Part shown: piece after piece, positions 1 to 39,390 of the stretch | How the letters are laid out: each line of letters begins with the position of its first letter | Position numbering within the stretch: the stretch's first letter is position 1 | DNA from: an uncultured Arenicella sp. | GTDB lineage: Bacteria; Pseudomonadota; Gammaproteobacteria; Arenicellales; Arenicellaceae | Assembly (NCBI GenBank): GCA_937989675.1 | Contig: CALKRK010000176.1 | Location: 1-39,390, forward strand | DNA length: 39,390 bases | Direction of reading: 5' to 3' | The notes under the pieces: generated by a model | What the model saw: only the letters and a program-made list of their open reading frames with translations | Databases searched by the model: none | Told to the model about the DNA's origin: nothing | Made by a program: the position numbers and the translations under genes

Positions 1-78
1 ATCGTAAGGGTAATTCAGTTGAATCTTTTCGAACGTAAGACCTTAGTTAAAATACTCAAACCGGATATCGGCAAGCAT

Positions 79-107
79 AAAAAAAGCGAGCCTCAAATGA
101 GGCTCGC
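79..107 (-). terminator. Intrinsic terminator downstream of fdxA
   Basis: A perfect 9-bp inverted repeat, GCGAGCCTC and GAGGCTCGC with loop AAAT (86-107), is followed on the minus strand by seven T residues (79-85). This is the classic Rho-independent layout. It lies 72 bases past the fdxA stop codon and would end the suhB-mutS-fdxA direction of transcription. Nothing else is recognisable in 1-179. Confidence 0.85.
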
Positions 108-179
108 GATATGATTTCAAAACTGTGGGACAGCAATGGCCGAGCGGCTCCTTTTTTTATTACGAATTTCTGTGTGCGA

Positions 180-503
180 TTAACGTTCTAGAAGTTTCAG
201 CTTGTCTTCTTTTTCAGCCCATTCATCCGCATCTTCGAGCGCGGGTTTCTTTTCTGTAATAACTGGCCAGATCGCTGAAAGTTCTTCGTTAAGTTCCAGG
301 TAGTGTTCTTCGTTCGATTCTAGGTCATCATCTGCAACAATTGCATTTACCGGGCATTCTGGCTCGCATAGGCTGCAATCGATGCACTCTTCTGGGTCGA
401 TAACCAGAAAGTTAGGGCCTTCGTGAAAACAGTCCACGGGGCAAACCTCAACACAATCAGTGTATTTACACTTGATGCATTCTTCTTTTACAACGTAGGT
501 CAT
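180..503 (-). CDS. fdxA: Seven-iron ferredoxin FdxA ([3Fe-4S][4Fe-4S])
   Basis: This is a 107-residue ferredoxin of the Azotobacter vinelandii FdI type, a cytoplasmic electron carrier with one [3Fe-4S] and one [4Fe-4S] cluster. The sequence shows the paired motifs [18 protein letters not shown] (Cys 9, 12, 17, 21, 25) and [13 protein letters not shown], plus the long C-terminal tail ending in LLER that is typical of this family. The ATG is preceded by GGAG at about 6 bases. A -10-like TAGAAT on the minus strand (525-530) lies 21 bases upstream, with only a weak -35. It lies downstream of mutS, a common gammaproteobacterial arrangement. The electron partner cannot be told from the sequence. 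Confidence 0.95.
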
Positions 504-641
504 GAGGAACTCCGTAACTTACTAATTCTATTAATGTTAAATCTATGGATTAAAGCTTATCGCGACCCGCAATCTTACCGGCTGGTCGATCAAAGATCGC
601 GTATTTTATGTGCAGACCCACATGAAATCAATGCGTGGTGG

Positions 642-3239
642 TTACTTCAGTAACGATTTAAGTTCGTACAGCAGTTCTAGGGCTTGTCGAGCTGTCATAT
701 TGTCAAGTTCGAGTTCGCCAATTTGCTGTTCAACTACTGAGTTTTGAGTCGTTTCTAGTGTTGTTGATTCCGGTGGTGCTAAATCCAAACTGTGTTGATG
801 TGTGCCATGCGTTTGTATGTGTGTTTCAAGTTCTATAAGCTTTTGCTTTGCGGTACTTAACACGCCAGTGGGTAGACCCGCTAGCCTGGCAACCTGAATG
901 CCATAACTTTGATTGGCTGGCCCGGCTTTTACATGATACATAAACACAATGTCTTGCCCGTGTTCAACGGCGTCTAAATGTACATTATTAACTGAATCGA
1001 GCTTTTCAGCGAGTTCTGTTATCTCGAAATAGTGGGTGGCGAATAAGCTAAACGCTTGTAAACGCTGAGCCAAATCAAGCGCGCATGCCCAGGCCAAGGA
1101 CAAACCATCGTAAGTCGAAGTGCCGCGGCCAATCTCATCGACTAAGACCAAGCTGTTTGGAGTGGCATTGCGCAGTATGTTTGCCATCTCGGTCATCTCG
1201 ACCATAAACGTTGAGCGCCCTCCGGCTAAATCATCGGCTGCGCCGATGCGAGTGAAGATCCGGTCAATTGGCCCAAGTGTTACATGGCTAGCTGGAACAA
1301 AACTGCCGGTGTAAGCAAGTAATGCAATGAGTGCATTTTGCCGCATATATGTACTTTTACCGCCCATGTTTGGGCCGGTAATTACATGCATGCGGGTAGC
1401 ATTATTGAGCTCTAAGTCGTTGGCAATAAATGGCTGTGTTTGATTGGCTTCGACGACTGGGTGGCGACCCTCTTGAATTGATATGCCTGCTTCGTCTACC
1501 AAATTTGGTTTGCAAAAATTTAGTGCAACAGCGCGTTCTGCAAAATTGCTGAGCACGTCAAGTTGAGCTAAGGCCTGTGCCATTGATTGAAGTTCGCTGA
1601 GATTAGGCTGCAACTGGTCGATAACCTGCTGATAGAGATATTTTTCTCGAGCCAATGCTTTTTCACGAGCACTTAAAACTTTGTCTTCGTACTCCTTTAG
1701 CTCTTCAGTAATGTACCGCTCAGCGTTTTTCAGTGTTTGGCGGCGAATATAGTGTTCTGGAACGGACTCTCCTTGAGCTTTACTGACTTCGATATAGAAC
1801 CCATGGACGCGGTTATATTTCACCTTCAGCGTGCTGATGCCAGTCTGTTCACGTTCGCGAGCCTCGAGCTGCACTAAAAATTCACCAGAATTTTTACTTA
1901 GTTGGTGCAATTCTTCAAATTCCGCATCGAACTCTGGACGAATCACTCCGCCTTCACGAATAACGGCAGCAGGTTCATCTAATATGGCGTCATCAAGTAG
2001 CGAGCGGTCGCGGTCAAAGGGGCCGAGCAATTGTGATTGTTGCAGCAGTAACGGGCTTTGAGCGCCACCAAGTTTTTGCTTGAGGGCAGGCAGGCAATGC
2101 AGTGCCTCACGTAAACGGACTAAATCTCTGGGGCGTGCGCTGTTCAAGGCTATGCGAGTTAAAATGCGTTCTATATCGCCACATTTTCGTAGTAGGTCAT
2201 GCACGCCTTGCTGATCTAGTTGGTTGATGAATTCTTCCACCGCCAATTGACGATAGCCAATAATCTGTCGATCAGTGATTGGGCCGTGCAGCCAACGCCT
2301 TAGCAAACGTGCTCCCATTGGGTTGGCGCATTTATCCATTAGCGCAACCAATGTGAAGTCACGGCCGCCAGATAAATTGGTTTCAATTTCCAAGTTCTGA
2401 CGGCTAGCGGCATCAATAATTAGAAAGTCGCTTTTCTGCGAAATGCCAAAATCATTAATATGTGGCATGGCGTCATATTGCATATCCTTGGTGTATTGCA
2501 ATAATGCGCCCGCGGCACTTACCGCGACAGGAAAATCTTGGCATCCGTAGGCAACCAGGTTTTTGGTATTGAATTGTCGGCACAGTAGTTCATTGGCCAC
2601 ATCGAAATCAAAATACCAATTTGGTATAGAATGGGCAGCGTCTAACTGGTTTTGTTCCAAGAGTGTGCTTTGTTCAGGCGCTAACAATTCAGCGGGTTGT
2701 AGCCGTTGTAGTTCTGCGTATACCTGATCGAGGTTGTCCAATTGTTGGGCTTTGAAATGACCTAGCGAAAGCTCAAGTGTGGCGATCGCGTAAATCCCGT
2801 TTCGTTGGTAAACAGCGGCTAAGATATTATCGCGGCGCTCATCCAGTAAGCTATCTTCAACTAGCGTACCAGGCGTCACAACGCGAACCACTTTGCGCTC
2901 TACTGGCCCTTTGCTGGTAGCGGGGTCGCCAATCTGTTCAGCAATGGCTACTGAGCGCCCAAGTTTGACTAGTTTGGCAAGATATTGGTCGACGCTGTGA
3001 AAAGGCACACCGGCCATCGGTATTGGTTCACCGCCTGATTTGCCTCGCTGAGTGAGAGTAATATCTAATAGCTGTGATGCTAACTCAGCGTCTTTGTAAA
3101 ACACTTCGTAGAAATCCCCCATGCGATAGAGCACCAAAGTATCGGGGTAATCTGCCTTGATGCGAAGATACTGCTGCATCATGGGCGTATGTTGTGTGCT
3201 TGGCGCTACTACGGACGGTGTCGAGGTGTTGGAAGTCAC
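642..3239 (-). CDS. mutS: DNA mismatch repair protein MutS
   Basis: MutS recognises mispaired bases and small loops and recruits MutL in methyl-directed mismatch repair. The 865-residue length is normal. The N-terminal mismatch-reading Phe-X-Glu is F43-Y44-E45 within GDFYEVF; the Walker A motif GPNMGGKST is at 622-630, followed by the ABC-type signature and Walker B ([13 protein letters not shown]). The start is GTG at 3237-3239 with no good ribosome binding site. The family motif HTPMMQQYL starts at residue 17, so a short N-terminal tail is expected; an internal ATG pair at residues 20-21 would cut into that motif. It lies 23 bases after suhB and is probably co-transcribed with it. Confidence 0.97.
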
Positions 3240-3262
3240 AATAATAAGAGTTGCTTGGTAAC

Positions 3263-4072
3263 TTATCGGATATTACTAACCATGTGCTGAAGTTTTTCAT
3301 GCACGCGAGGGTTGCCGGCAACAACATTGCCAGATTTAAACACATCTGAGCTGCCGGAATAATCGGTGATCAAACCTCCTGCTTCTCGTATTAGTAAAGC
3401 GCCGGCTGCGATATCCCAGTCTTGCAACCCGAATTCCCAAAAACCGTCGTATCGGCCACAAGCAACGTAAGCAAGGTCCAATACTGATGAGCCGGTTCGA
3501 TGTACGCTTTGTGCTCTAGGCATCAATGCGGCAAAGGTCTTTAACCAAAGTTTTGTTTGCGCGCCTTCTCGATACGGAAAACCGGTGCAGAGCAAGCTGT
3601 CGGATAAGCGACTGACGTCAGATACTCTGATTCGGCGGCCTTCAAGTTGTGCGCCACCACCTTTACGAGCAGTGAATAACTCGTTTCGGATGGCGTCATA
3701 AATGACCGCAGCAACAATATCGTCTTTGAATTTTAAAGCGATGGATACGCAGCAATGCGGGTGCCCGTGGAGAAAGTTATGGGTGCCGTCTAATGGGTCG
3801 ATAATCCAACAGCACTCGCTGTCTCGGCCCAGGTCTCCGGCTTCTTCACTAATGATATTAAATTCGGGGTACGCTGTGTCGAGGTGATGCATTACTGTGC
3901 GCTCGGCCAGCAGATCGATCTCCGAAACCAGTTCAGTACGGCTCTTTGTATTGGTTTTTTTGCTGACCTTTACGCGGTCAAGTTGAGTGATGTTTTGGAC
4001 AATCACTTTACCCGCTTCACGAGCGGCGGTCGTGGCTACGTTTAACGCGCCAGCAATTAGGTTGGATTCCAT
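3263..4072 (-). CDS. suhB: Inositol-1-monophosphatase family protein SuhB
   Basis: A 269-residue Mg-dependent phosphatase of the inositol monophosphatase family; E. coli SuhB (267 residues) also takes part in rRNA antitermination complexes. The metal-binding motifs are visible: EEAGD, then DPLDGT in [13 protein letters not shown], and [15 protein letters not shown] near residue 220. The ATG is preceded by a G-rich stretch (CCGGGG) at about 9 bases. It is divergent from trmJ, so the 130-base gap between them must hold promoters for both directions; I could not assign convincing -35/-10 pairs. Substrate specificity (inositol phosphate or other sugar phosphates) is not decidable from sequence. 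Confidence 0.94.
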
Positions 4073-4240
4073 ACAGAAGCCCCGGAGATCAGTTGTAAAA
4101 AAGCAGGTTCGGATTGTAACTGCGGGCTAACTAGAATAAAAGACGCTCAGCCTACTCAATGCAACATTATTTATGCGCAAAGCTGGCGTAACACGTAGAA
4201 TAGGGTGCCTTACTATTACCTAAGGCCTTATTTAAATTTC

Positions 4241-5035
4241 ATGGTATCTGAATTGTTAAATCAAATCCGAGTAGTGCTTGTTGAGCCAACTCATCCTGGC
4301 AATATTGGCGCCGTGGCACGATCAATTAAGACCATGGGCTTGTCGCGTCTGGTTTTAGTTAATCCGAAAAAATTTCCTCATTATGAGGCGACCAAACGGG
4401 CCGCTGGTGCGGAAAGTGTCTTAGACGAGACTGTTGTGGTTGCGTCGGTTGATGATGCGGTCGCGGATTGCACTTTGATACTTGGCACCTCAGTTAGAGA
4501 CCGCGAGGTGACATGGCCGACCCAAGACCCGCGTGAATCGGCGGTAAAGATGTTGAACCACCTAGGTGAGGTTGATCATCAAGTTGCGATTTTGTTTGGG
4601 CGTGAAAGTAGTGGGTTAACCAACTCTGAACTGGATTTATGTCAATCGCAGATACGAATTCCTGCGAATGCCGATTATAGCTCGTTAAATTTGGCCAGTG
4701 CGGTGCAAATTATTGCATATGAGTTGCGAATGCAGAGCCTTGCGATGCAAGCTCAGGAGAAATGTAACGGTCTAACAAACGATGTCATGAATGAGAAGGG
4801 TGTTAAGGAGCGCCAACAAGCGGCAAACAAAATGCAGCGAGATGGTCACATTCAACACTTGCAATCGATATTAGAGGCCCTAGATTTTATAAAGGCTAAG
4901 CCGCCAACCATGCTAATGCGTAAATTGACTCGCTTATACAACAAGGCCGATTTAACGATTGAAGAGATTCAGATTCTACGTGGAATATTGACGGCGGTGG
5001 AATCCTATATAAAAACCAACCCTAATTCAGAATAG
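4241..5035 (+). CDS. trmJ: tRNA (cytidine/uridine-2'-O)-methyltransferase TrmJ
   Basis: SPOUT-class methyltransferase that 2'-O-methylates position 32 of several tRNAs, using S-adenosylmethionine. Family motifs are clear: [23 protein letters not shown] near the N-terminus and the trefoil-knot motifs [13 protein letters not shown] and [15 protein letters not shown], followed by a C-terminal helical extension. The reading frame opens with GTG at 4205, but I prefer ATG 4241 (264 residues) because it puts the conserved IRVVLVE strand near the start, as in E. coli. No Shine-Dalgarno sequence is visible for either start. It is 17 bases upstream of cysE and likely shares its transcript. Confidence 0.93.
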
Positions 5036-5052
5036 AAGTAGCTAAATTCGAT

Positions 5053-5811
5053 ATGTTTACGCGAATCAAAGAAGATATTAATATTGTTTTCGAACGAGAC
5101 CCAGCCGCACGTCACGCACTTGAGGTTTTAACCACGTACCCGGGCGTTCATGCGGTGCTATTTCATCGCTTATCGCATGCGTGCTGGAATGTTGGCTTAA
5201 AATGGTTGGCGCGTTTTATTTCGCATCTTGCGCGCTGGTTCACTGGTATTGAAATTCACCCGGGAGCCAAACTTGGTCGACGTTTGTTTATTGATCACGG
5301 TATGGGAGTGGTAATTGGTGAAACGGCTGAAGTGGGTGATGATTGTACTTTGTATCACGGCGTTACCTTAGGAGGAACATCGTGGAGCAAGGGTAAACGA
5401 CACCCGACATTGGGGAACAATGTCGTTATCGGCGCAGGTGCGAAGGTTTTAGGCCCGATAAACATTGCCGACGATGCCCGTATTGGGTCAAACTCCGTTG
5501 TTGTAAAGGATGTTGAGCATGGCGCAACGATGGTTGGATTGCCGGCTCACGCGGTTGGTTCGGCTGAATATAATAGAGCAAATGGGCGCTTTGACGCTTA
5601 CGGGCATCAACCATCCAACGATGACCCGGTTGCATTGGCTATTCATGGTTTATGCAAACAAGTGAATTTACTGGATCGCTACAATCAAGATTTATTGGAA
5701 AAATTAAAGTCATCTGGCGTTGAGATCAGTGATATTGAATTACCTGAGATCAAAACAGATTGCATTGAATTAGAGCCGAAGTCTGAGTCTTCAAGCAAAC
5801 TTGAAGATTGA
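5053..5811 (+). CDS. cysE: Serine O-acetyltransferase CysE
   Basis: Catalyses acetyl-CoA + L-serine to O-acetylserine, the committed step of cysteine synthesis. The 252-residue protein has an N-terminal helical region (1-65) and a left-handed beta-helix of hexapeptide repeats (about 70-165). Family residues are seen in [26 protein letters not shown] and YHGVTLGGT. The C-terminal tail is acidic and Ser/Glu-rich (residues 215-252) and does not resemble the inhibitory tail of E. coli CysE, which may alter feedback or cysteine synthase docking (inference). It sits between trmJ and iscA, a position usually followed by iscR, which is absent here. Confidence 0.95.
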
Positions 5812-5870
5812 TCGAATCAAAGTGGGCTCGCTGGCTTGCTTTTTAACCAAATACCTTCATATTAAACACT

Positions 5871-6194
5871 ATGATTACATTAACAGAATCAGCTGCTAAG
5901 CGGATTGCCGACCAATTAGATCGAAATCAGGCACTTGCGCTGCGTTTTGCTGCAAAGGAGTCGGGTTGTTCCGGTTACTCTTATGTTATGGACTTTGCTA
6001 AGTCTATAGAAGACCACGACACTGTTTTTGAACAGTTTGACGTGAAAGTGGTGGTGGATTCGAAGAGTTTACCGATATTAGAAGGTACCCAGATAGATTA
6101 TGTATCTGAAGGATTAAATCAAACTTTTAAGTTTTCAAACCCCAAAGCGACGGATGAATGCGGTTGTGGAGAGAGCTTCGCACTGCAGTCCTAA
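5871..6194 (+). CDS. iscA: A-type iron-sulfur carrier IscA
   Basis: A 107-residue A-type scaffold/carrier that accepts Fe-S clusters or iron and passes them to apoproteins. The three ligand cysteines are C33 in SGCSGYSY and C97 and C99 in DECGCGESF. The stretch VVVDSKSLPILEGTQIDYV and the DECGCGESF tail fit IscA better than ErpA or SufA. It lies 59 bases after cysE. The rest of the isc operon (iscR, iscS, iscU, hscBA, fdx) is not next to it, so the cluster assembly machinery must be encoded elsewhere. No clear ribosome binding site is seen before the ATG. Confidence 0.92.
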   Translation: MITLTESAAKRIADQLDRNQALALRFAAKESGCSGYSYVMDFAKSIEDHDTVFEQFDVKVVVDSKSLPILEGTQIDYVSEGLNQTFKFSNPKATDECGCGESFALQS

Positions 6195-6374
6195 CTCCCT
6201 GAAAGCCCCGTATTTTTATAGGTTAAAGCGATCATTGCCGGATTGTTAAAGAAATTTATCATTTAATCTGTGCTATTCACGATGAAAAGCCCTAGAATAA
6301 GCGCCTAGTGCAGGTCGCATGCACGAGTGTGTGACTTCTAACCATCCTAGACAAATTGAAGAGGGTTATCCGTC

Positions 6375-7412
6375 GTGAAAATCTCCCGAATGATTCCTAT
6401 TATTGCATCAAGCCTTGGTTTGATGCTGGCGTTGTCGAGCCATAGCGCTTCGGCACAAGAGTATAAAAAAATAACACGCTTAGGCACTTCGCAATCCGTC
6501 TGCCCCGGCGGTATACAAACGGCTGAGCAGCTACAAGCGTTCTTTGCGGAGAACCCTAATGTCGTGCGTACCATCTTAGCTGATTCCGGCTGGACCGGCA
6601 GTGCAGACGACTTAATAGCGGCCGTGGCAGCAGGTGAAATGATTGAACGCTCATACCCCGTCGGCACAAAACTGGCGTGGATGGGTGCTAAGAAAAAAGG
6701 TGAGTATATCGCGCACCCATATCGTGAATGGGCCGGTTCTCAGTCGTTTGAAGCCTTTCAGGTAAATGTATCAACAGGCTGTCAGGTATACCATATCGCG
6801 ATTCCAAAAGCGTGTTGTAACGTGTCTTTGATATCGGTTGACCCAGATACATCTACCGAGTGCGTTGCACCTGCTCCCGCGCCGGCACCAAAGGTTGCTC
6901 CGGTAGCCGAAGTTGTTGAACCAGTGGCTGAGAAAGCTAATCCTCTGGCGTTAGTGCCATTTTTTGGGCTATTGGCCGGTTCTGAAACGCGAGCTAGATT
7001 TGAAACGGCTTGGCAGATGGATATGAAAGATGCGTCTGGAATAGTCGGTTTACGCGCTGGTTTATTGAAACCAATTTCTTCTAAGACATCGTTGTTAGGT
7101 CAACTTACTTATGTCGATCGAAATGGTATTAACGTGGGTAACGTTTACCCTGAAAATAGCCTGTTTCTTGATGTAGGTGTTGAGCGTAAGCTGGGCAAAA
7201 GCGCATTTATCGGCGGCGGCATCGGCGCAGCAAACATTGATGAAAGTGATTTCCGGGATGCTTCTTTGTTCGGCCATGTTGGCGGTGACTTTGGTCGCAG
7301 CAACTTTCAGTGGTTCCTAGAAGGGCGTGTGTTTGATAGCGATTCAGACAATCACGGTTCGATTAGTGACAATAAAATGTTTAGCGCTGGTGTTCGGTAT
7401 CTTATAAAGTAA
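6375..7412 (+). CDS. Exported two-domain outer-membrane beta-barrel-like protein
   Basis: I do not recognise a named family. The 345-residue protein has a signal peptide (1-27, cleavage after ASA), a soluble domain (about 28-160) with five cysteines (43, 136, 147, 148, 163), an Ala/Pro/Val-rich linker (164-190), and a C-terminal part (about 195-345) of alternating polar/hydrophobic strands with many glycines. It ends in GVRYLIK, like an 8-stranded outer-membrane barrel. The start is GTG at 6375 with GAAGAGGG 9-10 bases upstream, one of the best ribosome binding sites in the window. It is flanked by 180 bases upstream and its own terminator downstream, so it is probably monocistronic. The domain order is inverse to OmpA, whose soluble domain follows the barrel. 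Confidence 0.8.
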   Translation: MKISRMIPIIASSLGLMLALSSHSASAQEYKKITRLGTSQSVCPGGIQTAEQLQAFFAENPNVVRTILADSGWTGSADDLIAAVAAGEMIERSYPVGTKLAWMGAKKKGEYIAHPYREWAGSQSFEAFQVNVSTGCQVYHIAIPKACCNVSLISVDPDTSTECVAPAPAPAPKVAPVAEVVEPVAEKANPLALVPFFGLLAGSETRARFETAWQMDMKDASGIVGLRAGLLKPISSKTSLLGQLTYVDRNGINVGNVYPENSLFLDVGVERKLGKSAFIGGGIGAANIDESDFRDASLFGHVGGDFGRSNFQWFLEGRVFDSDSDNHGSISDNKMFSAGVRYLIK

Positions 7413-7436
7413 GTTTCCAAGTTCCAAAACGGCATG

Positions 7437-7470
7437 AAAAAGCGGCTTTAAGCCGCTTTTTCTGCTTTTT
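7437..7470 (+). terminator. Intrinsic terminator after the outer-membrane protein gene
   Basis: A perfect 10-bp inverted repeat, AAAAAGCGGC and GCCGCTTTTT with loop TTTAA (7437-7461), continues into a T-rich run up to 7470. It is symmetrical enough to act in both directions, but all genes here run on the plus strand. It separates the outer-membrane protein gene from mtaB, which starts 14 bases later. Confidence 0.88.
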
Positions 7471-7484
7471 AAAGATTACATCTT

Positions 7485-8906
7485 ATGAGTCGAATTGAGA
7501 TAAAAGTTGAACAGATTGGGAGCCGCGCTCAGGCAAAAGCTCGCCCTGAGCGGGCAACTCAACCAATCTCAGCGTTGACAAAAAAAGTCGGTATTACAAC
7601 CTTGGGTTGTAAAGTCAACGCGTATGAATCTGAATTGATTGGCGAAACTTTGCAAACCCAAGACTGGCAAGTTGTACCGAATACTGATTTAGCTGATCTA
7701 TACCTCATTAATACATGTACGGTTACCAAGGAGGCTGATCGTCAAGCGAGGCAAGAAGTACGTAAAGCCGTAAAGCGTAACCCAGAAGCTTTGGTTGTCG
7801 TGACCGGTTGTTACGCACAAATGGATCCTGACACGGTAGCCGAGATACCCGGTGTTGATTTGGTGCTTGGCAATGACCGTAAGCTTGATATGCATAAACT
7901 GCTGCCTCAGCTGCAAGAGGGTGAACTACCTAAAGTAATGGTTGGTGACCTCGACCAGCATGTGAGCCTGCCAGACCAGTTGCTTGCGGGGTATGAGGCC
8001 TACACGCGCGCTTTTGTGCAAATTCAACAAGGTTGTGATCAAGGCTGTACGTTTTGCATCATTCATGTCGCGCGAGGTCCAAGTAGGTCATTGGCGCCGA
8101 GTTTGATTAAGCGACAAGTACAGCGTTTGGTATTAAACGGCTACCCAGAAATTGTGATCTGTGGAGTAGACCTTGGATCTTACGGCGAAGATTTTGGTTT
8201 TAATGATTCAAGCTTTGATTTAGTTGATCTCTTAGAGGAACTCTTACTATTGGAGTGCGACACGGACAATCCATTCAGAATCCGCCTGAGTTCGATAGAC
8301 CCGTATCATATTAGTGATAAATTAATCGAATTGATGGCCAGAGAGCCGCGAATTTGTCCGCACATTCATTTATCGCTTCAAAGTGGTAATACCCTGATCC
8401 TCAAGCGTATGAAGCGCCGTTACACAGCCGATCATGTGCGAGAGCGGATCGCGGCTATGCGAGCCGTGATACCAGAATTAGTGATGAGTGCGGACGTCAT
8501 GGTGGGGTTTCCGACCGAAACGGAACAACAATATCTGGACACCGAACAAATGCTTCGCGACATTGGTGTCGCGTTTCCTCACACTTTTTCTTACTCAGAG
8601 CGCAGTGGAACTCCGGCTGCGCGTATTCCCACTGATAAACAGGTACCGGTTGCAGAACGTAAAGACCGAAATGCACGTTTACGTAAAGCCGCTAAACCGT
8701 TACAACAAGCCTTGCGTGAGTCGAAATTAAACTCGAAAGCATGGGTATTGCCGGAAAAGGCCGCTAAAAAAGACGGTTATACTTTGTGCCGAGCTGAAGA
8801 TTATCTTGCGGTTTTGGTGCCCAGTTCGCATGTTGTGCAAGGTAAATGGGTCGAAGTGTGTTACAGCGCCATAGAAAACGAATTTTTGTTAGCCGAAACC
8901 ATCTAA
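7485..8906 (+). CDS. mtaB: tRNA (N6-threonylcarbamoyladenosine-37 C2)-methylthiotransferase MtaB
   Basis: Radical-SAM methylthiotransferase that converts t6A37 to ms2t6A37 in ANN-decoding tRNAs. The 473-residue protein carries the N-terminal cluster cysteines C42, C78 and C109 and the radical-SAM triad C184-X3-C188-X2-C191 (CDQGCTFC), followed by SSIDPYHI and HIHLSLQSGN. The N-terminus has about 33 basic/polar residues before the first strand (VGITTLGCKVN), longer than usual, so a later start is possible, but no better ATG is seen. There is no obvious Shine-Dalgarno sequence. It follows a terminator by 14 bases, so its promoter must lie in or upstream of the terminator or inside the N-terminal coding region. 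Confidence 0.92.
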   Translation: MSRIEIKVEQIGSRAQAKARPERATQPISALTKKVGITTLGCKVNAYESELIGETLQTQDWQVVPNTDLADLYLINTCTVTKEADRQARQEVRKAVKRNPEALVVVTGCYAQMDPDTVAEIPGVDLVLGNDRKLDMHKLLPQLQEGELPKVMVGDLDQHVSLPDQLLAGYEAYTRAFVQIQQGCDQGCTFCIIHVARGPSRSLAPSLIKRQVQRLVLNGYPEIVICGVDLGSYGEDFGFNDSSFDLVDLLEELLLLECDTDNPFRIRLSSIDPYHISDKLIELMAREPRICPHIHLSLQSGNTLILKRMKRRYTADHVRERIAAMRAVIPELVMSADVMVGFPTETEQQYLDTEQMLRDIGVAFPHTFSYSERSGTPAARIPTDKQVPVAERKDRNARLRKAAKPLQQALRESKLNSKAWVLPEKAAKKDGYTLCRAEDYLAVLVPSSHVVQGKWVEVCYSAIENEFLLAETI

Positions 8907-9034
8907 CTTCGGTTCGACTTCGTTAGTATTTATGCGGTCTTGGCGTTAGAATATGCGCCCCGGGGCATGGCTGAGAGTTTGTGGCCCGCCCGAATAACAA
9001 ACATCTAACTTATTTATTATTTTTGGAGTCTAAA

Positions 9035-9466
9035 ATGGCTGTTGAACGTACTCTTTCGATCATCAAACCTGATGCAGTTGCAAAGAATGTTATTGGTGAA
9101 ATCTATTCGCGTTTTGAAAAAGCGGGTTTGAATATTGTTGGCGCACGCATGATGCACCTAACCGAAGAGCAAGCCGGCGAATTCTATGCAGTGCATAAAG
9201 AACGTCCTTTCTATGGTGATTTAGTCTCTTTTATGACGTCTGGCCCAGTTATCGTGCAAGTATTGGAAGGTGAAAACGCAATCGCCGCACACCGTGACGT
9301 GATGGGAGCAACTAACCCAGCCGAAGCCGCTCCAGGAACTATTCGTGCTGATTTCGCCAGCAGTATCGATGAAAATGCGTGTCACGGGTCGGATGCGGCT
9401 GAAACGGCCGCTCAGGAAATCGAATTCTTTTTCGGCACTGACGGCGTTTGTGCGCGTACGCGTTAG
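9035..9466 (+). CDS. ndk: Nucleoside diphosphate kinase Ndk
   Basis: Transfers the gamma phosphate between nucleoside tri- and diphosphates through a phosphohistidine. The length of 143 residues matches the family exactly; K11 and the active-site His in NACHGSD (about residue 117) are present. I chose ATG 9035, preceded by TTTGGAGTC with 7-base spacing, rather than the in-frame GTG at 8981 that adds 18 unconserved residues. A -10-like TAGAAT lies at 8947-8952 but its -35 is weak. It begins the conserved block ndk-rlmN-pilW-rodZ-hisS. Confidence 0.97.
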
Positions 9467-9515
9467 GCACTAATCGGTAGGAACTAACGTAACACTCCAA
9501 CTATCATGACTTGTG

Positions 9516-10640
9516 ATGACTGAAATAACATTCGACAAACCTAGCCCCACTAATTTGATGGGCCTTGATCGTCAGGCTATGGAAGCGTACTTCGCGTCTA
9601 TCGGCGAGAAATCGTTTCGTGCGTCGCAAGTCATGAAGTGGATACACCAAGTTGGCGTCAGCGACTTTAATGAGATGACCAACCTAAGTAAAACGTTACG
9701 CGCCTCCTTGAGTGAGCAAGCGCATATTTCCGTGCCAGATATTATTTCGGATAATTTATCTGAAGATGGCACCCGCAAATGGTTGTTAAAAGTGCCGGGC
9801 AAGAGTGCCATCGAGATGGTGTTCATCCCTGAGGAATCGCGAGGAACCTTGTGTGTGTCGTCGCAGGTTGGCTGCACGCTTAATTGTTCATTCTGTGCCA
9901 CCGGCAAGCAGGGTTATAACCGCGATTTAACCACGGCCGAGATTATTGGTCAGGTGTGGCTGGCAAAGCACATGCTCGCTGAGCAATATCAAACCGACCA
10001 GCGCATCGTCAGTAACGTAGTGATGATGGGGATGGGTGAGCCGCTTATGAATTTTGACAATGTTGTCTCTGCAATGAAGATCATGCAGGATGATTTCTGT
10101 TTTGGTTTGTCTAAACGCCGGATTACGCTCAGCACTGCTGGTGTTGTACCGAAGATAGATGAGCTAAAAGAAGCATGCCCAGTGAGTTTAGCGGTTTCCC
10201 TGCACGCACCAAATGACGAGCTGCGAAATGAGTTGGTGCCACTGAATCGTAAGTACCCAATCAAAGAGTTGCTGGCGGCGTGTAATCGTTATGTTAGCGA
10301 GTCCGCTCGGGCACGAATAACGTTTGAATACGTTATGTTGGAGGGTGTTAATGATGAGTTAGAGCATGCGCACCAGCTGGCAAAACTCATGAAAACGGTC
10401 CCGGGAAAAGTCAATTTGATTCCATTTAATGCGTTTGAAGGCATTGATTACAAACGCTCTTCGAATTCTAGAATAAACCGGTTTAGAGACATATTACATA
10501 ACGCGGGTACTATTGTAACGGTGCGTAAAACACGAGGTGACGACATCGAAGCTGCTTGTGGTCAATTGGCAGGCGACGTAATGGACCGAACACGCCGCGC
10601 TGAAAAATTTAGACAAAGCCTGGGCAAAAAAATACAATGA
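9516..10640 (+). CDS. rlmN: Dual-specificity 23S rRNA/tRNA adenine C2-methyltransferase RlmN
   Basis: Radical-SAM enzyme that methylates C2 of A2503 in 23S rRNA and A37 in some tRNAs. The radical-SAM triad CTLNCSFC is at residues 121-128 counted from GTG 9513. The methylation cysteine in AACGQLAG is about 25 residues from the C-terminus, and [12 protein letters not shown] is the usual SAM-binding GGEP-type segment. The start could be GTG 9513 or ATG 9516; they differ by one residue and neither has a clear ribosome binding site. The stop codon overlaps the pilW start by 4 bases (ATGA), indicating translational coupling. Confidence 0.96.
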
Positions 10641-11437
10641 GGCTTATGCCTAAAATAAATAGATCCCTACACTCATCGATAAGAATGGCGGCTTTGTCAT
10701 TTCTTATTGCCATTCTTACGGCTTGCGCAACAACGCCAAATTCGTCAAAAGCCACTGACCAGACTGAAGATCCTAGGGCGAACAAAGCCATGATTCATAC
10801 TAAATTGGCGCGCGGGTACATGCAGCAGAACCAATTTTCGACCGCTAAAATTGAATTAGAGCGTGCGTTGCGAATTTACCCAGGTCATTCCGATAGTAAC
10901 TACGTGATGGCCTTGTTAATGATCAAGCTTGAACAATACAAAGACGCTGAAAAATTTTATAAGAGGGCGATTACTAACAACCCTCAAAATTCGTCAGCGG
11001 CGCATGATTTTGGTGTGTTTTTGTGCCAGCTGGGTAGACAGCGTGAGGCCATAGAATATTTTGAAATTGCGGTATCCAACCCGCTATTTAAAAAATCGGA
11101 ATTAAGCTATATGCGTGCCGGTGAATGCTTATCTAATATCAAAGACCCCAAGGCTGAGGATTATTTGAAGAAGGCGTTGTCGATTAATCCGCGGCTTCAG
11201 CCAGCTTTATTTCGTTTGGCGTTGGTTAAATATAATGAAGATAATTTCCTTTCGGCAAGAGCATATATAGAGCGCTTTTTTGCCATTACTAATCCGCAAC
11301 CTGCGTCGCTTCTATTGGCATATAAAATAGAATCCAGCTTGAACGCAACAGATGTGGCAGACGAATATCGTCGCACGCTTATGAAGGAATTTCCGGGTTC
11401 CAAAGAAGCGGCATCGTTGCGTCCAAATAGAAACTAA
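10637..11437 (+). CDS. pilW: Type IV pilus biogenesis lipoprotein PilW/PilF
   Basis: A TPR lipoprotein that in the Pseudomonas PilF / Neisseria PilW family helps localise and multimerise the outer-membrane secretin PilQ. The sequence has a signal peptide with lipobox LTAC (C30) and then several tetratricopeptide repeats over about residues 50-235 (for example [20 protein letters not shown] and [12 protein letters not shown]). Length 266 residues is usual. It is translationally coupled to rlmN (ATGA). Its presence implies type IV pili encoded elsewhere in the genome, although the gene keeps this position even in some relatives without pili. Confidence 0.9.
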
Positions 11438-11516
11438 ATAGAGAGATTTGCTTGAATGATTTTGCAGAAAATTCATTGGGCAGCCAAATTCTGGGCATGG
11501 GTTGGAAGAGGTAGCT

Positions 11517-12392
11517 ATGGACGAAAAAAATAAACTGAGCGATGACGTTAGGCTTGAGCCTAAGCAGGGCAGTGGTAGCTTGCTGGCGGCGGCGCGTAAA
11601 CAACAAAATCGCAGTGTTGAAGAAATTGCAGACGAGCTAAATTTGTCTGTTACTCAGATACGTACTATTGAACTTGATCAAAGTGAAGGCTTGCCTGAAC
11701 CTACTTATGTGAGAGGCTATATTCGGTCGTATGCAAACTTGCTCGATCTTGATGCCGATAAAATTCTTGATCACTATTTGAACCCAAATTGGCAGAAAGG
11801 CTCGCGCTTAGATGAAATGCCGCGTGGTATAGGCAGTGCTAATGAATCAGATGGCGGTGGTTTTTTCACGCCCGGCAAGGTTGTTACTACCATTGTGTTA
11901 CTGGGTGTGATTGGTTTTTTGTGGTTCACTGGCAAGTTGGACGGTTTGCTCGGTGAGCAAGCGCAGGTGGTTACTAATAATCCGGTGGCTACTGAGTCTG
12001 TTACGCCGGTGAGTGTTTCTACTGTGCCAAATCAGGCGGCGCAAACTGTTCAAACCGAGCAGGAGTCGGACGCCGCCGCAGTTGATACTGAGGCAGAAAC
12101 ACAAGACACACCATCACTCGCTGCGGATACATTTGCACCTGAGGCGACAGGGGAGTATAGATTGGTGTTGAGCTTTTCAGACACTTCTTGGGTTGATATT
12201 AGAGATGCTGATGGGCAAAGACTGGCCTACAAAAGCTATGCAGAAGGGGAGACTTTGGATGTGTCCTCAGCAACCAAAATGAGTGTCTTCATTGGCAATG
12301 CCAAAGCCGTTAGCGCATTATATAATGGTAGTGAATTTGATATTAGCCAATACCGAGAAGGGGTATTCGCGCGATTTTCAGTAGGGGAATGA
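11517..12392 (+). CDS. rodZ: Cell-shape protein RodZ
   Basis: RodZ links the MreB actin-like filaments to the inner membrane and cell-wall elongation machinery. Residues about 18-85 form the helix-turn-helix domain (SLLAAARKQQNRSVEEIAD and the TYVRGYIRSYA signature), residues 121-138 a single membrane helix, then a Thr/Val/Gln-rich periplasmic linker (about 150-205) and the C-terminal DUF4115-type domain (SFSDTSWVDIRDADG). I chose ATG 11517 because GGAAGAGG sits 5 bases upstream; the frame is open from TTG 11502. The gene ispG, which normally follows, is missing and hisS comes next. Confidence 0.93.
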   Translation: MDEKNKLSDDVRLEPKQGSGSLLAAARKQQNRSVEEIADELNLSVTQIRTIELDQSEGLPEPTYVRGYIRSYANLLDLDADKILDHYLNPNWQKGSRLDEMPRGIGSANESDGGGFFTPGKVVTTIVLLGVIGFLWFTGKLDGLLGEQAQVVTNNPVATESVTPVSVSTVPNQAAQTVQTEQESDAAAVDTEAETQDTPSLAADTFAPEATGEYRLVLSFSDTSWVDIRDADGQRLAYKSYAEGETLDVSSATKMSVFIGNAKAVSALYNGSEFDISQYREGVFARFSVGE

Positions 12393-12464
12393 GCTCAATT
12401 GAATTTTGTTGCTCATTTCGGCTCATTACTTTCCCATTTTTGACAAACAACTAGAACTGACTTA

Positions 12465-13769
12465 ATGAGTAAAAAAGCTCAGATTAAGGCCGTTAGGGGC
12501 ATGAACGACATTTTGCCCGGCGAAAGCGCTTTGTGGCAAACGGTCGAATCGGTGTGTGCAAGCGTTTTCGCTCAGTACAATTACCGACAAATACGTACAC
12601 CTGTCATAGAAAGCACGCATCTGTTTTCTCGCTCAATCGGTGCGGACACCGATATTGTCTCCAAAGAAATGTACACCTTTGAAGATCGTAACGGAGACTC
12701 TTTGACCTTGCGTCCGGAGGGTACGGCGAGTACCGTGCGCGCCGGTATTGAAAACGGGTTGTTTTACAATCAACAGCAACGTTTATGGTACGTCGGCCCA
12801 ATGTTTCGACATGAACGCCCGCAAAAAGGTCGATACCGGCAATTTCATCAAATTGGTGTTGAGTGCTACGGCTGGTCCTCAGCTGATATAGAAGCCGAAG
12901 TGCTGGCAATGGTGCAACAGGTGTTTCAGCGTCTTGGTTTGCAGCGAACAGAACTGCAAATCAATAGCTTGGGTGATTCAACAGCGCGTTCACAATATCG
13001 CAGCGCGTTGGTAGAGTTTCTTTCTGGCAATGTTGACCAGCTAGACGACGACAGTAAAAATCGTTTGGCCACCAATCCACTGCGAATTTTGGACAGCAAA
13101 AATCAGAGTGTGCAGGCCTTATTGGGGGATGCTCCTAGTATTCTTGACTACTTGTCAGATGAATCAGCCGCTAAGTTCGCTGATTTGCAGGCTTATCTAA
13201 CAGCACTAGAGATTCCGTTTACGATCAATCCGCGCTTAGTCCGAGGCTTGGACTACTATAACGACACCGTGTTCGAGTGGATTAATCCTGAATTTGGCGC
13301 GCAATCGACGGTTTGTGGCGGTGGGCGATACGACGGCATGGTCGAACAGTTAGGAGGCCAGGCGACACCCGGTTTTGGTTTTGGAATGGGGCTTGAACGG
13401 CTCATTCAGATTCTACAGGAGCAAAATGCTGAAATCGCTCAGCAACAGCCACACCCTGACGTTTTTGTGGTTTCTGTTGGTGAACAAGCGCGTTCTCAGG
13501 CCATTGTGTTACAAAAATCTATGGTGAATGCTGGCGTCTGTGTGCAGTGCCATATGGGCGACGGAAGCATGAAAAACCAATTTAAGCGTGCGGATAAAAG
13601 TGGCGCGACAATCGCGGTTGTTTTGGGCGAAGATGAGGTTGCTGCAGGGGCTGCGACAATAAAACCGCTGCGGGGCAGTCCAGGTGAGTCGGGCGGCCCC
13701 GCTGCTCAACAAACAATTGCGCAAATCGATGTGGCGAACGTGGTGACTAATCTTCTAGAATCGCTATAA
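12465..13769 (+). CDS. hisS: Histidyl-tRNA synthetase HisS
   Basis: Class II aminoacyl-tRNA synthetase charging tRNA-His. The 434-residue protein has motif 1 near the N-terminus (KAVRGMNDILP), motif 2 in MFRHERPQKGRYRQFHQ, the histidine-specific signatures LVRGLDYYNDTVFEW and GGGRYDGM, motif 3 in GFGFGMGLERL, and a C-terminal anticodon-binding domain (VFVVSVGEQARSQA onwards). The ATG at 12465 has no Shine-Dalgarno sequence. A TTGACA at 12440-12445 is too close to the start codon to be a useful -35 element. Confidence 0.97.
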   Translation: MSKKAQIKAVRGMNDILPGESALWQTVESVCASVFAQYNYRQIRTPVIESTHLFSRSIGADTDIVSKEMYTFEDRNGDSLTLRPEGTASTVRAGIENGLFYNQQQRLWYVGPMFRHERPQKGRYRQFHQIGVECYGWSSADIEAEVLAMVQQVFQRLGLQRTELQINSLGDSTARSQYRSALVEFLSGNVDQLDDDSKNRLATNPLRILDSKNQSVQALLGDAPSILDYLSDESAAKFADLQAYLTALEIPFTINPRLVRGLDYYNDTVFEWINPEFGAQSTVCGGGRYDGMVEQLGGQATPGFGFGMGLERLIQILQEQNAEIAQQQPHPDVFVVSVGEQARSQAIVLQKSMVNAGVCVQCHMGDGSMKNQFKRADKSGATIAVVLGEDEVAAGAATIKPLRGSPGESGGPAAQQTIAQIDVANVVTNLLESL

Positions 13770-13770
13770 T
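13743..13770 (+). promoter_or_regulatory. Candidate sigma-70 promoter for yfgM-bamB-der
   Basis: A perfect -10 hexamer TATAAT (13765-13770) lies at the very end of hisS, with GTGACT (13743-13748, four of six matches to TTGACA) 16 bases upstream. Transcription would start near 13777, about 85 bases before yfgM. It would let the envelope genes yfgM, bamB and der be transcribed apart from hisS. Confidence 0.42.
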
Positions 13771-13861
13771 GCACGGTCCTTGACTGCATAAGCGGCCAGT
13801 CGTGTAAATTGAACTTGCGTTAGCAGCAAATTAAAGAACTAAACATACGAGAAATACATCC

Positions 13862-14677
13862 ATGGCAGACGACATATTTCTGACCCCCGAAGAACAAGAT
13901 GAGCGCGCGCGCAAGTGGCTAAAAGACAATGGTCCTGCACTCGTAATAGGTATCGCGTTGGGGTTGGGCGGCATTTTTGGCTGGAATCAATATAAAGCCG
14001 GTCTCAAAAGTAAAGCTGAGACCGCTTCTGCACTCTATTCGACCGCAATTGAGGAGGTTCGTAGTTCTCAGCTTTCTGATATTGATGCTCAGGTCATTGA
14101 GCTGAAAAAAGATTACAGTGGTTCTTCGTATGCAGCTAAAGCATCGCTCTTGAAAGCTAAGCAATTGTCTGTGAGTGATTTACCTGCGGCTTTTGAGGAA
14201 CTGCAGTGGGTTTTGGATAATGCCGAGGAGTCTGGTTTAGTGCATACTGCACGAATTCGGCAGGCAAAAATAAAATTGGAAATGGGTGAGCTTGATGCGG
14301 CTAAAGCATTGGCCAGCCATACTCCTACACAAGGTTTTGATAGTTATTATGCTGAGTTGCTCGCCGATATCGCCGTTAAAGAAGGCGACACCGATACCGC
14401 TCGCTCTCAATATCAGGCCGCTATAGAGTCGTTAACGCAAGGGCAGAGCGGCTACGCTCGTTTGATATCGTTAAAGTTAGATCGTCTTCCTGCTTTAGAG
14501 CTAAATGAAGCAGAGGAAGTTAGCAAAAGCCCTGCTGTTGAAGAAGAAGCACAAGCGTCTTTAGATGAAACCCAAGAGCCTTCAGCTGAAATAGAAGAGC
14601 CATCCGCCGAAACTGAAAAGCCATCCGCCGAAACTGAAGAGTCTTCGACCGAGCTTCAAGAGGAGACAGATCAATAG
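13862..14677 (+). CDS. yfgM: Inner-membrane TPR protein YfgM
   Basis: YfgM is an inner-membrane protein facing the periplasm that associates with SecYEG and the chaperone PpiD. The N-terminus is cytoplasmic (1-24, DDIFLTPEEQDERARKWLKDNG, strongly conserved in the family), followed by one membrane helix (25-42) and a helical TPR-like domain (to about residue 215). The C-terminal 40-odd residues are an acidic low-complexity tail with four copies of a 7-residue unit, not part of the family core of about 206 residues in E. coli. It lies just upstream of bamB, as is usual. Confidence 0.9.
   Translation: MADDIFLTPEEQDERARKWLKDNGPALVIGIALGLGGIFGWNQYKAGLKSKAETASALYSTAIEEVRSSQLSDIDAQVIELKKDYSGSSYAAKASLLKAKQLSVSDLPAAFEELQWVLDNAEESGLVHTARIRQAKIKLEMGELDAAKALASHTPTQGFDSYYAELLADIAVKEGDTDTARSQYQAAIESLTQGQSGYARLISLKLDRLPALELNEAEEVSKSPAVEEEAQASLDETQEPSAEIEEPSAETEKPSAETEESSTELQEETDQ
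14576..14659 (+). repeat. Four 21-bp in-frame repeats in yfgM
   Basis: Four 21-bp units (14576-14596, 14597-14617, 14618-14638, 14639-14659) encode EPSAEIE, EPSAETE, KPSAETE and ESSTELQ. Units 2 and 3 are almost identical at the DNA level, so the duplication looks recent. The repeats extend the acidic C-terminal tail of YfgM in the periplasm. Confidence 0.9.
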
Positions 14678-14729
14678 CGTTATGTTGATCTGGGTGTAAA
14701 TCATAGACAGATAAAAGCGAGAAACAATA

Positions 14730-15902
14730 ATGAAAAAAACACAGCTATTAATTGTCGGTGCATTGGCACTTATGCTCTCCGCTTGTGGTGGAAAAACAAA
14801 GAAAACCGATTTTTTTGGTGTAGAAGAAAAACCGAAAAAGCCTAAGATCTCCACGTCGACTACAATGAAGCGTAATTGGAGCGTGAATCTCGGCGGTAAA
14901 ACCAAACTGGGTGATGCGGTTCTTTCTCCAGCGCTACTGGGGGATTATATTTACGCGGCCTCTGGAAAGGGGGTAGTCCATAAAATAGATACGGCGAATG
15001 GCAAGCGGGTATGGTCTCAAAAGTTTAAGAAAGAGACGATTACTGCCGGCGTTGGCGTGGGTGGTGGTTTGGTATTGGTCGGTACCGATCAGGGGCTTGT
15101 TTATGCCTTGAACCAAGAAAACGGATCCATTTCCTGGACGGCCGCGCTGAGCAGCGAAATTCTGGCCTCTCCGGTAATCGGAGGCAATGTGGTTGTTGCC
15201 CGAACAGGCGACGGTAAAGTGTATGGCCTCTCGTCATTCGATGGCAGCGTTAAGTGGACAATTAGTCGACAGCTTCCAAAGTTAACGCTACGTGGCGACT
15301 CAAAACCGCTGGTAACGCAAGGCGTTGTATTCACCGGGTTTGCTGATGGTTTAATGGCGGCGCTGGAAGCTGAGACTGGGCGCGCCTTATGGGATTTCCC
15401 GATTTCTTTCCCCCGTGGCACCAACGATATTGATCGCCTTTCCGATATTGATACAGACCCTTTGTTGGTTGGTGATCACATTTATATTAGTTCTTATCAG
15501 GAAGTGACGCACGCGCTTAATGTGTCGAGTCAAAGTATCTCTTGGAGTGCGGATGTTTCCTCCTACCACCCTTTGGCCTACGACGCGGCTTATTTGTACA
15601 TAAGTGATCGTGAAGGCACGGTGCATCAAATTGATCGCTCTAATGGCGAAAAAATTTGGTCTCAAACTAATCTGCGATTATTTCCGGTTAGTGCGCCGAC
15701 CTCAGTTGGACCCTACGTGGTTGTTGGTGAAGGTGACGGTGGCTTGTACGTAATCGACAAACAAACTGGTCAAATCCTAGGTAAGCACAGTCTTGGCGCG
15801 AAGACGATTATTGGTGAAACCGTGGTCGATTCCGATACTCTATACTTGATCGACAGCAGTGGCTCTTTGCAATCTTTGAGCATTCTCAATAAAGCATCGT
15901 AA
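14730..15902 (+). CDS. bamB: Outer-membrane protein assembly lipoprotein BamB
   Basis: BamB is an eight-bladed beta-propeller lipoprotein of the BAM complex that inserts beta-barrel proteins into the outer membrane. The lipobox LSAC gives a lipidated C19. Repeated PQQ-like blade motifs are visible (GVVHKIDTANGKRVWSQ, LVYALNQENGSISWTA, KVYGLSSFDGSVKW, TVHQIDRSNGEKIWSQ). Length of 390 residues is normal. It lies 52 bases after yfgM and 117 bases before der, the conserved order. Confidence 0.96.
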   Translation: MKKTQLLIVGALALMLSACGGKTKKTDFFGVEEKPKKPKISTSTTMKRNWSVNLGGKTKLGDAVLSPALLGDYIYAASGKGVVHKIDTANGKRVWSQKFKKETITAGVGVGGGLVLVGTDQGLVYALNQENGSISWTAALSSEILASPVIGGNVVVARTGDGKVYGLSSFDGSVKWTISRQLPKLTLRGDSKPLVTQGVVFTGFADGLMAALEAETGRALWDFPISFPRGTNDIDRLSDIDTDPLLVGDHIYISSYQEVTHALNVSSQSISWSADVSSYHPLAYDAAYLYISDREGTVHQIDRSNGEKIWSQTNLRLFPVSAPTSVGPYVVVGEGDGGLYVIDKQTGQILGKHSLGAKTIIGETVVDSDTLYLIDSSGSLQSLSILNKAS

Positions 15903-16019
15903 AGCGCTTATTGGCTTGACGCATATCAATTAGATGTTTGCTGGTCAGTGCGTAGGTACGTGCTGATTTTCATTACTTTTAATTGTCGCCCCACAGAAAT
16001 TTCATAAGGTACTTTCAAC

Positions 16020-17486
16020 GTGAACGATCACGAAAATTCAATTAACCCGGACTTAGATAAGTTTGAGGAATCGCCGCCGGGCGTTGAAAAGCCTAAACCC
16101 ATTATCTCTATTGTTGGTCGGCCAAACGTAGGTAAATCGACCCTCTATAATCGCCTTACACGCAGTCGCGATGCAATCGTTGATGATCGCCCCGGTGTGA
16201 CGCGTGATCGAATGGTCGGTGTTGGGCGCGTTGGTAAGAACCCATACTGGATCGTTGATACGGGTGGTATTGAATCAGACGACGAAGAAATTCATGTGCT
16301 CATGAAGGATCAAGTCGATGTGGCTCTACAAGACAGCGATGCTGTGATCTTTATTGTCGATGGTCGTGATGGGGCCACGCCAGTGGATTACGACATAGCT
16401 AAACAACTACGGCGCAATACTGGCATTACCGTTTACGTCGCGATTAATAAATCGGAAGGCTTGAACAAAGGTGTGGTGGCCTCGGACTTTTTTCAACTTG
16501 GCCTAGATAACCCACACATTATTTCCGGTAAAAATGGCGATGGAGTCAATAAATTACTGAATCTGATTCTGGAAGAAACCGAGGTTAAGCAAAAAGAGTC
16601 GGCTGCAGAATACGACATTCCTGAAGGGGTAGCGAAGCTCGCGATTGTTGGCCGACCAAATGTTGGGAAGTCAACCTTGGTTAATACCTTGGTAGGCGAG
16701 GAGCGTGTGGTGGTTTTCGATATGCCAGGTACGACCCGCGACAGTATTCACGTGCCGTTTGAATTTGATGAAAAAGAGTATGTGTTGATAGACACGGCTG
16801 GCATGCGTAAGAAATCCCGTATTGATGACCGCGTTGAGCGGTTTTCGGTAATGAAAACATTGCGTGCCGTCGAGCTTGCGCAAGTTGTCGCTGTGGTTCT
16901 AGACGCACGTGACGGTATCGTCGACCAAGATAACCGCCTCATCAATCTGGTGTTCAACAGTGGTCGCTCATTAATGATATTGGTCAATAAATGGGATGGC
17001 ATGAGCAAATATGACCGAGAGCAAGTTCGCGCGCAGATAGATCGAAAATTTGGTCACATGGGTAATATCCCTATCGAATTTATTTCTGCTAAGTTCGGCA
17101 AGGGTATTAACGTAATTATGCCTCTGATAGATAAGCTTTACGATAGCGCAATGACAGATATGGGTACTGGCCGCATTAATCAGATTCTGAAAAGCGCAGA
17201 AGAAAAACGTAACCCACCGATGGTGGGTAGTCATCGCATTAAGCTAAAGTTTGCTCATCAGGGTGGCATGAACCCGCCACACGTTATTGTCCATGGTAAT
17301 CAGTTGGATAAATTACCACAAACGTATCAGCGTTACTTATCCAATACATTTGAACGCGCCTTTGATATGGTGGGCACCAAAGTTAAATTGAGTTTCAAAA
17401 CTTCTGACAACCCGTACAAACCTCCCGAGCGGCCTTCACGTAAAAGTAAGGACAAAGTTAAGTACCGTGGCGGCCCAAGAAAATAG
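16020..17486 (+). CDS. der: Ribosome assembly GTPase Der (EngA)
   Basis: Der is an essential GTPase with two GTP-binding domains in tandem and a KH-like C-terminal domain, needed for 50S subunit maturation. Two P-loops GRPNVGKST are visible (about 33-41 and near 207-215), each with DTGG/DTAG and NKxD-type motifs. The start is GTG 16020 with AAGG about 10 bases upstream. There is a charged N-terminal extension of about 27 residues before the first strand, compared with E. coli Der, and a basic C-terminal tail (PSRKSKDKVKYRGGPRK). Confidence 0.96.
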   Translation: MNDHENSINPDLDKFEESPPGVEKPKPIISIVGRPNVGKSTLYNRLTRSRDAIVDDRPGVTRDRMVGVGRVGKNPYWIVDTGGIESDDEEIHVLMKDQVDVALQDSDAVIFIVDGRDGATPVDYDIAKQLRRNTGITVYVAINKSEGLNKGVVASDFFQLGLDNPHIISGKNGDGVNKLLNLILEETEVKQKESAAEYDIPEGVAKLAIVGRPNVGKSTLVNTLVGEERVVVFDMPGTTRDSIHVPFEFDEKEYVLIDTAGMRKKSRIDDRVERFSVMKTLRAVELAQVVAVVLDARDGIVDQDNRLINLVFNSGRSLMILVNKWDGMSKYDREQVRAQIDRKFGHMGNIPIEFISAKFGKGINVIMPLIDKLYDSAMTDMGTGRINQILKSAEEKRNPPMVGSHRIKLKFAHQGGMNPPHVIVHGNQLDKLPQTYQRYLSNTFERAFDMVGTKVKLSFKTSDNPYKPPERPSRKSKDKVKYRGGPRK

Positions 17487-17521
17487 GGTTTATCTGCGTT
17501 GAGCGATCGGAGCCATTCAAG

Positions 17522-18454
17522 TTAGCCGTTTGTGAGTTGATAAATCGTTTTTATAACCAGCGGAGTTTGTCGCCAAGGCAAAAAATGGCCTTCTCCAACA
17601 AGCTCAATAAAATCGACTTCGCGGAAGTTATCTATCCATTGTGCTTTCACGAATGCAGGGTTTTTGGGCGAGACTAAGCGATCTTTCATGCCTTGCATGA
17701 CAACCATTTTTGCGTCGATTTTAGTGGTGCTTATCTCTTTGTCCATAGTGACTAATTCCTTACGTAGCCCCATTATCTCTCGATTTGAGTAACGCATCGT
17801 CTTGCCAATAAGCCTCGAAACAACCCAAGTATTCGCGGTACGGTTGTACCAACGCGGTTTACCTAACTTAGGATCTAAAGTGCCAGCTAATAGTAGTAAG
17901 GATGCAACGGCGTCAGGTGCCACTAGTGCTACTTTGGGCGCTATCGATGCGCCGAGTGAATGCCCTACAATAGTCCAGCGTTTATCGGGGTAGGCCGCCA
18001 TAACGGCGGCAATAGATCGAGCTTGCAAATCAAACTTACCATCAATCTTCTTAGGTGGAAGTGGTGATCCTCCCCAGCCGAGCCGGTCAACTGAGACCAT
18101 GAAAAAATCTTGCTGAAGTTGTTTGTCCGCTAAATACACCTCAAAAGCGGCCCATCCGCCAGGTGTGCCGTGCAAAAAAAGTAGGCCGTGCTTCTCAGCG
18201 GTACCTGAGTAAGCGAAGTTGATGTCGTATCCATCAACTTTTACCTCTGAGAACTTAATAGTGGGGTCCAACACTTTCGATTGCGAATAAGGTTGTGCAA
18301 GTAGCACGTTTTGCAGCAAGCTCATCACAAGTAAGGTAAAAAGTGTACCGAACTTGATGAGCCTTTGAAGTACTGGAAGTATAGAAGGTGCCGTTGAATA
18401 CGGTTTTGCGCGCATTGCGATTAGACTCTTATTGCTGCAAGTGGCGAAGTTCAT
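17522..18454 (-). CDS. Membrane-anchored or exported alpha/beta hydrolase
   Basis: An alpha/beta-hydrolase-fold protein of 310 residues with unknown substrate. It has the oxyanion motif HGTPGG (95-100), the nucleophile elbow GHSLGAS with S166, a likely catalytic Asp in GMKDRLVSP and His in GEGHFLPW near the C-terminus. A hydrophobic stretch at about 34-53 (GTLFTLLVMSLLQNVLLAQP) looks like an uncleaved anchor or signal sequence. The start is uncertain: ATG 18454 or ATG 18415 (residue 14); neither has a ribosome binding site. It is the last gene of the xseA-M23-hydrolase run, 13 bases after its neighbour, and converges with der. Confidence 0.8.
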   Translation of the reverse strand: MNFATCSNKSLIAMRAKPYSTAPSILPVLQRLIKFGTLFTLLVMSLLQNVLLAQPYSQSKVLDPTIKFSEVKVDGYDINFAYSGTAEKHGLLFLHGTPGGWAAFEVYLADKQLQQDFFMVSVDRLGWGGSPLPPKKIDGKFDLQARSIAAVMAAYPDKRWTIVGHSLGASIAPKVALVAPDAVASLLLLAGTLDPKLGKPRWYNRTANTWVVSRLIGKTMRYSNREIMGLRKELVTMDKEISTTKIDAKMVVMQGMKDRLVSPKNPAFVKAQWIDNFREVDFIELVGEGHFLPWRQTPLVIKTIYQLTNG

Positions 18455-18467
18455 TTGATGTCTTATT

Positions 18468-19289
18468 TTAAGGTGTTAGCTGGGTGAGAATAAGTGGGTT
18501 TACGTAACTGCCATTTAGCTGGGTCTGCCATACTAGGCGTTTGATTTCGCTGTCAGGTTTTATCCGTGCTAGCCTTCCAATGACCGCGCCAGCGACGACA
18601 CCATTACCAATTTCTACGGTAAGGTCTTCTAGGCCTTCTAAAATGCTATATAAACCGCGGCCGTGATCAAGAAAAATGGCTGCAACACCAGAGTCGCTAA
18701 ATTCAATTTTCGATACAATTGCATTCTGCGGTGCCACAGCCATAGCCAGTTCGGTCGTGGTCAAGCTGATCGCATTTTGAGCGACCAGCATATTGCTATC
18801 GGGGTCGAAACGTCGGTGACCAAAGGTATCGCTCCAATCGCCTTTCACTGGCATCAACAGCGGGAGACTAGGCTGTTGAGTGTTGCTGAAATCGATGTCT
18901 GATACAGACTTATGTTCACGCCGTAGCAATTCGCCTAATGGTCCGTTGTTCTCCAATAATGGGTAATGATATTGTTCCACATCAATACCTTTATGTTCGC
19001 CAGTGCTGCCTTCTAAACTTCGTTTTACGTAAATAAGGTAGTTGCCAGGCAGCGTATCGAGGCTTATGCCAATAAGTATCCGCCAGTGAGATTTTTCTTC
19101 AATTACAACGGGTTCACGCAAGCCATAGCGAACCTCAGGTAACTCCGCAGAAATCTTTGCTAGCCTAAATTCGACCACGCCGCCGGGGAAGTTGGTTTCA
19201 GCGCGGCTATTTTGGCCATAAGTAAAGAGAGCCATGAAACACAGCGCCTTGGCTGTTGAGGCCGGGTGCTTAAATGAACTTTTAGGCAT
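18468..19289 (-). CDS. Degenerate M23/LytM-domain protein, probably non-catalytic
   Basis: A 273-residue protein with a likely signal peptide (about 1-30), an N-terminal domain (about 35-110) and a C-terminal M23 (LytM) peptidoglycan-hydrolase-like domain (about 140-270). M23 landmarks are present: DTFGHRRFDP, the IFLDHGRGLYSILEGL strand and YVNPL. However, the zinc ligands are missing: the HxxxD position reads QNAIS and the usual HLHFE near the end reads LVWQT. The protein is therefore probably a regulatory or structural LytM factor like EnvC or NlpD (inference). It starts 2 bases after xseA ends and is surely co-transcribed with it. Confidence 0.78.
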   Translation of the reverse strand: MPKSSFKHPASTAKALCFMALFTYGQNSRAETNFPGGVVEFRLAKISAELPEVRYGLREPVVIEEKSHWRILIGISLDTLPGNYLIYVKRSLEGSTGEHKGIDVEQYHYPLLENNGPLGELLRREHKSVSDIDFSNTQQPSLPLLMPVKGDWSDTFGHRRFDPDSNMLVAQNAISLTTTELAMAVAPQNAIVSKIEFSDSGVAAIFLDHGRGLYSILEGLEDLTVEIGNGVVAGAVIGRLARIKPDSEIKRLVWQTQLNGSYVNPLILTQLTP

Positions 19290-19291
19290 AA

Positions 19292-20620
19292 CTAGCGAAC
19301 TTTCTGAACCAAGCAGTCAAGACTTCCATCGCTCAGTTGCACAGAAATCCTGTCATTTTCTGCGACGGCGTCAGTTGTTCTGACGATGGAGTGTTGTTGA
19401 TCACGAGCAATGGAAAAGCCTCGTTCTAGGGTCGCAAGCGGGCTCACTGCGTTGAGCTTACCGCCCAAGGCTTCAAACTTCTGAGTGCTAAGCACAAGTG
19501 CTTGCGTTTGCACCCGTTGTAAGCGGTGGCTAAGTGCTCGTAGGTCAGAGTTGTTACGCTGTAAGCGTTTGGCTGGAAGCTGAGCCTGAATTCGCTGTTG
19601 CAAATGGCCTAGTTTATCCCGACGGCGCGCGAGCCGGTTGAGTACATTATTTTGTAAGCGCAATGAAGCGTGATTAAGCTTATCCGCTTTGGCGCTGAGT
19701 TGCTGTTTAGGGTGTACCAATTGCCGGCCCGTCATATCAATTGTTTGCGCCATCCGCTGCAGTAGGCGTTCCATGTTACGTGGTAAGCGAAATTGCATGC
19801 TTTTGATATTAGCTATCAATTGGTCTGTATCCGGGCTAACAATTTCGGCCGCTGCCGTTGGCGTTGGTGCTCTCAAGTCAGCAACCAAATCAGAGATAGT
19901 GACGTCGACTTCATGGCCAACACCGCTGATAATTGGAATAGGGCTGGCGAATATCTCGCGCGCTAAGCCTTCATCGTTAAAGCACCATAGATCCTCAAGT
20001 GAGCCACCGCCGCGACTTAGAATCAATACATCACATTGTTGGTGTTGTAGTGCATCTCGAAGCGCTTGAATGATTGATTTAGCAGCGGTCTCGCCTTGTA
20101 CTACAGCGGGGTAGATTGTGACGGGGATGCCTGGGCAGCGCCGCTTAAGAGTGGTTACAATATCTCTAACGGCTGCACCCGAGGGCGAAGTGATTAAGCC
20201 GATGTGTTTCGCGAACTTAGGTATGGCTTGTTTATGTTCTTGGGCGAACAGGCCCTGCTGATTCAACGCTTGCTTTAGTTCTTCGAACCGGCGTTGGAGT
20301 ATCCCTTCACCAGCTTCCTCCATGTGTTGCACAATGCATTGGAGGTCACCGCGTGCAGTGTAAACCGAAATCTTGCAACGGACTCTAACCAAATCCCCAA
20401 CTTTTGGGTGGTAGCGGCTGATACTAGCCCGCCCCTTAAACATGGCGCACCTGAGTTGTGAACGTTCATCTTTTAGGCTGAAATAAATATGCCCAGAAGC
20501 AGGCGTGCTCAACGACGATAACTCCCCTTCGATCCACACTTCTGGGTAACTCGTTTCCATTAAACGTCGCATTTCATCGGCGAGTTCGCTGACTTGATAG
20601 ACTGTTGGGGTTTGCTTCAT
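19292..20620 (-). CDS. xseA: Exodeoxyribonuclease VII large subunit XseA
   Basis: Large subunit of exonuclease VII, which degrades single-stranded DNA to short oligonucleotides together with XseB. The N-terminal OB-fold (VWIEGELSSLSTPASGHIYFSLKD), the catalytic core motifs (GAAVRDIVTTLKRRCP, GGGSLEDLW, SGVGHEVDVTISDLVADLRAPTPTAAAE) and a long basic coiled-coil region (about 280-400) are all visible. Length 442 is usual. The small subunit gene xseB is not in the window. The ATG has no clear Shine-Dalgarno sequence. It heads a three-gene minus-strand run. Confidence 0.96.
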   Translation of the reverse strand: MKQTPTVYQVSELADEMRRLMETSYPEVWIEGELSSLSTPASGHIYFSLKDERSQLRCAMFKGRASISRYHPKVGDLVRVRCKISVYTARGDLQCIVQHMEEAGEGILQRRFEELKQALNQQGLFAQEHKQAIPKFAKHIGLITSPSGAAVRDIVTTLKRRCPGIPVTIYPAVVQGETAAKSIIQALRDALQHQQCDVLILSRGGGSLEDLWCFNDEGLAREIFASPIPIISGVGHEVDVTISDLVADLRAPTPTAAAEIVSPDTDQLIANIKSMQFRLPRNMERLLQRMAQTIDMTGRQLVHPKQQLSAKADKLNHASLRLQNNVLNRLARRRDKLGHLQQRIQAQLPAKRLQRNNSDLRALSHRLQRVQTQALVLSTQKFEALGGKLNAVSPLATLERGFSIARDQQHSIVRTTDAVAENDRISVQLSDGSLDCLVQKVR

Positions 20621-20743
20621 GATGAGGGTGCGGCGTACGATTTATAGGGTTCGATAATAGTATAAAAGTGATGGCTAATAAAAATATTCGCTTTTTTTAA
20701 CGAATAGTTGAAATGGTGTATAGGCGTTCGTAAAAGGGTTGGT

Positions 20744-20749
20744 TATAAT
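20744..20749 (+). promoter_or_regulatory. ffs: -10 box of the SRP RNA promoter
   Basis: A consensus TATAAT lies 6 bases before the predicted 5' end of the SRP RNA (20756), the right distance for a -10 element. No good -35 hexamer is seen 16-18 bases upstream. The rest of 20621-20755, between xseA and the RNA, is AT-rich and holds no other feature I can support. Confidence 0.6.
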
Positions 20750-20755
20750 CCGCGT

Positions 20756-20868
20756 GGCGGTGGTGGTTAGTCTCCACAGTGGCGATAGATTGTGAACCCG
20801 GTCAGGCCCGGAAGGGAGCAGCCGTAGCGATTGATTCGGGTGCTGTGATCAGGTTAGCTGCCACCGTT
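20756..20868 (+). ncRNA. ffs: Signal recognition particle RNA, 4.5S type
   Basis: About 113 nucleotides forming one long hairpin, the small gammaproteobacterial SRP RNA that binds Ffh. The apical domain IV is clear: GGTCAGGCCCGGAAGGGAGC (20810-20829) matches the universal Ffh-binding loop with a GGAA tetraloop. The ends pair: 20758-20764 (CGGTGGT) with 20860-20866 (GCCACCG). A T-run follows at once (20867-20875) and, with the closing helix, would serve as terminator. Exact ends are estimated from pairing. Confidence 0.95.
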
Positions 20869-20869
20869 C

Positions 20870-21082
20870 TTTTTTAGTTTCATTCAAAATTTGCGAAGCA
20901 AATTTCTGAATGAAACGCTCAGGGCTGTTTTTTAGTTTAAGTCCTCGAAAAGACGTTCGGACATAAACGCTCAGGGCTGCTTTTTAGTTTAAGTCTGGGA
21001 ACTGCTTTCAGACTTAACGGCCCAAGGCTGTTTTTTAAGTTTAAGTTTGAGAAAGGCGTTCAGACTTAAGGGATCAGAGCTG
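20870..21082 (+). repeat. Four tandem about 52-bp hairpin repeats after the SRP RNA
   Basis: Four imperfect units follow ffs. Each has a T-run, then an inverted repeat, then a version of GCTCAGGGCTG. The conserved element ends at 20927, 20979, 21030 and 21082, a 51-52 base period. The hairpins are 20877-20916, 20935-20968, 20987-21018 and 21041-21069. The stems differ but stay paired: GTTTCATTCA with TGAATGAAAC, GTTTAAGTCC with GGACATAAAC, GTTTAAGTCTG with CAGACTTAAC, TTAAGTTTGA with TCAGACTTAA. There is no open reading frame of note. This fills the gene-free stretch 20869-21193 apart from the dnaX promoter. Function is unknown. Confidence 0.85.
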
Positions 21083-21116
21083 ATTGGTCCAAGACTGTTA
21101 AATGTTCTATCTATTG

Positions 21117-21158
21117 TTCCGAAAAAGATTCTAAAAGCTTTATAATGTGAGTTCACAT
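21117..21158 (+). promoter_or_regulatory. Candidate dnaX promoter with overlapping palindrome
   Basis: A consensus -10 TATAAT is at 21141-21146, with a weak -35 TTCCGA (21117-21122, 18-base spacer). A perfect palindrome, ATGTGAGTTCACAT (21145-21158), overlaps the -10 and the likely start point near 21153, a position where a repressor would block initiation. The two TGTGA/TCACA halves are only 2 bases apart, not the 6 of a CRP site. Confidence 0.5.
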
Positions 21159-21193
21159 ATATTTAAGCACTTCTAATTCCACGATCCGCGTTT

Positions 21194-23098
21194 ATGGCAT
21201 ATCTAGCACTGGCTCGAAAATGGCGACCTAAAGCTTTCTCTGAAGTGGTGGGGCAAAGTCATGTCGTGCAGGCTTTGTCTAATGCGCTCGATTCAGGGCG
21301 TGTGCATCACGCCTTTCTGTTTACCGGCACGCGTGGTGTAGGCAAGACCACGCTTGCGCGAATCTTCGCAAAGTCATTAAATTGCGAATCGGGTACGAGT
21401 GCTGAACCTTGCCAACAATGCAGCACTTGCCAATCGATTGACGAAGGTCGTTACGTTGATTTGATAGAAATTGACGCGGCTTCGCGCACCAAGGTTGATG
21501 ACACGCGTGAACTATTAGAGAGCGTTCAGTACGCGCCTACCTCCGGCAAAGTTAAGGTTTATCTCATTGACGAGGTACACATGCTCTCCGGGCATAGTTT
21601 TAATGCCTTGCTTAAAACTCTCGAAGAGCCTCCTGAGCACGTTAAATTCTTGTTTGCAACGACCGATCCACAAAAAATGCCGGTCACGGTCTTGTCTCGT
21701 TGTCTACAATTCAATTTGAGGGCGATGCGGCCAGAACAAGTCGAAAATCAACTGGTTAAGATTTTGGGTAGTGAGGGTTTGAGTTTTGATCAAGCCGCGT
21801 TGCACTCCCTTGCCAAGGCGGCCGACGGTAGCATGCGAGATGGTTTGAGTTTGCTAGACCAAGCCATTGCTCAAGGTGGCGGTGAAGTTAGGCTCGCTGA
21901 TGTTGAAGGTATGCTCGGAACGATTAAAAGCGAGCATACCGAGGCAATTATCAAAGCGTTGGCGGCGGCAGACGTCGATCAAGCGCTAAATGTCGTTGCG
22001 GATATGGCTGATAATGCGGTTGATTTTTCCGTTGCGCTGGATGACGTGTTAATGCAGTTGTATTACGTCTCGTTAGCGCAGATCGCACCAAGCTCACTCA
22101 GTGCCACTGACGCGAATACTGAGATGATCTTATCGATTGCATCGACGCTGACGCCGGAGACCGTTCAATTATTCTATCAAATTGGCTTGATCTCCAAACG
22201 TGACATTCCGCTTGCGCCGAGTTTACGTGTGGGGTTTGAAATGGCTCTATTGCGGATGTTGGCGTTTGAGCCTAGTAGTAGTGAAACGGTTACGCAGGTT
22301 ACCGGTTTAGGTAATGCGGCTAGCGAAACATCTAATGCGGTGCCGGCCTCAGCAAGTTCACCAGCGGCACCTCAACAAGTGGCTGAATCAGCACCTACGA
22401 GCCGTTTGCAAACTCCAGATCAAACTCCAGTAAGTAGTGCGCCGGCCGCGCCTGAGCCGCGTTCTGTTCCGCCAATGCAACCGCAGGGCGGGATGCAACA
22501 AACGGCGCCGGAAGCAAATTACACGTCTAGTTCAGCAGCCGCTGAGCCGGTAATGCCTGAGCCAGTGGCAGTTCCTTCTCAGTCCGCACCGAGTCCGGCC
22601 GCACCGAGTCCGGCCCCGGCCCCAGTTCCACAAGCTATGCCTTCTCCCGCTCCGGCTGCGAATTCGGTAGCTCCAACGCAAGCGGTGACTCAACCGAGCG
22701 CGATTGCCGTCACCTTGGCGGGTAATAATGAATGGGGCGAGTTAGTCGAGCAAACCAATTTAATTGGCTTGCCGAAAGAGCTTGCAATGAACTGCGCTTG
22801 TGAGAGATTAGCGGATGATAAAATTCAGCTGAGTTTGGCGCCAAAACTGCACCACCTATTAAAACCGGAACGAATAGCCAAGATTCAGGAAGCGATTCGC
22901 GTGGTGCTAAACTCGCAAGCGGAGATTGCTCTTGAACTTGAAGAAAGTGATAAAGAAACTCCGGCTGAGTGTTTGGCTAGATTGGGCCACGAACAATTCG
23001 AGCAAACCAAAGAAAGCATCAAAAACGACCCTGGCGTTAAAGCCATTATGTCGGAATTTGGTGCTACCCTGAATGAAGATTCGATCAAGCCAATATAG
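21194..23098 (+). CDS. dnaX: DNA polymerase III subunit tau DnaX
   Basis: DnaX forms the ATPase core of the sliding-clamp loader; the full-length tau form also ties the polymerase core and DnaB helicase together. The 634-residue protein has Walker A GTRGVGKT (45-52), zinc cysteines C64, C73, C76 and C79, Walker B LIDEVHM and the sensor segment LFATTDPQKMPVTVLSRC. A long Ala/Pro-rich linker (about 370-515) separates the clamp-loader domains from the tau C-terminal domain. I found no A AAA AAG slippery site in the linker, so a gamma form by the E. coli frameshift is not supported. No Shine-Dalgarno sequence precedes the ATG. Confidence 0.96.
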   Translation: MAYLALARKWRPKAFSEVVGQSHVVQALSNALDSGRVHHAFLFTGTRGVGKTTLARIFAKSLNCESGTSAEPCQQCSTCQSIDEGRYVDLIEIDAASRTKVDDTRELLESVQYAPTSGKVKVYLIDEVHMLSGHSFNALLKTLEEPPEHVKFLFATTDPQKMPVTVLSRCLQFNLRAMRPEQVENQLVKILGSEGLSFDQAALHSLAKAADGSMRDGLSLLDQAIAQGGGEVRLADVEGMLGTIKSEHTEAIIKALAAADVDQALNVVADMADNAVDFSVALDDVLMQLYYVSLAQIAPSSLSATDANTEMILSIASTLTPETVQLFYQIGLISKRDIPLAPSLRVGFEMALLRMLAFEPSSSETVTQVTGLGNAASETSNAVPASASSPAAPQQVAESAPTSRLQTPDQTPVSSAPAAPEPRSVPPMQPQGGMQQTAPEANYTSSSAAAEPVMPEPVAVPSQSAPSPAAPSPAPAPVPQAMPSPAPAANSVAPTQAVTQPSAIAVTLAGNNEWGELVEQTNLIGLPKELAMNCACERLADDKIQLSLAPKLHHLLKPERIAKIQEAIRVVLNSQAEIALELEESDKETPAECLARLGHEQFEQTKESIKNDPGVKAIMSEFGATLNEDSIKPI

Positions 23099-23183
23099 AC
23101 CAATATAGTTTCGAGCAGATAGTTAAATGTTCAAATACGCTGTGTAACATAGGCGTATCAAAAGAGATAAGACAAAGGTAGTA

Positions 23184-23516
23184 ATGATGATGAAAGGCGG
23201 TTTAAGCAATATAATGAAACAAGCTCAGGCCATGCAGGAAAACATGCAGAAGGCCCAAGAGGAGTTAGCTAACATTGAGGTAAATGGTGAAGCTGGCGGC
23301 GGCATGGTAAAACTGAGCATGACTTGCCGTTATGATGTAAAGAAGGTTTCCATTGATCCTGAGTTAATTGGCGATGCCGACGATAAAGAAATTCTTGAAG
23401 ACCTAATAGCCGCTGCTGTAAACGATGCTGTTCGTAAAGTTGAGAAGACATCAAAAGAAAAGATGGCGGGTTTAACCGGTGGTCTTGATATACCCGGCAT
23501 GAAAATGCCATTTTGA
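23184..23516 (+). CDS. ybaB: Nucleoid-associated protein YbaB/EbfC
   Basis: A small DNA-binding dimer of the YbaB/EbfC family, 110 residues. The family pattern is visible: [29 protein letters not shown] at the N-terminus, the central [29 protein letters not shown] and the C-terminal [12 protein letters not shown]. Three ATG codons in a row (23184, 23187, 23190) follow AAGG; the spacings are 5, 8 and 11 bases, so the middle one may be used. It lies 85 bases after dnaX and 7 bases before recR, the conserved dnaX-ybaB-recR order. Confidence 0.95.
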
Positions 23517-23523
23517 TTGGGTA

Positions 23524-24123
23524 ATGGCTACCTCATCAGCAATCGAGGCGTTAAAGGATGCGCTTAAAGCCTTACCCGGTGTCGGGCCAAAGAACGCGCA
23601 GAGAATGGCATTTCATCTTATGGAGCGCGACAGAGAAGGCGCCAAGGATATTGCCGATGCACTCAATTATGCGCTCGAAAAAGTAACTTCTTGCCAGCGC
23701 TGTAATACGTTTTGCGAGGCGGATGTTTGTGATATTTGCTCGTCAAATAAGCGTGATAAACAACTATTATGCGTGGTGGAAACGCCGGCTGACTTACAAG
23801 CGATCGAGCAGGTTGGGGCCTACCAAGGACTTTATTTTGTCTTGATGGGCAAGCTTTCCCCATTGGAAGGAATAGGGCCTGAGAAGCTTGCGTTTAAACG
23901 GCTTAATACCCTGGTCGCTGAAAATGATATTCGTGAAGTCGTGATTGCCACAAACATTACCGCCGAAGGCGAAACTACGGCGGACTATACACAGCAGTTA
24001 CTAAAGCCTTACGGCGTGACCGTCACACGCCTTGCGCGAGGTGTGCCGGTTGGCGGCGAGTTAGAGTATATGGATCAGCGCACCTTGGCGGCGGCGTTTA
24101 AGGATAGGCGGTCGGCTGACTAA
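23524..24123 (+). CDS. recR: Recombination mediator RecR
   Basis: RecR works with RecO (and RecF) to load RecA on gapped DNA. The 199-residue protein has the N-terminal helix-hairpin-helix (ALPGVGPKNAQRMAFHL), the four-cysteine zinc finger CQRCNTFCEADVCDIC (about 57-72), the Toprim domain (LLCVVETPADLQAIEQ, VVIATNITAEGETTADY) and the C-terminal LARGVPVGGELEYMDQRTLAAA. Only 7 bases separate it from ybaB. Confidence 0.96.
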   Translation: MATSSAIEALKDALKALPGVGPKNAQRMAFHLMERDREGAKDIADALNYALEKVTSCQRCNTFCEADVCDICSSNKRDKQLLCVVETPADLQAIEQVGAYQGLYFVLMGKLSPLEGIGPEKLAFKRLNTLVAENDIREVVIATNITAEGETTADYTQQLLKPYGVTVTRLARGVPVGGELEYMDQRTLAAAFKDRRSAD

Positions 24124-24211
24124 AAAGATTAAAGAAATCGGATAAAGAACTTTTATGACGGTGATGCCATTCGGTTAGCCGTGAACCCACCAACGAAATT
24201 TAGAATTTTTT

Positions 24212-26533
24212 ATGTTGTCTATTGAAAAAAGACTCGCTGATGAACTGGGCGTTCAAGCGAAGCAGGTCATTGCGACCATAGAACTACTTGACGATGGCTC
24301 AACGGTACCGTTTATCTCTCGATACCGTAAAGAAGCGACCGGAGGCCTAGATGATACGCAGCTTCGGACACTCGACGAGCGATTAAAATATTTGCGAGAG
24401 TTGGATGATCGACGTGCAAGTATTCTGAGCAGTATCGAGGAGCAGGGCAAGTTAAGTGATGAGCTTAGTAAAGCGATTCTTGCGGCTGAAACAAAGAACG
24501 CGCTTGAAGATTTATATCTTCCGTATAAACCTAAGCGGCGAACCAAGGGCCAAATAGCCATTGAAGCTGGTTTGGAGCCATTAGCCGAATCACTACTTTC
24601 CAATCCTATGCTGGAGCCTGAGGCTGAAGCCAAGAAATTTCTAAATGACTCTGAGGAAACCCCGGTTGTTGATACTAAAGCGGCTTTGGACGGCGCTCGC
24701 GCTATTTTGATGGAGCGCTTCGCCGAGGATGCCGAGCTGTTGGCGCAACTGCGAAGCTATTTAGAAGATAAAGCTTTGGTAACGGTAAACGTTGCCAAAG
24801 ATAAAGAACAGGAAGGCGCGAAATTTCGCGACTACTTCGACTATAAAGAGCCGTATAAGAACGTTCCTCCACATCGAGCACTGGCTATTTTTAGAGGCCG
24901 CAACGAAGGTGTTCTCATTTCGGGTTTGGATATTGAAGCGCCTGATGGCGGTTGGATAGGCAGTTTGTCGCATCCATGTGAGCAAATGTTGGCTAAGCAC
25001 TGGGGCATCCAACATCAGGGCCGCCCGGCAGACGATTGGTTGGCTCAGGTGGTGAGTTGGGCTTGGCGCATCAAAGTGCTGCTGCATTTGAGTGGTGATT
25101 TGATGTTTAATCTTCGCGAGAAAGCCGAAGCCGAGGCTATTCGGGTATTTTCGATGAACCTTAAAGACTTATTGTTGGCGGCGCCAGCGGGCGCTAAAGC
25201 GACGCTTGGATTAGACCCCGGTTTGCGTACCGGTGTGAAAATTGCGGTGGTAGACAATACCGGCCAATACTTAGATCAGGGAACAATTTATCCGCACGCA
25301 CCCAAAAATCAATGGGATGCATCAATAGCAACGTTAGCGGCGTTATGCCACAAGCACAAAGTAGAATTGCTGGCGATTGGTAATGGCACCGCGTCTCGCG
25401 AAACCGACAAGCTCGCTGGCGATTTAATCAAACGCTATCCTGAACTTAAACTTACCAAAATTATGGTGAATGAAGCTGGGGCATCTGTGTACTCCGCGTC
25501 GGAATTTGCGGCGAAAGAGTTTCCTGACCTAGATGTAACTATCCGAGGTGCGGTATCGATAGCACGTCGCTTACAAGACCCACTTGCGGAATTGGTGAAA
25601 ATCGAACCGAAATCGATTGGGGTTGGTCAGTACCAGCACGATGTGAATCAATACCAATTAGGCCGTTCATTAGATGCTGTTATCGAAGATTGTGTGAATG
25701 ACGTAGGCGTAGATTTGAATATGGCGTCTATGCCCTTATTGAAGCGCGTCTCCGGTCTTAACGAAACCATTGCGGGTAATATTGTTACACACCGCAATAC
25801 CAACGGCGGTTTTAAAACGCGTGAAGAGTTGAAAAATGTACCGCGGCTTGGTGATAAGACATTCGAGCAAGCCGCAGGGTTTTTGCGTATTGTTTCGGAC
25901 AATACAAACCCATTAGATGCCTCAGGAGTTCACCCTGAAGCCTATTCTGTAGTCGAGGCGATCGCACAAAAGAACGGGCGCGAGGTCAATGCGATTATTG
26001 GCGACAGCGCGTTTCTTAAAGCATTAAAACCTCAAGATTACGTCACCGATCAATTTGGGGTGCCAACCGTTCTGGATATTATTAAGGAGTTGGATAAGCC
26101 GGGGCGAGATCCGCGGCCGGAGTTTAAAACAGCTAAGTTGCAAGACGGTGTCGAGACCATAAAAGATCTAATGGATGACATGGTTCTTGAGGGCACTGTG
26201 ACCAACGTAACAAATTTTGGTGCGTTTGTTGATATTGGTGTGCACCAAGATGGCTTGGTACACATTTCTTGCCTCGCTGACAAATTTGTTGATGACCCGC
26301 ACAAGGTTGTGAAAGCAGGCCAAATTGTGAAGGTGAAAGTTTTGGAAGTGGATATCCAGAGAAAACGGATTGCCCTAACCATGCGGCTTCAGGAAACCAA
26401 GCAAGAGCGTCGTGATCGAGGTAGCCCCGAGAAAACAAGCAAGCCTAGAAAACCGGCGAGGAAACCTAGCCAAAGTAAGCCGATGGCTAATAATGCAATG
26501 GCTGAAAAATTGGCGGCGGCGTTCAAAAAGTAG
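24212..26533 (+). CDS. tex: Tex family RNA-binding transcription accessory protein
   Basis: Tex is a conserved nucleic-acid-binding protein related to eukaryotic Spt6. The 773-residue sequence has the N-terminal helical region with [19 protein letters not shown], a YqgF/RNase H-like domain ([17 protein letters not shown]), tandem helix-hairpin-helix segments ([27 protein letters not shown]) and a C-terminal S1 domain (about 650-715, [21 protein letters not shown]). The tail is basic and Lys/Arg/Ser-rich. The ATG follows an AT-rich leader without a Shine-Dalgarno sequence. It is probably a separate unit from recR (88-base gap). Confidence 0.95.
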
Positions 26534-26579
26534 CTGTGGGCTAATCGAGTTTCTAGATGTTTTTAAGCATACTTTTGCC

Positions 26580-26600
26580 TAGTCTAACCTAGTTAGGCTA
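26580..26600. repeat. Inverted repeat between tex and the IMPACT-like gene
   Basis: A 9-bp stem, TAGTCTAAC with GTTAGGCTA (one G-T pair) and a CTA loop, sits 47 bases after tex. No T-run follows on either strand, so it is not a standard terminator. It could be an operator for the downstream gene or a weak hairpin. Confidence 0.5.
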
Positions 26601-26642
26601 AATATCGACTATAGCGCCTAATATATAGTTACTAACTCGCTT

Positions 26643-26996
26643 ATGCAGCAATTGGAACATATCGTTAACGACAAAGGCTCAAAGTACGCTGTTAGCGGTG
26701 CTCAGGCGACTGATCGAGAGCAGGTGCAAGCAGTCTTAAGAACGCTGTGTAAAAAGAAGAAATACGCCAAAGCAACGCACAATACTTGGGCCGTTATTTT
26801 CTCGGATGGCACTCAGGTAAAAGACGATGATGGAGAGAGTGGGGCCGGGGCAATTATGCTAAAAATGCTGGATCAAGCAGATGTGCGTGATCATGTTGTC
26901 GTCGTGACGCGTTGGTACGGTGGCGTGCATTTAGGCGCAGACCGATTTCGTCATGTCCGCACCTGTGTGAAAGCGTATTTTGAGAAGTTCTTTTAG
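26643..26996 (+). CDS. Short IMPACT/UPF0029-domain protein
   Basis: A 117-residue stand-alone IMPACT (UPF0029) domain. The core motif is DDDGESGAGAIMLKML followed by VVVVTRWYGGVHLGADRFRH. Bacterial YigZ proteins have about 205 residues with a second C-terminal ferredoxin-like domain; that domain is absent here. The wording RWYGG-x-x-LG-x-DRF-x-H is closer to my memory of eukaryotic IMPACT/Yih1 than to YigZ (which reads RYFGGIKLGTGGL). The function of these proteins in bacteria is unknown. It overlaps the glutaredoxin-like gene tail to tail by 4 bases. Confidence 0.85.
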   Translation: MQQLEHIVNDKGSKYAVSGAQATDREQVQAVLRTLCKKKKYAKATHNTWAVIFSDGTQVKDDDGESGAGAIMLKMLDQADVRDHVVVVTRWYGGVHLGADRFRHVRTCVKAYFEKFF

Positions 26997-27358
26997 GCAA
27001 CTCGCTGCTCTAGGTACTCGATAATGTCGTTAGACTCGTACATCCATTGAACTTGGTCACCGTTTTGAATGCGCAGGCACGGCACCTTGACCCGTCCGCC
27101 GCCGTCTTCAAGGGCCGTTCGATGTGCTGGATCTCGATTAATGTCGCGGATTTCTACGTCCACATTTAAGCGATGCAAAGCACGACGTGTTTTAACGCAA
27201 AAAGGGCAGGCGTATAACTGATACAGAGAATGACCAGCGACAGCATTTTGCGCAAGTTCTTGATCCGCCGTCGATCGTTGCACGCGTTTTGGTTTGGTCA
27301 ACCAATTGCCGAAAACGATGATAAGACCAAGCGCATTTCGTAGAATTTTTAACAACAT
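26993..27358 (-). CDS. Glutaredoxin-like protein with N-terminal hydrophobic segment
   Basis: A 121-residue protein whose residues about 44-119 form a glutaredoxin/GST-N thioredoxin fold: active site CPFC (C51, C54), the cis-proline region VKVPCLRI and the C-terminal YESNDIIEYLEQ helix. The first 20 residues (MLLKILRNALGLIIVFGNWL) look like a membrane anchor, followed by a basic segment, so the domain is likely tethered to the inner membrane with the redox domain in the cytoplasm (inference). It converges with the IMPACT-like gene. Confidence 0.85.
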   Translation of the reverse strand: MLLKILRNALGLIIVFGNWLTKPKRVQRSTADQELAQNAVAGHSLYQLYACPFCVKTRRALHRLNVDVEIRDINRDPAHRTALEDGGGRVKVPCLRIQNGDQVQWMYESNDIIEYLEQRVA

Positions 27359-27436
27359 ATTGAAGTGTTCACTGAGAATTTTGGCGCACTCTAACCATTA
27401 AGCTCGTTGATGTAAAGCTGTGCGAGTTGGTTTGCT

Positions 27437-29611
27437 CTACCAGCCACCGCCACCGCCACCCCCGGACCCGCCACCGGATGATCCTCCTCCTGAGAAGCCA
27501 CCCCCGGACGAACTACTGCCTCCCCATGAGCTACTGCCGCTAGAGGAACCGGATGAGCTTGAGCGATAACGTGCCGCGCGAGCTTTTGCGTTTGCGCGTT
27601 GAATTTTTTTACGTGAGGTATTGATCCTACGATTCAAATTTTCGCTAAGCGTGTCGGTATAGCTTGAGAAATCACTCTCCGTTGAGCCAAATACCGCCGC
27701 TAGGCCAGCACGCACCGAGGCATTAAGTACGTTACTGAATTTTTCGCCCCAAACATCTTCGATATCGAGCGCTACTGCATAGGGTAGATACTCTTGATAC
27801 ACCTCCGGTGTTTTTTCCAGTGGATGAACCGCGCGTAGTTCGTCTTTTTCTGCCATAACGAGGTATTGAAAAAAACCGTCCATTTGCGGAACCCAGGAGG
27901 CGCCGCGGTCGGTTCGGCGAGCTATCAACTGATTAGCGAATCGGCAGATGAAAAAATACGCTATTGTGAAAGTGAGAAAGACGCCCCAGTCCAAAGTACC
28001 TTGGCTTAACGTGAAATAGAACGTCCAAAACCACAGTACGGTCTGTATAAACCCTAGTCCGAAACGTTTACCGGAATTTTCCTCTTGATAATTTTCCGGA
28101 TCGTGGCGCTGATTCATGAATTTCATATGTGCTTCTTGAGCTCGAAAGAGCTGTTCAGCATGAGTCGATTTATCGGGGTCAATAAGTTTGCGTTTTTTAA
28201 ACAGGGTTCTAAATAGAGCGCCCTCGTCGTTAGCCAATTTCTCGTTCGGGTAATCGGCTTGTTTGTGTAACTTATAAGAATACTTGCCTGATTTTTCTAT
28301 TCTGATTAGCCCTTTGCTAGCGAGTGAAATCAATGCTGAGGCAAACACACGGTCATCGTATTCACCCTCTTTGTTAACGAATCGCATCACGGCGGGTGAC
28401 TCGCCATTTGGGGCTTCGTATTGTGGAATGATCTCCTTTAATAGAGGGTCGCGGCCGTGTTTAGACCAAGTACGCCAATATATTATTATCAAACCAAGCC
28501 ACGCTGTCATGAGCACAAACAAGCCTTTATTCATTAGCACGGCATTGATCATTCGAGAGGGCGCGCTGGGTTGGTTTACGGTTCCTTTCGGCCAGTTAAG
28601 GTCGACGGTCAGCCCTTGCCTAGGTTGCAGGGTTTGAGTTGCCGAAACGGTTACGCTGTTGTTGGTAAGTTCATCAACACGGTATGCCTTCTCGCTTTGC
28701 CCGAAGAACCCAGTAAACGCCTGTAAACCTACTTGTTTGGTGTCTACTTCTTCCGGGAATTCGATAGTTGTTGATGCCTTTCGTATATTAAATGGCCAAC
28801 CGTTACCCGTAACATTCCAGCTGATTTTGTCAAAACCGTTTTCCCTCCAACTCTGCTGGCCGTATCGGTATTTAATGGTGTACTCATACTCACCAGGGTC
28901 GAGGAATATGTTGCGCTTACCCACATATATTACTTTTGCGCTGTGTTCGTCCTCAACAAACCAGCTGGTGTTTTTACCATTTTTAAGTACAGATTGAATT
29001 TGCAGATCTTGTCGGTCGATTAAGGAAAATAGGTGCCCGTGCCATAATCGGCTTAGGTAGTGACTGACAATGTTCTGTTCGCGATAGCCTTCAATGTAGT
29101 CAATATAAATGCCGCGTTTCAGTGCGTAAGTGCTGACTTCCTGCTCAAAATTATGCCGGTTGAACTCGTCGTCAGTATCGACGCGCTGATAAGTAACCGA
29201 AAGCATTACTCTCGGCCGTTCCAGAGAGGCAAGAAAGAAATCGTGAAATTTTAGGTATTCGCCATAAGCTCGTTTATCTATCTGCCAATCGAATGATAAT
29301 TTTCCATCAATTAAAACTTCCTTAATCGTAAATTGGTTGCTGTTTTGATTGGACGTTTCTCGACTACTAAATAAGGTAGAAAGTGAATGCTTGCGTTCAT
29401 ATTGTGCTGGAAGTTTGCGCACTAATCCGCGTTTTATTTGCTTTCCTTCAGCTCTGACTTTGATTGTTTCCTGAACGATCAAGTCGCCTTGCTTACTAAC
29501 TTGTACCAAGCTATCAAAATTCAGAATTTCTTCAGCAGCGTCGCTATTGATAGAAGTAAGAAAGAGCAGCGTTACTAAGAGCGCTGCTTTTATCCATAGT
29601 AATCGAATCAT
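27437..29611 (-). CDS. DUF2207-family membrane protein with Gly/Ser-rich tail
   Basis: A 724-residue DUF2207 (YciQ-like) protein: signal peptide (1-25), an extracytoplasmic domain (26-345), membrane helices at about 362-380 and 515-558, and a cytoplasmic/terminal part ending in a Ser/Gly-rich tail (about 684-723) with a final Trp. The usual DUF2207 segment FLDPGEYEYTIKYRYG followed by ISWNVTGNGWPFNI is at 236-277. The stretch between residues 120 and 205 has no counterpart in the short DUF2207 pattern I know. Function is unknown; the family often pairs with LemA. The start overlaps the lemA stop (ATGA), which suggests translational coupling. Confidence 0.88.
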   Translation of the reverse strand: MIRLLWIKAALLVTLLFLTSINSDAAEEILNFDSLVQVSKQGDLIVQETIKVRAEGKQIKRGLVRKLPAQYERKHSLSTLFSSRETSNQNSNQFTIKEVLIDGKLSFDWQIDKRAYGEYLKFHDFFLASLERPRVMLSVTYQRVDTDDEFNRHNFEQEVSTYALKRGIYIDYIEGYREQNIVSHYLSRLWHGHLFSLIDRQDLQIQSVLKNGKNTSWFVEDEHSAKVIYVGKRNIFLDPGEYEYTIKYRYGQQSWRENGFDKISWNVTGNGWPFNIRKASTTIEFPEEVDTKQVGLQAFTGFFGQSEKAYRVDELTNNSVTVSATQTLQPRQGLTVDLNWPKGTVNQPSAPSRMINAVLMNKGLFVLMTAWLGLIIIYWRTWSKHGRDPLLKEIIPQYEAPNGESPAVMRFVNKEGEYDDRVFASALISLASKGLIRIEKSGKYSYKLHKQADYPNEKLANDEGALFRTLFKKRKLIDPDKSTHAEQLFRAQEAHMKFMNQRHDPENYQEENSGKRFGLGFIQTVLWFWTFYFTLSQGTLDWGVFLTFTIAYFFICRFANQLIARRTDRGASWVPQMDGFFQYLVMAEKDELRAVHPLEKTPEVYQEYLPYAVALDIEDVWGEKFSNVLNASVRAGLAAVFGSTESDFSSYTDTLSENLNRRINTSRKKIQRANAKARAARYRSSSSGSSSGSSSWGGSSSSGGGFSGGGSSGGGSGGGGGGGW

Positions 29612-30159
29612 TGGAGGTCCACGTCTATGGGTAAACCAAAATCCGGTCTTGTTAGTGAGAAAAATGATTTCTCTTTGAATTGGAATAGTTTAGCAATCAA
29701 ACTATTTGGAAATTGTTGTAGCACTGTGTTGTAAGTTCTTACTGTGCCGTTGTAATAGCGCCGTGCGTGTTGTATTTGATCTTCGGTTTCGACCAGTTCA
29801 TCGCTTAGTTCTGAGAAACTTTGATTTGCTTTTAGCTCAGGGTAGTTTTCTGCTAGCGCGAATAAGGTGCTAAATTCCTGATTTAGTTGCTGCTCTAATT
29901 CGGTGACCCCAGTCACAGAATTGGTTTCTTTATAGCTTCTTGCGAGCGTAACCAGTGAGAGGGCACGTGTTTCAAATTCGCTATAACCTTTCACCGTGCG
30001 TACTAGGTTTGGAATAAGCTCATGTCGGCGAACCAGTTGTACATCGACATCAGCCCACGCCGCAAGGCATCGGTTACGAGTGACGATAAATTTATTATAG
30101 AAATACACGGTTACAGCTAATATAACCGTAACGCCGATAAGCAACGATGACACTGTCAA
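29608..30159 (-). CDS. lemA: LemA family membrane protein
   Basis: A 183-residue LemA protein: an N-terminal membrane helix (about 5-22) and a long helical domain with family motifs NKFIVTRNRCLAAWADVDVQLVRRHELIPNLVRTVKGY, QHARRYYNGTVRTYN and FPNSLIAKLF. The exact function is not known. The start is unusual: TTG 30157-30159 overlaps the phhB stop as TTGA; GTG 30153 is an alternative two codons in. No ribosome binding site is seen, so coupling to phhB translation is likely. It is followed by the DUF2207 gene with a second 4-base overlap. Confidence 0.93.
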   Translation of the reverse strand: MTVSSLLIGVTVILAVTVYFYNKFIVTRNRCLAAWADVDVQLVRRHELIPNLVRTVKGYSEFETRALSLVTLARSYKETNSVTGVTELEQQLNQEFSTLFALAENYPELKANQSFSELSDELVETEDQIQHARRYYNGTVRTYNTVLQQFPNSLIAKLFQFKEKSFFSLTRPDFGLPIDVDLQ

Positions 30160-30500
30160 TCTACGTGATGATCAATATTTGCGGCGCAGATAAAGTCGTT
30201 TATGGTGACGCCGTGCACAGTGTGGGTCCGAAAACATACCTTGCAGCGGTTGTAGTTCACCTCCATGTCCGGGTGATGGTCTTGCTCTTCGGCGACCTTT
30301 GCGACTGTATTTACGAACGCGATTGTGTCTGCGTAGCTTTCAAAGTGATAAGTGCGGCTTAGTTCATTTTCCGTTGCACAAAACTGCCATTCTGGGGTAA
30401 ATCGCCGATATTGTTCGACTTCGCTGAGGTTCAATGATGACTCGTCTTGAGAATAGTGACGACAACGTTGTTCGAGTAGTTTATTGACGGGTTCGTTCAT
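30156..30500 (-). CDS. phhB: Pterin-4a-carbinolamine dehydratase PhhB
   Basis: Recycles 4a-hydroxytetrahydropterin formed by aromatic amino-acid hydroxylases; also called DCoH/PCD. The active-site signature is EEQDHHPDMEVNYNRCKVCFRTH with H75-H76-P77-D78. The 114-residue length is normal. It heads a minus-strand run with lemA and the DUF2207 gene, each overlapping by 4 bases, and is divergent from orn with only 69 bases between. A phenylalanine hydroxylase gene is not in the window, so the link to pterin recycling here is by family only. Confidence 0.93.
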   Translation of the reverse strand: MNEPVNKLLEQRCRHYSQDESSLNLSEVEQYRRFTPEWQFCATENELSRTYHFESYADTIAFVNTVAKVAEEQDHHPDMEVNYNRCKVCFRTHTVHGVTINDFICAANIDHHVD

Positions 30501-30569
30501 AGTATTCTTGCGTGCTTAATTGATATTGAAACTATAACACTATTTTCGTGATAGTAAGGAGTATGGCCA

Positions 30570-31124
30570 GTGCCACAAAACCCTAACGCCTTGGTCTGGA
30601 TGGACCTTGAAATGACCGGCTTAGAACCCGAAAAAGATCGCATTATCGAAATGGCGACGATTATCACCGATGGGGATCTTCGCACCATCGCCGAAGGCCC
30701 CGTAATTGTCATTCATCAGTCGCAGGAGCTTTTGGATGGTATGGATGAGTGGAATACTCGTACTCACAATAAAACTGGACTAGTCACTAAGGTTAAAACG
30801 TCTCGTGTTACTGAGCGCCAAGCTGAAATCGAAACATTGGATTTTATTCAGCGACATACGATTAAGAATCGCGCGCCACTGTGCGGTAATAGTATTTGTC
30901 AGGATCGACGTTTTTTATACAAGTACATGCCCGAACTAAGTGAATGGCTGCACTATCGCAATGTTGATGTGAGTTCGTTCAAGGAGGTTGCGCGCCATTG
31001 GTCGCCGAGCATTTTGAGTGGTTTTGACAAGCGTGCGTCACATCAAGCCCTTGATGATATTAAGGAATCGATCGAAGAGCTTCGTTATTATCGAAACAAC
31101 TTGATTAAGTTGGATATGAACTAG
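30570..31124 (+). CDS. orn: Oligoribonuclease Orn
   Basis: DEDDh 3'-5' exonuclease that finishes RNA decay by cleaving diribonucleotides, including pGpG from c-di-GMP turnover. Catalytic residues are D12 and E14 in WMDLEMTG, Asp in NSICQDRRFLYKYMPEL, and His/Asp in HQALDDIKES. The start is GTG 30570 with TAAGGA 9 bases upstream. An ATG at 30563 is out of frame and gives only 7 codons; the next in-frame Met (residue 11) would remove the first strand of the active site. Length 184 is normal. Confidence 0.96.
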   Translation: MPQNPNALVWMDLEMTGLEPEKDRIIEMATIITDGDLRTIAEGPVIVIHQSQELLDGMDEWNTRTHNKTGLVTKVKTSRVTERQAEIETLDFIQRHTIKNRAPLCGNSICQDRRFLYKYMPELSEWLHYRNVDVSSFKEVARHWSPSILSGFDKRASHQALDDIKESIEELRYYRNNLIKLDMN

Positions 31125-31137
31125 CTATGAGTTATTA

Positions 31138-31174
31138 GCACTTGAAAAGTGCACGATAGTGCTCCTATTCGTGC
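31138..31174 (+). other. Two mutually exclusive hairpins after orn
   Basis: GCACTT and AAGTGC (31138-31152, GAA loop) form one perfect 6-bp hairpin. Overlapping it, GCACGATAG (31151-31159) can pair with CTATTCGTGC (31165-31174) with one bulged base, followed by TATTTATTT. The shared GC (31151-31152) allows only one at a time. They could end orn transcription or protect its 3' end; the second has the more T-rich trailer. Confidence 0.45.
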
Positions 31175-31237
31175 TATTTATTTCTACTCTATAGATCAGG
31201 AAGCGTTTTTTGCTTCAACAGTAATAGTATCTCCGTG

Positions 31238-31271
31238 AATTGAGCACATGCGGTAATGCATGTGTTCAATT
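31238..31271 (+). promoter_or_regulatory. 14-bp hairpin in the leader of the pilin-head-like gene
   Basis: AATTGAGCACATGC (31238-31251) pairs with GCATGTGTTCAATT (31258-31271), with one G-U pair and a loop GGTAAT. It ends 32 bases before the start codon of the following gene, whose ribosome binding site GGAG (31295-31298) is not sequestered. No direct T-run follows, so it is more likely an mRNA leader structure or an operator than a terminator. Confidence 0.6.
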
Positions 31272-31303
31272 GCCATTAATGTTTTTCACTTAACGGAGTA
31301 ACT

Positions 31304-32146
31304 ATGAAAATTGCACAATTAAGACAAATTAAATTTCGTAACAACGGCCGCCGCAAAACAAAAGTTTCGGTGATGTTAATAGGATTACTGTTTGCGGTAT
31401 TTCAATCGCAGAGTGCTTTGACACAAACCAACGACGAGTTTCTCGCTGCGCTCAATTCTGTCAGGCCTTTGCAGCTTGCTTATAACGAGTACTATCAGCA
31501 GTATGGTACCCAGCCAGATAAGATTGATGATTTAGGTTATTCGGAAAGTGATTTTCAGAATGAACTAGTAGATCACGCGGGGATTTCAAGTCAAACTGGC
31601 GCTATTTTGATCGGTTTAGAGGACCGCTTTGGTGACAAACAATGGGCGGCGCTGATACCAGAAATCAACAACAGTTCAATCAGTTGGGTATGCCAAACAA
31701 CGCTTGCAAACTCTGTTATTAACGTTGGCGGCTGTGTTGCTGGTTTGGCCTACAAACGGGTTGATATTGTGCTGAATGCAGAGCCATTTCAGGGCACCTT
31801 ATTAGCGTTGAATGCTCTGAAATTAAACTATGCTGAATCATATCTGAGCAGTGGCCAGGTGCCTACTGATATGCGAGAGCTTGGCGTTGATCAATCTCTA
31901 TTGGATTTAGCGAACGCCAGCCATGTGATGGTAGACCCTCATTCCAAAGCCATGGTTGTTGGGCTTGATGATGAGATTTTTGGCGCCAATCAATGGGTTG
32001 CAGTATCACCAGTGATGAGTCGCAGAGGCCACTTGTTTTGGATATGCCGAACTACACTACCATTTGAGTTGGTGGCCGTTCGAGGTTGCTCTACTGGACT
32101 AGAAGTAGAAGACATGCTTTTTACGATATTGGCTAGACGGCGTTAA
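31304..32146 (+). CDS. Exported protein with two tandem type IV pilin-head-like domains
   Basis: I know no named family for the whole protein. The 280 residues start with a basic segment and a hydrophobic stretch (20-38, cleavage likely after SQSALT or nearby). Two similar domains follow (about 50-147 and 169-265). Each has a leading helix, a short VLIGL/VVGL-type strand before DRFG or DEIFG, QW-A-P, and then W-x-C-x-T-T with a second Cys 14 residues on (C130/C144 and C248/C262). This resembles the C-terminal disulfide loop of type IVa pilins. The N-terminal pilin helix with a GFTLIE-type prepilin site is absent. GGAG lies 5 bases before the ATG. Confidence 0.8.
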   Translation: MKIAQLRQIKFRNNGRRKTKVSVMLIGLLFAVFQSQSALTQTNDEFLAALNSVRPLQLAYNEYYQQYGTQPDKIDDLGYSESDFQNELVDHAGISSQTGAILIGLEDRFGDKQWAALIPEINNSSISWVCQTTLANSVINVGGCVAGLAYKRVDIVLNAEPFQGTLLALNALKLNYAESYLSSGQVPTDMRELGVDQSLLDLANASHVMVDPHSKAMVVGLDDEIFGANQWVAVSPVMSRRGHLFWICRTTLPFELVAVRGCSTGLEVEDMLFTILARRR

Positions 32147-32164
32147 CTAGCAATTTGTATTTCA

Positions 32165-32199
32165 GAGCCGAGTTTTCGATAGGCAGGAAAGCTCGGCTC
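32165..32199. terminator. Long hairpin between convergent genes
   Basis: GAGCCGAGTTTTC (32165-32177) pairs with GAAAGCTCGGCTC (32187-32199), a 13-bp stem with one G-U pair and a 9-base loop. It lies between the 3' ends of the pilin-head-like gene (plus) and rimO (minus). There is no good T-run on either side, so it is a terminator by position and stem strength rather than by full pattern. Confidence 0.55.
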
Positions 32200-32226
32200 A
32201 GTTAAGTACGGTGTTGCTAAAATAAT

Positions 32227-33558
32227 TTAACTCTGAGTATTAGCCCATAAATCGTGTTCATCACTTGCATGTACTTTCACAGAAACGATATCGCCAACCC
32301 TGTGGTGTGATTCTTCATTTAGATACACTAGGCCGTCGATTTCAGGTGCGTCGGCTTGGCTGCGTGCCACGGCACCTTTATCGTCTACTTCATCAATGAT
32401 TACATCGATAGTTTTGCCAACTTTACGGGCTAATTTTTCTGTGCTGATAGCGGCTTGACGCTCCATAAACTCGGCGAGCCGCTGTTCTTTTACTTCGTCA
32501 GGAACGTGGCCATCAAGCTCGTTGGCGCGCGCACCTTCAACAGGCGAGTAGGTGAACGCGCCGACCCGATCAAGCTGAGCTTCGTCAATAAAGTCGAGTA
32601 GTTGTTTGAAATCATCATCGGTCTCACCTGGGAAGCCTACAATGAACGTACTGCGAATCGTAATATCTGGGCAAGTTTCACGCCAAGCTTTGACTCGGCT
32701 TAGCGTATTGTCGATCGAGCCAGGGCGTTTCATAGCTTTGAGCACCTTGGGCGATCCGTGCTGAAATGGTATGTCCAAATAAGGCAAAATCTTGCCCTCC
32801 GCCATTAGCGGGACAATGTCGTCTACATGTGGGTAGGGGTAAACATAGTGCAAACGTACCCAAGGTGCTTGCTCGCCACCGACTTCTGATAGAGCATGGC
32901 AAAGGTCTAACATCTTGGTTTTGACCGGCTTGCCGCCATGAAACGTAGTTCTATATTTTGTATCAACCCCGTACGCTGAGGTGTCTTGTGAGATAACCAA
33001 CAGTTCTCTAACACCAGATTTGACCAGCCCCTCGGCTTCGGCCACAACTTCATTCGCAGGCCGGCTTACTAAGTCGCCACGCATCGACGGAATAATGCAA
33101 AAACTGCAGCGATGATTGCAGCCTTCGGAAATTTTTAGGTAGGCGTAATGACGTGGTGTCAGTTTGATGCCTTGTGGTGGCACCAAATCAAGGTGAGGGT
33201 TATAGCTCTTCTCGTATGGTAAATGGGTTTTGACCGCGCCGACGACTTGTTCATAGGCATGCGGCCCAGACACGTCGAGAACACTGGGGTGCACATCGGT
33301 AATATCCGATTCAGTCGCGCCCATGCAGCCTGTAACAATGACCTTGCCGTTTTCGTTCAGTGCCTCACCAATGGTATCGAGTGATTCCTTTTTGGCAGCA
33401 TCGATGAACCCACAGGTGTTGACCACCACCATATCGGCGTCTTGATAGGTCGGCACAATATCGTAGCCGTTAACCCGCAGTTCCGTCAGAATAAGCTCTG
33501 AATCGACCAGGGCTTTAGGGCAGCCGAGACTGATAAAACCAATTTTTGGGGCTGTCAT
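32227..33558 (-). CDS. rimO: Ribosomal protein S12 methylthiotransferase RimO
   Basis: Radical-SAM enzyme that adds a methylthio group to the beta-carbon of the conserved Asp of ribosomal protein S12 (Asp89 in E. coli). The auxiliary-cluster cysteines C13, C49 and C78 and the radical-SAM triad C147-X3-C151-X2-C154 (CNHRCSFC) are present, with [12 protein letters not shown] at the N-terminus and a C-terminal TRAM domain ([18 protein letters not shown]). Length 443 matches the family. GAGGTACTT precedes the ATG. It is divergent from the glycerate kinase gene. Confidence 0.96.
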
Positions 33559-33584
33559 AAGTACCTCACTCTATTTCGGAGCGG

Positions 33585-33590
33585 ATTATA
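33585..33590 (-). promoter_or_regulatory. Candidate -10 box for rimO
   Basis: On the minus strand 33585-33590 reads TATAAT, 26 bases upstream of the rimO start codon. No good -35 is found 16-18 bases further up. A 10-bp palindrome GCATGCATGC (33598-33607) sits just upstream of the -10, in the region between rimO and the glucosylglycerate cluster. Confidence 0.4.
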
Positions 33591-33709
33591 GCCCAAAGCA
33601 TGCATGCGTGTTGCGACTCGTGCCACGATAAGGGTGACGAATTTTCTATCAAACGCGCGAGCACTCAAGTAAAGTAATAGTGCTTCGTTAAAGAATTTAG
33701 CCTCAATCC

Positions 33710-34609
33710 ATGTTATCCGAATCGACAAAGTCTCTAATTCTACAATCCATTGAAAGTCACTCGCTGCCAGAGAATTATTTAGAAGCCGTAGAGCATTACC
33801 TGGTGCCCTTGGCTAACAATCTTGCAGAACAATGTGGTGATGGCACCACTCTAATTGGCGTTCAAGGTTCGCAGGGCAGCGGCAAGAGCACCTGTTCGGC
33901 GTTTCTTAAACTGATTTTTGAACACGAGTTTGGCTTGCCCAGCGTGGTAATGTCGATTGATGACTTTTATCTTACCAAGGCTGAGCGATCACAGCTGGCT
34001 AAAACACATCACCCTCTATTTGCGACTCGTGGTGTGCCGGGCACACACGATGTGGCATTGTTGAAAACGGTTTTCGAGAGCGCTAAGCAAGGTTCTGGCT
34101 TCTCGGTTCCTGCGTTTGATAAGTCGATCGATGACCGGGCAGAACCAGATGAGTGGCAAGCAGTGACTACGCAGCCTTCAGTGCTTATTTTAGAAGGTTG
34201 GTGTGTTGGGGTCGGGCCTCAAGCTGAGGAGCAGTTAAATGTTCACCGTAATGAACTTGAACGCCTTGAAGACTCAGACCGTCGATGGAGGCGTGCAGTA
34301 AACCAATCGTTGAGCAATGAGTACGCGGATGTATTCGCTCATTTGGATTTACTAGTCGCATTGCAGGCACCCAGTTTCGATTGTGTTTACGGTTGGCGTT
34401 TGTTGCAAGAAGAGAAAATGATTGAGCGCTTAAGTGAGCAGGGTAAGGATGTATCTGGAGCGCAAACGCCGGTGCAAATTGAGCGATTTATCTCTCACTA
34501 TCAACGTTTAACAGAACATGCATTGAATACCATGCCAGCCAACGCAGATTGGCTTTTGTATCTAAATACGGATCATTCTTTCAAGGTCTTGACGGAAGGG
34601 CAGTCGTGA
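33710..34609 (+). CDS. D-glycerate 3-kinase-type P-loop kinase
   Basis: A 299-residue P-loop kinase of the plant/yeast GLYK (TDA10) type, expected to phosphorylate D-glycerate to 3-phosphoglycerate. Walker A is GSQGSGKST (53-61); VVMSIDDFYLTKAER, the RGVPGTHD substrate motif and ILEGWCVG are characteristic of the family. It is the first gene of the glucosylglycerate cluster and overlaps the next gene by 4 bases (GTGA). The cluster context (glucosylglycerate phosphorylase releases glycerate) supports the substrate. The product position, 3- rather than 2-phosphoglycerate, is from family knowledge, not seen directly. No ribosome binding site precedes the ATG. Confidence 0.88.
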   Translation: MLSESTKSLILQSIESHSLPENYLEAVEHYLVPLANNLAEQCGDGTTLIGVQGSQGSGKSTCSAFLKLIFEHEFGLPSVVMSIDDFYLTKAERSQLAKTHHPLFATRGVPGTHDVALLKTVFESAKQGSGFSVPAFDKSIDDRAEPDEWQAVTTQPSVLILEGWCVGVGPQAEEQLNVHRNELERLEDSDRRWRRAVNQSLSNEYADVFAHLDLLVALQAPSFDCVYGWRLLQEEKMIERLSEQGKDVSGAQTPVQIERFISHYQRLTEHALNTMPANADWLLYLNTDHSFKVLTEGQS

Positions 34610-35454
34610 GAACTAACTACCTGGTATTTACTGATTTGGACGGAACCTTGCTGGATCATCACGACTATTCTTGGGATGCGGCTAAACCGGCGCTAGAACG
34701 CTGTGAAATAGAGGGTATTCCTGTGATTTTTAATACCAGTAAGACCGCAGCCGAAGCACTGGTTTTGCAGCGCGAGCTTTCGTTGAACGGGCCGATTATT
34801 GTCGAAAATGGCAGTGCCATCGTTATGCCGACTGAGTCTTTAAAGGTGCCGGTCGAATCGCTGTCAGCTAGCGGACTCGAGGTTGACTGTAGCGAAAGTC
34901 AACTACGATTGATTTTCGGCTTGCCTAGATCGCATATCCTGGCGGTAATTGAACAGGCGCGAACGAACAAGGGCTGGTCGTTTGAAGGCTTTAACGACTG
35001 GAGTGTGGATAAGATAGCGAAGCTCACAGGGCTTGCGTTAGAGAGCGCGGCTAGAGCGGCGGACAAAGCTTATTCAGAGCCGTTTTTGTGGAATGACTCC
35101 GACGCAGCTTTAGAGGCGTTTCAAGCTTTTGCCGAACAATCTGGTTTGCGGTTGATGCGTGGCGGGCGCTTCTATCACTTGCAAGGTCAAACGGACAAAG
35201 CCAAGCCAATGCAGTGGTTAAAATCGAACGCATCAATATTGTTCGGCGATAGCGATAGTAATTCACTGACGAAATTGATATGTTTGGGTGATAACCACAA
35301 CGACGTGGCTATGCTCAATATTGCCGATTTTCCAGTGTGCGTGCGCTCGCCTGTCGGTGATTTCCCGCAGCTTTCGACATCCTCCCCAGTTATTCATACT
35401 CGCAAGTTCGGACCAAGCGGCTGGAACGAGGCGATACAATCAATTTTGGCTTAG
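34606..35454 (+). CDS. gpgP: Glucosyl-3-phosphoglycerate phosphatase (MpgP-type HAD)
   Basis: HAD-superfamily phosphatase of the mannosyl-3-phosphoglycerate phosphatase family, here most likely acting on glucosyl-3-phosphoglycerate. The catalytic FTDLDGTLLDHHDY has D10 and D12; ENGSAIVMP and the last motif GDNHNDVAML (from residue 228) follow. I chose GTG 34606, which overlaps the kinase stop as GTGA, over the in-frame ATG at 34549 inside the kinase gene; the DLDGT motif then lies at residue 10 as in the family. Substrate choice comes from the adjacent gpgS. Confidence 0.9.
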   Translation: MRTNYLVFTDLDGTLLDHHDYSWDAAKPALERCEIEGIPVIFNTSKTAAEALVLQRELSLNGPIIVENGSAIVMPTESLKVPVESLSASGLEVDCSESQLRLIFGLPRSHILAVIEQARTNKGWSFEGFNDWSVDKIAKLTGLALESAARAADKAYSEPFLWNDSDAALEAFQAFAEQSGLRLMRGGRFYHLQGQTDKAKPMQWLKSNASILFGDSDSNSLTKLICLGDNHNDVAMLNIADFPVCVRSPVGDFPQLSTSSPVIHTRKFGPSGWNEAIQSILA

Positions 35455-35496
35455 ATACTACATCTACAGCTTCATTCTTAGTGACAGATAACAGAT

Positions 35497-36726
35497 ATGG
35501 CAGATTTTTATCAAAACGGCATTATCACAACCCTCCATAACCTGCGACAACGTGATTTGGATCAACTAGAAGACGAGTTACGGTCGTTTACCAGCAAACG
35601 CCCAATGGCTTTGGTGCTGCCTTCACTTTATTCTGAATTGGAAGGGGATGCTTTACCCAATATCGTCAAGGAACTTAGCAAGGTTGATTATCTTGACGAA
35701 ATTGTCATTGGTCTTGACCGGGCTACCGAGGATGAATATCGCGCTGCGCTGGAGTTTTTCAAACCATTAAATCAGAGCTTCAAAGTCTTGTGGAATGAAG
35801 GGCCAAGATTGCAGGCCATCGACAAAAAATTACAGGCCGAAAAACTTGCTCCCAAGGAGTTAGGTAAGGGGCGAAACGTTTGGTATTGCTTTGGTTACGT
35901 GCTTGCCGCAGATCGCGCGCAATCGGTTGCTTTACACGACTGCGACATTATAACGTATGACAGAAGTCTTCTGGCTCGCTTACTTTATCCGGTAGCGAAT
36001 CCTAACTTTAATTATAAGTTTTGCAAAGGCTTTTATGCGCGGGTTGCCAGTGGCAAAATGCACGGTCGCGTAACTCGGCTTTTGGTTACCCCGTTAGTGC
36101 GAGCTCTGAAAAAGGTATATGGGCAAAACGACTACTTAGACTACATTGATAGCTTTCGTTATCCATTAGCAGGTGAGTTTTCATTCCGGGCCGACGTTAT
36201 TAATGATTTGCGGATACCGAGTGATTGGGGCCTGGAGATTGGCGTGTTATCAGAGTTGAATCGTAACTATGCCAACAACCGAATTTGTCAGGCTGACATC
36301 GCTGATACGTACGATCACAAACACCAAGATATGTCTCCCGAGGACACGGCGAAAGGTTTGTCGAAAATGTCGATTGATATTTGCAAAGCGCTGTTTCGCA
36401 AGCTCGCGACCAATGGTGTCGTTTTTAACTCCGAGACTTTTCGTGCGATAAAGGCGACGTATTACCGGATCGCATTAGACTTCGTTGAAACCTATTACAA
36501 CGACGCTCAAATGAATGGATTAACACTGGATATACATGCGGAGGAAGCCGCGATTGAGATGTTTGCTGAGAACGTACTAAACGCTGGGCAAGACTTCCTA
36601 GACAATCCTATGGAGACGCCATTCATACCTAGTTGGAATCGAGTAATTAGTGCGCTGCCAGATATTCAGCAAGAAATAATCGATGCGGTAGATGCGGATA
36701 TGCAACAGTACTCTGGCTCTACTTAG
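35497..36726 (+). CDS. gpgS: Glucosyl-3-phosphoglycerate synthase GpgS (GT81)
   Basis: Retaining GT-A glycosyltransferase of family GT81 that joins NDP-glucose and 3-phosphoglycerate. The 409-residue protein has PSLYSELEG (41-50), DEIVIGLD, the DxD-type metal site DCD at 148-150, GEFSFRADV and WGLEIGVLSE, and the metal-binding His region DTYDHKHQ (270-277). The mannosyl synthase MpgS is a different family, so the sugar should be glucose. It lies 42 bases after gpgP and 16 before the GH13 gene, in one operon. Confidence 0.92.
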   Translation: MADFYQNGIITTLHNLRQRDLDQLEDELRSFTSKRPMALVLPSLYSELEGDALPNIVKELSKVDYLDEIVIGLDRATEDEYRAALEFFKPLNQSFKVLWNEGPRLQAIDKKLQAEKLAPKELGKGRNVWYCFGYVLAADRAQSVALHDCDIITYDRSLLARLLYPVANPNFNYKFCKGFYARVASGKMHGRVTRLLVTPLVRALKKVYGQNDYLDYIDSFRYPLAGEFSFRADVINDLRIPSDWGLEIGVLSELNRNYANNRICQADIADTYDHKHQDMSPEDTAKGLSKMSIDICKALFRKLATNGVVFNSETFRAIKATYYRIALDFVETYYNDAQMNGLTLDIHAEEAAIEMFAENVLNAGQDFLDNPMETPFIPSWNRVISALPDIQQEIIDAVDADMQQYSGST

Positions 36727-36742
36727 TTTAAGGCTGACTAAC

Positions 36743-38485
36743 ATGATTGATTCGCGTACCCGGCCACTGCTACCGGTGGTTGCCGAACATTTGAGCCGTA
36801 TTTACCCAACGCTGGATTGCCAAGAGTTGGCGCAACAAGCTTTGCGTAAAATGAGGCTAGAGCTCGACTCAGATGCCTGCCGTTTGCACCAAAATAAGTG
36901 GAGCGAGCGCGACGTATGGGTTATTACCTACGGCGACAGTGTTGTGACCCAGGATGAACCTCCTTTGCAAACGCTTAGAAAGTTTGCGAACGATTATCTG
37001 AGCGAAGTGGTTTCAGGCTTGCATATATTGCCGTTTTTTCCATACAGCTCAGACGATGGTTTTTCGGTGATTGATTACAGTCAGGTGAACGATAGTCTAG
37101 GCGACTGGAGTGACATCGAAGCCATCGCGCAAGAGTATGATGTGATGGCTGATTTGGTCATAAATCATTGCTCACAACGAAGCCGCTGGTTTGAGAATTT
37201 TCGGCAACGAAAAGATCCAGGCAAAGACTATTTTTATGAAGTGAGTGTTGATGAGGATTTAACGGCGGTGGTAAGACCGCGAACTTCGCCGTTACTAAGA
37301 GCGACGCAAACCTTGGACGGAGAGCGCCACGTTTGGTGCACATTTAGCCACGATCAAGTCGATCTCGATTTTAGCAATCCGCTTGTATTCTTGGAAATGG
37401 TGCAGATAATCCGTCGCTATTTAGAGCAAGGTGTTCGCATTTTTCGGCTTGATGCCGTTGCGTTTCTTTGGAAAGAGATCGGCACTGATTGTGTGCACAG
37501 ACCACAAACCCATGAGTTTGTACGCCTGTTTCGTACATTGATTGAAGCTCATAGCAAAGAAGCCATTGTCATCACCGAAACCAATGTGCCTAATCACGAA
37601 AACCTATCGTACTTTGGTAATGCGAACGAAGCACATGCCGTGTACAACTTTTCTCTACCGCCGTTGTTGTTGCATGCATTGGTTGCTGGCACTAGCGAAC
37701 ATTTGCAGCGCTGGCAGATGAGTATGCCCCCTGCGCAAACTGGTACGTTCTACTTTAATTTTATCGCGAGTCATGACGGAATAGGGCTGCGCCCTGCTAA
37801 GGGCTTGTTGAGTCAGGCTGATTTGGATGAACTTGCCAATACTATGCAGAGTTTTGGTGCACGGATTTCATGGCGTGCAATAGCGGACGGGCAAAATGAA
37901 CCCTATGAGATAAACGTAGCTTTGTACGATGCCTTGCAGGGCACGGTTAACGGGCCAGATAAATGGCAGCAAGCGCGTTTCATTTGTGCCCACGCTGTGA
38001 TGTTTGCTTTAGAAGGTGTTCCTGGTATTTACATACACAGCTTGCTTGGCACCCAAAACGATTATGAGCGTGTGGAATTAACCAATCATAATCGAAGCAT
38101 TAATCGGCATAAGTGGGATTATGATTCGCTGGTTGAAGCGCTAGCGAACGAACGAACGCATCACGCAAACATACTCGCAGAACTCAAACGCTTGCTCGCG
38201 TTGCGAATTCGACAGCCTGCATTTCACCCAAATGCGGTTCAGTACACCTTGCATCTAGGGCATTCGGTGTTTGCATTCTGGCGCCAGAGCATAAATCGAG
38301 CTCAGAGCGTTTTCTGTATTCATAATATGACAGATCAAGCCATCAGCATTCCATTGAGTTCGGTTAATCTAATCAGTTTAGAGCAGTGGGTAGACTTGAT
38401 CACGGATCGAGCGTATTCGGTGGATGATGAAATGCTATATCTCCAGCCGTATCAGTTTGTTTGGTTGAGCAACCGTGTGATGTGA
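36743..38485 (+). CDS. GH13_18 sucrose-phosphorylase-like enzyme, probable glucosylglycerate phosphorylase
   Basis: A 580-residue (beta/alpha)8 enzyme of glycoside hydrolase subfamily GH13_18. Catalytic residues fit: nucleophile D237 in FRLDAVAFLWK, acid/base E279 in VITETNVPNHEN and the third acid D345 in ASHDGIG. GH13_18 contains sucrose, sucrose-6-phosphate, glucosylglycerol and glucosylglycerate phosphorylases; the gpgS-gpgP-glycerate kinase context points to glucosylglycerate (reaction: glucosylglycerate + phosphate to glucose-1-phosphate + glycerate). I chose ATG 36743 with TAAGG about 9 bases upstream rather than the in-frame 36692, which overlaps gpgS. Confidence 0.88.
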   Translation: MIDSRTRPLLPVVAEHLSRIYPTLDCQELAQQALRKMRLELDSDACRLHQNKWSERDVWVITYGDSVVTQDEPPLQTLRKFANDYLSEVVSGLHILPFFPYSSDDGFSVIDYSQVNDSLGDWSDIEAIAQEYDVMADLVINHCSQRSRWFENFRQRKDPGKDYFYEVSVDEDLTAVVRPRTSPLLRATQTLDGERHVWCTFSHDQVDLDFSNPLVFLEMVQIIRRYLEQGVRIFRLDAVAFLWKEIGTDCVHRPQTHEFVRLFRTLIEAHSKEAIVITETNVPNHENLSYFGNANEAHAVYNFSLPPLLLHALVAGTSEHLQRWQMSMPPAQTGTFYFNFIASHDGIGLRPAKGLLSQADLDELANTMQSFGARISWRAIADGQNEPYEINVALYDALQGTVNGPDKWQQARFICAHAVMFALEGVPGIYIHSLLGTQNDYERVELTNHNRSINRHKWDYDSLVEALANERTHHANILAELKRLLALRIRQPAFHPNAVQYTLHLGHSVFAFWRQSINRAQSVFCIHNMTDQAISIPLSSVNLISLEQWVDLITDRAYSVDDEMLYLQPYQFVWLSNRVM

Positions 38486-38634
38486 ATCAGCGAGCTCAGC
38501 AAAACAATCGAGGCTAGGTATAAACCCAACACGCAAACATGAGATAATCTTCGTGTATTGGTCTCGCAACGCGCGAGGCGTATAAAGAAAAGTGCATCGA
38601 TGAGTTGGCGTTAGCTATGATGTTCCTAAAGCCA

Positions 38635-39390
38635 CTAAATTGAATACAGAGATCTGAGCTCATTGGCGATGATTTCAAAGCCTGCTTCAAGTCGATCTTC
38701 GGGTTGCCCGTAATTGATACGAATGCATTCTTGGGTGTGGCTCCACTGCGGATCAATGTCGATAAAAAAATCTTCACCAGGTATTACGAACACTTGTTTT
38801 TCCTTAAGTCTGGCGTAGAGCGCTTGCGTGCTTGTTGGTAAACCTTCACACCATAGCCATAGAAAGAAGGCGCCTTCAGGTTTGTGCATCCGAACAGGCA
38901 AATCAGCGAAAACGCGATTAAATAAACTCACAGCCGCTTCCAGTTTAGCACTATAAAATGGCTTGATAATCTCCTCGGTGAGATGCTCTATCTCACCATC
39001 TTCAATCATTCTTGTCATTAACGCGGCGCCAACGCTATTAGGTGCGAGTGTAATAATTCCGCTTAAGGCGCTGATTGTTTGGGTGATTTGTTCATTCGCT
39101 ATAACGATGCCCGTTCTTGCACCAGGCAAGCCCAGTTTCGATAGCGACATGCACAGTACCGTATTGTCGTCCCAACTGAGTTTGACGTCTTCGTAAATCA
39201 CGTTTGGAAACGGCTGACCGTAGGCGTTATCGATGATCAGAGGTATTTCATTTTGCGAGGCAAGTTCGCGTAGACGAGAAAGTTCTCTGTCACTCACCAC
39301 ATTCCCCGTTGGGTTGGTCGGCCTCGACAAACAAATGGCGGCGATATCATTTCCAATAGCCAATTCGTCAAAATTCACTCTATATTTAAA
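38635..39390 (-). CDS. avtA: Valine-pyruvate aminotransferase AvtA, 5' end outside the window
   Basis: The last 252 residues of a PLP-dependent transaminase of the AvtA (transaminase C) type, which links valine/2-oxoisovalerate with alanine/pyruvate. The reading frame is open to the window edge; its first residues FKYRVNFDEL align with an internal E. coli AvtA segment, so the gene is cut, not truncated. PLP-binding Lys is in MSLSKLGLPGAR; SRPTNPTGN, IDNAYGQPFP and KPEGAFFLWLW are typical. It converges with the GH13 gene; the 149-base gap (38486-38634) holds nothing I recognise. Confidence 0.92.
   Translation of the reverse strand, partial: FKYRVNFDELAIGNDIAAICLSRPTNPTGNVVSDRELSRLRELASQNEIPLIIDNAYGQPFPNVIYEDVKLSWDDNTVLCMSLSKLGLPGARTGIVIANEQITQTISALSGIITLAPNSVGAALMTRMIEDGEIEHLTEEIIKPFYSAKLEAAVSLFNRVFADLPVRMHKPEGAFFLWLWCEGLPTSTQALYARLKEKQVFVIPGEDFFIDIDPQWSHTQECIRINYGQPEDRLEAGFEIIANELRSLYSI

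Follow-up and report, generated by a model that had tools for sequence, protein, structure and literature searches.

Bacterial genomes often contain small palindromic repeats, and whether these benefit the host is disputed. Rickettsia palindromic elements (RPEs) are small palindromic repeats that occur between genes and, in frame, within them, STRRs are heptamers, and rtT RNA (Rfam RF00391) comprises tandem repeats after tyrT of Escherichia coli, with copies of ~180 bp that carry the tRNA 3′ end. REP/BIME sequences, which are GTAG-tagged and RAYT-associated, are short, dispersed extragenic hairpins, often clustered and in many cases plausibly transcribed and located 3′ of coding regions, and the RPEs of R. 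conorii carry a CGTC tag (PMC3733652). The cyanobacterial STRRs lie also within the RNase P RNA gene, rnpB (Vioque 1997, cited in PMC2858038). Finally, the TAACTGA direct repeats of marine Beggiatoaceae are lineage-specific, are located in some cases at ribosomal protein genes and have been proposed to act post-transcriptionally (PMC4679880).

Here, we analyzed the spacer between the SRP RNA gene (ffs) and dnaX in the window, that is, the whole 39,390-nt stretch of DNA from an uncultured Arenicella sp. The tandem repeats reported at 20870-21082 in a preliminary description are present, with the shared element ending at positions 20927, 20979, 21030 and 21082, and make up four units of 51-59 bp each (Table 1). 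Units 2-4 are 51-52 nt in length, and unit 1 spans 59 nt; TRF detected a 52-bp, 3-copy array (score 168), and a repeat search found copies spaced by 51/52. As was also described, the first T-run (20870-20875) is that of the terminator of the SRP RNA, whose Rfam match ends at 20861, and it doubles as the T-run of unit 1. The plan of a unit is a T-run, AAG, a variable AT-rich hairpin of 8-11 bp (outer stem TTTAAG/CTTAAA, variable inner stem) and then a small conserved core that can fold as a mini-hairpin, GCY-NNR-GGC. The arms of the hairpin change in concert, as had been noticed, with GTCC/GGAC in unit 2 against GTCT/AGAC in unit 3, and the stem of unit 1 is unrelated.

Table 1. Features of the ffs-dnaX region, with positions in the window
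Feature	Position	Strand	Evidence
xseA (exonuclease VII large subunit), divergent upstream neighbour	19292..20620	-	NCBIfam TIGR00237, 484 bits
SRP RNA (ffs), bacterial small type	20766..20861	+	Rfam RF00169, 68.4 bits, E 2.8e-13
Unit 1: T-run, hairpin 20877-20916, core GCTCAGGGCTG 20917-20927	20870..20928	+	CM R1 genome-wide match E 2.4e-7; fold z -5.95
Unit 2: T-run, hairpin 20935-20968, core GCTCAGGGCTG 20969-20979	20928..20979	+	CM R1 39.6 bits; fold z -0.5
Unit 3: T-run, hairpin, core GCCCAAGGCTG 21020-21030	20980..21031	+	CM R1 45.7 bits; fold z -3.47
Unit 4: T-run, hairpin, degenerate core GATCAGAGCTG 21072-21082	21032..21082	+	CM R1 40.7 bits; fold z -1.7
Degenerate fifth core GGTCCAAGACTG, without hairpin	21086..21097	+	Read by eye; comparable cores in other arrays of the genus
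dnaX (DNA polymerase III gamma/tau), downstream neighbour	21194..23098	+	NCBIfam NF005942, 762 bits

All four units are matched when the whole genome is searched with a covariance model (R1; E 7e-10 to 2e-7), three of the four being in its training set. When each unit was folded and compared with shuffles, units 1 and 3 proved strong (none of 200 shuffles equals unit 1), whereas units 2 and 4 are weak and unconvincing singly; the entire array folds better than shuffles (z = -4.46). An Rfam scan of 20868-21100 yielded no family besides the SRP RNA at threshold, only chance-level matches (E 1.8 or worse). Elsewhere in the window, there is a 15-bp tandem repeat inside the linker region of dnaX (22584-22615) and, in the C-terminal part of a 271-aa protein, an in-frame repeat of 21 bp (14567-14652), the minus strand of which contains a core-like GCTGAAGGCTC, a weak model match (E 0.17).

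Comparison with related genomes reveals that the array at ffs is one instance of a dispersed and previously unrecorded repeat family specific to a marine bacterial genus; we found no description of these repeats in the open-access literature (subscription papers may differ). In sister species, the ffs spacer contains arrays with different stems and the same core, GCTCARGGCTG. This 11-mer is dispersed in the genus, with 107 copies in one genome (G013) versus 1 for the reversed control, and, extended by TT, can be found in 16 of the 18 genomes of the genus and is very rare elsewhere in the order (≤2 per genome). Most of the core copies are tandem, with a spacing particular to each array that amounts to 16-23 bp without a hairpin and ~41-79 bp mostly with one, and a second form of the core, GCYGCRGGCGCTG, is found in spacers of tRNA and ribosomal operons. 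R1, which was built from 38 units, gave 62 matches at E ≤ 1e-3 in 11 of the 18 genomes (all drafts, many of them metagenome assemblies, in which arrays at contig ends may be collapsed), in strong support of the small repeat family that had been listed among the initial readings. No match was obtained in 91 other genomes of the order or, beyond the genus, among 369 evenly drawn genomes of the class, both sets searched with stricter filters under which weak matches are lost. Given that 7 of the 18 genomes of the genus have no match at 1e-3, the element is dispensable. One genome of the genus, G012, is identical in sequence to the marine MAG ALOHA_ZT_16.

The 62 matches represent 30 genome-by-spacer sites, of which 28 lie at translation or stable-RNA genes, as tallied by hand with flanking proteins named by NCBIfam. 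The sites are the fusA-tuf side (5), rpsK-rpsD (4), ffs (4), rplA-rplJ (3), tRNA-Thr to tuf (3), rpsG-fusA (2), the Thr-Tyr-Gly-Thr tRNA operon (2), tRNA Val-Asp (2), the region before rpsF (2), the inside of RNase P RNA (1), hupB (1) and dapB-carA (1). To speak of a layout at ffs was, accordingly, to see the family too narrowly, since it occupies about a dozen kinds of site, nearly all of them translation-related, and ffs is but one of these. By the same manual tally, 60 of the 62 matches are in the sense of the flanking gene, the exceptions being G000:C11:345 and G002:C68:12851. Units linked to tRNA genes are flush with the tRNA 3′ end (of 11 examined, ten at 0-1 nt and one overlapping it by 1 nt), the fusA-tuf element starts at the fusA stop codon in four species, and the core is present in three arrays adjoining 6S RNA. 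In a tree of dnaX fragments, unit presence is clustered, at a resolution too poor to count gains. In a species without hairpin units (L033 of G004), the ffs-dnaX spacer is filled by an unrelated GTTGGTTCTGACAGTATTAAGA-like tandem repeat.

The preliminary description held that structure rather than sequence is kept in these stems, and this is strongly borne out, including in units outside the training of the model. Among the 38 units, some of which were picked because they folded, 9 of the 11 pairs of helix 1 have changed on both sides, with a score of 0.366 versus 0.139 for shuffled alignments (0 of 500 shuffles) and 65 double-changed cells versus 18 in shuffles. Because of this selection, 20 model-found units from elsewhere were tested, and these held-out units reached a compensatory score of 0.50 versus a mean of 0.087 and a maximum of 0.19 in 1000 shuffles, in an alignment fitted to the structure, which biases the compensatory count upward. 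Compensating stem pairs are found also in orthologous spacers, namely, 9 at ffs, 5 at tRNA-Thr-tuf and 4 at fusA-tuf, with fewer at rpsK-rpsD (1) and rplA-rplJ (none). In helix 2, 33 G-U cells face 3 A-C cells on the sense strand (cells are not independent), an excess as would be expected from pairing in RNA. In helix 1, G-U is barely in excess of A-C (25 versus 18), so that the main stem alone cannot separate RNA from DNA pairing.

The hairpin form looks functional as RNA because of its sense bias, its bias to translation genes, its compensatory changes and its flush position at RNA 3′ ends. We propose, at a probability of about 0.5, that the units are transcribed, structure-selected repeats which would serve as hairpins of RNA 3′ trailers and intercistronic regions, REP-like in their action; both this function and the mode of spread are inferred. 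Once transcribed, the hairpins would become 3′-trailer and intercistronic elements, in a role like the one proposed for REP/BIME hairpins, and could shield upstream RNA against 3′-to-5′ exonucleases, and the U-runs between them might be cut as single strands, which would separate cistrons or tRNAs; the tandem copies would arise by local duplication. It is also conceivable, if rather unlikely, that the units are cis-acting RNA elements dedicated to the translation apparatus and make up a regulon across the genus. The GCY-NNR-GGC mini-hairpin would then be recognized by a trans-acting factor, either a protein or a ribonuclease, at the 3′ ends of transcripts for tRNA, SRP, 6S, ribosomal proteins and elongation factors, and the stability or processing of these transcripts would be coupled.

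A close rival to a role at the RNA level, and a distinct possibility, is a selfish repeat with transcription-linked insertion, i.e., a small palindromic, mobile or slippage-born piece of DNA, comparable to RPEs or REP, that lands one way round in highly transcribed spacers, with the hairpin kept for spreading rather than for the host. The core occurs by itself at many scattered loci, amplified in tandem to the numbers given above, and copy number varies widely among species. At ~55 loci analyzed with a simple ORF caller, core-only arrays are sense roughly as often as antisense with respect to co-directional neighbours, and reversed arrays often overlap the 3′ end of the neighbour, with the core providing its TGA stop (L239, L242, L243, L244, L245, L255, L257 and L263). 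Core arrays also invade ORFs, with periods divisible by 3 in 8 of the 8 cases noted (a calculation that takes the periods as independent), and predicted ORFs with arrays of period 18 or 21 contain in-frame peptide repeats (L225, L227, L236, L237, L238, L241 and L261); all arrays seen in ORFs were of the core-only kind, and the hairpin form was encountered outside protein genes. At rpsF, 6S and ffs, core-only arrays of G013 occupy positions that are taken by the hairpin form in other species, so that the two forms seem interchangeable at one site. The core-only arrays look like a spreading minisatellite and, being free of orientation bias and in part located inside ORFs, appear to speak for a spreading repeat over a regulator.

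The same direction is indicated by the RNase P RNA of the window's genome (L270:203-580; G000, C241), in which, compared with the Rfam model, 31 nt are inserted at the P16-P17 junction; this insertion, TAGTTTTGGTGCCCAAAAGGCTCAAGGCTGT, consists of a T-run remnant, a hairpin and the core, at a site that is empty in several sisters. Elsewhere in the genus, this junction holds other, unrelated hairpins in six genomes and nothing in seven; given that, among the seven genomes with a hairpin here, only that of the window has the family core, the junction looks like a generally hairpin-tolerant spot. In G006, there are two RNase P RNA matches (L385 and L388), one of them partial. Against a selfish repeat, the orientation of the matches and their near-exclusive translation-gene sites require an additional assumption of insertion bias, and a mobilizing gene was not found. 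Some carriers have no Y1 transposase: no association with RAYT is seen in G015, from which Y1_Tnp is absent (99% complete genome) despite 33 cores and 13 hairpin matches at E ≤ 0.05. The full-length Y1 transposase match in the window's genome is of the IS200 type, and the transposase loci examined contain only two core-like matches, both truncated; mobilization of the RAYT/REP kind is thus unsupported either by the presence of Y1 transposases or by their flanks.

Tandem terminators, another of the initial suggestions, are improbable, whether as weak terminators or as attenuators that would limit read-through from very strong promoters, here from ffs into dnaX. In tandem arrays, the cores do precede T-runs, the ffs array comes after the T-run of the SRP RNA, and the core of unit 3 forms a 5-bp GC hairpin immediately 5′ of T6, the only terminator-like site of the array; however, this site (21016-21032) is the single one that passes a terminator scan, against a mean of 0.8 in shuffles. 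When a GC-rich stem directly followed by a T-run was sought in each unit of the window, it was found in 1 of 4, short of an array of terminators. Furthermore, several single units, e.g., at rpsK-rpsD, have no T-run 3′ of the core, and other units lie between co-directional ribosomal genes and between tRNAs for which co-transcription would be expected. Unit 3 at ffs may act as a terminator, but termination cannot be what the units do in general. Finally, a chance local duplication with palindrome-correcting mutation and no function, although the copies inside one array clearly are duplicates, is hardly credible and already contradicted by the genus-wide distribution, with like architecture at unlinked sites in 11 species, by the orientation and site bias and by the strong covariation in held-out units, which emerged from the covariance-model search of the genome and its relatives suggested in the preliminary description and the absence of which would have pointed to such a duplication.

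Whether the units are RNA hairpins selected for their structure, as we favor, or DNA that spreads for its own sake, they constitute, in one lineage, a sense-strand family that is nearly confined to translation genes and displays strong compensatory evolution. Close species carry or lack units at identical spacers, and these natural occupied and empty sites make the question of stabilizing RNA versus selfish DNA directly testable by comparison.

Two other candidate resemblances were discarded: integron attC-like sites, the ends of which, judged by eye, do not fit, and a Nus boxA-like 5′ foot (GCTCTTTAAG, in few units), which is unconserved across units. Among the described systems, rtT RNA likewise comprises tandem repeats immediately 3′ of a tRNA gene but differs in the length of its copies and the tRNA 3′ end they include, and the Rfam scan recovered no such family here. 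The RPEs, too, are small palindromic repeats, whereas our family is unrelated to them in sequence, has the CGTC tag at one end in none of 54 distinct units and has not been seen, in its hairpin form, in protein genes. The TAACTGA repeats share the shortness, the lineage specificity and the sites at ribosomal protein genes but are 7-mers just 5′ of start codons, without a two-hairpin unit (PMC4679880). STRRs are also short and tandem, are dispersed within a single lineage and likewise enter rnpB, but they consist of heptamers, whereas our unit is an 11-bp core plus a spacer or hairpin that differs from locus to locus. With respect to REP/BIME, the family differs in its sites, nearly all of which are at translation and stable-RNA genes, and in that none of 54 distinct units has a GTAG tag at the foot of its hairpin, but its units are, as in those sequences, short, dispersed and often clustered extragenic hairpins.
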